Source: a virus. From it: a stretch of DNA of 58,266 nt. The notes under the pieces were generated by a model. That model saw only the letters and a list, made by a program, of their open reading frames with translations, did not search any database and had not been told where the DNA came from. The translations under genes were made by a program, and so were the position numbers. The stretch is from the IMG/VR virus record IMGVR_UViG_3300042924_001589, positions 1 through 58,266 of that record. One strand, 5' to 3'. Within the stretch, counting starts at the first letter, position 1, and every line of letters starts with the position of its first letter. Below, piece after piece: positions 1 through 58,266 of this stretch.

Positions 1-127
1 CATCAAAATAGTTCCCCCACCCCGTCTGCGAGAACGGCGAGAACGTACCCTGCGTGGTGTTGCCGTTGCGGGTGATGCTGAAGGCATTGGTAGAGGAGTC
101 TAGGAACGTATTGTTCTGCGCTCCGTT
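1..127. repeat. Terminal direct repeat, left copy (circular junction)
   Basis: These 127 bases are identical to 58140-58266. An exact overlap of this length at contig ends is the usual mark of a circular or circularly permuted genome assembled with a fixed word length, so this is probably an assembly overlap rather than a packaged terminal repeat. The large minus-strand reading frame stays in phase when the two ends are joined, which supports circularity. Confidence 0.93.
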
Positions 128-2161
128 CGTGCCGTTACCGGGCAGCAACAGAGTCGTGTAGTCGAAGTACGGATCGGCAGTTAGCGTGACCGTGCCGCCA
201 ATGTTGGGGAACTCTGCCGTTGGGGGCGTGAAGTTGTAAGCGTACCGACCAATACCATTTGACGAGCGGAAGTCGTCAATGTAGCCGTTTAGCGATCCCG
301 TGCTGTCAATGTACTGACCAAGTTGCAACGTCCTGTCGCTGAAGTTGCTGGTGTTTGCCAGCGTACCGACAACCGTACCGTTGACAAAAATCTTAATGAT
401 TCCAGCCGTTCTGGTAACCGCAATGTGATACCAAATGCTTGCTGACAGCGCCAAACCGCAAGTCAGGATTGTGGAGTTGGTATACAGCGCAATCTGGCTG
501 CTGCCGTTTAACAAGCAAGCAAACCCTGTCGTGTTGTTGTTTACCGCACGGGTGTCAAACAGGCAGGCGTTAGACGACGTATTAGCGTAAAACCAGAACT
601 CGTAACAGAAGTCGCCCGTTCCCGGTGCGCGAGTCTGAATCGGGGCTGCTACCAGTCGATCCCCCGTCCCATCAAACGCCATCGACCCCGTGCCGTACTT
701 TTTCACGCTAGTGCTGATCTGGGCATTGCCCACAGTCTCGTAGTCGGCAACAGCAGCGTTGTCGAAGATGGCTCCGTTGGTGAAGTTGGTGAGCAGGGAT
801 GTGTTTGTGATGGCGGTGAGAGGGGCGGTTGGGACTGCGGTGTTAGCCGTTCCCTTAAGAATCCGAATATCCGCAAAGTACCCTTGGAATACTGCGGCAC
901 CCGCATCTGATCCGAGGTTAACGCTTTTGTTAGACGACGTTGGAACAGATGTAGTAGTTCCAAGAGAAACGCCGTTCAGATACAGGGTCGTTGTACTTCC
1001 GCTCTTGACCAAAGCAAAGAATGACCAAGCATTAAGCGGTGCCTTTGTTGAGGATGTAATAACGGGTGAACCATTCAGCAAATAGTACAGTCCGCTGCCG
1101 CCAGTTGAAATATCCGCAATGACAATTTTATCTCCCGCCGACGTTCCTACATAAATAAGTACGTTGTTTCCGGCAGAGTAGGCCGTTGGGTAATACCAAC
1201 CTTGAATCGTCCAATCTCCGCTTGAAAGGTCAAACGCGGAAGAAGTCGTGGTGGTCAGGTAATCCCCACTCCCATCGAAATACCCGCTGCCGCCATTCGT
1301 CGAGGCAGACCAAGCAGCCGTGGGGTTGAACGGGGAGAAGGCTTGGACGGAGGGGGAACCGTTTACGGTAATGGCAAAAGCATTTGTACTGCTATCCGCA
1401 AATCTGCTGGATTGGCAAGTTAAAAGCGAGGTGCCGCTGATGGCCGTGAGTGGGGTAGTGCTGGGCGTGAAGTTGGAGGTGTAGACGGCGGTGCCTTTGA
1501 CGATACGAATATTTGAAATATATCCAATCCATATTTCGCCAGCAGTTGTTGAGCCTGCAATCTTCGGCCCGGTCGTGCCGCCGTCACTTTGCGTTGAAGA
1601 ATTGGTAAATGACCCGCTTGATGTGCCGTTAATGTAATACGTCCAAGTATTTCCGCTTCTTACTAATGCAACGTGATTCCATTGATTAGTGGCAATAGAG
1701 CCGGTTGACGCTCCTGCAAATCCGCCATTTGTGTACACGTTCAGCGTAGTTGCGCCGGACTGACTTAAAAGTGCAAATCCGGTTGAATTTGCGGCAGACG
1801 TACGAATTTCAACAATAGGTCGGGTTCCAGATGTGGATGTGGGATATACCCATCCTTCAACGGTAAAGTCGCCGGTTCCAAAATTAAATGCTGTATTTGC
1901 GACGGTGTTTAAGAACTGCCCGCTTGTCCCATCAAAGTAGTTCCCCCACCCCGTCTGACTAAACGGGCTAAACGAGCCTTGGGTGGTATTGCCGTTGCGC
2001 GTGATGGTGAAGTTGTTGGTAGACGAGTCCAAAAACGTATTGTTCTGGCCGCCATTGGTGCCATCGCCGTGCAGCAGCGAGGTGACCGAATAGAAGTAGG
2101 GGTCTACAGCAGGAGCTGCACCCTGACCACTTCCCAAAAGAAGCTGCTGGCTACCAGACAT
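1..2161 (-). CDS. LamG-repeat tail or adhesion protein, N-terminal part (continues at 58139 across the junction)
   Basis: The start is ATG at 2161 (MSGSQQLLLGSG) and the frame is open to base 1; joined to 58139-56338 it gives 3,963 nt, about 1,320 residues. This part holds three complete concanavalin-A/LamG-type modules and the beginning of a fourth. Each has a 'FDGTGDYL' strand, then 'GDFTVEGW' or a variant, 'W.H.A..R.G.....Y.NG' and 'GY...IRI.KGTA.Y'. Such modules bind carbohydrates or act as trimeric fibre and decoration parts in phages. It lies directly downstream of a fibre-like gene, so I infer a host-recognition or virion-surface role. Laminin_G_3-type fold is recognised by eye only. 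Confidence 0.85.
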   Translation of the reverse strand, partial: MSGSQQLLLGSGQGAAPAVDPYFYSVTSLLHGDGTNGGQNNTFLDSSTNNFTITRNGNTTQGSFSPFSQTGWGNYFDGTSGQFLNTVANTAFNFGTGDFTVEGWVYPTSTSGTRPIVEIRTSAANSTGFALLSQSGATTLNVYTNGGFAGASTGSIATNQWNHVALVRSGNTWTYYINGTSSGSFTNSSTQSDGGTTGPKIAGSTTAGEIWIGYISNIRIVKGTAVYTSNFTPSTTPLTAISGTSLLTCQSSRFADSSTNAFAITVNGSPSVQAFSPFNPTAAWSASTNGGSGYFDGSGDYLTTTTSSAFDLSSGDWTIQGWYYPTAYSAGNNVLIYVGTSAGDKIVIADISTGGSGLYYLLNGSPVITSSTKAPLNAWSFFALVKSGSTTTLYLNGVSLGTTTSVPTSSNKSVNLGSDAGAAVFQGYFADIRILKGTANTAVPTAPLTAITNTSLLTNFTNGAIFDNAAVADYETVGNAQISTSVKKYGTGSMAFDGTGDRLVAAPIQTRAPGTGDFCYEFWFYANTSSNACLFDTRAVNNNTTGFACLLNGSSQIALYTNSTILTCGLALSASIWYHIAVTRTAGIIKIFVNGTVVGTLANTSNFSDRTLQLGQYIDSTGSLNGYIDDFRSSNGIGRYAYNFTPPTAEFPNIGGTVTLTADPYFDYTTLLLPGNGTNGAQNNTFLDSSTNAFSITRNGNTTQGTFSPFSQTGWGNYFD

Positions 2162-2163
2162 CT

Positions 2164-3315
2164 TTAGCTCACATTTCCAGTGATGACGCAGACCGTGCCT
2201 GAGAGGAATAGTATCGTGGCTACGCCCCTAGTAGCTAGTGTGACGGTGGCTTTGTCACTATCCGTGCCGGCAATGTAGGCAGTGGTAATAGTGCAGGTGA
2301 TCGTGACGTTACCCGAGGTGTTGTTGAACACCGAGACGACATCTCCCGCAGAGAAGGTAGCATCCGGGATCGTAATGGAGCCTGATGCGCCGACACCAAT
2401 GAATTCACCTACGTCGCTAGTAGCGAGGGTGTACGAGGTGGTCTTGTCACTGCCTGATTGCGGGACGTTGCGATAACCCACCTTAAACCCAGTACCGCCT
2501 TCAGCAAAGCCTACCGTGTCAGCGGCGGGGAAGTAGATACCGGTGTTGGTATCGCCAGTCGTGGTAATCGCAGGGGCTGAGTTAGTGCCTGCCTGAACCG
2601 TCGTGACGCCGGTGGCGGAGAGCGTAGTGAACGCACCAGATGAAGCCAAGCTAGAGCCGATAGCGACACCATCGGCAGTGCCGCCGTTAATGTCTGCCGT
2701 GGTAAGGACGGCTGAGTTAAGGGTAACAACGCCTGTTGAGTTCGCAATCGAACCCGCTGCCGTGCCGTCCTTGGCCTTGAGGTTTGTCACCTCTAGATTG
2801 GTAGAATCCACCGTGGTCGCATTGACCGTGGTGATGTTGCCAGTCGTGGCATTCAGCGTGGTGGTTGTGACAGCAGTGTTAGTGAAGCTATCCAGAACCC
2901 GCGTAATAGCTCCTGCGCTGGCTCCTGCGCCATCGGAGTAGATGATGGCACTCTCGCCATTGGCTACCGTAACGGTGGCTCCAGAGGAGCCTTGTTTGAA
3001 CGTCAGGGACTGCCCGCCGGTCGTGGCGTTAATGACCACCCATACCTTCTGCAGATCATCAGGGGCAAATGTGCAAGTACGGGTGGCTGCTAACGAAACC
3101 GAGGTAAACTTGATAACGGCGTGTCGCGCATCGCTAGATGTTGCGTCCGATACCGTTAGGGTGAAGTTAGCGTCGCTGCCGATGTTGTACGTGATGACAC
3201 CGGCAATGGCCTCGTCAATTACATCGGAAAAGTTGTTGTTGGTGCTAGTACCCCAAGTACCGCTTTCATCGCCCGTGGTAATCAGCTTGATACCAAGGTT
3301 GCTATAAGTTGCCAT
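2164..3315 (-). CDS. Tail fibre-like protein
   Basis: 383 residues. The N-terminus (MATYSNLGIKLITTGDESG followed by TWGTSTNNNFSDVIDEAIAG) matches the conserved opening of many environmental phage tail fibres, thought to anchor the fibre to the tail. The middle (about 140-260) is a low-complexity Thr/Asn/Val-rich stretch suggestive of beta-helical or trimeric fibre shaft. The C-terminal 100 residues look like a small beta domain ('SYTLATSDVGEFIGVGASGS'). No enzymatic motif is visible. It sits 2 nt upstream of the LamG protein and downstream of the repeat protein at 3326, inside the late operon. Confidence 0.75.
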   Translation of the reverse strand: MATYSNLGIKLITTGDESGTWGTSTNNNFSDVIDEAIAGVITYNIGSDANFTLTVSDATSSDARHAVIKFTSVSLAATRTCTFAPDDLQKVWVVINATTGGQSLTFKQGSSGATVTVANGESAIIYSDGAGASAGAITRVLDSFTNTAVTTTTLNATTGNITTVNATTVDSTNLEVTNLKAKDGTAAGSIANSTGVVTLNSAVLTTADINGGTADGVAIGSSLASSGAFTTLSATGVTTVQAGTNSAPAITTTGDTNTGIYFPAADTVGFAEGGTGFKVGYRNVPQSGSDKTTSYTLATSDVGEFIGVGASGSITIPDATFSAGDVVSVFNNTSGNVTITCTITTAYIAGTDSDKATVTLATRGVATILFLSGTVCVITGNVS

Positions 3316-3325
3316 TCAATTACCC

Positions 3326-4156
3326 CTATGCAGCAATCTGCGTCCAATTAGGCGACTGGGTGGTTGAGATATTAACCCAATTCGCTGACTGTAAAGTTCC
3401 AATATCTTGCCAAGAAGCGTTCTGTGTGGTGTCCACCAGAGACCAGATGTTGTAGTAGCCAATGATCCCTTGAGCCTGAACTCCGCTCGTCAGAATTACC
3501 TTGCCTTGGCCACTGACAATAACTGACCCTGCGGTAACTGTCGCCTGTACGCCAGTGGCGTATACAGTGAAGCCAAGGGCTATCGAGACGGTGCCAGCAG
3601 AACCAGTGGCAGATACCCCTGTGACATCCAGAATCTGGTCAGTCTGGACATCAACAGATCCGGTAGCGCCTGTTGCTGAAACTCCCGTCTCGGCAACCAG
3701 CGCATTTCCAGTGACAGTGACATTGCCTAGAGCAGTAGTGCCTGCCGCTCCAGTTACCGATACAACCTGCTGAGTCCTGACGGTAACCGAGTTAACAGTG
3801 GCAGTAGCCGAGTTACCCGTTACGGTTACATTAGCTACACCAGAAACAACAACGGTGCCAATAGCAGGGGTTGCCGAAACCCCGGTAACAGATAAGACCT
3901 GATCAGTAAGTACAGAAACGGAGCCAGTCGCGCCAATCGCCTGAACACCCGTAGCGTTAACTACGATATTCGTGACAGCGTCGACAAAAACAGTGCCAAC
4001 CGCCCCAGTACCGGTCACATTGGTGTGGCCTTCACCCCATCCCTGATCCCCCCAGGCTACGCCGGAGGCATTCCAACCCTCAAACGCAATGGTGACATTG
4101 TTGACTGAACCCCAACCGGATTCACCCCAGCCACCTAATCCCCAGCCTGTAGCCAC
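3326..4156 (-). CDS. Repeat-rich putative virion protein with Trp-Gly N-terminus
   Basis: 276 residues, apparently GTG start at 4156. It opens with Trp-Gly motifs (GWGLGGWGESGWGS, then WGDQGWGEGH). About nine degenerate repeats of roughly 20 residues follow, with the pattern TGV.A.G..G.V.V and alternating Val/Thr, typical of beta-solenoid or fibre-like proteins. The C-terminus has three short repeats ending in W (ASWQDIG, ANWVNIS, PNWTQIA). Function is unknown; position among tail genes suggests a virion component. The WG motif recurs in the nozzle-like protein at 51816. Confidence 0.65.
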   Translation of the reverse strand: MATGWGLGGWGESGWGSVNNVTIAFEGWNASGVAWGDQGWGEGHTNVTGTGAVGTVFVDAVTNIVVNATGVQAIGATGSVSVLTDQVLSVTGVSATPAIGTVVVSGVANVTVTGNSATATVNSVTVRTQQVVSVTGAAGTTALGNVTVTGNALVAETGVSATGATGSVDVQTDQILDVTGVSATGSAGTVSIALGFTVYATGVQATVTAGSVIVSGQGKVILTSGVQAQGIIGYYNIWSLVDTTQNASWQDIGTLQSANWVNISTTQSPNWTQIAA

Positions 4157-4167
4157 TGGGTTCCTAA

Positions 4168-4617
4168 TTAAGCGATGCGAATGATCGCGTTAGAAGCGTC
4201 AGCGGTCGGGAACTGAATCGTGAAGTCACCAGCGGTGGAGGTCTTGTCACCACCAAATGCCAGCACAGCCACTGCCTTGTTGGACTGGGTGCTATTGTAA
4301 ATCAACGCTCCATTGGCGGTGATTGTGGCAGTAGTCCAAGTCGTGTCCGCAAAGTCCAAAAACGCGGTCGTGCCGCTCGATGTCGGGACTTGTGAAACGG
4401 TGAGCGTGTTGCCGCCTGTGCTGTAGCCAGTGCCGCTCACTTCGTTCGTGACTGAATATGCCGTGGTCGCCGCATCCAAAGACGCAGACGAGGTGTACAG
4501 CGCAATCTTGAACGTGTCAGCGGTGGTAGAACCGCGAACAACTGAAGTTCCGAACGCATGAATACCGTTGAGGATCTCGACCTTAAAGCTGGTCGCCATT
4601 GCTTGGCTAATTGCCAT
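4168..4617 (-). CDS. Putative virion structural protein
   Basis: 149 residues, beta-rich and Thr/Ala-rich, with no charged catalytic clusters. It begins MAISQAMATSFKVEILNG and contains 'FKIALYTSSASLDAATTAYS', a pattern seen in small proteins beside tail genes of uncultured phages. The stop touches the start region of the next upstream gene (4617), so the two are translationally coupled. The family is not one I can name; a virion role is inferred from location. Confidence 0.6.
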   Translation of the reverse strand: MAISQAMATSFKVEILNGIHAFGTSVVRGSTTADTFKIALYTSSASLDAATTAYSVTNEVSGTGYSTGGNTLTVSQVPTSSGTTAFLDFADTTWTTATITANGALIYNSTQSNKAVAVLAFGGDKTSTAGDFTIQFPTADASNAIIRIA

Positions 4618-4907
4618 TACAGTTCTCCTATGATCTTTGCCAAATCACTATGCCCTTGCAAAGTGAGCTTGGCACAAATGGTCGTGCGTTCGCTTTGCTG
4701 AGCCTCTTTCAAATACTTGACTAGCACTTCCCGGATATATTCCTTGTAGGCTTTTGCCTGCTCCAAGATGGCAGGATGACTTTGATCACCTACATAGATG
4801 ATCTTATCTAAAGCCCTATCTGCAATCTCTTCTGCCGTAAAGCCACGGTTTTGCGTGGTAAAAACATTGACCGGGCCTATCTGCATGCCGCCGCTAAACC
4901 CACTCAT
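4617..4907 (-). CDS. Small conserved phage protein of unknown function
   Basis: 96 residues, mostly alpha-helical, with a mixed-charge C-terminal half (AKAYKEYIREVLVKYLKEAQQSERTT). The N-terminus has MQIGPVNVFTTQNRGFTAEEIADRALDKI. It overlaps the adaptor-like gene upstream by 4 nt (ATG within the stop region at 4904-4907) and abuts 4168-4617. I do not recognise a domain. Confidence 0.6.
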   Translation of the reverse strand: MSGFSGGMQIGPVNVFTTQNRGFTAEEIADRALDKIIYVGDQSHPAILEQAKAYKEYIREVLVKYLKEAQQSERTTICAKLTLQGHSDLAKIIGEL

Positions 4908-5560
4908 GTCACAGGAATCCTAGCCTGCCCACTGCGATAAGCGTCTTGACGCTCCATGCCATCGCCAAGTCTCTTGGCAAGCAGGATTGCTTCCTTGTAC
5001 TTGTTCTCATATTGAGTCTGCAAGTCAGGGTCGCCTTTAAGGTATGTGTAGGCTTCAACTAGGGAGCCATACAGCAATACCGGATCAAAGTTATCGCCAA
5101 GCCAGCTTGTACCCGTATCTACGATCGACGAGGGGTAGAAGAAGTAGTGCAGTTCCATTGTGTAGGCAGCATTCGGGGTGGGGCCTAACAAGAACGTGAG
5201 TTCAGTTGCTTGATCTGAACGAGGGCCGAACAATGCGTAGTACGCAGGGGTGCCAGTGGATGTTGGAGTGGGATAGGACTCGCGAATAAAGTTCACATCT
5301 TTATTCAGAAGATACTCATAGCTTCCATCAGCCAGTATCACCGCCAAAGAATACGGGGCCAAGAAATCATCAGGGCATGCTAAGTACTTATTGCCTGATG
5401 AGGTAGTACCCGTCACATTCTTGCGAAGCGACGGAAACTGTATCATGTTGTAGATACGTTTCTCGGCCTGCTTCACGAAAGTCGGAATGTTTGCAACAAA
5501 CGACGTTTCGGTCGATTGGCAGTACTCTTGGATAGCGGCGCTTAATTGTGCGTAGTTCAT
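4904..5560 (-). CDS. Head-tail adaptor-like protein (SU10 adaptor / P22 gp4-like)
   Basis: 218 residues. The start, MNYAQLSAAIQEYCQSTE followed by SFVANIPTFVKQAEKRIYNMIQFPSLRKN, is typical of the connector proteins that bind below the portal in short-tailed phages: an N-terminal helical pair, then a beta part with 'LACPDDFLAPYSLAV', then 'PAYYALFG', and a C-terminal helix 'YENKYKEAILLAKRLGDGM'. Family assignment is by sequence pattern only. A second protein of the same general architecture lies at 5949, so these may form successive rings of the neck. Confidence 0.6.
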   Translation of the reverse strand: MNYAQLSAAIQEYCQSTETSFVANIPTFVKQAEKRIYNMIQFPSLRKNVTGTTSSGNKYLACPDDFLAPYSLAVILADGSYEYLLNKDVNFIRESYPTPTSTGTPAYYALFGPRSDQATELTFLLGPTPNAAYTMELHYFFYPSSIVDTGTSWLGDNFDPVLLYGSLVEAYTYLKGDPDLQTQYENKYKEAILLAKRLGDGMERQDAYRSGQARIPVT

Positions 5561-5567
5561 GGTTATC

Positions 5568-5945
5568 TCAAGTTGTACTTACGGTGACAGTGCCTACACC
5601 GCCAGTGGCTACTAGATCGTTTGGCGTAAGACCATTATCCCACGCTCTGGCACCGCCTACAGGGTTCCATCCCCACTGAATCATGCGGCTGCCTCCAGCG
5701 CCATTGGCTCCGACAGCGTAGTAGCTGGTATCTGGGCGAGGGTTTCTAACCGCTTGCGGGTCTTCGATTGGGTACATACCCAGAGACAACTGCGGCTGGT
5801 CGGGTTCCCAGCATTCTTGGCAAACCAGAATGTTGACATTCTGCGTCTTGATGACCAGCTCTTTTAACTCGCTGAGTTTGTATTGAAACCCACAGCGATC
5901 GCATTCGGCTATCGAATGCCTGCCTGATGCAAAAGGCACCGGCAT
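5568..5945 (-). CDS. Zinc-ribbon-containing phage protein
   Basis: 125 residues. Four cysteines in two CxxC pairs (CDRC at about 15-18 and CQEC about 25 residues later) form a probable zinc ribbon, followed by 'WEPDQPQ' and a Gly-rich C-terminal tail. It lies between the two adaptor-like genes. Function is unknown; this type of small zinc-ribbon protein is common in late operons of environmental phages. Confidence 0.6.
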   Translation of the reverse strand: MPVPFASGRHSIAECDRCGFQYKLSELKELVIKTQNVNILVCQECWEPDQPQLSLGMYPIEDPQAVRNPRPDTSYYAVGANGAGGSRMIQWGWNPVGGARAWDNGLTPNDLVATGGVGTVTVSTT

Positions 5946-5948
5946 GGC

Positions 5949-6659
5949 TTAGCCCGTCAAGAACTGTTGTCGAGGAACGAAACGCACCGCAGCCTTTTCA
6001 CGATCCTCGCCAGCTGCAAGTTCCCAGCTCTCATCGTACATAGCTTTTAATGCGACCATACGATCCGGTGCGATCTTCACTGACAAGAAATACGACAACC
6101 CTGCTACCAAGCAAGGCAAGAATCTGAATGGCACGTCCTGATTGGTCACGCCAGTGCCTGCATCTAGCATGCGGCGCAAGCGCCAGTACACGAAAGTATA
6201 AGTCTGGCTGTTATCAGGGACTGGCCACACCGTGAAGGTGGGGTATTGCACCACACTCGCGGAGTTAGTCTGTCCTGACTTGCGATCAATCCAAACTTGA
6301 ATAGGACGTCCTTGGGCAGTCTTGTTTGGGATAGACGCGAAGGTACTGACAGAGATTCTCGTGATGTCGATGTCAGTTTGGTTCTGCCCAGTGCCAGTGC
6401 GAATCACATGCTCTAGCAAATCGACCGTGTCAACGGGCAGATTGTAAGTGGCAGTGCCGGGCGTCAGCACTTGGCTGCCTTGCTCTACCGTCCAGAGATT
6501 CACTCCCCGATTAGCCCATTCCATTAGCATCAGATTCAGGCTACGCCGCGCAGTCCGCAGGTCGTAGCCCGATCTGAGTTCAGCGCCACAACGCTCAAAC
6601 GCCTCTTCAACAATAGCGTTGAGGTCGAGATTGAACGTCGATGTTGCGCTAGTGGTCAT
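5949..6659 (-). CDS. Head-tail connector / adaptor-like protein
   Basis: 236 residues. N-terminal helices (DLNAIVEEAFERCGAEL, then RTARRSLNLMLMEWANRGVNLW) are followed by 'TATYNLPVDTVDLLEHVIRTG', a beta region, 'YTFVYWRLRRMLDAGTG' and C-terminal helices 'DRMVALKAMYDESWELAAGEDRE'. This resembles gp4/gp11-type tail adaptors of short-tailed phages. The start at 6659 overlaps the stop of the upstream gene by one base. Confidence 0.6.
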   Translation of the reverse strand: MTTSATSTFNLDLNAIVEEAFERCGAELRSGYDLRTARRSLNLMLMEWANRGVNLWTVEQGSQVLTPGTATYNLPVDTVDLLEHVIRTGTGQNQTDIDITRISVSTFASIPNKTAQGRPIQVWIDRKSGQTNSASVVQYPTFTVWPVPDNSQTYTFVYWRLRRMLDAGTGVTNQDVPFRFLPCLVAGLSYFLSVKIAPDRMVALKAMYDESWELAAGEDREKAAVRFVPRQQFLTG

Positions 6660-7144
6660 TAGCAGCTCTTACCTTTCATCTTGCGCTTGACCATCTTGGC
6701 CTTGGCTTTTTTCTTAAACTTAACTTTACCGCCGCGTTTCATGCCAGTTTCTTCAACGGTAATAACGCCCTTCTTATCAGGTAATCCGCTAGTCGGCATA
6801 CCGCGAGCCATAGCGCCACCAGAACCGATGCCCATGCCACCGCCACTACCGGTGTTTCTAACATTAGGGCCTTTCGTCTTACTTTCATAAAAACGAAGAT
6901 GCTGCTTGGCAGCTGAAGCAGCTTCATACTGCTTTGCTTTTTCTCGCATAGCAGCCCGGGCTGCATCGCTCAAAGGCTGATCTTTCACGTTCGGAGTTAC
7001 CATTCTAAACTTATCGTTAGCCCAAGAATTAGTTGGCTTATACCCACTAATTCCTGTGCCTTGAGCATAGCCCTTGAGCTTACCCGGAATCTTTTTCCCC
7101 TTGGCTTTCTTGGTAACCGCACCCATACCACGACAATTCATCAT
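6659..7144 (-). CDS. Basic Lys/Gly-rich phage protein of unknown function
   Basis: 161 residues with a strongly basic C-terminus (KVKFKKKAKAKMVKRKMKGK) and a glycine-rich linker (GSGGGMGIGSGGAMARG). Two consecutive ATG codons open the gene. It is one of three consecutive basic proteins (6659, 7154, 7583). They could bind packaged DNA inside the head, but this is only inferred from charge and position. Confidence 0.55.
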   Translation of the reverse strand: MMNCRGMGAVTKKAKGKKIPGKLKGYAQGTGISGYKPTNSWANDKFRMVTPNVKDQPLSDAARAAMREKAKQYEAASAAKQHLRFYESKTKGPNVRNTGSGGGMGIGSGGAMARGMPTSGLPDKKGVITVEETGMKRGGKVKFKKKAKAKMVKRKMKGKSC

Positions 7145-7153
7145 TTCAATCTC

Positions 7154-7576
7154 CTATTTACCTTGATTGTAGAACTTACGGCGGGCTTCCCGCATCTTGC
7201 GAGTCATCTCGGCATCCTTGACCTCTTGCATGGCCTGCCGCTCTTTCTCGCTGTACTTAGGAGCATCCATAATAAATCGACCGGCATTGCGCATTCCGGC
7301 ACCCGGCTTGCGCGGGTCTTCCATCATGTCGCCAAATCGACGATCTACCGAGTCCTTGTACATGGTAATGCCCTTGCCGCCATACTTACGCTGCATGGCG
7401 CCACGGGCTTCAGACAACGCAATGGCAACAGCCTGATCACGGCTCTTGACCTTCTGGCCAGAACCCGACTTCAGCTTGCCACGCTTAAACTCACCCATTA
7501 CTTTCTCAACCTTCTTCTTCGCCTTGGGCGAAGCAGGGGCTTTCATAATCTCTTGTTTCATATTCCCTCTGTTCAT
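7154..7576 (-). CDS. DUF6496-like basic protein
   Basis: 140 residues. The segment 'KVEKVMGEFKRGKLKSGSGQ' followed by KVKSRDQAVAIALSEA is the signature of the DUF6496 family found in phages and bacteria, whose role is unknown. The rest is basic and helical, with 'RKMREARRKF' at the C-terminus. It belongs to the cluster of small basic late proteins between adaptor and capsid genes. Confidence 0.65.
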   Translation of the reverse strand: MNRGNMKQEIMKAPASPKAKKKVEKVMGEFKRGKLKSGSGQKVKSRDQAVAIALSEARGAMQRKYGGKGITMYKDSVDRRFGDMMEDPRKPGAGMRNAGRFIMDAPKYSEKERQAMQEVKDAEMTRKMREARRKFYNQGK

Positions 7577-7582
7577 GGGAGC

Positions 7583-7942
7583 TTACCCCTTACGAAATCG
7601 AGAGCCGCCCGGAGGCGACGCTTTACTGCCGCCAGAACCCGCCCATAAAACTTTTCTTGCCCAGTAGTTGGCTGAGAAGGGATCGCTGGCGGTGTTGCGT
7701 CCACCTTTGCCTTTGATCCCCGCGCTGCGCGCAAGATAATTTTTCCGCGCTTCCGGCGAGTAGTTGTGGCCATAGCCTCTCCGTCCAAAACGAACCAGTT
7801 TAACTTTGTCGCCCTTCTTGGCTAACACCACCTTCTTGTGGGTATCACCAGCCGGGGCGTTCTTGGGCTTATTAAACCCCGAGAACTTTTCACCGCGATA
7901 TTCGACGCCGCCAGACGGCAGTCGTTTTACGCCCTTCACCAT
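7583..7942 (-). CDS. Basic phage protein of unknown function
   Basis: 119 residues, rich in Lys, Gly and Arg. The core 'RFGRRGYGHNYSPEARKNYLARSAG' followed by 'NTASDPFSANYWARKVLW' resembles conserved small proteins of environmental phages that precede capsid genes. The start overlaps the stop of the 7942-8343 gene by one base. Function is unknown. Confidence 0.6.
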   Translation of the reverse strand: MVKGVKRLPSGGVEYRGEKFSGFNKPKNAPAGDTHKKVVLAKKGDKVKLVRFGRRGYGHNYSPEARKNYLARSAGIKGKGGRNTASDPFSANYWARKVLWAGSGGSKASPPGGSRFRKG

Positions 7943-8343
7943 TAGGTGTACTTCTTGCTCAAGTACAGGATGATCGTGTATCGATCACCAGAGGCCGCGC
8001 CAATGGTGCTAAACAAAACGTCTCCCGTCTTGCCGGCACCAGAGTTATTCCAGAGACCGCCGATATCATCGAACTGATACTCATAGAACTGATCGGGGCC
8101 GAGCGTCATTGCCACCACATCGGTCGTGGCATCCCACAGGATGTCCACACCCATGCCAACCGTGGAGGCGTAGATACGGTCGATTGACACCGTGCTGCAC
8201 ACCTTACCGGCAGGCGCAGCAAGAGCCGATACGTCGACCTTCACAACACCGGTCTCGCCGGTGCCATCGCTAATGTTCGTGAATTTAAGAATAGCAACGC
8301 GATCTCCATCGATCAGCGTTTGACTTGCTACTGCATCTGCCAT
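7942..8343 (-). CDS. Putative virion structural protein
   Basis: 133 residues, predicted beta-rich ('DRVAILKFTNISDGTGETG', 'DILWDATTDVVAMTLGPDQF', 'DRYTIILYLSKKYT'). It has no signal peptide or enzyme motif. It lies just downstream of the capsid gene and one further small structural-type gene, so a decoration or neck role is possible but unproven. Confidence 0.6.
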   Translation of the reverse strand: MADAVASQTLIDGDRVAILKFTNISDGTGETGVVKVDVSALAAPAGKVCSTVSIDRIYASTVGMGVDILWDATTDVVAMTLGPDQFYEYQFDDIGGLWNNSGAGKTGDVLFSTIGAASGDRYTIILYLSKKYT

Positions 8344-8361
8344 GTATGTCTCCGAAGGATA

Positions 8362-8381
8362 GCGGGGAGAACTCTCCCCGC
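8362..8381 (-). other. Intercistronic hairpin
   Basis: GCGGGGAG (8362-8369) pairs with CTCCCCGC (8374-8381) around a 4-base loop. No T run follows on the minus strand, so it is not a classical terminator. It sits between two late genes and could stabilise or process mRNA. Confidence 0.5.
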
Positions 8382-8409
8382 ATACCTAAAGGCTAATTTA
8401 GTGACTTTA

Positions 8410-8811
8410 TTAGGCGGCAACAGCGCCGTTCAAAGCCACAATGCTCCAACCAACTGACGTGTAGATCAGCATCGCACTTTCGCCCACACCCGTGAACGTG
8501 ATCGTGCTGAAGCCAATCTTCGTGGTCGGCGTAAGAACCGCCGAACCGCCATCAACGGTGTGGACAATAATCTTAACTTCACCCACAGAACCATTAGCCA
8601 ACGTCAGGGCTTGCGCAGCACCCGTCGTGGTGAGAGAAGTGAATGCATTGACGATATCTACCGCACCAGCGCCAGAGAGCGACTGGGTGCCAAGAATAAC
8701 GTCCTTGCCAAAAGAAGAATTAACAGTTACGGCACCAGTGCTGCCATCAACAGTGACGCTCTGAAAGCCATTTTCTGATCTAACCGGGCCATTAAAAGTT
8801 GTGCTAGCCAT
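8410..8811 (-). CDS. Putative small virion protein
   Basis: 133 residues, beta-rich, with 'VDGSTGAVTVNSSFGKDVIL' and 'GVGESAMLIYTSVGWSIVALNG'. The middle ('SLTTTGAAQALTLANGSVGEVKIIVHTVDGGSA') resembles stretches in the fibre-like protein at 2164-3315 ('ATTGGQSLTFKQGSSGATVTV', 'ESAIIYSDGAG'), so the two may share a small beta domain used in head or tail decoration. It is the first gene after the capsid terminator. Confidence 0.6.
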   Translation of the reverse strand: MASTTFNGPVRSENGFQSVTVDGSTGAVTVNSSFGKDVILGTQSLSGAGAVDIVNAFTSLTTTGAAQALTLANGSVGEVKIIVHTVDGGSAVLTPTTKIGFSTITFTGVGESAMLIYTSVGWSIVALNGAVAA

Positions 8812-8895
8812 TTAATCTTTCCTCACATGCGAGATACCCATATCCGTCTGCATGTCGTCAGCCTAGTCTGTCTGATATGGGAGGTAAACCTAGGA

Positions 8896-8927
8896 TAAAG
8901 AAAAAGAGGGGGTCTTGCGACCCCCTC
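8896..8927 (-). terminator. Rho-independent terminator after the major capsid gene
   Basis: On the minus strand a 9-bp GC-rich stem (8906-8914 with 8919-8927) closes a GCAA tetraloop and is followed by TCTTTTTCTTT. It lies 12 bases past the capsid stop codon. I see no strong promoter between it and the next gene, so partial read-through would set the high capsid-to-tail transcript ratio. Confidence 0.88.
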
Positions 8928-8938
8928 CTATTTGCTTC

Positions 8939-9847
8939 TTACGAAGCGCCGGGCGATCCGAAGATGCCAAGCGGATCAGACACGCCGAACGAATAACGCT
9001 CGCGGGCCTTGTACCGCACATTCCCGGTATCGAAGTCTCCGTCCATGCTCGTCTCAAGAGGCGCGCGGACAAAGTGCTTCATGCCATTGGGAACGTCGGT
9101 CATCAAGAACCAAGCGTTCGTGTCAGTCAGGTAGTGGTTCACAGAGAACCCTTCCGGAATGACACCCATCGACTTCAGGGCGTTGATGTCGTTGTCAGCG
9201 GTCGCCGGACGGAGTTCCGTCGCGAGGATACGCTGAGCTACGAACATCAGGTCAGGCGGAACGATGAGCTTGCGCGGGCGGGCAGCGATCAAAAGACCAC
9301 GCTCGTCCGTCCAGTCAGCGATCTGAATGACTGCCGCTTCCAACGACGTCTCGTTCAGGTCAGTCCCCGTCGCAGGACGGTTGGAGTTGACGCCACCCGA
9401 CACCAAGGGGTGCGAGGTGCTGAACAACGTAACACCGTCGCCCGACTGGTACGTGTTGAAGCCAGCGTTCAGCGGGTAAGCCGCCTTGACTTGCTTCGTG
9501 TACGCCATCGCACGAGCGAGAGCCTTGGTGTAACGCGACGAAAGCGAGTCATAGAGGTTGTCCTCCATGGCTTCTTCCGTGATCGCGAAACCCATAGCAA
9601 TCGTTTCGTGGTTGTAGCGAGCGGTGAACGACTCTTGGGCGTTGTCGTAGGAGATCGCAGAGCCTTCGTTCTTAACCGGCGCAGCGCCGAATCCCGAAAG
9701 CTTCACTTCCTCTTCGAACGAACGCTCGGAGTTTTCCGTCTCATAGATCTCCGCATGCTCGTCTTCGTACTTCTTGTACTCAAGGCCGAACAGGGCGTTA
9801 AGGCCCGGAAGGAGTTCCTTGAGCAACTGTGCGCGTGAAATTGCCAT
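8939..9847 (-). CDS. Major capsid protein (HK97 fold, Mu gpT-like)
   Basis: 302 residues. The pattern fits Mu-like major head subunits: N-terminal 'LLPGLNALFGLEYKKYEDEH', then 'SFEEEVKLSGFG', 'ITEEAMEDNLYDSLSSRYTK', 'FSTSHPLVSGGVNSN', 'ARPRKLIVPPDLMFVAQRIL', and a C-terminal 'YRKARERYSFGVSDPLGIFG'-like segment typical of gpT proteins. It assembles the icosahedral shell. It follows the putative scaffold gene and two small proteins and is followed at once by a strong terminator, as expected for the most abundant virion protein. Confidence 0.85.
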   Translation of the reverse strand: MAISRAQLLKELLPGLNALFGLEYKKYEDEHAEIYETENSERSFEEEVKLSGFGAAPVKNEGSAISYDNAQESFTARYNHETIAMGFAITEEAMEDNLYDSLSSRYTKALARAMAYTKQVKAAYPLNAGFNTYQSGDGVTLFSTSHPLVSGGVNSNRPATGTDLNETSLEAAVIQIADWTDERGLLIAARPRKLIVPPDLMFVAQRILATELRPATADNDINALKSMGVIPEGFSVNHYLTDTNAWFLMTDVPNGMKHFVRAPLETSMDGDFDTGNVRYKARERYSFGVSDPLGIFGSPGAS

Positions 9848-9862
9848 TGCTAGTTACTCCTA

Positions 9863-10435
9863 TTAAACGCCAGTGAGCGTGGTCAACTGGTGATTGTTGA
9901 ACTTAACAATCACATCAGTGTACGCATCGCCTACTGCGCTATTGGGGCCATCCACAAACGCGACAATACGCAACGGGAGCGTATCGGTCGTGTTGATCGT
10001 GGAACCATCCAGAGCGTTCTTGCTGTTACCGATAGCGGTAGAGCCAGCCGTCTGAACGATAGCCGCATTGTTACCCAGAGCCGTCTGAGCGAGAGTCTCG
10101 TCAGATTGAATCTGGAAGACCGCCCACGGATCATCAACAACGTAGGCGAACGCATCGGAAGCCACAGTGCCGGTCGGCCAGTACTGAGCAAACGTGAGTT
10201 CCTTCGTCGTCGGATTCGTATAACGGCAGCCGACAAAAACGCCGATCGGGGTCAAAGTGGAAGTTCCGGTATCTTTTTCAACAACACCGGTGGACACCAG
10301 CTTTACAACGTCGCCGTAGAAAATGTTAGCAGCATAGCCGCTAGCAATCTTGTAGCTGTTGAAAGCATTGTTGTCCGGACGACCACCAAGAACGCCCACG
10401 GGCCGCATCCCATACGGGGTAGCAGTGCTAGACAT
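9863..10435 (-). CDS. Putative capsid decoration or head protein
   Basis: 190 residues. 'ATPYGMRPVGVLGGRPDN' at the start, 'YAANIFYGDVVKLVSTGVVEKDTG' and 'PIGVFVGCRYTNPTTKE' are features of a conserved protein located just before the capsid gene in many environmental phages. Predicted mostly beta. A capsid-associated role is inferred from adjacency to the capsid gene; no function is established from sequence. Confidence 0.65.
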   Translation of the reverse strand: MSSTATPYGMRPVGVLGGRPDNNAFNSYKIASGYAANIFYGDVVKLVSTGVVEKDTGTSTLTPIGVFVGCRYTNPTTKELTFAQYWPTGTVASDAFAYVVDDPWAVFQIQSDETLAQTALGNNAAIVQTAGSTAIGNSKNALDGSTINTTDTLPLRIVAFVDGPNSAVGDAYTDVIVKFNNHQLTTLTGV

Positions 10436-10481
10436 ACTTGATACTCCTATTAATTAAAAAGACGGCTGCCAGGAACCATTC

Positions 10482-10940
10482 CTAGTTGCCGCCACCAAAC
10501 GTGACTCTCGTCTTTCGTTCCGGCTTGAGCATCGGCATGCGCGGGTCGTTTTCACGCAGGTAGTTGTTGTCGATAGAGTTCACTTGCTGCTCGGCCTTCT
10601 GTGCATAGAAGTCCTGGCGAGCTTGTGATTTTTCCACCGGCATCTTGCATAGCAAGAGACCACCTACTTCAATTGCTCCACGCTTAGCCCACTCCGAATT
10701 GTGATCAGACATGATCTGCAGTTCGGGATGATCTTCAGCTCGTACAGGCTCCCAGCCCTCACGAAGGCGCATGGAAGTGTTTTTGTTATCTAGGTTACCT
10801 AGAGATGCAGTACGTACCCACCGAAATACCCAACCGTCTTGCGGGATGGGATCTGGCAGAACCGAAGGGGGTTTCCAACTCTCAGGCCGAGTTTCGTTAG
10901 CACGAGTTTCAATTTCGCGAGGTTTGCGCACATTAGCCAT
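10482..10940 (-). CDS. Conserved phage protein of unknown function, head region
   Basis: 152 residues, hydrophilic. It contains 'PIPQDGWVFRWVRTASLGN' and then NKNTSMRLREGWEPVRAEDHPEL, a conserved pattern in small proteins beside scaffold and capsid genes. The C-terminus ends 'KTRVTFGGGN'. It overlaps the scaffold-like gene by 8 nt at 10933-10940. It may be a minor head component. Confidence 0.6.
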   Translation of the reverse strand: MANVRKPREIETRANETRPESWKPPSVLPDPIPQDGWVFRWVRTASLGNLDNKNTSMRLREGWEPVRAEDHPELQIMSDHNSEWAKRGAIEVGGLLLCKMPVEKSQARQDFYAQKAEQQVNSIDNNYLRENDPRMPMLKPERKTRVTFGGGN

Positions 10941-12003
10941 TTTTCATCTCCTTCATAACTTGCATGGCGTACTGTTGAGGAGTCAATCCAAGTCGCTTGG
11001 CGAGGGCAACTTGCGTGGCCGTCAACTGCACTTTGCGTGGGGCTGATCCGGTATTACGAGTAGCCGGGGCCACAACGGGCATCCGTTTGGATGCTTTTTT
11101 CGGGGTCGCAGTGCGAGCTTCGACTTCTTCTGCCTCATCAGCATCAAAGTCTGACTCATCATCCTCCGAAAAACGGTCAGGGAATACCTGACGCATTCTT
11201 TTATTGATGGCGTTGTAGTACTCATCCGTAGATGCGAAGTCGACACCATTCTCCGAGATGAGCTTCTTGTGTACGCCATAAGCCAAACTGGTCATCTCAG
11301 GGTCTTGGCCAAACCACTGATTCTCTGACTGCCAACGGGCAGCTCGCGGATCAGGTCTTGGCACTGATTGGGCTGCTTGCTGAAGGACATTCGGCGGAGC
11401 TTGCTCTGCCTTGGTCTCTCGCAGCTTTGCAGCAATTTGACTAGCGTAAGTCGGAGCGGCTGCCTCAGTCAGCTGTGCGCGAGTTAAACTCTGTTGAGCC
11501 TTGACAATCGCATCAGCATCACCGGCTTCATGTGCGCGGCGCAGATCAGATTCAGCTAATGAAGCGGCAGCTTTAGCTCGCTCCACAATCTGCTGCTGAA
11601 TAGCCTTCTGGCTGTCCGTGACAAGAGCAGAGAGACGCTTGTTCTCTTCCTGCACTCGCTGGGCATACGTAATGGCTTCATCGCGCAATCTGGCAGCATC
11701 TTCTCGCTGCCGCCGTTCCTCGTGGTAGTCATACTTGAGCTTATCGATGCGCTTCTTAACTCGCGCACTATAGCTCTCTACTTCGTCATTACCCTCATCG
11801 CTTTCCTTTACGGCCTCTGCCTTCTTCGGCTTGCGATCCTCTGGCTTGCGAGGATCAATGACTTCGACCTTGATTTCGTCGTCTTGATCGGAGTCGCCTG
11901 CTCGGGGAAGGATTTGGGTTTTGATTCCGAAGAATTTGCTTTCTTCGGACTGAGGGGCAGAATCTTCTGCCACTGATTCAACTTCATTGTTCTCGGTACT
12001 CAT
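10933..12003 (-). CDS. Putative scaffolding protein
   Basis: 356 residues. An acidic, disordered N-terminus (about 1-75) is followed by a long charged coiled coil (about 80-180, 'KKRIDKLKYDYHEERRQREDAARLRDEA...') and a basic C-terminal end ('PRKVQLTATQVALAKRLGLTP'), the usual layout of phage scaffolds, whose basic C-terminus binds coat protein. It lies between portal and capsid genes, the normal place for a scaffold, and overlaps the GroES-like gene by 4 nt. Confidence 0.7.
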   Translation of the reverse strand: MSTENNEVESVAEDSAPQSEESKFFGIKTQILPRAGDSDQDDEIKVEVIDPRKPEDRKPKKAEAVKESDEGNDEVESYSARVKKRIDKLKYDYHEERRQREDAARLRDEAITYAQRVQEENKRLSALVTDSQKAIQQQIVERAKAAASLAESDLRRAHEAGDADAIVKAQQSLTRAQLTEAAAPTYASQIAAKLRETKAEQAPPNVLQQAAQSVPRPDPRAARWQSENQWFGQDPEMTSLAYGVHKKLISENGVDFASTDEYYNAINKRMRQVFPDRFSEDDESDFDADEAEEVEARTATPKKASKRMPVVAPATRNTGSAPRKVQLTATQVALAKRLGLTPQQYAMQVMKEMKNG

Positions 12004-12395
12004 ACTCGCTCGACTCCACGCGGGTCATCAACCACGGCCTCAACCGAGTCGTCATTGATGATGCGGAACTCTTTGCCATGAATTTTGACGCGAGTGCCGC
12101 TGTATGCCCGAAACACCACCCAGTCACCTTCTTTACAGTAGGCGCCAGTGGGGAATCGCTTTTCATCCTTGTAAGCATCCGGCCCGAGCTTCAAAACAAA
12201 ACCCACCACGGTGGCCACTGTTTCGTTGCGAACGGTCTCAGTCGCCTTGAGGATGCCACCTTCCGTCTTTTCTTCGACTTCCGGTAGAGCAATCAAGAGC
12301 TTAAATCCCTTCGGGTCGGGCAATTGCGTTGCCTTCTTCTCAGGGGGCGATTTCGCTTCTTTTGGAAGCGGATTAACGAGAGCAATACTTGTCAT
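12000..12395 (-). CDS. GroES-like co-chaperonin
   Basis: 131 residues. After about 28 extra N-terminal residues comes a Cpn10 fold: 'GFKLLIALPEVEEKTEGGIL', 'VATVVGFVLKLGPDAY', 'GAYCKEGDWVVFRAYSGTRV', 'HGKEFRIINDDSVEAVV'. Residues 41-55 match the mobile loop, with GGIL where GroES has GGIVL, the hydrophobic part that contacts GroEL. Known phage analogues (T4 gp31) adapt host GroEL for capsid folding. It overlaps the scaffold gene by 4 nt and lies two genes upstream of the head cluster, so capsid folding is the likely task. Confidence 0.85.
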   Translation of the reverse strand: MTSIALVNPLPKEAKSPPEKKATQLPDPKGFKLLIALPEVEEKTEGGILKATETVRNETVATVVGFVLKLGPDAYKDEKRFPTGAYCKEGDWVVFRAYSGTRVKIHGKEFRIINDDSVEAVVDDPRGVERV

Positions 12396-12438
12396 TACTA
12401 CCTCTTTGCGTGGAACATTCCACGTTTGCGCTAAATCA

Positions 12439-12630
12439 TTAGCTATTTTCGAGACGATCCTTAATGTCTAGGATTTCTCGTTCTGCAAGGGCTAAGCCCT
12501 CGATTACTCCGCACAGTCTTTTGTACTCTGCGAAGTCTTGGCATGAACCCGTAGCGACATTGTCTGCATACTCGTTCATGTATTTCCGGAGTTCTGATCT
12601 CAAAAACTCCAACACTTGTTCAGCTTGCAA
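12439..12630 (-). CDS. Small helical protein between portal and co-chaperonin
   Basis: 63 residues, entirely helical and charged (MQAEQVLEFLRSELRKYMNE..., IEGLALAEREILDIKDRLENS). It lies 6 nt after the portal stop. Small helical proteins at this place occur in related environmental phages, but I cannot assign a function. Confidence 0.6.
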   Translation of the reverse strand: MQAEQVLEFLRSELRKYMNEYADNVATGSCQDFAEYKRLCGVIEGLALAEREILDIKDRLENS

Positions 12631-12636
12631 GAGAAA

Positions 12637-15114
12637 TTACTCTCCAGTTATGCGACGGCCTAATTCTAGGCCCACATCCACACCTTTTTGCATCTCGTCG
12701 GAATCGATCTGCTTGCGATCGGTTTCTGCGCTGATGACGGTGTCGATCATACGCTGTTGTACTGCTGCTTGTGCAACTCTCTCTTGTGAACGGATGCGTT
12801 CGACTTCGATAGCGTTGCGAGCAGCAGAGTTTTGAGCGGCTTGGTTGAGCTTGGCAGCAGCTTCCTGAGCTTTTCTTTGCACATCCGCTGCCCGAATCTG
12901 CAGTTCCTTTTCCTTCTGCATGACAATCGGGTCTTGCAGTAGGTCTTGGTTTTTCTGCATCTCGGCAATTTTGGCCTGAGCAATCGACATCTGGCTTGCA
13001 GCTGCTGCAATGAGCGGGCTGAGTCGCTTCTCGACATCGGCTGGCAGCACTTCGCCTTCGGTCGGCAGCGGGATACCCATCTGCTTTTCGACATCTTGGC
13101 GATACTGGAAGGCCAAGTGTTCGCGCACATGCGCATCGAGAGCGGCAGCCATGACCGGGAACGCCGGTGTGTTCTGCAGCATCTGGAATGCTTGGCTTTG
13201 CGAGAGAGACATGTGAACGGCAATGTGAGCCGCGTGATCTTGGTACGCAAAAGCCTTGATTGGCTTCTGATTGATCACGTTGGAGTTCTCTTGCACCGGG
13301 TCTACCGGAATTTCCGACTCATCCGGCTTAATGATCTCATCGACATTTTTGATGCCCATGCTTTCGAGCATCTGGCGGTGCAGCACCTTCATGTCATACA
13401 GCTGCGGCGCGGTCGAGGAGAGCTGCAATGCTGCCTGACTCTGCATAATCCGCTGAGCCATGCTGTTGGCATTGGGGTCACTGACCGGAATGACATCAAT
13501 ACGATCGTCGAAATCTTCGGACTTAACTTCGACGCCACCCTCTACTTCGTAGGGATATTCGGGTTCGTCGTAGTCTTTGATGATTCCTGAGAGGAGCTTT
13601 AACTCCTGTCGGAACGAAGCATGCAATCGCGCCTGAATTGCACTCATGACCTTCATGGTGCGTTCAAGGATGGCGAGCGTGGTGCCGACCGGAGCCTCGG
13701 CATTCATGTCCGCCACCTTCATATCGGCAAGGGAAGCAAAGCGCCTACCCTCATCGATAATGTTATTCAGAAGGCTATAGAGAACCGCCGATGGTTCCTT
13801 GTACGGAAGGAACGTGATGTTGTCGCGGATACTGCCACCCGGGACATCGACATCACGGAACTCACCCGGTGCGATAGGCGTGTCATCGCCTTTGATGCGA
13901 AGACCACGCGCCTTTAGGCCGCCCGGAAGGTTGGACAAAGTGCCTGCATCCACCAACTGCCGCAGGATGCTGGTCGCACTCTTTGCCAACCCACCAATCA
14001 GGTGGATGAGGCCGAAGGCATAGAAGCCCACCCCCGGCAGATAGCGGTAATGCACAAAATGATCGCGCTTCTTCTTTAGTGGATCGGACTCGTCCCAGTT
14101 GCGACGAATCGCCAAGATCTTTCGGGAACTCTTGTCGATAGTCACGACGTAAGGCAGTGCAATCCCCGTCTGTGACCCATCCTCGCCTTGATCTTCAAAC
14201 CCTGCAAGATCAAGATCAACCAGCATTTCAATAATCTGATACCGGCTATCGCCCTCTCCACCCGGTGACACACCGGACAGTTCGTCCTCTTTGGTGCGAA
14301 TGTCGCTGGAGATGTTGACCGGATCAGCTAAATCGATGTCGCGGTAGAACCCGCCGACTTGCAGCTTGCGAACATCATTGCGCGTCTTGCGCATGACATG
14401 CGATACACGCTCGGCAGTCTCTAAATCGCTAGCGCCGTAAGAGACCACAAGGTCTTCAGCCGGCACAAACATCGACACCGGACGATTTAGATGCGGGTCG
14501 AAGTAGACCTTGCGGAAAGCACTGCCTGCCAAAGCCAGCGAGAACAGCATTTTCTCCGTCTCGGAGCGATATTCCACCATCCGCTCGGTGAGCAGATAGT
14601 TCATGTAATCCTGAACTCTGACCGCCTGTCGGTCTTTCTCTTCGGTATGCTTACCAATGACCACACCGCGGACAGGGCCTTGAGCCGGGAAGATTTCGGT
14701 AATCGCCTGCGCTTGAAATCTTACGACTGCCTCGGTAAGAAGCGGGTGGAACACACCGCAAGCACCCGGCCATGGCTCAGTGCGTTCTTCGATCTTAAGG
14801 CCAAGTAGGTTTAGACCATTAACATAGGTCTTTTCCCAGTCTGAACGGGAGTCCTTATCGGATTCAAACAAGCCAACCAGTTCGTTAGAGAGCGAAGAGA
14901 GATCCCCATCACTCATGAAGTCGGCAATGTTGGCATCATGATCGGTGGCAATAGCGGCTTCAGCGCCATCGAGATCAATCTCAATGCTGCCATCTTCATT
15001 GATCGTCATGGCCGGGGCAGCATCGCCCATCGCAATGACATCGATCTCAAGTTCTGCGACTTGAGCATCAGGATCATCTGCAATTAGCGGAACCAATGCC
15101 TTGTCGATGGCCAT
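12637..15114 (-). CDS. Portal protein (P22-like, long form)
   Basis: 825 residues, the size class of P22-type portals. Features include the acidic N-terminus, 'SDWEKTYVNGLNLLGLKIEERTEPWPGACGVFHPLLTEAVVRFQAQ', then 'FPAQGPVRGVVIG', 'LALAGSAFRKVYFDP', 'VPAEDLVVSYGASDLETAERVSH', and a long C-terminal coiled coil (about 700-800, Gln/Ala/Lys-rich) that would form the barrel inside the head. As the dodecameric portal it is the DNA entry and exit ring and the docking site for TerL and adaptors. Two helical accessory genes and TerL lie upstream. Confidence 0.85.
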   Translation of the reverse strand: MAIDKALVPLIADDPDAQVAELEIDVIAMGDAAPAMTINEDGSIEIDLDGAEAAIATDHDANIADFMSDGDLSSLSNELVGLFESDKDSRSDWEKTYVNGLNLLGLKIEERTEPWPGACGVFHPLLTEAVVRFQAQAITEIFPAQGPVRGVVIGKHTEEKDRQAVRVQDYMNYLLTERMVEYRSETEKMLFSLALAGSAFRKVYFDPHLNRPVSMFVPAEDLVVSYGASDLETAERVSHVMRKTRNDVRKLQVGGFYRDIDLADPVNISSDIRTKEDELSGVSPGGEGDSRYQIIEMLVDLDLAGFEDQGEDGSQTGIALPYVVTIDKSSRKILAIRRNWDESDPLKKKRDHFVHYRYLPGVGFYAFGLIHLIGGLAKSATSILRQLVDAGTLSNLPGGLKARGLRIKGDDTPIAPGEFRDVDVPGGSIRDNITFLPYKEPSAVLYSLLNNIIDEGRRFASLADMKVADMNAEAPVGTTLAILERTMKVMSAIQARLHASFRQELKLLSGIIKDYDEPEYPYEVEGGVEVKSEDFDDRIDVIPVSDPNANSMAQRIMQSQAALQLSSTAPQLYDMKVLHRQMLESMGIKNVDEIIKPDESEIPVDPVQENSNVINQKPIKAFAYQDHAAHIAVHMSLSQSQAFQMLQNTPAFPVMAAALDAHVREHLAFQYRQDVEKQMGIPLPTEGEVLPADVEKRLSPLIAAAASQMSIAQAKIAEMQKNQDLLQDPIVMQKEKELQIRAADVQRKAQEAAAKLNQAAQNSAARNAIEVERIRSQERVAQAAVQQRMIDTVISAETDRKQIDSDEMQKGVDVGLELGRRITGE

Positions 15115-15121
15115 GAATTAC

Positions 15122-15559
15122 CTATTTGACGGGGCCGCCGACAATCCATGCATCGCATGTCCTGTCACCAGCACACTTAAAATGAAAGAACTCACAATAC
15201 CCTAAATTAGATGCTTCGATAACATCTTTGGCATTGCTTTCATGCGGCTCATCACCACCCTCTATCCCCTTGGTGATGCACTCCATCATCTGTGGAGTCT
15301 GGATAAAGGCGGCACAGTTACCGCATCGGGACTTCTTGGCTTCTACTGCGGGAACCATCCACATATCTGACTTCGCTTGCCAGAACTTGCGGCTTGGTTC
15401 GTTAGGATTTAGTGGGCCATAACCATATTCCTTGATCGCATGGTTACGGTTTTTCAGATTTACATGGACATCTTGCGTGGCAACCGGGCAAGCCTTGAGT
15501 CCTTTCTTGTAGGACTTGCGAATTTCGCTGGCCACTGCCTCGCGTTTAGCCGATGCCAT
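15122..15559 (-). CDS. Cysteine-rich phage protein of unknown function
   Basis: 145 residues. The C-terminal half has a metal-binding arrangement: CGNCAAF (about 79-82), a further Cys at 'MMECIT', then 'GYCEFFHFKCAGDRTCDAW'. Six cysteines in this layout suggest a zinc or iron-sulfur site. It starts at the base where the 15559 gene stops, immediately before the portal gene. The same Cys pattern occurs in hypothetical proteins of other phages; role unknown. Confidence 0.6.
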   Translation of the reverse strand: MASAKREAVASEIRKSYKKGLKACPVATQDVHVNLKNRNHAIKEYGYGPLNPNEPSRKFWQAKSDMWMVPAVEAKKSRCGNCAAFIQTPQMMECITKGIEGGDEPHESNAKDVIEASNLGYCEFFHFKCAGDRTCDAWIVGGPVK

Positions 15560-16326
15560 TAGATCATCTTCCTGTCTATGTAAACCTTCTCTACATTGCC
15601 GCCAATAGCCTTTCTTTTAGGGGCCATAGCAGTGCTTATGAAATCTACTAACGCTCTATTTCTTGGGTGGCTCACTGCCTTTTCAAATTCGCTCAAAGAG
15701 TCAACATACTGTTGGCTGCTTTCGTAACCGCTGTTTCCAGTTCCAACCCAAGCAGATCCGAGGGGTATGCCAAGTCTCTTGGCCACCTTGTCTTTATTCG
15801 CCAGCCTTACTGCAAATGCAGCTGCTTGTCCGGTAATCCCTTGCTTCAGAAGCTTTTCGTAAAGCTCCCTGTCACCTTTCATGGCAGGATCATAGTTTAC
15901 ATCGTTCTGAAGTGCGTACTTGACACCCTGTGGATCACCCTCAAGGGCAGACTTTGGCACAACAGGATCTACGCCAAAAACACCAGACATTCCCTGGCCT
16001 TCCTTCAAGGCTAAAGCAGCAAGCTGCTCAGGAGATAACTGTGGAACTCCATACGGCTCCCCCAGTTTCATCGCTCTTACTTTTGCGTAAAGTTCCGGGG
16101 CATTTAGCTTTGTTGGCAGAGTTTCTATTCCACTTTTCCCACCATATTTTCCCGTGGGATCTGCCCTATAGCCACTAACATTGTCAGGGAAGGCGTCTAG
16201 ATTTACATCTAACCCTTTTAGCCAGTGACCCAGATTAGTCTGCCTCTCCCATTCTTTAAGACGATTCTTTTCAGCAATCTCTTTTCTAATGGTTTCGCGG
16301 CTCTTTGGAGGGTTTTTTACTGGCAT
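15559..16326 (-). CDS. Phage protein of unknown function next to TerL
   Basis: 255 residues, soluble. The middle contains 'LSPEQLAALALKEGQG' and 'GITGQAAAFAVRLANKDKVAKRLG', then 'GSAWVGTGNSGYESSQQYVDSL', which could be a degenerate lysozyme or transglycosylase-like helical domain, but no clear catalytic glutamate-based motif can be fixed. It lies 12 nt after TerL and overlaps the Cys-rich gene by one base. Confidence 0.55.
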   Translation of the reverse strand: MPVKNPPKSRETIRKEIAEKNRLKEWERQTNLGHWLKGLDVNLDAFPDNVSGYRADPTGKYGGKSGIETLPTKLNAPELYAKVRAMKLGEPYGVPQLSPEQLAALALKEGQGMSGVFGVDPVVPKSALEGDPQGVKYALQNDVNYDPAMKGDRELYEKLLKQGITGQAAAFAVRLANKDKVAKRLGIPLGSAWVGTGNSGYESSQQYVDSLSEFEKAVSHPRNRALVDFISTAMAPKRKAIGGNVEKVYIDRKMI

Positions 16327-16338
16327 TGTTGCAACCCT

Positions 16339-17823
16339 TCAGTAGTAGTTGATGCGACGGCGGCGAATCTTTTCCATCGGCTCATCGCTATCAATGGATA
16401 TGAACCCGCCCTGCCTAAATCTCAGCAAGGCTTGGGTGCTGGAGTCCACCAAGTCATCATGCTCGGCATTGGGGAAAGACGCGAATTCCTCCACGACTTC
16501 CTCTGCCCAGCGAGTCTCTGGTGTCCACACGACCCCGCTAGAGAACAAATCGCTGACCGCGTTGACTCTGGCCACCTTGTCATTACCGCGACTTGGGGTG
16601 AACTCCGATACCGGAATACCCATGGCTCTTAGCTCGTAGATCAGCGGTGCGCCAGCGGCCTTGGCTTCGACAATGAAGGCATCTGGGTTGTACTGCATGT
16701 ACATCTCATATGCCTTCTTCTTTAGTTCCGGAAATTCCATGCGTTCTTTCACAGCGTCCAGAAGGATGATGTTGTTCTGTGTTACGCCGGTTTCCGGATT
16801 TGGATACTTAAACACGCCCCACGTAGTGCAGGCGGAGAAGTCCGAGGTTTGCTTCTTGGTGAAAGCGGTGTCCCAGGACTGAATCAAAAACTCACAAGGC
16901 GGTGGGTCTTCTCGCTCCCATACCCGCCACCATTCTCGCTTAACAATCGCCCCTTCTTCAGAGGTCGGATTCTGCTGGTACTGAGCCGACCACTTACCTG
17001 TCGGCAGTTCCGATCGAATGGCCTCTAACTCACCTAGCGACCAGAACTCTGGCCACAACGCATTGCCCGAGGGCAAGATCGCGGGAAGCTCAATCACTTC
17101 CCATTCATCGGTGCCGCCTCGCTCAATGGAGGCTTTTAGCACCCTACCTGTCAGATCCCGCTGATGCCAGCGGGTCATCACGATAATGATGGCACCACCT
17201 GGCTGCAAACGCTGCCGAGGGCCGGAGGTGTACCACTCATAGGTCTTGTTGTAGACCGCAGGATCGCCTAAGGCAGCCTCCTGCTCACTATGAGGGTCAT
17301 CGATGATGAGAAGATCTGCACCCTTACCGGTGACAGCACCCCCAATACCGATGGCGAAATACTCACCACCTTTGTTGGTACTCCATCGGCCTGCGGCCTT
17401 GGAGTCTGCCTGCAAATCCACATCGGGAAAGATCTTGTGGTAGTCATCAGATGCAACAAGGTTACGAACCTTTCTACCGAATCCCACTGCCAGTTCCGCT
17501 GTGTGCGAACACTGAATGATCTTCTTGTTCGGGTAGTTACCCAAGAACCAAGCCGGCAGCATGTAAGAAGCAAACTCAGACTTGGTGTGACGAGGAGCCA
17601 TGTTGATGATCATGCGTTTGCACTCACCATTAGCCACTCGCTCAAAAGCCTTGGACATCACCTTGTGATGACTGCCCTCGATGAAGGCTGGCCACTGGCT
17701 TTTCACAAACTGGAGGAAGCCCCGCTGAGCTTTCTCGATCTCGCGGGCTTTCTCTAGCTCTTCGACTAGATGCAAGATCTCTGCCTTCTGAGTATCAGGC
17801 AGCAACGAAATCTTGCCAAGCAA
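16339..17823 (-). CDS. terL: Terminase large subunit (ATPase and nuclease)
   Basis: 494 residues. The packaging ATPase has a Walker A-like MAPRHTKSE (about 75-83), an adenine-binding region upstream, and Walker B LLIIDDP (171-177). The RNase H-like nuclease follows with D318 in 'QSWDTAFTKK', E386 in 'FIVEAKAAG' and acidic 'EHDDLVDS' (455-461). It cuts concatemers and pumps DNA through the portal. The start is odd: TTG at 17823 has no good SD, and the frame is open for about ten more codons upstream ('AVLILNLDPN') without a normal start codon, so an unusual start such as AUU is possible. Confidence 0.92.
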   Translation of the reverse strand: MLGKISLLPDTQKAEILHLVEELEKAREIEKAQRGFLQFVKSQWPAFIEGSHHKVMSKAFERVANGECKRMIINMAPRHTKSEFASYMLPAWFLGNYPNKKIIQCSHTAELAVGFGRKVRNLVASDDYHKIFPDVDLQADSKAAGRWSTNKGGEYFAIGIGGAVTGKGADLLIIDDPHSEQEAALGDPAVYNKTYEWYTSGPRQRLQPGGAIIIVMTRWHQRDLTGRVLKASIERGGTDEWEVIELPAILPSGNALWPEFWSLGELEAIRSELPTGKWSAQYQQNPTSEEGAIVKREWWRVWEREDPPPCEFLIQSWDTAFTKKQTSDFSACTTWGVFKYPNPETGVTQNNIILLDAVKERMEFPELKKKAYEMYMQYNPDAFIVEAKAAGAPLIYELRAMGIPVSEFTPSRGNDKVARVNAVSDLFSSGVVWTPETRWAEEVVEEFASFPNAEHDDLVDSSTQALLRFRQGGFISIDSDEPMEKIRRRRINYY

Positions 17824-18503
17824 ATTAGGGTCGAGGTTGAGAATAAGAACTGCCTAGTAAGCCGCGCGGTACAGCGTATATATATACACCATGCCGAGGG
17901 GCTTCAATAGCCCCGAGGCATAACCCCCTGCAAACAGTACTGACTTAATACAGACTTTACGTTGGAATACCCGGGGGTTCTTAGGGGGGATTTCCCTCGA
18001 TTTTAGCATGCTACCCCCCCTTGACAAGAAATTCAACAAGAGTTTTTTCACAAGTAATCCTAATTAGATTCATGTAGTTAGGAGATTCAGTAGGCAGTTT
18101 TATACGATTTCACTTTGCGTTCACCTAGTGGATATAGGTATGAACGATGTGTGTACGTTGTACGTACATCACATACAGACGCTACGCGTCTTTCTGCACA
18201 AATACCCCCCGTGGGGTAGGGGTTCCTATGACTTTATTGCAAATAAAAAAGGGGAACTGCCTGTAGGAATAGGGTGTGGTTTTTAAACAACGGGGTGGGG
18301 GTTGGAGTTACAAGCTGTAGTGAGGGGAATAGTGTACGGGTCGCGCGCGGGTACCGTCACGCGCAGCGGGGGGTCGGGGGTATGTCCAGACGCGCGCCAG
18401 CGTCACGCGAAGCGGGTAGGGGTGATTTCTTTGAGAATTCTTTGACGTCTCCAGGGCGAGACTGGCAGTTGCTGTGAAATTTCACAACTGTCCGCAGAGT
18501 GGT
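17824..18503. other. Non-coding region between TerL and the first early gene
   Basis: No convincing gene. It holds a 12-base palindrome GTATATATATAC (17876-17887), a GA-bulged hairpin (17892-17920), the palindrome TGTACGTACA (18159-18168), a tight hairpin AGACGC-TAC-GCGTCT (18177-18191), and two degenerate G-rich repeats of the form GTCACGCGMAGCGGG near 18354 and 18399. A 65-residue minus-strand frame (17854-18051) lacks a convincing coding character. Late-gene promoters reading leftward probably lie here but I cannot place one. Confidence 0.6.
17892..17920 (-). other. GA-bulged hairpin in the TerL leader
   Basis: TGCC-GA-GGGGCT, loop TCAAT, AGCCCC-GA-GGCA. The outer and inner stems pair exactly and flank a symmetric GA/GA internal loop. 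On the minus strand the internal loop becomes UC/UC. It is located about 70 bases before the TerL start. It could be a regulatory or processing element. Confidence 0.5.
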
Positions 18504-18518
18504 CATAACATTGTTATG
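18504..18518. promoter_or_regulatory. CATAACATTGTTATG palindrome, copy 1
   Basis: Perfect 15-base dyad, located 12 bases upstream of the -35 of the promoter at 18530. First of nine copies confined to 18.5-27.9 kb. Probable protein-binding site. Confidence 0.75.
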
Positions 18519-18529
18519 CAAAAAAGTGC

Positions 18530-18558
18530 TTGCATATGTATATACATATGAGAGAATA
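18530..18558 (+). promoter_or_regulatory. Probable early promoter with spacer dyad
   Basis: TTGCAT (18530-18535), then a spacer that lies within the perfect palindrome CATATGTATATACATATG (18533-18550), then a weak -10 (GAGAAT or AGAATA, about 18552-18558). It aligns well with the consensus promoter at 19869 through TATGTATATACAT. It would transcribe the gene at 18645. Confidence 0.6.
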
Positions 18559-18644
18559 GCGAAGCGGTAGGTTCACCCTGTCGCTTGCTCTGTAAAAATC
18601 TGGAATTGGCGCGGATTCACCACACAACCATGGGGAATCCGAAA

Positions 18645-19127
18645 ATGACTATCAACATAAAGCCCGTAATTACCGCCTTTGACGCGACCGTGAAAGCACA
18701 CGGCTCTTTCAAGGCGAAAGTCCTCGAATTGTATTCGGGATGCAAGGCCGCCTCTGACTACCTTGCGCGACGCAAGGCCGTGAATGAGGCGATTGATAAG
18801 GCCGTGTCCGATAAGGGCAAGGCCTCAAAGGTAAAGGCCGCGATTAACACGGTATTAAACCGTGACGTTCTCGCGGCCGCTAACATCAAACTGGTAGCCC
18901 GCAAAGGCGGCCGCAAGGCCGCACCAAAGGCGACACCAAAGGCCGCGACCAGTACCGCGAAAGGCGGTAAGGCCGCGACCAGTACCGCAACGATTCAGGC
19001 CGCAACGCCTACCGATTTTCTCTCGGTGGTGTCGGCATGGGTAGCGGGAAAGAGTAAGGCCGAATTGACCTCGATGCGTTCGCGTATCGATGGCCTGTTC
19101 GCTTCTGCAATCGTCAATAGCAAGTAA
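18645..19127 (+). CDS. Ala/Lys-rich early protein of unknown function
   Basis: 160 residues from ATG 18645, chosen over in-frame starts at 18585 and 18630 because GGGGAA lies 8 bases upstream and the upstream residues look non-coding. N-terminal 90 residues are helical (FDATVKAHGSFKAKVLELYSG...). The middle (about 95-125) is a histone-H1-like tail with repeated 'PKAATSTAKGGKAATSTA'. The C-terminus is a helical 'DFLSVVSAWVAGKSKAELTS'. The tail suggests nucleic-acid binding, but no family is recognised. It stands alone between a promoter and a strong terminator on the strand opposite to TerS and TerL. Confidence 0.7.
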   Translation: MTINIKPVITAFDATVKAHGSFKAKVLELYSGCKAASDYLARRKAVNEAIDKAVSDKGKASKVKAAINTVLNRDVLAAANIKLVARKGGRKAAPKATPKAATSTAKGGKAATSTATIQAATPTDFLSVVSAWVAGKSKAELTSMRSRIDGLFASAIVNSK

Positions 19128-19159
19128 AAACTAAAACGTCCGCGCCGATTCCATCACCA

Positions 19160-19192
19160 AGCCCCTAGGATTCACGTCCTAGGGGCTTTTTG
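19160..19192 (+). terminator. Rho-independent terminator
   Basis: AGCCCCTAGGA (19160-19170) pairs over 11 bases with TCCTAGGGGCT (19177-19187) around TTCACG, followed by TTTTTGCTTTTT. It ends the transcript of the 18645 gene, just before TerS, which converges from the other side. Confidence 0.92.
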
Positions 19193-19199
19193 CTTTTTG

Positions 19200-19214
19200 C
19201 ATAACATTGTTATG
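19200..19214. promoter_or_regulatory. CATAACATTGTTATG palindrome, copy 2 (contains TerS stop)
   Basis: With flanking G and C it is a perfect 17-base dyad at 19199-19215. The TAA stop of the minus-strand TerS gene (19210-19212 on the plus strand) is part of it. It follows the terminator tail of the 18645 gene. Confidence 0.75.
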
Positions 19215-19770
19215 CGGAATCGCTCTCCGATTCCTCGCCATCCTCGCTGTCATCGCACTCGATGACGTCATCCTCATCATCCGTTTCGTCAGGGCTGACA
19301 GGCGCTTGCACTAACGCAGACAGACGGGCGATCAGTTCGCTCTCCACCTCGGCAGACGGACGCATGACGTTCGCCACGTTCACGTTCACCTGCTGACTGC
19401 CAGTCTCGATCAGTTTCGATGCCCTCGCCAGAATCGATAGGGCAGACACACGAGAGGCAGGCGGGCTGTTGCCATCACTTGCCTCCTCCTTCAGACGGGT
19501 GAGCGTCCACTCCCGCAGCCCGATGCTCTGCTCCAGCAACGTCTTCTCGCTCTTTCGCTTCAGCCCCTCGATGTGTCGCTGCACCCTCGGATCGCCCATC
19601 AGACGGGCGGCAGCAGAATGTATAGACGCTTTCTTCGCATTGTCTCCAGGGCGATACGCTGTGGCATACGCCTGCACCGGACGGTCGCCCTTCACCACTA
19701 ACTCGCAGAACTTGATGGCATTTTTAGTAAGAGGCTTCAGCCCTTGCATAGTCGGTTCATTGCTCGGCAT
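19210..19770 (-). CDS. terS: Terminase small subunit
   Basis: 186 residues. The N-terminal part 'LTKNAIKFCELVVKGDRPVQ' followed by AYATAYRPGDNAKKASIHSAAARLMGDPRVQRHIEGLKRK matches the DNA-binding helix-turn-helix of Terminase_2-type small subunits. A central helical region (about 80-150) would oligomerise and the C-terminus is strongly acidic ('DETDDEDDVIECDDSEDGEESESDS'-like). It recognises phage DNA and stimulates TerL. It is separated from TerL by about 1.4 kb holding a plus-strand gene, which is unusual. Confidence 0.8.
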   Translation of the reverse strand: MPSNEPTMQGLKPLTKNAIKFCELVVKGDRPVQAYATAYRPGDNAKKASIHSAAARLMGDPRVQRHIEGLKRKSEKTLLEQSIGLREWTLTRLKEEASDGNSPPASRVSALSILARASKLIETGSQQVNVNVANVMRPSAEVESELIARLSALVQAPVSPDETDDEDDVIECDDSEDGEESESDSA

Positions 19771-19868
19771 GACGTTATGACCTTATAACGAATTTCGGAT
19801 GGTCGGAATGTACAGGGTGTGATAGGCGGCAGGCAATAGGCAGACGGGTGGATAAGTGTCAGTGGGTA

Positions 19869-19897
19869 TTGACATATGTATATACATTTGCTATAAT
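19869..19897 (+). promoter_or_regulatory. Consensus sigma70 promoter with spacer dyad
   Basis: TTGACA (19869-19874), 17-base spacer, TATAAT (19892-19897): an exact consensus match. The spacer contains TATGTATATACAT, shared with the 18530 promoter. It diverges from TerS and reads into a region with no normal gene for about 575 bases. Confidence 0.93.
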
Positions 19898-19930
19898 GGC
19901 GGAGCCAAAGTAGGAAATCACTTAACTCTA

Positions 19931-19945
19931 CATAACATTGTTATG
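19931..19945. promoter_or_regulatory. CATAACATTGTTATG palindrome, copy 3
   Basis: Perfect dyad about 25 bases downstream of the expected start site of the 19869 promoter, extended to 17 bases by flanking A and T. A bound protein here would block early elongation. Confidence 0.78.
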
Positions 19946-20141
19946 TGAACTTCTACCGGTAGGCGGGATGGGCGAGCCTAGTTATGGGCGGTGACCCCTG
20001 AAACGATCTGGAAGAGGATCGGGACAGACTGACAATCTGTTCGGGCGTGAAGGCTGCTAGGTAGAAAGACGCGATAGCGTCTGTATGCGTAGCGAAGCGT
20101 AGCGCGCTGGCGTGTGGGCTGCACACGCAAGGAGTGAAGTC

Positions 20142-20183
20142 GTGACAAGTCGGTTTCTGTGTACACACACAAAAAGGTATTAG
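20142..20183 (+). CDS. Possible 13-residue leader peptide
   Basis: GTG start with AAGGAG seven bases upstream; the context AAGGAGTGAAG is the same as that before the amidoligase and the 20730 gene. It encodes MTSRFLCTHTKRY and ends at TAG. It lies just after a strong hairpin within the leader region. The RBS similarity is the only support. Confidence 0.3.
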   Translation: MTSRFLCTHTKRY

Positions 20184-20355
20184 ACAGCCCTTTAAGGGTA
20201 GACGATTGACGATAGATGGACTGAGGTCTGTCAGGTCACACCACCGGATAGCCGGTTCGATCGTGTTAAGCCTGTGTACATAGACGCCTAGATGACTCAC
20301 TCCGTAGCCGATACGGACAGGCAATGTATGTCCTGCGGCGTTAATGGCTGAAGCG

Positions 20356-20370
20356 CATAACAATGTTATG
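20356..20370. promoter_or_regulatory. CATAACAATGTTATG palindrome, copy 4
   Basis: Perfect dyad (CATAACA-A-TGTTATG), flanked by GCG and TCGC, within the non-coding leader and about 110 bases before the first gene. Confidence 0.72.
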
Positions 20371-20416
20371 TCGCTGCCACCAGTATCCGCATATATCGCT
20401 GTACCGCATTATTGGA

Positions 20417-20451
20417 CAGCCTAGGCTGCCTTGTTGGGAGATAGGGCAGCC
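20417..20451 (+). promoter_or_regulatory. Mutually exclusive hairpins before the 20481 gene
   Basis: CAGCCTAGGCTG (20417-20428) is self-complementary. Its right half, as GGCTGCC (20424-20430), can instead pair with GGCAGCC (20445-20451). TTGTTG (20431-20436) could further pair with CAACAA just before the RBS. Such competing folds are seen in attenuators and riboswitch expression platforms; no ligand class is recognised. Confidence 0.4.
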
Positions 20452-20480
20452 GTGGGTGTTCAACAAACCGGAGAGACGCA

Positions 20481-20702
20481 ATGCAACTGGATAAAGGTAC
20501 TTACGGTCGCCTCCAGACAGGCGGCACTACTGCCCGCGTGATGGACAACCTCCGCAACAAGGGTGCATCCCGTTGGGCAATCAAGATCAAGGGTCAGGTG
20601 ATTGTGGTGGGGGACAAACTCCACGCCGTCGCCCTGTATGAGAAGGCAGTGGCTCTGGGTGCAGAGCCTGCCCTAGTTCGCAGCGGCAAAACCGTTGCAT
20701 AA
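20481..20702 (+). CDS. Small early protein of unknown function
   Basis: 73 residues from ATG 20481 with GGAG upstream. 'YGRLQTGGTTARVMDNLRNKGASRWAIKIKGQVIVVGDKLHAVALYEKAVALGAEPALVRSG' suggests a compact alpha/beta protein. First normal gene after the long leader. The final codons GTT GCA TAA run into palindrome copy 5. Confidence 0.65.
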   Translation: MQLDKGTYGRLQTGGTTARVMDNLRNKGASRWAIKIKGQVIVVGDKLHAVALYEKAVALGAEPALVRSGKTVA

Positions 20703-20712
20703 CTTTGTTATG
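20698..20712. promoter_or_regulatory. CATAACTTTGTTATG palindrome, copy 5
   Basis: Arms CATAAC/GTTATG are exact, while the centre is TTT rather than ATT or AAT. It includes the TAA stop of the 20481 gene and lies just before the SD of the 20730 gene. Confidence 0.68.
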
Positions 20713-20729
20713 TGAAAGGAGTGAAGGAA

Positions 20730-21089
20730 ATGGGTATTGATTATCAGGGTTTAGTGAACAAGGCACATGACGCGGGAATGTCGGCACTCAATGCCATTGT
20801 TCCCACCCCCATGGTGGTACGAGGTGGCGTACCTGGAGGTGAACAGCGGACATGGTACGTCGATGAAGGTGCGTGTGGATTCGCATGGATCGAGTTCGCA
20901 GGTAACACTGCCTTCGGTCGATGGGCGAAGAAGGCAGGCGTGGCTCACCCGCATTACCCGAAAGGGCTGTGTGTATGGGTGAGCGAGGGTGGGCAGTCGA
21001 TTGCTCGCAAGGAAGCCTATGCCATCGCCTTCGCCAAGGTGCTTAACGAGGCGGGTATTTCAGCCCGTCCCAATTCCAGACTGGATTGA
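20730..21089 (+). CDS. Early protein of unknown function
   Basis: 119 residues from ATG 20730, chosen over GTG 20712 because AAAGGAG lies nine bases before the ATG. The sequence 'GACGFAWIEFAGNTAFGRWAKKAG' followed by 'HPHYPKGLCVWVSEGGQSIARKEAYAIAFAKVLNEAGI' reads as a compact alpha/beta domain. Similar hypothetical proteins occur in phages; no function known to me. Confidence 0.7.
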   Translation: MGIDYQGLVNKAHDAGMSALNAIVPTPMVVRGGVPGGEQRTWYVDEGACGFAWIEFAGNTAFGRWAKKAGVAHPHYPKGLCVWVSEGGQSIARKEAYAIAFAKVLNEAGISARPNSRLD

Positions 21090-21097
21090 GGTGACGT

Positions 21098-21265
21098 ATG
21101 ACGCGCAAAGTAAGTAATCAGATTCTCGAAATGATCGAGGACGGCACCTTGAAAAAAGACATCGTGATCCTTGCCTGTCTCCAATACATGAGTGAGGACG
21201 AGGTGGCAGACATGGCTCGTATGAATGAGTTTCTGTGCGAGGAGGAACCAGATGATGAAGGCTAA
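21098..21265 (+). CDS. Small acidic early protein
   Basis: 55 residues, MTRKVSNQILEMIEDGTLKK then DIVILACLQYMSEDEVADMARMNEF and an acidic end. GAGGTGA precedes the start. The gene overlaps the next (21252) by 14 nt, indicating translational coupling. Predicted all-helical; function unknown. Confidence 0.6.
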   Translation: MTRKVSNQILEMIEDGTLKKDIVILACLQYMSEDEVADMARMNEFLCEEEPDDEG

Positions 21266-21452
21266 AAAGTTACAGGTGACTATCGTATTTGAGTATGACG
21301 GCATCGACAACGCGGATAGTGTCGAGGCAGACGGGTGGATCGAAGGCATCAACGAGGATTTGATGGCATTCGGCATAGCCTGTGGCGCAAACCATGTATG
21401 GGTAGACGACGCCAAGGTCGTGGAGGTGGATCGGTCTACTACCTTGTCTTGA
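21252..21452 (+). CDS. Small early protein of unknown function
   Basis: 66 residues starting at the first of two adjacent ATG codons, with GAGGAGG upstream. 'KLQVTIVFEYDGIDNADSVEADGWIEGINEDLMAFGI' suggests a small ferredoxin-like alpha/beta domain. The gene overlaps the 21098 gene at its start, and its last bases overlap the -35 of the promoter at 21449. Confidence 0.6.
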   Translation: MMKAKKLQVTIVFEYDGIDNADSVEADGWIEGINEDLMAFGIACGANHVWVDDAKVVEVDRSTTLS

Positions 21453-21476
21453 CGTATATACAAAAGAGAGTATAAT
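21449..21476 (+). promoter_or_regulatory. Sigma70 promoter before the amidoligase gene
   Basis: TTGACG (21449-21454), 16-base spacer, TATAAT (21471-21476). The spacer carries GTATATAC, as in the 18530 and 19869 promoters. Its -35 overlaps the end of the preceding gene. Confidence 0.85.
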
Positions 21477-21504
21477 TTGCGTGTTGAATAATTATTAAAC
21501 GGAA

Positions 21505-21538
21505 ACCCGCAAAGCGGGTGAACGCGGGGCTTGTCCCC
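21505..21538 (+). other. Two short hairpins in the amidoligase leader
   Basis: ACCCGC-AAA-GCGGGT (21505-21519) and GGGG-CTTGT-CCCC (21526-21538) stand in tandem before palindrome copy 6 and the SD. Tri-base-loop hairpins of this kind recur in the early region. Confidence 0.55.
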
Positions 21539-21539
21539 A

Positions 21540-21554
21540 CATAACAATGTTATG
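21540..21554. promoter_or_regulatory. CATAACAATGTTATG palindrome, copy 6
   Basis: Perfect dyad directly before AAAGGAG, the SD of the amidoligase gene, and about 65 bases downstream of the 21449 promoter. Confidence 0.78.
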
Positions 21555-21570
21555 CAAAGGAGTGAAGACC

Positions 21571-23034
21571 ATGCATATTTTCGGTTCTAAGTATTTCGCT
21601 TGGGCTTTTGACGATCCGCATGACCTATCGCGTTTCAGGCAGCGATCGTTTATCAATGCCTACCTAAAACTGTACAGCGAGAATCGTGAGACTGCTGTCA
21701 GTCTCATGGAGAAGTTCGTCAACTCCACGCCATCCTATCGTACCAACGAGTACCAAGGTACTGACGGGCGGCACAACATCACACGCCATCACTGCGTGAC
21801 TTTCATCCTGCGACCGTTGACCGACGCCTGCAAGGACGAGGGCTTCATGCTGCCATGGGTGATGTACCAAAACGAAGTCAGTTATCGGGATGAGTCCATC
21901 TCGACAGATCGACTACGCCTGTGGCATGGGTTCTGCAACGAACCCAATGTATGCGATGGCGACGATGCTGTTGAATACATGCAGAACGCAATCGGCATGT
22001 TCACCTGCGAGGACTGCGGTCACCCCACCGCAGAAGATGACTGTCCCAGCGTGGGCGACTACACCAGCATCTGCACGAGCTGCTGCGACATTAGTTATAC
22101 ATGGTCAGACTACGAGGATCGCTACATCCACAACGACGATGTATGCACTGCCCTCGATCAGTATGGCAATGGGGTGTCCATCAGTTCTAGCAACACTGGT
22201 GATTTCACCTATGATGAAGATCGCGAGATGTACGTCCACGACGAGTACGAGCCGCCGCTCATCCGCGATTACCACTCATCCAAGAGCAGCATCTCGTACA
22301 AGCCAGACGAGTGGACTGCTAGGTATGACCGATACCTGGGCGTCGAGTTGGAAGTCGAGTGCGTCGAGACCAGTCGCACTTCACAGGCGCAGATGATCAA
22401 GGATTACGTCGAGAACAGCGGTCATCGTCTGTTCTTCGAGCGTGATGGTTCGCTACAGAGCGGCTTTGAGATGATCACTGATCCCATGTCGCTACCCGCG
22501 CACCGTGACCTGTTCTCTTTCCTCAAGGAGCGACCGATCACTCGCGGTATGCGTAGCCACAACACCACCACTTGTGGTCTCCATGTCCATGTCAGCCGCT
22601 CCGGTCTGACTGACCTTCAAATCCAGAAGGTCGTGGCGTTCGTGAATTCGCCAGACAACGAATGGTTCATCCGCGCATTGGCTCGCCGCTACTCATCAGG
22701 TTTCTGTGTGGTCAAGTCCGACAAGAAGATCGGCAAGTCCATTCATATCGGACTCGACAGATACGAGGCAGTCAATCTCACTAACCGCCGCACTATCGAG
22801 TTCCGCATCTTCCGAGGCAGTCTCAAGTACGAGGCCGTGATTGCAGCAATCGAGTTCTGCCACGCCATACTCGAGTTCTGCAAGCCAGCCAACACTGGCA
22901 TCAACCAACTGTCAGCCGGTGCGTTCCTGACCTTCTGCTCAAAGCAGTTGGCAGCAGACACCAAAACCCTGCGAGCGTATGTATCGCAGCGCATCAGCGG
23001 ACGAGCAGAAGTAACAGAAGAAGAAGCCGCATAA
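21571..23034 (+). CDS. Amidoligase-family enzyme
   Basis: 487 residues from ATG 21571 (AAAGGAG eight to nine bases upstream; an in-frame ATG at 21547 lies inside the palindrome and is rejected). The N-terminal 250 residues hold a Cys cluster (C146, C149, C158, C168, C171, C172), probably a metal-binding ribbon. The C-terminal half matches glutamine-synthetase-like amidoligases: 'YLGVELEVE' (256-263), 'ERDGSLQSGFEMIT' (290-303), 'CGLHVHVS' (335-342), 'RTIEFRIFRG' (407-416). Such enzymes form amide bonds using ATP. The next gene is a glutamine amidotransferase, a partner known for this family. Substrate unknown. Confidence 0.85.
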   Translation: MHIFGSKYFAWAFDDPHDLSRFRQRSFINAYLKLYSENRETAVSLMEKFVNSTPSYRTNEYQGTDGRHNITRHHCVTFILRPLTDACKDEGFMLPWVMYQNEVSYRDESISTDRLRLWHGFCNEPNVCDGDDAVEYMQNAIGMFTCEDCGHPTAEDDCPSVGDYTSICTSCCDISYTWSDYEDRYIHNDDVCTALDQYGNGVSISSSNTGDFTYDEDREMYVHDEYEPPLIRDYHSSKSSISYKPDEWTARYDRYLGVELEVECVETSRTSQAQMIKDYVENSGHRLFFERDGSLQSGFEMITDPMSLPAHRDLFSFLKERPITRGMRSHNTTTCGLHVHVSRSGLTDLQIQKVVAFVNSPDNEWFIRALARRYSSGFCVVKSDKKIGKSIHIGLDRYEAVNLTNRRTIEFRIFRGSLKYEAVIAAIEFCHAILEFCKPANTGINQLSAGAFLTFCSKQLAADTKTLRAYVSQRISGRAEVTEEEAA

Positions 23035-23044
23035 CATTGTTATG
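23030..23044. promoter_or_regulatory. CATAACATTGTTATG palindrome, copy 7
   Basis: Perfect dyad that includes the TAA stop of the amidoligase gene (GCC GCA TAA C), located between amidoligase and amidotransferase. Confidence 0.76.
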
Positions 23045-23082
23045 TAAGGCTCGACAATCAAATCAACCAAGGAGTAATGACA

Positions 23083-29421: not shown

Positions 29422-29839
29422 AGTAGACCTTGAGTGTATTGAGTCCAGTTCTCAATTCCCTGATCGGGGAAGGCAGTTCTCGGATGACTGAATTCCACAC
29501 CGCCCGGTATCCACTAGGCGGACAGTGGTCTTGCAAGTAACGGTCAGCCGACAGGATGGCCAACGCTCTGGGTGCGCGGTTCCCCACCGACATCTGCACC
29601 CGCTCCATCTGTATCGAAGATGGAAACACCCCAGACCTATGAGCCAGTGAATAGAACGCTATCGCAGCGTCGTACTGATCGACATCGATGGCCTTCTGCA
29701 GGTAGAGGCGATCGACCAGCAGTTGGTCGACCACCTTTGCCCTGAGGAAGACGCCGTCCTCGGACTCCAACCTCACCGTGTGGCGACGGTGTAGTTCGTT
29801 GGAGCCGAGTTCGTTGGCGACTAGATCCCTAGTTGTCAA
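29318..29839 (-). CDS. Protein of unknown function downstream of primase-helicase
   Basis: 173 residues if TTG 29839 is the start; the frame extends further upstream inside the primase-helicase gene, so the start is uncertain. Core: 'FLRAKVVDQLLVDRLYLQKAIDVDQYDAAIAFYSLAHRSGVFPSS', 'ALAILSADRYLQDHCP', 'YRAVWNSVIRELPSPIRELRTGLNTLKVYF', helical. The frame is antisense to the RHH gene at its 3' end. No family recognised. Confidence 0.5.
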   Translation of the reverse strand: MTTRDLVANELGSNELHRRHTVRLESEDGVFLRAKVVDQLLVDRLYLQKAIDVDQYDAAIAFYSLAHRSGVFPSSIQMERVQMSVGNRAPRALAILSADRYLQDHCPPSGYRAVWNSVIRELPSPIRELRTGLNTLKVYFNPTLAPGSRRSVRSTTELAETALQAACLGSLPR

Positions 29840-31595
29840 TGTTCCAGTCAAAGTTATCCGGTTTCGCTGCAGCGTATTGCCGATCCGACCATCTTGTGCT
29901 AGCAGGATCAAATTGTAAATACGCCATTCCCATTCTGCCAAGCCACTGCCATCGCGCTTTCCACACATGCGCCTCTGGCCCATCCTCAGTGCGTGTCACA
30001 GTCAGACCAAGATCGGCCTTGGCAAACCATGACATCGACTTGGCAACATCCAATCCTGTAACCACCTTCTGTGTACGATCCATCGGCTTTGCCGGATGCG
30101 CCACAAAGAACACATGCACACCGGATTGCTTGGCAAACTGCTGCACCTTGGTAAGCATGCCGTTGATGGCGTCTGTCTCCAGACGATCCTTAGTGTCCAC
30201 CTCGATGAAGTTGTATGGGTCGATCACCAAGATCCGCACACCCATACGCATCACTGCCGCACGAGCGAAGTCGAGGATGCCCTCGATGTGGGCTGGCGCA
30301 CCGGCCATGTAGTCAAGCCACACGAAGTGATCGAGCATCCAACCAAGCGCGGCATCCCGCTCTTCGATAGACATACGGGGCTTTGTCATGCCATCGAAGA
30401 ACGGTTTGCCGACGATCTTTGAAGCCAACTGCGCCATGTGCAGATGCGGTGGCTTCTCGAAACTACAGAAGGCGGTCTTCCAGCCATGCTGCTGCGCGGC
30501 GTTGAGGCAGACCTGATCGATGAGATCCGACTTGCCACTGCCCGGGAACCCTGTGACCACGGTCATCATCCCCTCCGAGATGTTCATGATCTGATCCAAG
30601 GCGGGGATGCCGGTGCTGACACCTTTGGTGTGACCCTCGTTGTAGAGATTGTCGAACCGCTGCGCGTAATGGTCGGCTCCGTAAAGGCCAGCCATGGGGA
30701 TGGGTCGGGCAGAGTTGAAAGCCGCCAATAGGCCGTCTGTGCCAGCCTGAGCGAGGGTTTCATTGGCATCCTTGCATGGCAGATTGATCTTCCAACACTT
30801 GGCCTTGCCAATCCTGCGAGAGAGTTCCTCGATGAGGGCTTCACCGGCAGGGTCTAGGTCAGGCGAGAAGTAGACGCGGTCTGTGTTGGCGAGAAGCTCC
30901 TGCGCTTCCCAGACATAGGCAAAGCGACGATCATCCTGCGGATCGATGGCGCCATCCTTGACGCGCTGCGGCGCACCGTTCGGGACGCTCACCACGTTGG
31001 CATCCACGCCAGCAGCAAGCCATGACAGGGCATCGATCTCGCCCTCACAGATCAGCAGCGGCTTACCCGCCACTGCCCGATCAATGTTCCAGAAGCTAGT
31101 GCATACCGCTTGCTGACTGAAGTGCTTGTCAGTGTCAGCACTGCGCCACTTGACTGCGAAGATCTTGTTGTTCTCGCGGTAGGGGAAACCAATAGCAGGG
31201 AGACTGCCTACAGAAGCAAAGCCCCACCTGCCAAACACGCAGTACTCCTCGGAGATAGCAGCAGGAATGCCTCGCTCCTTCAGGTAGCGAACGCCCTGCT
31301 CTTTGTCCGTCTCGTTGAGATCAGCCAGGACGATCTCGGGCTTGGGAGCCTTGACTGCCTGTACCTGTCTGATCGGTGTCACGTTGCTTTGAAATCTGTC
31401 CATGCCGCCTTCAACCCCGCAATGCCAGCAAGTCCATCGAATAGATTGGCCATCCACGTAGACCGACAAAGGTCTGTCGTGGCGGTGCTTAGTTCTGGTG
31501 TGTTGGCAGCTAGGACATTCGACCTTGTGCTGCCCGTCATCGAGATGTTGGACTGCCCGTCCAATCATATCGTCATCGTTCGTCATACTTAGCAT
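29829..31595 (-). CDS. Primase-helicase (T7 gp4-like)
   Basis: 588 residues. Zinc ribbon C27, C30, C56, C59; TOPRIM motifs 'LICEGEIDAL' (181-190) and 'FSPDLDPAGE' (243-252); RecA-type helicase with Walker A GFPGSGKSD (349-357), Walker B 'ILVIDPYNF' (455-463) and 'VFFVAHPAK' (495-503). It unwinds DNA and makes primers at the fork. Start ATG 31595 is supported by GGAGG seven bases upstream. Upstream lies the AT-rich candidate origin. Confidence 0.92.
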   Translation of the reverse strand: MLSMTNDDDMIGRAVQHLDDGQHKVECPSCQHTRTKHRHDRPLSVYVDGQSIRWTCWHCGVEGGMDRFQSNVTPIRQVQAVKAPKPEIVLADLNETDKEQGVRYLKERGIPAAISEEYCVFGRWGFASVGSLPAIGFPYRENNKIFAVKWRSADTDKHFSQQAVCTSFWNIDRAVAGKPLLICEGEIDALSWLAAGVDANVVSVPNGAPQRVKDGAIDPQDDRRFAYVWEAQELLANTDRVYFSPDLDPAGEALIEELSRRIGKAKCWKINLPCKDANETLAQAGTDGLLAAFNSARPIPMAGLYGADHYAQRFDNLYNEGHTKGVSTGIPALDQIMNISEGMMTVVTGFPGSGKSDLIDQVCLNAAQQHGWKTAFCSFEKPPHLHMAQLASKIVGKPFFDGMTKPRMSIEERDAALGWMLDHFVWLDYMAGAPAHIEGILDFARAAVMRMGVRILVIDPYNFIEVDTKDRLETDAINGMLTKVQQFAKQSGVHVFFVAHPAKPMDRTQKVVTGLDVAKSMSWFAKADLGLTVTRTEDGPEAHVWKARWQWLGRMGMAYLQFDPASTRWSDRQYAAAKPDNFDWNIDN

Positions 31596-31733
31596 GCGTC
31601 TTCCTCCGATGCTAGATATAAATTCTTACTATGTATTATTTCTTAGTTAGTTTCTTAACTGTATTTGTATATATATAACTCCTATGTACTTACTGTTATA
31701 TATATCTAGTTATATATATAACTAGTTATATAT
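31596..31733. other. AT-rich palindromic segment, candidate replication origin
   Basis: Very AT-rich, with alternating TATATA runs and a perfect 20-base palindrome CTAGTTATATATATAACTAG (31706-31725), flanked by further CTAG boxes at about 31735. It lies just upstream of the primase-helicase gene. Easy unwinding and position suggest an origin or DNA-unwinding element; it may also hold the primase-helicase promoter. Confidence 0.5.
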
Positions 31734-31964
31734 TTATATATATCTATCTAGCAGGGACTGAACTTGTTTTCGTCTTATCCCTGTAGGCAGTTTCATGATC
31801 TGGGCAACAAACTTCTTCAGTTGCACAGAGTCCATGCCTGCCTCGGAGCAGGCTTCGATGAAGTCCTGACTGCCTATCCATCGCAGGGCATCCTGCCTGA
31901 TGTCAGGGTCTAGGTCAGTGGCGTCCTCGATAGCCTGAAACACCACCCGCTTAGCAATCTTCAT
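31734..31964 (-). CDS. Small protein next to the resolvase
   Basis: 76 residues from ATG 31964, overlapping the resolvase stop by 14 nt; a longer in-frame extension to 32108 lies wholly in the resolvase gene and looks non-coding. Helical: 'AIEDATDLDPDIRQDALRWIGSQDFIEACSEAGMDSVQLKKFVAQIM'. Function unknown. Confidence 0.6.
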   Translation of the reverse strand: MKIAKRVVFQAIEDATDLDPDIRQDALRWIGSQDFIEACSEAGMDSVQLKKFVAQIMKLPTGIRRKQVQSLLDRYI

Positions 31965-32370
31965 CGTGCCAAAAAACACCGAGCTTGTCCTTGAACTGAT
32001 CCTTGAAGTCCGACATGGAGCAGATGAAGATTTCTGCACGAGGGTCATCCTTGTCAAGCCCCCATAGCACAAATCTGCATTTGACTTGCCTGTCATTGGT
32101 ATAGACACGACCCTGAAGTAGATCTAGGATCAGTGACTCATCGAGGTCAGGCCGTCGTGAAGCGTAGTAAATTTTCGCTGCGAAGAAAAGATCTCCTTCG
32201 AGTTTTTCTTCTAGCTCTGGGACTTGAAGCTTGAAAGCCTCGCCGTAACTCAGGGCTTTCTGGCTCTTGATGAACCGAGGCTTGCCCCCGAAGTTGACGA
32301 ACCGACGGGAGTTTGCTTTGCTGGCAGCCTCTCCGTGGATGACGCCTTCCCAAAAATTCTTGACTTGCAA
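31951..32370 (-). CDS. RusA-like Holliday junction resolvase
   Basis: 139 residues. 'PRFIKSQKALSYGEAFKLQV', 'LFFAAKIYYASRRPDLDESLILDLLQGRVYTNDRQVKC' follow the RusA pattern, with acidic residues D75, D77, D83 and D93 in the catalytic region. RusA enzymes cut four-way junctions to clear branched DNA before packaging. It diverges from the recombination cassette at 32426. Confidence 0.8.
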   Translation of the reverse strand: MQVKNFWEGVIHGEAASKANSRRFVNFGGKPRFIKSQKALSYGEAFKLQVPELEEKLEGDLFFAAKIYYASRRPDLDESLILDLLQGRVYTNDRQVKCRFVLWGLDKDDPRAEIFICSMSDFKDQFKDKLGVFWHDEDC

Positions 32371-32388
32371 TTTATTTCTCGCTAATAT
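32360..32388 (+). promoter_or_regulatory. Probable sigma70 promoter of the recombination cassette
   Basis: TTGACT (32360-32365), 17-base spacer, TAATAT (32383-32388). The start site would be about 30 bases before the 32426 ATG. A half-site CATAACA follows at 32396-32402. The -35 lies inside the beginning of the divergent resolvase gene. Confidence 0.7.
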
Positions 32389-32425
32389 TGGCTTTCATAA
32401 CAAAGATCATACTTGGAGTAAAGAC

Positions 32426-32788
32426 ATGCGACAAGGAAATCCTGAGGGGTTTCGATCCCCTATTCCCGAAGACCTACAAGAGATGGCCATTGCCTTTGTG
32501 CATGCGGCCACCCGAGAGAACCTGACAGGCTTTGGCCTCACCTTCATGGTGGACAGGCAGCTGGTCAGGATGCACAAGGTCGATGACCAGTTTAGGGAGA
32601 TTGCCGCCATCACGTTTTACTACGATGCAGTTAGAGATGGCGGGCTAGATTTTTTAATGAACACCGCAATAACGATGGACGAAATGCTCAGCATTCAGGA
32701 GTGGGTAGATGGTGATCAAGGAAATGAAGTTCAAGAAGAAAAAGGCCAACGTGGAGATGAAGGCAGTGGTCAAGCTGAAACTGCCTAG
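32426..32788 (+). CDS. Protein of unknown function, first gene of recombination cassette
   Basis: 120 residues from ATG 32426 with TTGGAG upstream; an in-frame extension to 32267 lies in the divergent gene and is rejected. Contains 'EDLQEMAIAFVHAATRENLTGFGLTFMVDRQLVRMHKVDDQFREIAAITFYYDAV'. The acidic C-terminus overlaps the next gene by 80 nt. Function unknown. Confidence 0.6.
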   Translation: MRQGNPEGFRSPIPEDLQEMAIAFVHAATRENLTGFGLTFMVDRQLVRMHKVDDQFREIAAITFYYDAVRDGGLDFLMNTAITMDEMLSIQEWVDGDQGNEVQEEKGQRGDEGSGQAETA

Positions 32789-32951
32789 TGTTGATGTCGG
32801 CAATGGATTCATTGTCGAGTCCACCGCGCAAGGTAAGGCTGGTACACAGGCTACCTACCGCGCCATCAAGAAAGATCTAGCCAATCGCAAGGGCGAGAAG
32901 TACCGGGTGATCTGGCTGATCAAGAGCTTTTTAGTTTATCGAGTGAAGTGA
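32709..32951 (+). CDS. Small basic protein
   Basis: 80 residues; AGGAG precedes ATG 32709. Lys-rich: 'KFKKKKANVEMKAVVKLKLPSVDVGNGFIVESTAQGKAGTQATYRAIKKDLANRKGEKYRVIWLIKSF', an alpha/beta pattern. Its stop overlaps the exonuclease start (ATGATG at 32948). Possibly a DNA-binding helper of the cassette. Confidence 0.6.
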   Translation: MVIKEMKFKKKKANVEMKAVVKLKLPSVDVGNGFIVESTAQGKAGTQATYRAIKKDLANRKGEKYRVIWLIKSFLVYRVK

Positions 32952-33694
32952 TGCAGTACACAAACAAACACGATGTCCCGATCGAGGTCATACGGGCAGT
33001 TCAGAACGACCCGTACACCAAAGGCGAAGGCGTAACGCTATCCGTTACGCAGTTGATCAAGTCGCCTAGGATTGTTGCTCTGGCGGAACAGCATGATGCT
33101 GATATCTCGGTGGACTACCGAGACGAGGTGTTCAAGCTGCTCGGAAAGGCAGTGCATTTGGCTTTGGAGAATGCCAACGCTGACGATGAGAACCTAATCC
33201 CAGAGCGTCGACTCTATGCTGAGATCGATGGCTGGCGGATCAGTGGGCAGACCGACACGATGTCGCTCAAGGAGAAGATGCTGACCGACTACAAATGCAC
33301 CAGCGTGTATGCGGTTGGATCAGACAAGCCTGAGTGGGAACAGCAGTTGAATCTCTACACTTGGCTATGGCGCAAGCATGGCTATGAGGTCGAGCGACTG
33401 CGCATCATGGCGATCCTGCGTGACTGGAGGCGTAGCGATGCAGACAAAAAGTTTGACTACCCTCAGTCCCCTGTGGTGTGCTTGGAGATCCCCATATGGG
33501 GCTTCATCAAGCAGACCGACTTTGTGCAGCAGCGAGTGGCGATGCATCAGGCAGCCATGAAAGGCGAACTGCCTGAATGCACAGACGAAGATCGTTGGCT
33601 GCGCAGGGGCAAGAACATTCGGTGCGAAGGTAACTGGTGTCAGGTCGCACCGTTCTGCTCTCAATGGCAAGCAATGAAGGAGGAGAAGGCGTGA
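32948..33694 (+). CDS. Cas4/RecB-like PD-(D/E)XK exonuclease
   Basis: 248 residues. Motifs in order: GKAVH (66-70), GQTD (100-103), DYK (114-116) and 'EQQLNLY' (131-137), the exonuclease signature of the Cas4/RecB family. A C-terminal cysteine set ('ECTDEDRW... CEGNWCQVAPFC') may hold an iron-sulfur cluster or zinc. It would resect DNA ends to give single strands for the annealing protein encoded next, with GTGA overlap. Confidence 0.83.
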   Translation: MMQYTNKHDVPIEVIRAVQNDPYTKGEGVTLSVTQLIKSPRIVALAEQHDADISVDYRDEVFKLLGKAVHLALENANADDENLIPERRLYAEIDGWRISGQTDTMSLKEKMLTDYKCTSVYAVGSDKPEWEQQLNLYTWLWRKHGYEVERLRIMAILRDWRRSDADKKFDYPQSPVVCLEIPIWGFIKQTDFVQQRVAMHQAAMKGELPECTDEDRWLRRGKNIRCEGNWCQVAPFCSQWQAMKEEKA

Positions 33695-34341
33695 GTAATA
33701 CAGAATCCAGTAATGCCAAACAGATTTGGCAGACGCTCAGTAAGCTGAATGTGAATGATCACACAGAGAAGAAAGGTCACTTAACCTATCTTTCGTGGGC
33801 TTGGGCATACCAGACCATGATGGATCACTTCCCCGATATGCAGATCATTTGGTCAACCTTCAGGGATGTAGACGGTATGGACAGGGATGTCCTCTACTAC
33901 CCTGATCGCAGTTGCTCAGTCCATTGCACGGTGGTCGTGCAAGGTGTGACTCGGCATATGTGGTTGCCGGTTATGGATAACCGCAACAACGCAGTGCAGA
34001 ACCCAGATGCCCGAGCTATCTCGGACACCAAGATGCGCTGCCTCGTGAAGTGTTTTGCGTTGTTCGGTCTTGGACTCTACATCTTCGCAGGATCTGACCT
34101 GCCTGAAGAGGAAGAGTTTGTAGCGCCGAATCGAGTGAAGACTCCAGAGGAACACCAAGCGTTCCTAGAGGCAGTCGAGAAGCATGTAGCGAAGTTCAAA
34201 GCCAAGACTGAACTCAACGGATTCTTCCGTAAGTTGGAGCCTTGGTTCTCGGATCTTAGAGAGATCATAGACGGAGACGGAGTCTCCGGCTACGACGATC
34301 TCGTTAAGAAGTTCAAGATGTATGCAACGAAGGTAAAGTGA
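33691..34341 (+). CDS. Sak3/DUF1071-type single-strand annealing protein
   Basis: 216 residues from GTG 33691 with AAGGAGGAG upstream, overlapping the exonuclease stop by 4 nt; an earlier in-frame ATG at 33637 is less likely. 'HTEKKGHLTYLSWAWAYQTMM', 'VTRHMWLPVMDNRNNAV' and 'ISDTKMRCLVKCFALFGLGLYIFAG' are the DUF1071 signature. These proteins anneal complementary single strands in phage recombination. It stands between exonuclease and SSB-like genes. Confidence 0.85.
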   Translation: MSNTESSNAKQIWQTLSKLNVNDHTEKKGHLTYLSWAWAYQTMMDHFPDMQIIWSTFRDVDGMDRDVLYYPDRSCSVHCTVVVQGVTRHMWLPVMDNRNNAVQNPDARAISDTKMRCLVKCFALFGLGLYIFAGSDLPEEEEFVAPNRVKTPEEHQAFLEAVEKHVAKFKAKTELNGFFRKLEPWFSDLREIIDGDGVSGYDDLVKKFKMYATKVK

Positions 34342-34348
34342 GGAAAGT

Positions 34349-34675
34349 ATGGAACAGAGAATTAGTGGCGACGGCCAGATCTACCCGAACAAGTACAAGG
34401 ATGCTCCGAACAAGCCGGACATCACTGGCGAGTTCGTGGTCAACAAGGAAACCCTCAAGCAGTTGGTCAGCCTCCTGAAGGAAGGCAAGGAGCCAGCGTT
34501 GAAGGTCGCTATCTGGAATCGCGTGAGCAAGGCTGGCAACCCCTACCACTACATCAAGTATGAGCCGGTAGAGGCCAAGCCGAAGAAGGAATTCAACGGT
34601 GGTGGATCATCTGGGTACAAGGCAAACCCCCCGCCTACCCAAGCTGAAGATCCGGATGATCCGCTTCCGTTTTGA
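34349..34675 (+). CDS. SSB-like single-stranded DNA-binding protein
   Basis: 108 residues. 'ITGEFVVNKETLKQLVSLLKEGKEPALKVAIWNRVSKAGNPYHYIKYEP' could be a short OB-fold, followed by a Gly/Pro linker and an acidic tip EDPDDPLPF, which mimics the DDDIPF end of bacterial SSB used to recruit partners. Position after exonuclease and annealing genes supports this. The OB-fold itself is inferred. Confidence 0.7.
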   Translation: MEQRISGDGQIYPNKYKDAPNKPDITGEFVVNKETLKQLVSLLKEGKEPALKVAIWNRVSKAGNPYHYIKYEPVEAKPKKEFNGGGSSGYKANPPPTQAEDPDDPLPF

Positions 34676-34717
34676 GATTGATTTGGTATAGTGATAGTTC
34701 TCCTTAGATGGTTGATT

Positions 34718-34746
34718 CCCCACCCGCCTGCGGGGTGGGGTTTTTT
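34718..34746 (+). terminator. Rho-independent terminator
   Basis: CCCCACCC (34718-34725) pairs with GGGTGGGG (34733-34740), followed by TTTTTT. It closes the recombination cassette after the SSB-like gene. Confidence 0.9.
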
Positions 34747-34761
34747 ATGGGCGGGGGTATC

Positions 34762-34965
34762 ATGGAAACCAACAAGCTGATCGATGAACTTAGGCAGATC
34801 CCACCATGCTTTGTGATGGCATTGGAGGATCGGTACATCGCAATAGGGGAGTTAGCGCATGCAGCGGCGCGAGCTATTGAAGAAATGGAAAAAACAGTTT
34901 GGCTCAACAAGAAAAGGGAAGTTGAGCTTAACCAGCTTTTCGAAGATCTCGCCGGCAGGGGATGA
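34762..34965 (+). CDS. Small helical protein
   Basis: 67 residues from ATG 34762 after a G-rich SD; earlier in-frame start 34708 lies in the terminator and is rejected. 'NKLIDELRQIPPCFVMALEDRYIAIGELAHAAARAIEEMEK' is a helical phage protein type. It lies just after the terminator. Function unknown. Confidence 0.55.
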   Translation: METNKLIDELRQIPPCFVMALEDRYIAIGELAHAAARAIEEMEKTVWLNKKREVELNQLFEDLAGRG

Positions 34966-35146
34966 ACCGCCCCCAGTCTTGGACTTCAGAGCGATCCATG
35001 GCCTGCCTGTAAAAGACACTGTTAGGTGCGTGCTTTGCTCTTGCGAGATTTCCGGGCGTCGGAAGACTTCTTTGCTTTGTTCTCATTGCTTCCAGAGGCG
35101 GAGGCGTCGGGAACGACAGTCTTTGAAACGATCATCTGACCCCTGA
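34859..35146 (+). CDS. Possible small zinc-finger protein
   Basis: 95 residues; GGGGAG lies before ATG 34859. The C-terminal part 'RCVLCSCEISGRRKTSLLCSHC' has two CxxC pairs, then a basic tail. It overlaps 34762-34965 in another frame and is antisense to the end of the 35022 gene, so it may be an artefact of the low-complexity end of that gene. Confidence 0.3.
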   Translation: MQRRELLKKWKKQFGSTRKGKLSLTSFSKISPAGDEPPPVLDFRAIHGLPVKDTVRCVLCSCEISGRRKTSLLCSHCFQRRRRRERQSLKRSSDP

Positions 35147-36086
35147 AGAAAGCGCCGAGGTTGTTCACATGGCAGATCTCGGCATCCACCATCTGTCCCT
35201 TGTAGAAAGACAGCAGGGCAAAGCCTGAGCAAGCGCCGATGGTTAGCCCTTCTCGGTAGGCAAACTGAGGGCCATCAGGATCAGCCAAGTGGCCGCAGTC
35301 GATACCCCAGAGACGGCCATTGGCATTGTCTACAGGGGTGACCTTCAACTGGTGAAGGTGGCCATGCGCGTAACTCAGTCCGTATTTAAGTGCAGAGTTA
35401 TAACCAGAGTGGACACCACCATTGACAGGCCGGTGTCGCATACCCAGTTGGTTATTCACCTTGCTCATGTAGGTGAACTTCCACTGCTTGAAGTAGTCTG
35501 ATATTGAGAACCCTTCTAGTCCCTCATACTGATAAGTGTTCAGGGCTAGGGTTCGATCGAATCTGGCATCATGGTTACCCACATGCCACACCTTCAAGGA
35601 CTCGGGTGAGGCTCTTTCAAAGTCACTCATCCGTTCCCGACAGGCATCCAACTCGTCAATGACCCTTGGTCGATTCTCCCATCCCAAAGGTGGATGTCTT
35701 GAGACTGTGGCTCCATCGAACATATCGCCTAGAGCGGCGATGATGGTGGGGCGTTCCTGTTTGGCAAACTCAACAGCCGCTATGTGGGCAACCGTGGTGA
35801 TACCCGGCCAGTAATGTGCATCTGATATGCAGAGGATCGTGCCGGTGTCGATCGAGAGGGGGATCTCTAGGGGAAACTGCTGCTTGATTACACCCCAGCC
35901 ATATTTCTGGCTGCTGGTAACTTGCTTCTGAACCGTCTTGAGGACAATCCCTTTGTCCGCCAAGTCCCGCCTACGTTTGTAGACTGCCGATTCTGTGAAC
36001 CCTATGATCTTTGACACTATCGTGGGAGAGCATTGCGCTGCATTCCAGATGTCAATGAACTCTTTATCGGTTATCTTCTGAGCCAT
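35022..36086 (-). CDS. Calcineurin-like metallophosphoesterase
   Basis: 354 residues. An N-terminal helix-turn-helix-like segment (about 1-45, 'CSPTIVSKIIGFTESAVYKRRRDL') precedes a phosphoesterase domain: 'CISDAHYWPG' (D89, H91), GDMFDG (120-125), GNHDARFD (170-177), 'AHGHLHQ' (240-246). The C-terminus is Lys/Ser-rich. Such phage enzymes act on DNA ends or nucleotides; the substrate is unknown. Being next to the recombination cassette, a DNA role fits. It faces away from that cassette. Confidence 0.82.
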   Translation of the reverse strand: MAQKITDKEFIDIWNAAQCSPTIVSKIIGFTESAVYKRRRDLADKGIVLKTVQKQVTSSQKYGWGVIKQQFPLEIPLSIDTGTILCISDAHYWPGITTVAHIAAVEFAKQERPTIIAALGDMFDGATVSRHPPLGWENRPRVIDELDACRERMSDFERASPESLKVWHVGNHDARFDRTLALNTYQYEGLEGFSISDYFKQWKFTYMSKVNNQLGMRHRPVNGGVHSGYNSALKYGLSYAHGHLHQLKVTPVDNANGRLWGIDCGHLADPDGPQFAYREGLTIGACSGFALLSFYKGQMVDAEICHVNNLGAFFRGQMIVSKTVVPDASASGSNENKAKKSSDARKSRKSKART

Positions 36087-36145
36087 GCCATCAATCCAGA
36101 TTGGAGAGGATGGTGGTTTTTATCAGCAATAACAGGAATTTGCAA

Positions 36146-36394
36146 ATGAAAGATAAAGATCAAAAGGGAAAACTTTCGATCGTTAAAAATGATGGCGAGG
36201 TAACGGAGTTACATCCCAGTGCAGACACTGTGCTGAAAGGATTTATTGGGCAGGGGATTAGTCAAGTGCTGGTGATCAGCCTTGATAACGAAGGCACCTT
36301 CCGAACAGGAAGCAACACCTCATCCAAGGGAGAGATGTTGTTCCTGGTCGAGCAGTTTAAGCACTGCCTACTGGAAGGTGAGTTCGATGCTTAG
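36146..36394 (+). CDS. Small protein of unknown function
   Basis: 82 residues from ATG 36146 (AGGA eight to nine bases upstream); the extension to 36101 lacks an SD. 'GKLSIVKNDGEVTELHPSADTVLKGFIGQGISQVLVISLDNEG' is a compact alpha/beta pattern. It converges with the 2,339-residue gene and their 3' ends overlap by 4 nt. No terminator is visible between them. Confidence 0.6.
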   Translation: MKDKDQKGKLSIVKNDGEVTELHPSADTVLKGFIGQGISQVLVISLDNEGTFRTGSNTSSKGEMLFLVEQFKHCLLEGEFDA

Positions 36395-39300
36395 CCGATA
36401 AAGGCGTCGGCTATTGCGGAAGCAGCCCTTGATGGGATGTCACCTCTTTCTCGCATTACCGGAACGATAGTCATGCGCATATCTCGATCAGCATCTAGCT
36501 GTTCTAGGTAATCGCGCTTTACATCGGCAGGCAGATCGCTGCGAATGATGTCCTCGCGAGTCTGTCGATACCGCTTCAGGTAACGCTCTACCGCCAGAAC
36601 TTCACTCTTGATTTCCAGCAATCCCCGGCGAGTATTCGCATAAGCGTAGTACTCGGCTATGTCGCCTCGCTTCTGGATCTTGTTGAGCGTAGCGACCGTC
36701 TTATCAACTTCATCGCGAAGTTCGTAGAACTCCTGCTGTTGCCGGCTGCCTGCCGTGCCAGCGTTGTAGAAGAAGCGGCGAACAACCGGAAGGTTATTCA
36801 CATCGGTGTAGTCAGCGCGAGTGCCTGCGGTCTTATCGCCAGATGCTTCGCGGATAATCTTGTCGGTCGTTAAGAACAGCGACAGGCCAAGTGAACCACC
36901 GTAGCCACCCGCCAGATAGTCGAGCTTCATCGGGCTGATATTCAGCACACTGCCCAACGCCTTGGAGATTTCTGTGGTGCGTTCGTCGTACTGCTCGGCA
37001 GCCTCGGTTCCTTTATCCACCCAGTAAGGCACGATCTCCTTGCCGGTAAAGCTATCTTTGTTGCGCCACACATCCACCAGCGGCTTCACGATCTGGAAGC
37101 CAGTGACGTCGATGTTGGTTGAGTTGTTCACCTGTCGGACAAGACTATCGCGGAACCCGCGAGCATCCATATCCCCGAACATAAAGTTCAGGAAGGTCTC
37201 TGGAACTGCCTTGAAGAGCATGCCGATTTCGAAGGGGATCGGAATCTTCAGCATCACCTTATCGCCAAGGACAGGCGCAGGGATCAGCCAGTTATCATCA
37301 CGAACCTCACGACGGGTCTTCTTGTACTCCTCGTTGTCCTGCATCAGCATGAAGTAGACGCCCGTGGTGGCGGCCAGCATCGCACCGCGCATCAAGGCTC
37401 GCTTCTGCGTGACAGCGCGATCCTCAAGCCCTTCATAGGGTGAGTACTTGCCGCCGAGTGAGCGGTAGATCACATCGAGACCCTGTATACGGGCGTTCAA
37501 GAACGGGACAGAGGCAGTGACCACCTTCCATATGGGGTTGCCACCACGACGGCTGAAGTTGAGGACTTCGATGGCAGCCTGTCTTGCGGCAGCCTCACTG
37601 CCTGTGCGCTTCAGTACAGCGTTGTAGACAGCCATGCGAGTGGCAGCGTCAGAGCGAGTACTCATATCGCCAAGCCAATCCCACACTCGAGTGACCGCGT
37701 TAGTGCTGGTGATCGCATGATTGCGCATGTCGATACCCTGCTTGCGGTACTGCTTCTTGATGTACTGCTTCAGATCCTGCGGATCAGCAGACATATCGTA
37801 GCCACCGACGATACCCGTCTTCAGTAGGGTGTCGATCTCACCCATGCCAAACTGCTTGAAGGTATCGATGACAGGGACATAGCCTGTGCCGCTGGTGACG
37901 AACGACGAGAGGGTATCGCGAAGCATGTTGGCCATCACGAAGCCCGGATCTCTGGTCACCATTTCACGAAGGACGTTGGCGGGCATTGCCAAGATCTTGG
38001 TCATGGTGTTCAGAGTCGGATCACCGTAGTTCATCATCGACTCATGCAGAAGAGGATCGGCGATCTCGTAGTAGACCTCAATGCCATCCTCGTACACGGT
38101 CTTGATGTAGCTGCCACGCTTGCGAAGCTGAGAAGCTTGCTTGGCCGGGTTCGCGCCGGTGATCTTCCTGGCTTCTCCCACGATCTCAGAGTTACGCAGG
38201 ATGCGGCCAGCGGCCACGTTCTTCAGTCCCGCTTGGATAATCCCGAAGGCGTTCTTGGAGATCATCTCAAACGGATCAGCATCCTCTAGATCCTTGGCAT
38301 TCTCAGACAAGGCTCTGGTGAAGAAGTCCACCTTGGTCATCGAGGACTTGCTGCGGAATCCCTGATCCCGCATGACGGCCTCTTCCATTTCTTGATAGAA
38401 CGGGAAGTAGTCGCCCCACTGCTTCCAACGCTCGGCCAGCTCCTCTGTCAGGATGCCGGTGTCACGTCCAAACTGGATCAGGGTTTTGTTCCAGTTCTGA
38501 TATCCGTTGTACGCTTCGGTGACTTGCGGGAAGTTGGTGTCGATCTCCTCGATCAACTGACTGATCTGCGCATCAGATGGGTTGTCCACCAGACGCACAT
38601 TGTTGGCAGCCATGATGATGTCCCGCAGGGCGGCACGACGGGCTTCTGTGGCAGCGTCCTGCGTCTCCTTCGGCATGTTGCTCAGCTCGAACTGAGCCTG
38701 CTTAGCGCGGTTCCTAAAGCCTTGTACGCGCTTCAGAGTGGAGTAGGTCTTGAACTGCCCCATACCGTTAGGTACAGAACCGTTGACCAGTGGGCCGAGG
38801 ATATTCAGCAAGCCCGGTGTGGATTCATCGACATCGATGTAGCCAGCGAGCTTGTCATTCTCAAACGCACTCGGATCGGCAGCAACGATGTTCGCACCCC
38901 TGACCCACTTGACACCGCCGTAGTTGAAGGCAGATGCCAGCCAACCCCTAGCGCGATCAAGCTGACCCAAGGCAGCACTGGCGGAAGTCTCGGCCAACAG
39001 CATCCCTTCGTTCTCAGTGCCGATGAGTTCGGCTTCCTGACGACGGAATTCGTTGTATCGATCGATCACTGCCTTGCGGAATACGCGGGAGAAGTCATCA
39101 AAGGCAGACTTGAATCCGCCTTCCTTCCAACTCTCTAGGATGAAGATCGCCTTCTGGCCGAACGTCATCTCCTCTGGCTTGATCTTGCCGTAGCGACGGA
39201 CATAATCCGCAATGACGTCGTTCTCAATCGGCTCTTCGGCAATCTCATTGAGCATGAACTGCCGTCCCACATCCGGGAACGGTTCTTCCTTGCCATCCTG

Positions 39301-42300
39301 CTCGAACTTAACCGCAGCAGCAATGGCAGCCCTAGGCGCATTCGGATTCACCTTCGGGATGTAACCTTTTGGTGTGTTGCCGACATGGGACTCTAGGTAG
39401 TCATCGACTCGCTTGTTGTCGGCTGTTGATAACGGTATTTCGAGAGCCAGTGTAGAGGCTTCCTCTTCCGAAAACCCTCCGGCATTTCCAACGGCAGACT
39501 TAACTTGTGTGCCTTCATTCCAAGCGTATACGTCTGAGTAATACGAATACTTCCTGCTTGGGTCTGTTGCTAGGTTTGCTCTCGGCCCGTAGTCAATAAC
39601 TTGTTCCGCAACAAGTACTTCTCCAGGGCGTAATCTTTGAGCTTGGCGGTCAAACTCAAACTTATCGAATGTGCGAATCCCGTCATTTCTAACTCTGACA
39701 GGAAACTCAATTAGTTTGTCCGCTTTTACATAAAGCGGAACCGTTGCCCCAGTCGTGCCATCATCTCCTAAGTTAGGCTGGCCATAAGTCGCCGCAACTT
39801 GAGGGGATGTGCTTGCAAATGTGGCGTAACCTTTTCTTGACTTCCCCTCCAAAGCGCCTTCAGGTATTTCAGGGTAGCCAATAGCCCCTCGATAAAGGAC
39901 GAGCGGTCTTCCGTTACTGTCAACAACTTTGCTATTTCCAAACCACTTACGGAAATTGGCAATGCCCTGAGTTGTTGGATAAATCGGTCTGCCTTCGCTG
40001 TTAAGCTCTTGATCTATGCCAACCTCAAGGTCAGCCTCCTTAAACTTAACAGGGCCGCGAGCGACGTCACCCTTGCGGATAGTCTTCTTGACCTTGGAGA
40101 GTTCCTGATCTGCGAAGTTGAGGGTGCGGATAGTGGCATCAGCACTCGGGTTGAACACCGAGAGTCCCGGTGTGCGCTGCCCAATCTCGCCATCTGCAAT
40201 GGCAGAGAAGATCTGATCTGCCGAGGTAGCGCCTGATCCCTTCCACGCTGTGGCAAAGGAGGTGATGAAGTTGAGGATACGCTGGAAGAGCGAGGCGGGT
40301 TTACCAGCGGCAAACTTACCACCATGCTGTCTCCACAGGCGGAAGCTCTCAGCCACTGCCTCCTCGACGAGTTGCATCTCGTTGAGATTCTTACCCGCAT
40401 AACGGATGCGAACCTCATCGAGCATCGTGGTGATCTGTTTGCCCTTGCCGCCAACAGCCATCAGGCTCTTGTCACCAGCCTGATCAAGGAATGCCTTGTC
40501 GATTTTGGCAGTCCTGACGAAGTTGGAGAGGGTGTTCCACTCCTTCTCGGTGAACATATCGGCTTCACGCATGGCGTGAATAACCTCATGGTCAACCGTG
40601 CCGCTGATACGACGCACAATCTCATCAATGGAGATGTTGGGGTCGTTGATCTGATCGCCGACATTCACGGTAATCGTCTTCTTCAGCGGTGAGAAGTAGC
40701 CCACCCGCATCACAATCTGTCCATTAGGCAGCTTGCGAGTCTTAGCAGCGTCGGTCTCAAGCTGATGCTTGACGAACTTAGCAATTCCGTAGCGGTTCAG
40801 CGCATCAGCGATGATCTTGTCGAATGTAGAAGCAGTGCGTTCCTTCTGTGGATCAGTACCCTGCGCTACCGCTGCTGTTTCGCGAGCATCGATCTCAGCC
40901 TTCACTGCCGGTGTCGGGGACTTCGGCTCAACGGTTTGCTGCTGAACCTGCTTCTCAACTTGCTTGACAGATTCGTCTGTGAATCCAGCGCCACGCAGAC
41001 GAGAGGCAGTCTGCTCGACCGTTTCGTTCTGGATAAGGCCGTCAGCCTTGGCAGTTTTATCTGCCTGATAATCCTGCTCAGAGCGGATCAGCTGGATCTT
41101 GCCGGGAGCAACAGGCTTCACTCGACCACTAAAGAGAAGGTCGCTGAACATCTGCTTGGCGGCAGCACCGGATAATCCAGTTTCCTTTTGAATATCCGAA
41201 ACAGAAAGGGCTGCCGTCTTGCCATCCTTCTCTGCCTGACCGAGCTTGCCCAGCACTGCCTCGAATTGCGGCCTTCTGTACTGCCGCTGAAACAGATTTG
41301 GGAACTTGATCGTCTCTGGCATCGCCGGGTTGTTGGCAATGCGAGTCATCAGGTACAGGCGCTGACCATTGGACATATCTGCCCAGTTCTCAGCACCCGT
41401 CCAGTACTTGGCGTAATCCTTAAACGCCTTGTCCTTGATGTCGATCTTGAGATTCTTATCCTTGCCTAGCTTAGTCAGGGCAGAGGATGTAATGGTTCGC
41501 TTGTTGGGGTTGATGCCGACAGGATCAGCCACGTACTTACGCAGCAGATCATTGGTCTCGGTGATCTGGCCGAAACCCTGCATCATCTCATCGAAGTCTT
41601 TCGGCCCGAGTAGCTTCTTGGCTTCTTCAGGTGAATAGAAATCCTTGAGATCCTTGCGCTTGTCTTTCGGTAAGTACGCAGACACCACCGACTTCTGGAT
41701 CAAACGGTTCTTGGGCGAACGCAGTGATGCGGCCAGTCGGTAAGCCGGATTGTTTTTAACAAGACCGGTGTAGTTCAGAACATTCGCCGCAGAGATGGCA
41801 GCGTTCTGGTCATTGATTTGCCGCAAGCTGGCAAAGGCATCATTGACCGTGGAGTACATGCCGCCGTCAACAGGCATTCCTGTAGTGACATCGACTAAGC
41901 CGAAGCTGCCATTCGGAAGCGGCTGAACTTTGATAAACGAATCTTCGTTCGGGGTGGAGAATCGACCACCTTCCAACTCTGCCTGCACTCGATTGGCATC
42001 GATGCTTGGGATGGCAGCATCCTTGGTGACGCTAAAGCTCTGCTTGATGGCAGCAGTGCCGAGGGCGGGAAGATCTCGGGTAAACCCAAAGTCACCTGCC
42101 ACTGCCATCGCCACAGCGTCTTCCACGCTGCGGCCACGCTGCAGTTCCTCAGTGATATCGAAGTAGCCCTCGCTCTCAGGGCTATACACCATGGTCGACA
42201 AGCCACCCTTGCCATCAGGCGAGGTGAACACCGTCGCTCTAGTGAAACGATCTGGGTTGTTCGCCGGTGATACATTGTAGACACCGTCGATTGTGGGCGT

Positions 42301-43410
42301 GGCAGAGGGAGTGGTGGCCGGAGGCGGCAGCATCAGCACACCTTCTGGCGGCTGACCACGCTTGACCATCTCGTCCATGCGCTGCTTACGCAGCTCTTCT
42401 GCCTGCTCGACGTTGTAACGCTCGATGCGTTGCTTACGGAGCTTTTCCTCTTTGTCTCGGTAGAGCTTGTTGGCGACAGTGCGTCGACCACCCATGGCAT
42501 CTACCACGACATCGGCAATCGCACCGACACCACCGCCCACCATCAGATCATCCAGGAAGGAATCACCCACCTCGATGTCGGCATCGTAGGCCACATTGCT
42601 GACGACGTTCTGCGCCATGCCAGCGAAGCCTTCTTGCAGACCTTCTGCAAAGCCTTGCGAGGCAGCACCCTTGGTCAACCGGATGATGTCATCGGAGATG
42701 GTGCCTGACATCGGGTTGCGCTTATCCAAGCGCGAGAAGATATTCAGCAACGCACTGCCCGTCTCTGGCGTGATCTTGCTGAACAATCGATTGATCGGGA
42801 TCATCTCGGTGGCGCCAACACCCGCACCACCTAATAGGCCAACCATCTCTTGGCCGGCAGAAATCTCAGCGCCTAGGTCACGCTCTTGCTGAATGCGCTG
42901 TGCCTGCTCACCCGCACCGCCAGTGACTGCCATGCCAAGACCAGCCGATCGCGCAGCCACGCCTGTGGCGGAGGCTCCAAGGGCTTTAGCAATACCACCC
43001 GGCATGGCGTAAGTGGCAACAGAGCCAAGGCCAGAGCCGAGTTTGCTAGCGAAGAAGTCTTTGTACGGCTCCTCGGGAGCCAACGCACTTTCGTCTTCGA
43101 TGTATTTTTGCGCAGCGGCAAGGTTAGATTCAAATTCGGTATCTACCCCCGGCGTTACCAATCCCACAGCACCTTGCGCCGCTCCAATCAAGGAGCTAGC
43201 GAAGCCACGTGGGATACCCTTGAAGAACTCGGCAGTACCGCCGCCTAGTGTTTGGTATGGATCAAGCAATGACCCATATTCATCTGGGAATCTCTGAGCG
43301 AGATCCAGTGAGATGCGGTACTTATCTTCCTCAGTGACTACATCCGGCAACTCCAAAAAGGAATTGTCCGGAAGAAGGAATCGCTTCTTCGGGGTCGGCG
43401 TAACTGCCAT
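36391..43410 (-). CDS. Giant polyvalent ejection protein (metallopeptidase, ART-like, LPD38-like)
   Basis: 2,339 residues. The N-terminus (about 60-330) is Gly/Ala-rich and amphipathic ('GFASSLIGAAQGAVGLV', 'SGLGSVATYAMPGG'), like inner virion proteins that cross membranes. Next come a metallopeptidase with DHEVIHAM (zinc H941, E942, H945) and downstream 'VEEAVAESF'; an ADP-ribosyltransferase-like part (about 1145-1290: 'FRKWFGNSKVVDSNGRPLVL', 'YRGAIGY', 'GYATFASTSPQVAATYG'); helical regions; and an LPD38-like segment (about 1790-2040, 'RDPGFVMANMLRDTLSSFV'). This is a polyvalent protein, injected with DNA to act on the host early. It is the last gene of the late operon. Confidence 0.8.
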   Translation of the reverse strand: MAVTPTPKKRFLLPDNSFLELPDVVTEEDKYRISLDLAQRFPDEYGSLLDPYQTLGGGTAEFFKGIPRGFASSLIGAAQGAVGLVTPGVDTEFESNLAAAQKYIEDESALAPEEPYKDFFASKLGSGLGSVATYAMPGGIAKALGASATGVAARSAGLGMAVTGGAGEQAQRIQQERDLGAEISAGQEMVGLLGGAGVGATEMIPINRLFSKITPETGSALLNIFSRLDKRNPMSGTISDDIIRLTKGAASQGFAEGLQEGFAGMAQNVVSNVAYDADIEVGDSFLDDLMVGGGVGAIADVVVDAMGGRRTVANKLYRDKEEKLRKQRIERYNVEQAEELRKQRMDEMVKRGQPPEGVLMLPPPATTPSATPTIDGVYNVSPANNPDRFTRATVFTSPDGKGGLSTMVYSPESEGYFDITEELQRGRSVEDAVAMAVAGDFGFTRDLPALGTAAIKQSFSVTKDAAIPSIDANRVQAELEGGRFSTPNEDSFIKVQPLPNGSFGLVDVTTGMPVDGGMYSTVNDAFASLRQINDQNAAISAANVLNYTGLVKNNPAYRLAASLRSPKNRLIQKSVVSAYLPKDKRKDLKDFYSPEEAKKLLGPKDFDEMMQGFGQITETNDLLRKYVADPVGINPNKRTITSSALTKLGKDKNLKIDIKDKAFKDYAKYWTGAENWADMSNGQRLYLMTRIANNPAMPETIKFPNLFQRQYRRPQFEAVLGKLGQAEKDGKTAALSVSDIQKETGLSGAAAKQMFSDLLFSGRVKPVAPGKIQLIRSEQDYQADKTAKADGLIQNETVEQTASRLRGAGFTDESVKQVEKQVQQQTVEPKSPTPAVKAEIDARETAAVAQGTDPQKERTASTFDKIIADALNRYGIAKFVKHQLETDAAKTRKLPNGQIVMRVGYFSPLKKTITVNVGDQINDPNISIDEIVRRISGTVDHEVIHAMREADMFTEKEWNTLSNFVRTAKIDKAFLDQAGDKSLMAVGGKGKQITTMLDEVRIRYAGKNLNEMQLVEEAVAESFRLWRQHGGKFAAGKPASLFQRILNFITSFATAWKGSGATSADQIFSAIADGEIGQRTPGLSVFNPSADATIRTLNFADQELSKVKKTIRKGDVARGPVKFKEADLEVGIDQELNSEGRPIYPTTQGIANFRKWFGNSKVVDSNGRPLVLYRGAIGYPEIPEGALEGKSRKGYATFASTSPQVAATYGQPNLGDDGTTGATVPLYVKADKLIEFPVRVRNDGIRTFDKFEFDRQAQRLRPGEVLVAEQVIDYGPRANLATDPSRKYSYYSDVYAWNEGTQVKSAVGNAGGFSEEEASTLALEIPLSTADNKRVDDYLESHVGNTPKGYIPKVNPNAPRAAIAAAVKFEQDGKEEPFPDVGRQFMLNEIAEEPIENDVIADYVRRYGKIKPEEMTFGQKAIFILESWKEGGFKSAFDDFSRVFRKAVIDRYNEFRRQEAELIGTENEGMLLAETSASAALGQLDRARGWLASAFNYGGVKWVRGANIVAADPSAFENDKLAGYIDVDESTPGLLNILGPLVNGSVPNGMGQFKTYSTLKRVQGFRNRAKQAQFELSNMPKETQDAATEARRAALRDIIMAANNVRLVDNPSDAQISQLIEEIDTNFPQVTEAYNGYQNWNKTLIQFGRDTGILTEELAERWKQWGDYFPFYQEMEEAVMRDQGFRSKSSMTKVDFFTRALSENAKDLEDADPFEMISKNAFGIIQAGLKNVAAGRILRNSEIVGEARKITGANPAKQASQLRKRGSYIKTVYEDGIEVYYEIADPLLHESMMNYGDPTLNTMTKILAMPANVLREMVTRDPGFVMANMLRDTLSSFVTSGTGYVPVIDTFKQFGMGEIDTLLKTGIVGGYDMSADPQDLKQYIKKQYRKQGIDMRNHAITSTNAVTRVWDWLGDMSTRSDAATRMAVYNAVLKRTGSEAAARQAAIEVLNFSRRGGNPIWKVVTASVPFLNARIQGLDVIYRSLGGKYSPYEGLEDRAVTQKRALMRGAMLAATTGVYFMLMQDNEEYKKTRREVRDDNWLIPAPVLGDKVMLKIPIPFEIGMLFKAVPETFLNFMFGDMDARGFRDSLVRQVNNSTNIDVTGFQIVKPLVDVWRNKDSFTGKEIVPYWVDKGTEAAEQYDERTTEISKALGSVLNISPMKLDYLAGGYGGSLGLSLFLTTDKIIREASGDKTAGTRADYTDVNNLPVVRRFFYNAGTAGSRQQQEFYELRDEVDKTVATLNKIQKRGDIAEYYAYANTRRGLLEIKSEVLAVERYLKRYRQTREDIIRSDLPADVKRDYLEQLDADRDMRMTIVPVMRERGDIPSRAASAIADAFIG

Positions 43411-43426
43411 TTAAAAACTCCCGCAA

Positions 43427-44845
43427 TTATTGTCCGAGGCCAGCAGAGATATCCTGTGCTGTGGCGAACTGGTTCTGACCACCGAATGGTAACGCGCTAG
43501 TGCCTTTGCCGCGATAGTAATCAGCCTGCGCCTTGAGGAGATCTTGGCGGTCTGCCAGCAACTTCTCGTCAAGATCAGCTGCCCTGCGCTGAATCGCCAA
43601 ACGCTCAGCATCATTTTTGGCTGCCGCCGCACGAGTGGCTGCTTCTTCCCTGAGAGCTATCCGACGCATATCCAGTTCGCGAATCTTAAGATCGGTTTCA
43701 ATTTTGAAACGACCCTCGTCCCTAGCAATAGAGGCTAATTCACGAGCCTCAGCGCGAGTTTCTGCTCGCTCCTGACTCCGAAGCCCCATCATCGCCATGC
43801 GGAAGTCCCGCTCCTCTCGCTGCATCTCACGCTCACCGGCCAAACGTTGACGGGTCAAGGCAGCCAATCCCTTGGCGATATCACCACGCTGGGTAGCGCC
43901 ACCGATGATCTCGCCCAACCCAACCAAAGTCTCAGCACGGCTTCGACGCTCAAAGTCCTCCCGATTCGGAGCGAACTTGTACATCTCACCAGCCGCTTCA
44001 AGGTAGTAGGGATCGGTGCGCTTGCCCGTCACCGCCACTTCCTGCAACTGCTCAATGCCAGCGGGAGCGGCAGCACGAGGCGCAGTCGCCCGAGCTACAG
44101 GCGGGGCAGGCGGCGTTTCAGTAACCGTTGAGCCGCCAACCGGAACACCGCGCAGATAGGAACCCTGCGGGGGATTGACGATGCTAGCTAGGTCGACATT
44201 CTCAGCAGGGATTGATGCAATACCAGGAGCCGAGGACGGCGTTGCCACCGGTGCCTCACCGATCGCAGGTACAGGGGTTCCCTTGAGGCGAGCAAGCTCT
44301 GCCCGAAGAGCCGAGGCATCACCACCCGCCTTTTCAATCTGCTCTATCGAGCGAACCAATCCCACCTCTGAGCGACGAAGAGGAATCATGGATGGAACTC
44401 TGGTCAGAAAAGACCCAAATCGGTAGAAAGGGTCGTCCGGGACACCCTTGCCTTCCTGCATCCGCTTGACCTCACCGCCACTAGACATGGCCTGAACCGG
44501 GGCGGCACCCATGATTCCCACAGGCTCAGCAGGGGCTGCAGAATCCATCATGGGGGCAGCCATGTCCATGCCTGCCTCTGGCTGCATCTGGCCCATATCG
44601 GGCTGTAATGCGGCCTCAGGCGCCATCTGGCTAGCAAACTGAGAAGCCTGCTGCATGGCTACCGGGGGAGCCTCTGCTTGGGCTGCCATAGTCTGCTGCT
44701 GCACCCTAGCTCGATCCTGCTGCCTGCGCTGAATCTCCGATGCCACCAAGAACGGGGGGTATCCCCGCATCGGCTGCATCGCTTCCTGCAGGAGGGCTTG
44801 GTCGCTAAAACTCTCCAGATCTTTCTGCTGGTTAATAAGGCTCAT
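43427..44845 (-). CDS. Putative internal virion protein with coiled coil
   Basis: 472 residues. N-terminal 'LQEAMQPMRGYPPFLVASEIQRRQQDRARVQQQ' and Met/Pro/Ala-rich segment, then a C-terminal coiled coil (about 310-450, Arg/Glu/Ala-rich, 'REMQREERDFRMAMMGLRSQERAETRAEARE'). It contains 'LQEVAVTGKR' at about 264-273, like the repeats in the 1,162-residue protein. Position between giant ejection-type genes suggests an internal or tail-tip virion role. Confidence 0.65.
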   Translation of the reverse strand: MSLINQQKDLESFSDQALLQEAMQPMRGYPPFLVASEIQRRQQDRARVQQQTMAAQAEAPPVAMQQASQFASQMAPEAALQPDMGQMQPEAGMDMAAPMMDSAAPAEPVGIMGAAPVQAMSSGGEVKRMQEGKGVPDDPFYRFGSFLTRVPSMIPLRRSEVGLVRSIEQIEKAGGDASALRAELARLKGTPVPAIGEAPVATPSSAPGIASIPAENVDLASIVNPPQGSYLRGVPVGGSTVTETPPAPPVARATAPRAAAPAGIEQLQEVAVTGKRTDPYYLEAAGEMYKFAPNREDFERRSRAETLVGLGEIIGGATQRGDIAKGLAALTRQRLAGEREMQREERDFRMAMMGLRSQERAETRAEARELASIARDEGRFKIETDLKIRELDMRRIALREEAATRAAAAKNDAERLAIQRRAADLDEKLLADRQDLLKAQADYYRGKGTSALPFGGQNQFATAQDISAGLGQ

Positions 44846-44848
44846 GGA

Positions 44849-46096
44849 TTAGCCCCCTCGCAAGGCATTGTAGAGTCCAAGTCCGCCAACGCCTGCACCC
44901 AGTACTGACTGGAACAAACTCGGCTGCTGCTGGAAGGTAGACACTGTCTGTTGTGGTTGCACCGGCACACCACGCAAGATGTTGGAGTAGAACCCGAGTT
45001 GACCTTGGGTGTAGCCCATCTGGTTCAGGAAGTCCTGATAGCCGACATCGAGCGAGGCTTGGTTCAATGCTCGTTGGCGCTGACCCACGGATTCCTGCTG
45101 ACCCAGACGCTCAATGTCCAAAGCCTGCTGAGCCTGGCCCAAGTTACCCAAGGTCTGAGCAGCAGCCAGTTGCTGCTGGCGACCCGCCAGATCCTGCTGC
45201 AATCCGGCCAGACCAAACTGAGTCTGCTGTTGACGGGCAGCCTCACGCGCTGCCTCCTGACGAGCGGCCAACTCTGCCGACGCCTGACGCTGTTGCTGAT
45301 TGAACTGCCCCGCAGTCAAACCAAACTGAGCTTGAGCCTGACGCGCAGCCTCCTGTGCTTGGAAGCCTGCTAAGCCACTGGCCGCCGCCGCTTGACGAGC
45401 AGCCTCTTGAGTCTGGAACCCGGCCATCTGAGCCTGTCGATCTCGCTCATATTGCTGCATGGCAGATTCGTAGGCATCTGCTCGACCCTTGGCAGTGACA
45501 TCGCCAGTCTGCTCAAGGATGTTACGTTGTAACTCTGATCGCTCCAGAGCCTCGCGGTATCCACCGCGACCACCAGCCTGTGCCGCTGCCTGACTAATGC
45601 CCGTTCTGGCTCGCTCAGCACCCTTCTCCAGTTCACGCACCGCTGCGCTAGTGACTGCCTCTTGGTAGGGCGTCATGTAACGAGAAGCAATCTCTTGGGT
45701 GAATGGGCCTACCGATCCCAGTATTCCCGCCTGATAAGCCGCAGGGCCAACTCCAGCGGCGTAGCCTGCTGAGATATCGGTCGGCGTGAAAGCCGCTGTA
45801 AAGGCTCCTGGCGTGTAGCCCTTGGCGTAGTCGAAAGCACTCGGGCCAGCCTGTGCTGCCTGCGCCGCCACCCCAGTGGCTGCCGCAATCTGGGCTGGGG
45901 TCGCAAGACCTCCAATGCCGGCCTGCGCTGCTCGCTCTGCGGCAGTAAAGTCGGCAAGCCTTGCGCCGGTGTAGGGCTGATACCCCTGCAAACTCTCCGT
46001 CTCTGCACGTTGCAGGAGACGCTCAAAGTAGGGGGCGGCGTACTCAGGCAGTGCCTGTTGGTAAACCGTGGTACTGGTGGGTGCTGTTTCTGCCAT
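44849..46096 (-). CDS. Gln/Ala-rich putative internal virion protein
   Basis: 415 residues. The C-terminal half has tandem Gln/Ala/Arg-rich helical repeats ('AGFQTQEAARQAAAASGLAGFQ', 'AARQQQTQFGLAGLQQDLAGRQQQ' patterns), each about 25-30 residues. N-terminal 'YAAPYFERLLQRAETESLQGYQPYTGARLA' is conserved in environmental phages. Ejection proteins often carry such helical repeats. Exact role unknown. Confidence 0.65.
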   Translation of the reverse strand: MAETAPTSTTVYQQALPEYAAPYFERLLQRAETESLQGYQPYTGARLADFTAAERAAQAGIGGLATPAQIAAATGVAAQAAQAGPSAFDYAKGYTPGAFTAAFTPTDISAGYAAGVGPAAYQAGILGSVGPFTQEIASRYMTPYQEAVTSAAVRELEKGAERARTGISQAAAQAGGRGGYREALERSELQRNILEQTGDVTAKGRADAYESAMQQYERDRQAQMAGFQTQEAARQAAAASGLAGFQAQEAARQAQAQFGLTAGQFNQQQRQASAELAARQEAAREAARQQQTQFGLAGLQQDLAGRQQQLAAAQTLGNLGQAQQALDIERLGQQESVGQRQRALNQASLDVGYQDFLNQMGYTQGQLGFYSNILRGVPVQPQQTVSTFQQQPSLFQSVLGAGVGGLGLYNALRGG

Positions 46097-46107
46097 GACC
46101 TATCCTC

Positions 46108-49100
46108 TTAAGCAGGTAAAACTTTGGCTGAGTTGATGGGTTTCGCCTGCTTGGTTGAACCCGTCTTATCCTGTCTAACGCGAGACATCATCTGTTCAAG
46201 CTTGGTTCTGCCCGAGTCGCTGTTGCCATCACCTAACATGCTGACGACATCAGCGGGGATGATGAACTCCCCCGGTGACACTGCCACCCGTTCGGAACTT
46301 CCAATGACGCCCTCAACCATATCGTCCATGCCGCCAGTATGACCTTCGATCATACCTTCCTTGCGGCTGCCATTCGCAACGGACTCCAGTGTCTTCTCGC
46401 GAAGCTCTCGGAATGCTTTGTTGCCATGAAGGTCAATAAACTTCTGGATGACATCATCGGTTTGATCTTCAGCTAACTGACCGAGGATCGCTGCCTGAGT
46501 AAGTTGGATGAGTCCTCGACTGCCGTCCGTCATCGGGGCTTCTGAGTACTCAGCCACTTCTTCCTCAATGCTTTCTTCGTCCTCGTCCTCGACCTCACCG
46601 CCCTCGTTGTAGCCTTGGATCAAATCCAAATATCCACGAGGGGAATAGGACTTGATCTTCCCGCCTGTGGCTTTGGGTTCGATGCGATCATCGATGGTGT
46701 CGGGTCTGTCGGGGGTTCCCGGGGTTGTTCCGGGAGTGGAGCCGGGTGTGGTGAGATCAACAGCGGGTGGATTGAGGTTCTCAAAGAACATCCACTCAGG
46801 TAAGAATCCGTGTCGGTAATCATCCGTTGCAGCAACATAACGACGCTCTTGACCTTCTGGAATGTAGCCCAAGCCGCCTGTACCAGCGTATCCGCCACCA
46901 CCAGCGCCAACACCGCCGGCTGCCCCGCCAGTCATCGCCCCGGCAAGTGAGCCAAGCAATTGCGATGTGGCTAGATCCGCCAATGCGCCTTTGCCTTTAT
47001 TGATCAAGGTGTCGAGCAATGATGTCTCTGGTTTGGTGATATCAATCTGCTCAACTTCTGGCGTCTTTACAGGCTCGCCCGTAACTGGGTTGACGTTGGG
47101 CTGAGTGAAACCTTGCATAAGTTGGTTGGCAGTCAGGCCTGCCGCTCCGAGTCCGGTGAGAGAAATCGGAAGCGGCCTGCTACCAGTGACAACAACCTCA
47201 TCAAGGTTTGTATCAACTTCTGGCGGAAGCTCTTCGTAAGGTCGGAGCGTAGGCTCCGTGTAGCCTTTAAGTAGTTCAGCAGCAGTTAAGCCGCTAGTTC
47301 CAATTGTGGCCAGATCAAGAATGCCAGGTTGATACTTACTGCCGGTAACAATGACTTCGGCCAGACGATCCTTAAAAGGCTCCTGAGGCTGTTGAGCTTC
47401 CGTTGCCTCAATTTTTCCCTCAGTCAAATCAGGCTGGCCTTCGACTTGGCCATAGATGTCCGTTGGAATATCCGTCATTCCTTGAATCAAATTAGTTGAT
47501 GCAAGAGACCCCGGAACCAATCGCAGCAATGCTGGATCAATCGCCCTGCTTCCTGTAACTACAACCTCATCAAGAGGTGTTTCAAGACCAGTTGGCTGAG
47601 TTGGCGTTGTCTGGGCGACGGTTGTAGCAGGGGCGACTGTGCCGCCAGCTAAAGCTTGGGCGGCGCCAAGTCCAACAGAGCTAATCAGTGCAGCTGCCTG
47701 CGGAATACTCAGTGCCAACTTAGAGGCAATGATGGTTATCTCAGCCAGCGGGACACCGGCAGCTGCCACAGCAGCAGCGGTCGTTCCGGACACCAGACCC
47801 GTTGGCACCACACCAGTCAATGCACCAGCGCCACCGGCAGCGCCTGCTCCGCCAGCGGTTGCACCACCGGCTGTGGCTCCGCCACCTGCGCCGCCAAACA
47901 ATCCCGGGATTGCAGTTGCGCCCATCGCAGCCGCAGCCAAAGCCGCAAGCTCTTTAATCGGCAGTTTGCTCAGCAGAGTCTCTTCTTTCTTAAGACCCAG
48001 CATTGGATCGACATAACCGGCCTGCCCACCAAGCGCAGCAATGTTTCGCTCAATAGCCTGATCCTTTTTGAACTCGTTACCGGGGCCGACATACCGCTCT
48101 ACAAACACATCCTGCGGCATCTCGTTGTAGAACTTGGTGATCTCATCAGCATTCATCGGGCCACGAAGTTCACGCAACTTATTAGCATCAACGATGTTGC
48201 CAATGAAGTCGCCACCCAGTTCACGCTCAGCCTTCAATGCCTCATCAAAGGCCGCGCCGAACTCATTGTTCTTTAGAAGATCACTGATCCTCTGAAGAGC
48301 CTGAACTCGCGGGTTATCTTGAATGGCCTGAATCTCTTCCCGCGTAATCTCTGCAGGTCTTGCCACTTGCTGCAAGGCAGCCGCCATCTCTGGAGAGACT
48401 TCGAAATCGATAGCGGGTTGCTCCGCCTGCGTCGGCGTGGCGAATATGCCAGCGCCAGCCGGAGGCGCTGTAACGCCTGATGTGCCAGTGAAGCCTTGCT
48501 GCAACAAGCTAGGCTCAAGAGCCAGATTCTGCAGCGCCTCTGTCTTACGAAGATTCGCAAACAGATCATCCAGTGCGGCAGTGTTAATGCCAGTGCTTTG
48601 CGGGATATCAGAACCCGGCACAAACAGGCTGTTAATCAATGCTTGATCAATAACCTGTTGTTCGGTCGGAGGTTCCGGCTGATACACCGGCTCTTCAGGC
48701 AGGGTGCGATCTGCAGGCACAGGCTCCTCATTGGTTTCCTGTACCGGCGTTACTCCACCCGGCAGGATCTCATCTGGGATGTATTCATCAAATGAGAACG
48801 GGTCGAAAGAATAGCCATCGTATTTCCGCTCCACCGCCCCACCCTGCGCCATGCCAGGTGGACGATAGTACGGACTCGATGGCGGTAAAATCTGCGGATT
48901 ACGCTCGCGAATCTTGCGGCGGCGTTCAGCCTGATCTTCAAGGAAGTTTTGATACTGCCTTGCGTAGTCCTCTTCGGCTTTGATGCGACCAAGCTCACCA
49001 GCCCCGATCGTAAACGGCAGCATGACGCTCGGCTTTTGCACTTGCTCAAGCAAGTTATCCAAACCGGCTTCACCGGCAGCCTTTACCATCTGAACAGGGT

Positions 49101-49596
49101 TGAACTCTGGAGACTGGAATGCTTCTGAATAGCGTGAGCCGAAGGTGCCGGACTCTGGCTTCTTAAATATGCCGAACTTGTAACCGGTATCAGCGATAGG
49201 TTGGCCAGTGGCCGCGTCTACAGCAGCATCAGGGCCAAGGTCTGACAAGTTCCTGCCAAGGCGACCCAGCGAGGATGACACCAAGCCAGACATGATGCCC
49301 TTCTCAAGGCTGCCACCACCTAACATCGTGGAGGCAGTGGTGGCTAGAAAGCTCGACACACCCGGCGAGAATCCGACTGCCTTGAAAGCAGGGCCGAGAA
49401 AAGCTGAACCCACAAACGGCAGCAGATCCTTAAACTTGAATGCTTCTGGCAAGCCCGTCATCGGGTTCTCGGTAATGCCACCCAAGCCAGCAAGGTACTC
49501 CACTTCACTGGGAGCAACATGCATCAGCATGGTGTCGCCATAGCGACCCTGCTCAGCCAATATCCCGGCAAGTCCTTGCATGTTCTGGTTTGGCAT
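46108..49596 (-). CDS. Large virion protein with TonB-box-like repeats
   Basis: 1,162 residues. N-terminus: hydrophobic Gly-rich (about 50-130, 'LLPFVGSAFLGPAFKAVGFSPG'). Middle: Gly/Ala-rich hydrophobic region (about 540-650). Then three repeats beginning 'DEVVVTGSR' at about 675, 'AEVIVTGSK' at about 744 and 'DEVVVTGSR' at about 794, each continued by a similar segment ending L..G.T. The C-terminus has 'EGHTGGMDDMVEGVIGSSERVAVSPGEFIIPADVVSMLGDGN', conserved in many environmental phage virion proteins. Probably an ejection or tail-tip protein; role inferred from size, composition and place. Confidence 0.7.
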   Translation of the reverse strand: MPNQNMQGLAGILAEQGRYGDTMLMHVAPSEVEYLAGLGGITENPMTGLPEAFKFKDLLPFVGSAFLGPAFKAVGFSPGVSSFLATTASTMLGGGSLEKGIMSGLVSSSLGRLGRNLSDLGPDAAVDAATGQPIADTGYKFGIFKKPESGTFGSRYSEAFQSPEFNPVQMVKAAGEAGLDNLLEQVQKPSVMLPFTIGAGELGRIKAEEDYARQYQNFLEDQAERRRKIRERNPQILPPSSPYYRPPGMAQGGAVERKYDGYSFDPFSFDEYIPDEILPGGVTPVQETNEEPVPADRTLPEEPVYQPEPPTEQQVIDQALINSLFVPGSDIPQSTGINTAALDDLFANLRKTEALQNLALEPSLLQQGFTGTSGVTAPPAGAGIFATPTQAEQPAIDFEVSPEMAAALQQVARPAEITREEIQAIQDNPRVQALQRISDLLKNNEFGAAFDEALKAERELGGDFIGNIVDANKLRELRGPMNADEITKFYNEMPQDVFVERYVGPGNEFKKDQAIERNIAALGGQAGYVDPMLGLKKEETLLSKLPIKELAALAAAAMGATAIPGLFGGAGGGATAGGATAGGAGAAGGAGALTGVVPTGLVSGTTAAAVAAAGVPLAEITIIASKLALSIPQAAALISSVGLGAAQALAGGTVAPATTVAQTTPTQPTGLETPLDEVVVTGSRAIDPALLRLVPGSLASTNLIQGMTDIPTDIYGQVEGQPDLTEGKIEATEAQQPQEPFKDRLAEVIVTGSKYQPGILDLATIGTSGLTAAELLKGYTEPTLRPYEELPPEVDTNLDEVVVTGSRPLPISLTGLGAAGLTANQLMQGFTQPNVNPVTGEPVKTPEVEQIDITKPETSLLDTLINKGKGALADLATSQLLGSLAGAMTGGAAGGVGAGGGGYAGTGGLGYIPEGQERRYVAATDDYRHGFLPEWMFFENLNPPAVDLTTPGSTPGTTPGTPDRPDTIDDRIEPKATGGKIKSYSPRGYLDLIQGYNEGGEVEDEDEESIEEEVAEYSEAPMTDGSRGLIQLTQAAILGQLAEDQTDDVIQKFIDLHGNKAFRELREKTLESVANGSRKEGMIEGHTGGMDDMVEGVIGSSERVAVSPGEFIIPADVVSMLGDGNSDSGRTKLEQMMSRVRQDKTGSTKQAKPINSAKVLPA

Positions 49597-49599
49597 TGC

Positions 49600-49935
49600 T
49601 TACTCTCTCGCTGTCTCTACGCCAAAGATGTTGAATGCAACATTGGTGGCGCTGGAATAAACCTTGACCCTATCGGTTTCATTTAGGGTCATCCCGATAA
49701 CAATGAGCAGGGTGTCTTTAGCCCCGATCACATAGTCGTAATAGATGTACTGCTTCACGTTGTCGGCAGCATTAGCCACTGCCACTGATATGCGAATCGT
49801 GACAGGGGAAGATCCTGTGTTGCAGACCGTGATGCTGCTGACTGTGGTCTGCGCTTGGGCAGGCACGGTGTACAAGTCCGTCAGCGTGGCGGCTGACGGA
49901 GAAACTTGACCTAGTACCTTGATGGAGTCTGCCAT
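49600..49935 (-). CDS. Small beta-sandwich virion protein, paralogue of 51230
   Basis: 111 residues. 'TLTDLYTVPAQAQTTVSSITVCNTGSSPVTIRISVAVA' aligns with 'SYATLYTVPAGTRTYVKDIDICNTTASPIGFYVSFVP' in the 51230 gene, so the two are paralogues of the same length. Predicted all-beta. Both are close to tail genes; probable small tail or decoration protein. They sandwich the 419-residue protein. Confidence 0.65.
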   Translation of the reverse strand: MADSIKVLGQVSPSAATLTDLYTVPAQAQTTVSSITVCNTGSSPVTIRISVAVANAADNVKQYIYYDYVIGAKDTLLIVIGMTLNETDRVKVYSSATNVAFNIFGVETARE

Positions 49936-49973
49936 ATCAAAAACCTATTGAATTCCTAAAAATGCAATGCTTG

Positions 49974-51233
49974 TCATCGACTGATTTCTTCCCAGTCCAT
50001 TGATGCCAAGACATTATCTCCATTCGATGCTGAGGAGCAGGCAATAGTGAGTTCATAAGCGGTTCCGGTAAACGGCTCCCTCTCAAGTTGATTGGCAAAT
50101 AAAGCTTCTTTTAATATATCTACACTGGTGGAACCTTGATTAGACCCTTGGAAGAATCCCGCCGCTAAGATTCGACCCGTGCCTGTCGTAAATGCAGTAC
50201 CAGTAATGTTGTATTCCACTGCTGAATTAGTCCCGGCGCTTACCCACGTACCTCCAGTTGTTGTTCCGGAGCTGATAACCTGCCATTTGTAATTGGCGTT
50301 ATTGGTGGTGCCAAGTATAGAGATAGCAGTTAGGATAACGATCGCATCAAGTCGGGTTGACTTAAGTCGAATTGACACAACCGGATAAAGCGTACCTGCT
50401 GTCGTCAGGGAAAACGGGGTCGTAACTGCTGTGCCAGCTGACAGCTGCGCGCCACGAAGCTCATAACCACCTTCAGAGATAGCAGTGGAACAGACCTGCT
50501 TAAGGGTGCTTGCGCTAGCTGTAGTATCTGTATTAGTCATTTCATATCGCATCGGCAGTGATGCCGTAGTGATATATGTTGTCGTTATTAGGTTGGCATG
50601 GTTAAAGTTATGCGCCGGAACAAATACGCCGTTGATGATAAAACCCATGCGGCAGGTTCCAAGTCCGAGCCACTCAATGTCCATATAAAGGATCTGCGCC
50701 TTGGAAGAATCTAGAGTAATTCCAGATCTTCCAGTCCCATCAAGCGGATCTTGGTTCCAATTGGCTTGAGAAATTCTGGTATTAACAACCGAACCGGTAA
50801 CAGAGCTTCTCTCAACAAAGTATAGAGTTGACCCCTCTCTTTCAAAATACAACCCGTTGTCTGCCCCATAGTATCCAACACGTTGGCGCAGATTTTCCTT
50901 GGCACCACCAAATACAAATGTGGACATTACCAGCAAGCTTTTTCCTGGCTGATATGAAAACACTTTTGTGGTTTCACGAATAATTTGATCCCCGCTGGCA
51001 GTGCCGACGGTCAGATTAACTAGCCCCTCGTTTGCGCTAAATGTGGCAGCTGCGGTGCCGGTTGTGCTGGTTGCCCACAGATTATTGTCGGCATAACGAT
51101 GTGACGAATCGAACAAAGTTAGCGGACTACTAACCCTTAACCTTCCAAAGGCATCTACGTTTGTTCCGCCAATAGACACATAAGAAGGATTAACAATCGA
51201 GCTTCCAAACGGGGGATAGACAGTAATTGTCAC
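49974..51233 (-). CDS. Conserved virion structural protein
   Basis: 419 residues. The N-terminal signature 'GGTNVDAFGRLRVSSPLTLFDSSHRYADNNLW' is conserved in structural proteins of marine phages. The remainder is beta-rich ('YGADNGLYFEREGSTLYFVERSS', 'YMDIEWLGLGTCRMGFIINGVFVPAH', a jelly-roll-like pattern). Surface or tail component; function not established. Flanked by paralogous small beta proteins, with a 4-nt overlap at 51230. Confidence 0.7.
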   Translation of the reverse strand: MTITVYPPFGSSIVNPSYVSIGGTNVDAFGRLRVSSPLTLFDSSHRYADNNLWATSTTGTAAATFSANEGLVNLTVGTASGDQIIRETTKVFSYQPGKSLLVMSTFVFGGAKENLRQRVGYYGADNGLYFEREGSTLYFVERSSVTGSVVNTRISQANWNQDPLDGTGRSGITLDSSKAQILYMDIEWLGLGTCRMGFIINGVFVPAHNFNHANLITTTYITTASLPMRYEMTNTDTTASASTLKQVCSTAISEGGYELRGAQLSAGTAVTTPFSLTTAGTLYPVVSIRLKSTRLDAIVILTAISILGTTNNANYKWQVISSGTTTGGTWVSAGTNSAVEYNITGTAFTTGTGRILAAGFFQGSNQGSTSVDILKEALFANQLEREPFTGTAYELTIACSSASNGDNVLASMDWEEISR

Positions 51234-51565
51234 AGAGCCTCCCCGCCTGTTGCGCTAATAGTGCAGCCAGCCGCCGATGCTTTAACTTGAATAGTATCGC
51301 CAGCATTCATAATCTGAACCCCACACCACTGCACAGTGCTATTACCCGGCAACGGGGCGTTGTAGAAAATAGAGTTTGCAGCACCGGCGATGCCGCCAGA
51401 CGGCACAAAAGACACGTAGAAACCAATAGGAGATGCGGTTGTGTTGCAGATATCTATGTCCTTGACATAGGTTCTGGTGCCTGCGGGAACCGTATAGAGC
51501 GTGGCGTAGCTTGTTGTGATGGCTGCCTGCCCAAGCTTTAGGCCGGTGATGTTCTGGAAGGACAT
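51230..51565 (-). CDS. Small beta-sandwich virion protein, paralogue of 49600
   Basis: 111 residues from ATG 51565, which lies in the TAATG overlap with the upstream gene; an in-frame start at 51595 falls inside that gene and is rejected. See 49600 for the shared 'LYTVPAG...CNT' block. All-beta, putative tail or decoration protein. Confidence 0.65.
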   Translation of the reverse strand: MSFQNITGLKLGQAAITTSYATLYTVPAGTRTYVKDIDICNTTASPIGFYVSFVPSGGIAGAANSIFYNAPLPGNSTVQWCGVQIMNAGDTIQVKASAAGCTISATGGEAL

Positions 51566-51816
51566 TAGCAGCAGCCTCCCCAACCACCGAGCCATTCCCC
51601 GACGTTGTTAGTCGTTTTTTGGGATGGGTACAAAGGCAGAAATTGGAATCGCTTCATTGCCAAACTGCCCACACTATCTCCCTGCGTCTTGGCTCGCAGC
51701 ACTTCGGATCGAAGCTCTTGAATCTCCAATTCCAAGGTACGACGGGTCAGAGCCTCGTTGAACTTGTCATAGGACGGGGCTGCAATCGGCAGGGTAAGTG
51801 GGATTCGGCCAGCCAT
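51565..51816 (-). CDS. Small coiled-coil protein
   Basis: 83 residues. A central coiled coil ('FNEALTRRTLELEIQELRSEVLRAK') is followed by a C-terminus ending 'VGEWLGGWGGCC'. The start at 51816 overlaps the stop of the nozzle-like gene by one base. Tail-associated role inferred from place only. Confidence 0.6.
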   Translation of the reverse strand: MAGRIPLTLPIAAPSYDKFNEALTRRTLELEIQELRSEVLRAKTQGDSVGSLAMKRFQFLPLYPSQKTTNNVGEWLGGWGGCC

Positions 51817-53645
51817 TAGCGTTGACCGTCCGTGCGAAGATCAAAGCGAAGGTCACCCAGTCGCCAGCCATAGCCTAGGCCAGAACTCTCCACCCGAACC
51901 GCTGCCTGACGCATCCGGTTGCGAACAAAGACCTGATCGGTGGACGAACCCACTGTCGAGGTCGACTTGGTATTTAGGCTTTGCAATGGATAGTCCTTGC
52001 CTTTGATGACAAGGCTAATCATATTTGAACTGGTAGTTCCTTGGAACTTAAAGTCGGGGATAACTCGGGACATAAACATAAAGCTTTGCCCCGGGTCTAA
52101 CTCGAGGCTGCCTGACTCGATATAGGCGCTTAGCGCGCTGCCATCAGCGTCGTAGCCTACTTCATGTTGATAGAGATACCCCTCTCCGTTTACCTTGCCA
52201 GCGGCTACCGGGAAGTTTTTCAGGGCAGAGTCATAGTAGGCAGTGCGATCGAGGGTGCCGATGTACCAGATCTCCTCTTTGTAGTTGTAGGTGACATACC
52301 GATTCACTTCCTGCGAATTACTCGATGGGTAGTACCAAGTCACTTCAGAGAACTTAGAGTTGGTAGCAGCAAAGATCTTGTATGCCTGAACCAAGTTAAT
52401 ATCAGAGAACACATAGTTCAGGACGGTGCAATCTAGGGTCTGCACTGCCCCGTTGTATACATAAAAGTTACCTTCGTCCATAAAGAACACAAGGCCGTTA
52501 GCATCTGCCACGCAGTTTGGCGATATGCAACCATGGTAATCCGAGATTAGTGAAAACGAATACACGAAGGGTGACCCGACGTAGCGCATGCTGTACACGC
52601 CCGCATCGGTGAAGATCAGGATTTCCTGTTTGGTCTTTTGCGCTGTCACAATGTAAGAACCAGCACCTAGCAACTGACCGCCAGCATCGTTGGTCGATGT
52701 CGGCGTCCAGTCTACCGGGCTATCTGATTTTGACCAGCGAACCAAAAGCGGATCTATTGAGGTTGATCCTATGGGGTTGCAGCCAAAGGCCAGCACCTGA
52801 GCTGCCGTCTCACTCACCATTATTTGCGTTGAGGAAACAGGAGCGTCGGATACCCCGCTAACGGCAGATAGCGCCACACCACGAACTGAAGTGCCGGAAC
52901 TTTCATCCCAGTAATAAACGCCGCCGCCTCTGACATTGAATATCAAGTCATTGCCGTAGTTGTCCTGAGACCAAAGTCGAAGTTGGCTAGACGAAGTCAC
53001 TGCCGTGGCAGAACCCCATGCGCCAGAACCCCAAGCACCCACGCCCCAACCAGTGCTTGGGACGTAAACATCCAAGCCGACATTGATCTGATAGGCAGCC
53101 ACTACGGTGGCTCCACCGCCAGATACTGCGCCAGTTGTGCATGGCGTAGCTACAACAATGGTGTAGCTGTTAGCGTTGATAATCATTGTGATCTGATGCT
53201 CTTTGTTCAGATCACCAGCTGGAATCCCATCGAACCCAGTTGCGCCGCTAAACGTCACGAAATCATTAACAACCGCGCCATGAGCTGTGTCTGTCACCGT
53301 GACAGTGGTAGAGCCTGCGGCTCCGCTTGTGAACGGATTGTTCGCCATCGGGTTAACAGTCTTACGAATCGGCGTGATGTCGTAGTAAGAGTTTCCTTCG
53401 TTGACGTAGAACTTCAGGTTAGTACCGAAGCTTAAGTACGTCGTAAAGGCATTAGTGGCCCAGTCAAATATGGAGCGGCATGTCCCAAGAAAGCTTTGGC
53501 TTACATATTTCTGCCAGCCGCCGATCTTTTCTGGCCTGCCCTGCCGAAAACGAACCTTGTCGGAATCAAACCAACCGCCATCAGCGGTGTACTCGGTGCC
53601 TTCCTTATTAACACCAGGCTGAAATTTTGGCTTCGTTAAGGCCAT
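51816..53645 (-). CDS. Tail nozzle-like protein (P22 gp10-like)
   Basis: 609 residues. 'GGWFDSDKVRFRQGRPEKIGGWQKY', 'CRSIFDWATNAFTTYLSFGTNLKFYV', 'LIFNVRGGGVYYWDESSG', 'QEILIFTDAGVYSMRYVGSPFVYSFSLISDYHGCISPNCVADANGLVFFMDEGNFYVYNG' are the repeated blade-like elements of beta-propeller tail nozzle or DNA-stabilisation proteins of short-tailed phages. A WG motif (GWGVGAWGSGAWGS) near residue 200 resembles the N-terminus of the 3326 protein. It would close the tail tube below the adaptors. Confidence 0.72.
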   Translation of the reverse strand: MALTKPKFQPGVNKEGTEYTADGGWFDSDKVRFRQGRPEKIGGWQKYVSQSFLGTCRSIFDWATNAFTTYLSFGTNLKFYVNEGNSYYDITPIRKTVNPMANNPFTSGAAGSTTVTVTDTAHGAVVNDFVTFSGATGFDGIPAGDLNKEHQITMIINANSYTIVVATPCTTGAVSGGGATVVAAYQINVGLDVYVPSTGWGVGAWGSGAWGSATAVTSSSQLRLWSQDNYGNDLIFNVRGGGVYYWDESSGTSVRGVALSAVSGVSDAPVSSTQIMVSETAAQVLAFGCNPIGSTSIDPLLVRWSKSDSPVDWTPTSTNDAGGQLLGAGSYIVTAQKTKQEILIFTDAGVYSMRYVGSPFVYSFSLISDYHGCISPNCVADANGLVFFMDEGNFYVYNGAVQTLDCTVLNYVFSDINLVQAYKIFAATNSKFSEVTWYYPSSNSQEVNRYVTYNYKEEIWYIGTLDRTAYYDSALKNFPVAAGKVNGEGYLYQHEVGYDADGSALSAYIESGSLELDPGQSFMFMSRVIPDFKFQGTTSSNMISLVIKGKDYPLQSLNTKSTSTVGSSTDQVFVRNRMRQAAVRVESSGLGYGWRLGDLRFDLRTDGQR

Positions 53646-53665
53646 CTATCCTCCAAAAACTGGTG

Positions 53666-54154
53666 TTAGGTAATGCCTGACAGGTATAAGGCTCTCTCAT
53701 CCTGTCGGCGTTTGACTAAGCCGGGCAGCACTCTGCCGCCAGCTTTAGTCCATTTCATGAATTCTTCAGCGGCTTCCTCAAACTCTCCACGATTTGTTTT
53801 CATGCGTAGAGAAGATCTCTGGAGATTGCCTAGTCCCACATTGAAGGCAAAACTGCAGAGGCTATCGAAGATTCCCTGATTGCCATTAGCAGCAGGGCAA
53901 AGTCTAAGAACGCCACGCTCAAACCGGCTAAGATCTTGAACAAGAATAGCGTCCACCTCTCCCATGGAGAGGACGCGATCCCAGCCTGCGGGTATCGGTA
54001 GATTGCGCCGTTCTTCATACTTCACTGCCGCATGAGCGGGGTCAATGACATGGCCCACGCCGACGCTCCAGATTAACGCCGGACATTGGTAAGGTCGCAT
54101 ACGCAAACCTTCATGATGCTTGATCATCTCAATACAGCGAGGGCTTGTCTTCAA
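53666..54154 (-). CDS. GH24 lysozyme (endolysin)
   Basis: 162 residues from TTG 54154, preferred to TTG 54178 because AGGGG lies eight bases before it. 'MIKHHEGLRMRPYQCPALIWSVGVGHVID' matches the T4-lysozyme-type catalytic region: E in HHEG, Cys in place of Asp after eight residues (known in other endolysins), and Ser where Thr is usual. 'LCSFAFNVGLGNLQRSSL' and 'GLVKRRQDERALYL' are conserved GH24 elements. No signal peptide, so release needs a holin. Its start is inside the homing endonuclease gene. Confidence 0.87.
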   Translation of the reverse strand: MKTSPRCIEMIKHHEGLRMRPYQCPALIWSVGVGHVIDPAHAAVKYEERRNLPIPAGWDRVLSMGEVDAILVQDLSRFERGVLRLCPAANGNQGIFDSLCSFAFNVGLGNLQRSSLRMKTNRGEFEEAAEEFMKWTKAGGRVLPGLVKRRQDERALYLSGIT

Positions 54155-54689
54155 TTTTCCACCCCTGCCTAATAGCAATGTTTTTCGCCGTAGCCTTATG
54201 CACCTTTAGATGTCTTGCTAGTGAATTAAACCCAAAAAATATACCGTCTGGTGTGCGAATAATTGATTGCGATCTAGCAATAGTCTGAGTTTGTCTAGTC
54301 TTAGTTGTGTGCGACTTACCAAAAAACGGATTCTCCTGCCCGTATCTAGGGTTCTTATTGCCTATTGGTTTTTCCCTAGCAGCGTAATCAATATACTCAC
54401 TTCTATCTCCGCCGCAGCCGCCAATAGCCTCGTTCCAGCCAATCTGGAACTCTGGGCGCAACTTAGTTTCTAAGGCATAACACTCTTCATCTGTACCGCA
54501 GAAGACTACATCGCACAGTAGATTCTTCCAGCCGTGATATCTAATCGCTCTTCCAAAGTGACAATCGTCACGCGAAGTAATTGAACGGTGCCGGACAAGC
54601 CTGCTATTCAAATCGATAGCAACCCCGATGTATCCATCAGAGTTCATATCAAAATGCTCTTCAAGTCTTATCCAGTAAACAACGCTCAT
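54129..54689 (-). CDS. GIY-YIG homing endonuclease
   Basis: 186 residues from ATG 54689 (ATGA overlap with the holin stop; an upstream in-frame start at 54719 lies in the holin gene). GIY-YIG domain: 'SVVYWIRLEEHFDMNSDGYIGVAIDLNSRLVRHRS' and 'LETKLRPEFQIGWNEAIGG'. Then a NUMOD3-type DNA-binding block 'GNKNPRYGQENPFFGKSHTTKTR' and a helix-turn-helix-like C-terminus ('FNSLARHLKVHKATAKN'). A selfish element that has landed between holin and lysozyme, with its 3' end overlapping the lysozyme start by 26 nt. Confidence 0.87.
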   Translation of the reverse strand: MSVVYWIRLEEHFDMNSDGYIGVAIDLNSRLVRHRSITSRDDCHFGRAIRYHGWKNLLCDVVFCGTDEECYALETKLRPEFQIGWNEAIGGCGGDRSEYIDYAAREKPIGNKNPRYGQENPFFGKSHTTKTRQTQTIARSQSIIRTPDGIFFGFNSLARHLKVHKATAKNIAIRQGWKIEDKPSLY

Positions 54690-55171
54690 TTCTTGTTGAA
54701 AGCTTGGGTTCCAAACCAAAATGCAATTATCGAGGAGAGAATCAACATCTCATCGTCGCTAAACACATTCTCCATTGCGACCGCAAACGGGATGCCCGTT
54801 GTGTAGGCATACCACACGCCTGCGATGTTCAGCGCGACTAACTCCAACACAAAGATGTAGGTGACGACCGGACGCACAGAGGCGCGTAGATTAATCATCC
54901 ACTGACTGGCGCCTTTTCCAATCTCCATGTCGTGCTGGTACAGGGCTTGACGTTCTTCGCCAGCCGTCTGCGTCTGAATCTGCTCCAGCTTGATCTCTTC
55001 GACGCGGGCTTGGGCAATGAATCCCTTCTCCGCCAAAGCAAGCTCACGCTCTTTCTGTGCAGCAACCAAAGCAAGCTCATGCTTCTTATCCTGCTTGTCC
55101 TGAAATATCTGAAGGATCTTCGGGAGACCACCAGCAAGGAATGAAAGAAATGTGCTAACCATCGTCATCAT
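54686..55171 (-). CDS. Holin (GTA-type three-TM holin-like)
   Basis: 161 residues. An N-terminal short hydrophobic segment, a charged coiled coil (about 25-85, 'DKKHELALVAAQKERELALAEK'), then 'ASQWMINLRASVRPVVTYIFVLELVALNIAGVWYAY' and 'FSDDEMLILSSIIAFWFGTQAFNKK'. This is the GTA holin 3TM pattern. It would permeabilise the membrane to release lysozyme. It follows two more small membrane genes with 4-nt overlaps. Confidence 0.78.
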   Translation of the reverse strand: MMTMVSTFLSFLAGGLPKILQIFQDKQDKKHELALVAAQKERELALAEKGFIAQARVEEIKLEQIQTQTAGEERQALYQHDMEIGKGASQWMINLRASVRPVVTYIFVLELVALNIAGVWYAYTTGIPFAVAMENVFSDDEMLILSSIIAFWFGTQAFNKK

Positions 55172-55575
55172 TTGGAAGCCCTCACCACATCTTCGCCTTT
55201 AGTCACAACAACATGATCGCCCTCGACATCAACCCGCATTGGCATTTCCTTGCGATCAAGTTTGTCGAGCTTGGTAATGAGTTCCTTGATAACCGCAAAC
55301 TCGGGCTTCTCTTCCTTCTCTGTTGCCCCGGCAATACCGTTGAGCATGGAGATTAGGGCGGTCAGCGATGCACCGAGCAGACCCATCACAGCGGCGATCT
55401 TGTCGCTATCCAGTACAAGGCTAGACGCCACGCCGATAACAACGATGACGGTGATGTATTTAAGGCCATCCTTACCAATGGCCTTACCAGCCACATCCTT
55501 GGCAGATGAGTTTGCCTCAAGCCTGTTTAGTTCGGCTTGAACCTTAGCCTTGAAGAGTTCAATGTCTTCGCTCAT
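55168..55575 (-). CDS. Two-TM holin-like membrane protein
   Basis: 135 residues. Two hydrophobic segments (about 38-57, 'LKYITVIVVIGVASSLVL', and 62-82, 'AAVMGLLGASLTALISMLNGIAG') lie between charged ends. Part of the lysis cluster; may be a second holin or antiholin. ATGA overlap with the upstream small gene. Confidence 0.65.
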   Translation of the reverse strand: MSEDIELFKAKVQAELNRLEANSSAKDVAGKAIGKDGLKYITVIVVIGVASSLVLDSDKIAAVMGLLGASLTALISMLNGIAGATEKEEKPEFAVIKELITKLDKLDRKEMPMRVDVEGDHVVVTKGEDVVRASK

Positions 55576-55736
55576 TTGTCGGCCTTCTTGTTAAAGAGTT
55601 CAAACAAGGTCTTGACCTTTTCTTCCATTACCGCCACGCGCAGATCCAGCTTTGCCAGAACAATGATGAGGGTAATGATGGCCAGCATAATCGGCCACGC
55701 TTTGATGAGAAGTTCAACAACCCCTATCTCTGCCAT
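55572..55736 (-). CDS. Small single-TM membrane protein of the lysis cluster
   Basis: 54 residues, MAEIGVVELLIKAWPIMLAI continuing with ITLIIVLAKL, one transmembrane helix, then a charged helix 'DLRVAVMEEKVKTLFELFNKKADK'. Start ATG at 55736 overlaps the previous stop (TAATG) and its stop overlaps the next start (ATGA). Holin or spanin-like helper; not assigned. Confidence 0.7.
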   Translation of the reverse strand: MAEIGVVELLIKAWPIMLAIITLIIVLAKLDLRVAVMEEKVKTLFELFNKKADK

Positions 55737-55957
55737 TATTTGTCGGCCTTCTCATCCAACTTGTCGAAGATCTTGCTCAGCATGTTCTTGATGTCGTCTA
55801 TGTCGCGTTGATACGTGGTTTGAGTCACATAGTTCAACGGCATATTGCGAACGTCTTTATCCAATCGTTCGATGCTGCGCGTGATCTGATTAAGCGACCA
55901 GCCTCCAAAGAAGGCTGCCACACCGACCACAATGTTAAATAGCACTTGAATATCCAT
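55736..55957 (-). CDS. Small membrane protein of the lysis cluster
   Basis: 73 residues. One N-terminal hydrophobic helix ('VLFNIVVGVAAFFGGWSLN') followed by a coiled coil ('ITRSIERLDKDVRNMP...IKNMLSKIFDKLDEKADK'). The shared ending EKADK / NKKADK with the adjacent 55572 protein suggests duplication. Its organisation resembles phage Rz-like or holin-associated proteins, but no spanin motif is visible. Confidence 0.65.
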   Translation of the reverse strand: MDIQVLFNIVVGVAAFFGGWSLNQITRSIERLDKDVRNMPLNYVTQTTYQRDIDDIKNMLSKIFDKLDEKADK

Positions 55958-55972
55958 TCACATGCCTCGGTG

Positions 55973-56329
55973 TTATATCGGCTCACCATCAACGGTGATA
56001 GCAAACTCATCACTTACCGCAGCCGAGGCAGTGGGTTCAGTGATCACGGGCTGATCAGGGTCGACGGGTACTTCCGGATCAACCGGTTCCGTGACTTCAG
56101 GCGCGGTAGCTGCGTACTCACACTCCACCCAAGCCATCTCGCCGTGGTTCCAGTTCCATTGGAAACCGGGACGATCCTCGGGCTTCGGGTCACGCACCAC
56201 CCACTCTGCGTTCTCCCACCGGACTTCCTTGCCTTCCGGCGCTTCCGGCTTGGCGGGAACCTCGTACCAACCCTTGTTGTTGTCGATCTGCTCGACGGGG
56301 TAGTGGCCTTTGAAACTATACAGAGCCAT
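55973..56329 (-). CDS. Small tail-associated or virion protein
   Basis: 118 residues. 'MALYSFKGHYPVEQIDNNKGWYEVPAKPEAPEGKEVRWENAEWVVRDP' is Trp/Glu-rich, with an acidic Pro/Val repeat tail ('VTEPVDPEVPVDPDQPVITEP'). Similar short proteins follow large tail fibre genes in environmental phages; one possible role is chaperone or fibre tip. Function unproven. It comes directly after the LamG protein. Confidence 0.55.
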   Translation of the reverse strand: MALYSFKGHYPVEQIDNNKGWYEVPAKPEAPEGKEVRWENAEWVVRDPKPEDRPGFQWNWNHGEMAWVECEYAATAPEVTEPVDPEVPVDPDQPVITEPTASAAVSDEFAITVDGEPI

Positions 56330-56337
56330 AAGTCACC

Positions 56338-58266
56338 TTACAGGGTCAGGAACGCCGCAGTCGGCGGGGTGAAGTTGCTGGTGTAACGGGCGATGCCTTT
56401 GGTGATGCGGAGGTCGTCAATATAACCAGCCCAATCCGCGTCACCTGAAATGCCACTTGATCCAATACGAATCTGCGCCGCCGTGCCGTTATCAACGGAA
56501 ACATTAGTGGTGTTTGTAGACTCTAATATCCCGTTTACAAACAGTCGGAAAACGCCGTTATAACGAGTAATAGCAACGTGTTTCCAAGTGCTGTCATTAA
56601 ACGTTGTAGTAGAAACCAACACATCTGCAGGAGAAGCATTATTTATTCCAAGCGTAAATTTGTTGGGGTTTGCTGCGGTAGTCGTAGTTAGAATGTACTT
56701 TCCGCTTCCCCAAGCAGCGCCAGCGCCGTTACCAAACATACGAGCGCCTGTGCTTCCTTGCGATCCTGAGTAAACCCACATCTCAATGGTAAAATCAGCC
56801 GTGCCAAAAACAATGTTTTGAGTGGCAGGAATAGATAGGTAATCCCCCGTCCCATCAAAATACATTGACGACCCGCCGAATTTGCTCTGCGTCGTGCTGA
56901 TCTGCGCGTTGCCCACCGTCTCAAGGTCGTTCTTGGACGTAGCGTCGTAGATGCCTGCGTTGGTTCCGGCCAGCAACAACTGCGTGTTAGAGATAGCGGT
57001 AAGGGGTGCAGTCGGTGGCGTAAACGTGCCGGTGTAAACAGCCGATCCAGTAGCGCGGAAGTCAGCCAAATATCCCGTGAAGTTTTGCGTGGATACCGCA
57101 TCGCCGGTGGTTCCAACCCACCAATAGTCAGCCGTTCCAGTTACGGTGTTGTTACTCGTAAACGTGCCAGCCGAAACGCCGTTGATATACAGCGTGATGT
57201 TGTTGGAGCCGGTTCCGTTACGAACCAACGCGATGTGTGACCAAGCGTTTTTGATGTAATCGGCAGACGACTGAATGGCAGGGAATGTGCCAAACAACGC
57301 TACAACCCATTTGGTTGTTCCAGCAGACGAATGCCCACAGAAGATAGACACGCCCGTGCTAGACGGCCAAGAACTGTAGTTGTTGAAAACGCCTGCAAAC
57401 GCACTTGCTTGCGTCAACGGGTATGCCCAAAACTCAATCGTAAAATTGCCCGTAAACTGCAACGCCGACGTATATGCAAGGCGCAAGTAGTCCCCTGCTC
57501 CGTCGTAATACCCACTTCCGCCATACGTCGCTGCACTCCACGCTGCCGTGGGGTTGAACGGGCTGAAGGCTTGGACAGACACATCACCGTTGCGCGTGAT
57601 GGCAAAGGCGTTGGTGCTGTTGTCTACGAAACGGTTGCTCTGACAGGTCAGCAGGGAGGTGTTGGTGATGGCTGTAAGCGGCGTCGTGCTGGGCGTGAAG
57701 TTGGCCGTATACAAAGCCGTGCCTTTAACAACGCGGATATTGCTTTGGTATCCCGTTATCAGTTCGGTAGTGTTTGCGCTTCGGCCAATAGAGCAACTTT
57801 GATCGCTCCAGTTGGTTGAGTTGCTGACCGAGGCCACTTCGGTGCCATTGATAAAAGCCTTAAGCGTCGTCCCGCTTCTAGCAACAGCAAAGTGATACCA
57901 CTGGTTCAATCCAATGCTTGCGTTGACGTAAACAATGTTAGTGCTGCTATAAACCTGTAAATATCCACTGGTTACAACACCAATAAAGAACCCGGTAGGC
58001 GAGTTGTTTGACGCACGGAAATCAATCATGCACTGAGATGAATTAGATGATGTCAGGTAGAACCAACCTTCTACCGTAAAATCACCAGTTCCAAACTGAA
58101 ACGCCGTATTGTTTGCGGCAGTTAGATAATCCCCTGTACCATCAAAATAGTTCCCCCACCCCGTCTGCGAGAACGGCGAGAACGTACCCTGCGTGGTGTT
58201 GCCGTTGCGGGTGATGCTGAAGGCATTGGTAGAGGAGTCTAGGAACGTATTGTTCTGCGCTCCGTT
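56338..58266 (-). CDS. LamG-repeat tail or adhesion protein, C-terminal part (continues from base 1)
   Basis: The open frame runs to the right edge; the first ATG (58029) is internal. The part beyond 58139 duplicates 1-127. It encodes modules 4 (end), 5 and 6 of the LamG protein starting at 2161. Module 5 opens with 'QAFSPFNPTAAWSAATYGGSGYYDGAGDYL', nearly the same as module 2. Module 6 opens with 'ETVGNAQISTTQSKFGGSSMYFDGTGDYL', like module 3. The protein ends 'TPPTAAFLTL'. Confidence 0.85.
   Translation of the reverse strand, partial: NGAQNNTFLDSSTNAFSITRNGNTTQGTFSPFSQTGWGNYFDGTGDYLTAANNTAFQFGTGDFTVEGWFYLTSSNSSQCMIDFRASNNSPTGFFIGVVTSGYLQVYSSTNIVYVNASIGLNQWYHFAVARSGTTLKAFINGTEVASVSNSTNWSDQSCSIGRSANTTELITGYQSNIRVVKGTALYTANFTPSTTPLTAITNTSLLTCQSNRFVDNSTNAFAITRNGDVSVQAFSPFNPTAAWSAATYGGSGYYDGAGDYLRLAYTSALQFTGNFTIEFWAYPLTQASAFAGVFNNYSSWPSSTGVSIFCGHSSAGTTKWVVALFGTFPAIQSSADYIKNAWSHIALVRNGTGSNNITLYINGVSAGTFTSNNTVTGTADYWWVGTTGDAVSTQNFTGYLADFRATGSAVYTGTFTPPTAPLTAISNTQLLLAGTNAGIYDATSKNDLETVGNAQISTTQSKFGGSSMYFDGTGDYLSIPATQNIVFGTADFTIEMWVYSGSQGSTGARMFGNGAGAAWGSGKYILTTTTAANPNKFTLGINNASPADVLVSTTTFNDSTWKHVAITRYNGVFRLFVNGILESTNTTNVSVDNGTAAQIRIGSSGISGDADWAGYIDDLRITKGIARYTSNFTPPTAAFLTL
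58140..58266. repeat. Terminal direct repeat, right copy (circular junction)
   Basis: Identical to 1-127. It lies within the coding sequence of LamG module 4. A related but diverged copy of the same coding block occurs in module 1 (about 1925-2050). Confidence 0.93.

Follow-up and report, generated by a model that had tools for sequence, protein, structure and literature searches.

Near the left third of a 58,266-base virus record (the window, taken here at its full length), a near-ideal promoter is followed by several hundred bases without a gene, and the question is what is made from it. Genes for terminase, portal and head run leftward and those of early type rightward, the latter side also encoding a primase-helicase at some distance, and the RNA is situated where the two directions of transcription part. 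The first-pass annotation had read the locus as a perfect consensus promoter driving a hairpin-rich structured RNA. The structured RNA after the promoter held up; rather than a free-standing gene, it is the leading portion of a transcript of early type and has operator-like sites built in.

19869 to 19897, plus strand: perfect extended promoter of the sigma-70 type, TTGACA-17-TATAAT with TG before the −10 box
19904 to 20464, plus strand: large structured RNA, supported by homologs and covariation, with the strand taken from the asymmetry of G-U and A-C

Promoter and Gene-Free Stretch

The promoter sequence TTGACATATGTATATACATTTGCTATAAT agrees with the consensus at 12 of 12 positions and has a 17-nt spacer, exactly as annotated. 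The window has no other match to TTGACA-17-TATAAT, even when two mismatches are tolerated, a laxity at which shuffled sequences are expected to give 2.77 matches; for a perfect match, a hand estimate (2 × 58266/4^12) gives an expectation of ~0.007. The 29-mer is identical in L003, L006, L007, L010 and L011 and identical or near-identical among the relatives, and L089, a distant member, possesses a separate perfect TTGACA-17-TATAAT of its own. Most of a palindrome, CATATGTATATACATATG, is contained in the spacer. This palindromic spacer is common to the promoter-like sequence before the gene of protein P (18530–18557) and to the RNA promoters of relatives, and is possibly a further regulator site. 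A second near-consensus promoter (TTGACG-16-TATAAT, 11/12) was observed at 21449–21476 in the early-type region and is kept in L006.

From the −10 box to the ATG at 20481, 583 nt of the plus strand carry no gene, which bears out the annotated gene-free stretch. The 5′ end of the RNA was placed ~7 nt past the −10 box and its 3′ limit at the end of the last covarying helix, giving ~560 nt in the window and a range of about 490–610 nt in the family. The only long ORF in the stretch is antisense (19953–20363, 136 aa, TTG start); from stop to stop its frame comprises 151 codons in the window, 80 and 76 in L006, and 109 in L011. No frame is open through all members, the open frames being short, distributed over all frames and broken differently in each member. 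Matches at the protein level were spread simultaneously over many frames, as conserved DNA would give. A conserved protein-coding frame, which the first-pass annotation had set against its own reading, was thus not found across the members.

Members of the Family

Homologs of the region are present in 14 IMG/VR records including the window, representing nine distinct sequences. A search with the large terminase yielded 80 loci, seven of which contain the region, and further members were obtained via DNA patterns. The window and L003 are identical, as are L007, L010, L011, L083 and L085 to each other (over 520 nt). The window, L006, L011, L088 and L091 constitute group A and L013, L093 and L016 group B, with L089 standing apart.

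A covariance model (R1, 176 positions) was built from alignment A2, leaving L089 out. Searched over 86 sources, R1 recovered L089 with 52.5 bits (E = 1.4e-14) as the only good match besides the window and L013, both of which are in the model; since the first hit to L089 came from a pattern within the core, this score is fully independent only outside the core pattern. The weaker rows were opposite-strand copies of symmetric hairpins and one palindrome. Among 34 whole virus records R1 matched ten, all of them known members, and gave no match in the other 24, which are more distant terminase relatives.

Six DNA patterns used in a wider viral search returned only members of the same 13 records plus L095, which was rejected as it matched in a coding region and gave no R1 match. 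A protein search from the L089 neighbourhood found only the record of L089 itself. Nucleotide matches of the window region, L089 or L088 were absent from 50,697 phage records, and those of L088 from 72,556 plasmid records. Two named phages among the nearest by TerL, DSL-LC04 and HTVC027P, showed no R1 match in a run without positive control. In bacterial genomes the core pattern gave no matches and a loose pattern of the 3′ hairpin gave 13, none supported by R1. Applied to whole bacterial genomes, R1 gave one match at E = 9 in six genomes and none in 188, the latter run without positive control. A single match in 369 further-searched bacterial genomes (E = 3.9e-4 for that genome) was rejected as chance because it falls within a GTPase-like ORF and aligns to only about half of R1.

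To look for an unrecognised version of the RNA, 12 long gene-free stretches from 11 TerL relatives without an R1 match were folded, and showed mixed z values between +0.64 and −4.68 over both strands. Two of these stretches, in L042 (474–1096 and 1628–2329), reach −4.68 on one strand each and are possibly other structured RNAs; R1 gave no match in L042. Within the window a gene-poor stretch extends from 17824 to 18630 between TerL and P, and its equivalent in L003 folds with z values of −4.2 and −3.1 on the two strands.

Covariation and Strand of the Fold

The first-pass annotation had proposed looking for covarying base pairs in related phages, and these are abundant. Eight distinct sequences corresponding to window positions 20131–20464 were aligned with MAFFT (alignment A3) and the structure was derived with RNAalifold. 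The consensus comprises 80 pairs, 32 of which show changes on both sides. Altogether, 96.9% of 615 cells are paired, compared to 87.9% (sd 0.8) in shuffled alignments and 38.2–42.8% when partners were slid by one to three columns. Changes on both sides were counted in 70 cells versus 25.5 (sd 4.2) after shuffling, and none of 500 shuffles scored as high; these figures are not probabilities, as the structure comes from the same alignment and shuffling ignores relatedness. Further standard pair types showed no excess over shuffles (310/500). The clearest individual example is the outer helix 20131–20143/20292–20303, in which five of ten pairs changed on both sides, successively from G-C to A-U, A-U to U-A and C-G to G-C. 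In the full-length alignment of group A (A5, five sequences), 36 of 148 pairs have changes on both sides, in 60 cells versus 24.5 shuffled, and 95.0% of cells are paired versus 32.6–46.3% in slid controls. The fold is supported by nine distinct sequences, which fall into three clusters only.

In A3, 64 cells are G-U and five are A-C, an asymmetry that places the fold on the strand of the promoter. An antisense fold was considered and rejected on this count; the folding z is in addition lower for the sense strand in seven of nine members, the exceptions being L088 and L091. Strong covariation on the strand of the promoter and the missing coding frame, both expected of a structured noncoding RNA, support the reading as a large structured RNA.

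Architecture of the RNA

As annotated, the stretch is rich in hairpins. Its minimum free energy is −233.6 kcal/mol compared to −189.5 kcal/mol (sd 7.4) for dinucleotide shuffles (z = −5.98), and all nine members folded with z between −3.05 and −6.84. The following parts were distinguished.

20048 to 20100, plus strand: peripheral helix, present in the window and missing from L006 and L011; it holds a hairpin of ~28 nt, AGAAAGAC...GTCTGTATG
20131 to 20303, plus strand: long-range helix 20131–20143/20292–20303, around the conserved CGACAAGUCGG (which the window has as GUGACAAGUCGG) and inner helices
20152 to 20160 with 20280 to 20288, and 20175 to 20186 with 20264 to 20273, plus strand: helices inside the long-range helix
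20306 to 20400, plus strand: conserved core junction of 20306–20312/20395–20400, 20334–20338/20387–20391 and the hairpin 20315–20319/20329–20333
20414 to 20461, plus strand: 3′ terminal hairpin 20414–20435/20440–20461, 19 pairs, eight with changes on both sides

The hairpin 20315–20319/20329–20333 of the core junction carries the loop GGCAAYRUA, and R1 recovered this junction in L089. The 3′ terminal hairpin is not an intrinsic terminator. A mutually exclusive pair of structures had been annotated near the end of the stretch, which we took as AGCC-UA-GGCU (20418–20427) versus GGCUGCC/GGCAGCC. The second pairing, part of helix 20414–20435/20440–20461, is kept with compensatory changes, whereas the first is incompletely kept in relatives (AGCCTAGGTC in L013/L016, AGCCTAGGCA in L088/L091). 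A conserved switch is therefore unsupported.

The ~28-nt hairpin of the peripheral helix occurs at 20063–20090 within the variable insert of the RNA, antisense at 18172–18200 in the intergenic region between TerL and P, and in the L091 RNA at a different site (~1168). It may represent a hairpin module that is recurrent or mobile. The sequence AGTGAAGTCGTGACAAG (about 20134–20150) resembles the 3′ end of 16S rRNA. This likeness was dismissed as coincidence: in relatives the sequence is GTGAAGACGCGACAAG, a difference that amounts to a compensated pair.

Operator-Like Palindromes

The palindrome CATAACNNNGTTATG occurs in nine perfect copies in the window, all within 18504–27941, and in 11 copies with up to two mismatches compared to 1.52 expected. 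Such a number far above chance is what an array of repressor operators or stoperators would show.

18504 to 18518, no strand assigned: operator-like palindrome before the P gene
19200 to 19214, no strand assigned: operator-like palindrome between the P terminator and the end of TerS
19931 to 19945, no strand assigned: operator-like palindrome CATAACATTGTTATG, at +62 from the −35 box, inside the transcript
20356 to 20370, no strand assigned: CATAACAATGTTATG, the second operator-like palindrome within the RNA; group A has it, and in group B it is missing at this place
20698 to 20712, no strand assigned: operator-like palindrome at the end of ORF73, with more copies at 21540, 23030, 24476 and 27927

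Once transcribed, the palindrome at 19931–19945 would fold into a hairpin as well. For the comparison among relatives we used window positions 18504–27941, records G001, G004, G030 and G033, and G032, the record of L089. A palindrome is located +61 to +72 from the −35 box in all 14 records, belonging to one family in 13 of 13 records of groups A and B and to another in L089. The L089 record contains none of the group A/B palindromes. It has its own family, GTTACTAGTAAC, seven times, with copies at −46 and +66, and in a looser form 15 times compared to 0.28 in a Markov control. The same positions with different letters are what heteroimmune repressors would produce, which suggests that the palindromes are candidate operators and that a putative repressor system of changing specificity lies behind the palindrome families. 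Six of the 14 records also have palindromes within 50 nt upstream of the −35 box, where they are untranscribed from this promoter, and the palindromes therefore fit DNA operators better than sites acting in RNA.

Protein P and Neighbouring Genes

18645 to 19127, plus strand: gene of protein P, a basic linker between two helical segments, upstream of the RNA
19159 to 19188, plus strand: intrinsic terminator-like site closing the P transcript
20481 to 20702, plus strand: ORF73, the first gene downstream, kept in groups A and B; another gene is first in L088/L091 and in L089

The terminator-like site after P implies that the RNA has a transcription start of its own. From 19189 to 24458 no terminator is listed on the plus strand. 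P is present in 13 of 13 records of groups A and B. Of the 32 terminase loci whose upstream sequence exceeds 2.4 kb, the seven with the RNA are the seven with P, and P was found in none of the 25 loci lacking the RNA; the link between P and the RNA is one of co-occurrence only. P belongs to no Pfam or PHROG family and has no significant PDB sequence match and no tblastn match in phages. Its AlphaFold model is of modest confidence (pLDDT 69) and gave no significant PDB fold match; in the underlying alignment (A4) the upstream protein of L089 was the ninth row. Recurrent weak matches to ribosomal small-subunit chains of bS20 (Z about 4–5) were disregarded, as mostly helical models often give such values. 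Roles for P as the repressor or as an RNA-binding partner were considered, with no family, sequence or fold match in favour of either. In L089 a basic protein occupies the place of P and shows no recognisable homology to it (hhalign probability 0.86%).

ORF73, whose structure model is of low confidence, directly follows the RNA in the window, L006, L011, L013, L093 and L016. In L088 and L091 this place is taken by another gene, followed in L091 by an ORF73 homolog, and in L089 by a different 85-aa gene. Further downstream an amidoligase-like gene (21547–23034) adjoins a class II glutamine amidotransferase-like gene (23077–24018).

Possible Function of the RNA

The region probably encodes a working RNA of a new, not yet catalogued family of large structured phage RNA. 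Beside the promoter sequence, the fold and its strand, the conservation and the module layout, all of which can be read in the DNA, we infer early and abundant transcription, control by a repressor and a function as RNA. As to its mode of action, we lean towards an early phage RNA acting in trans, possibly together with P, over any other single explanation. In the absence of repressor, on infection or induction, the near-ideal promoter would fire early and yield large amounts of the RNA as the first part of a short transcript. The RNA would fold unaided into a compact multi-junction body, would be trimmed or kept as a stable 5′ domain, and would act as RNA rather than as message. Its action would most likely be in trans, directed at some machine of the host or the phage, possibly with P. 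A putative repressor reading the palindromes would silence both the RNA and the P gene.

That lineages have exchanged the first downstream gene and kept the RNA speaks against control of a single gene and favours trans action. The elaborate junction, which exceeds what known leaders need, and the second promoter at 21449, which would let the genes past 21.5 kb do without the leader, point in the same direction. So does the comparison of the window with L006, in which the 3′ half of the RNA (95.3% identity) is more conserved than ORF73 (90.8%), TerS (90.7%), TerL (91.0%) and P (83.3%); between the window and L011 this is untrue, the 3′ half being 73.2% identical and TerL 81.2%, so high primary-sequence conservation is limited to the closest pair. 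Against trans action, the RNA is continuous with the mRNA, no terminator precedes the first gene, and the ribosome-binding site starts within ~20 nt of the last helix. The absent terminator and the nearby ribosome-binding site are as expected of a 5′ leader and represent the main objection.

The main rival is such a leader acting in cis at the level of the operon, whose nascent RNA would bind RNA polymerase or elongation factors to make early transcription processive, or would protect or attenuate the transcript. We regard it as an appreciable possibility, clearly less probable than trans action. The fixed 5′ position on an early-type transcript, the missing terminator after the RNA and the variable first gene would all suit it, and the put RNAs of HK022 also sit downstream of early promoters (PMC9378689). 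As described there, however, put RNA has about 70 nt and two stems, and the RNA analysed here is some eight times larger. Moreover, the plus strand from 19189 to 28004 lists one terminator-like site, which has no T-run (24459–24479), and with that site and the second strong promoter at 21449 there would be little for an antiterminator to overcome.

Trans action by the early RNA can be extended to a more ambitious scheme, which we put forward tentatively and consider rather doubtful as a whole. An ornate RNA of ~560 nt, made first and in large amounts, would form, alone or with P, an early-infection ribonucleoprotein that takes over a host process and would be locked by internal repressor sites; the sequence of the lock would have changed while its position was kept, and RNA effector and immunity would have evolved as one module.

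That the RNA is a 5′ UTR controlling translation of the first gene only, like a riboswitch or thermosensor, seems unlikely. Its last helix does stop no more than about 20 nt from the Shine-Dalgarno-like sequence, but this sequence is unpaired in the consensus fold, the size is far beyond need, and the RNA persists in L088/L091 and L089, where the first gene differs. We give a similarly small chance to an immunity or antisense RNA of the P4 CI or P1 c4 kind, processed from the early leader and acting by base pairing within it. The leader lies in an apparently repressor-controlled region, and the palindromes in the leader and the downstream genes could pair as RNA; against this stand the better fit of palindromes upstream of the −35 box (6/14 records) to DNA operators, a covarying body that is far more elaborate, and the lack of any match to c4 antisense RNA (RF01695) or other Rfam families in covariance-model searches.

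A primer or pre-primer RNA at a replication origin would be reminiscent of ColE1 RNAII, which is about 550 nt long, and the similar size, the strong promoter and a change in GC skew near 17–18 kb could be read in its favour. This is very improbable, as the shift in skew coincides with the point where leftward and rightward genes diverge, a gene and no recognisable origin comes straight after the conserved end, and the phage has a primase-helicase of its own. Chance folding or an unrecognised protein gene, for which the 136-aa antisense ORF might be cited, is scarcely credible in view of the compensatory changes, the recovery of L089 and the lack of a frame open across members, and is contradicted by the covariation.

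Comparison with Known Systems

Text searches of the literature, which cannot exclude one, found no description of such an RNA. Rfam 15 searched over the whole window at gathering score gave no family matches. Membership in a known RNA family was rejected also at E up to 10, at which four members gave isolated chance matches with none common to the members. Neither GOLLD (RF02032) nor ROOL (RF03087) matched at either level, and direct searches found neither in any of four RNA-bearing records (the GOLLD controls gave five matches, none over the cut-off, and the ROOL controls held no positive). The view of the first-pass annotation that there is no evidence for membership in GOLLD or ROOL is in line with these covariance-model searches. 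Both of these RNAs assemble into homo-multimeric RNA nanocages.

In kind the RNA is nevertheless similar to these two, and to GOLLD in particular, although a member of neither; their function is given as unknown (PMC12286853). GOLLD is likewise phage-borne and large, with an elaborate covarying structure and a conserved 3′ and a less conserved 5′ part (PMC12286853). It is often found near tRNA islands, although this is no strict requirement, whereas the 58-kb window contains no tRNA genes and the RNA heads an apparently repressor-controlled transcript. ROOL is an ornate RNA borne by phages and prophages (PMC12286853), and its covariance model is of similar length (574 positions). Unlike ROOL, the RNA described here lacks neighbouring tRNAs, contains operator-like palindromes and lies beside a protein gene that co-occurs with it. 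With about 600 nt, OLE RNA is also of similar size and is a component of a ribonucleoprotein (PMC9723947), but is found in bacteria and not described there for phages, and gave no match here in the Rfam scans.

HK022 put, which may be a parallel in function, shares with our RNA the location downstream of an early phage promoter (PMC9378689) and differs from it in size and architecture, with two stem-loops in ~70 nt compared to a multi-junction core in ~560 nt. The palindromes recall the operators and stoperators of Cluster A mycobacteriophages, which comprise numerous repeats of a site, a minority of them in promoters, with a consensus specific to each phage group (PMC6550527). The candidate operators of the window differ from these in being perfect palindromes located mostly at boundaries of early-type genes, two of them inside the RNA.

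Very few phage RNAs of such size and complexity are known. The RNA described here offers handles that GOLLD and ROOL lack, namely a defined strong promoter, a presumed repressor switch, P as an adjacent candidate partner, and a conserved junction core that can be searched for. With these, the role of large phage RNAs would become directly approachable by deletion and pull-down.
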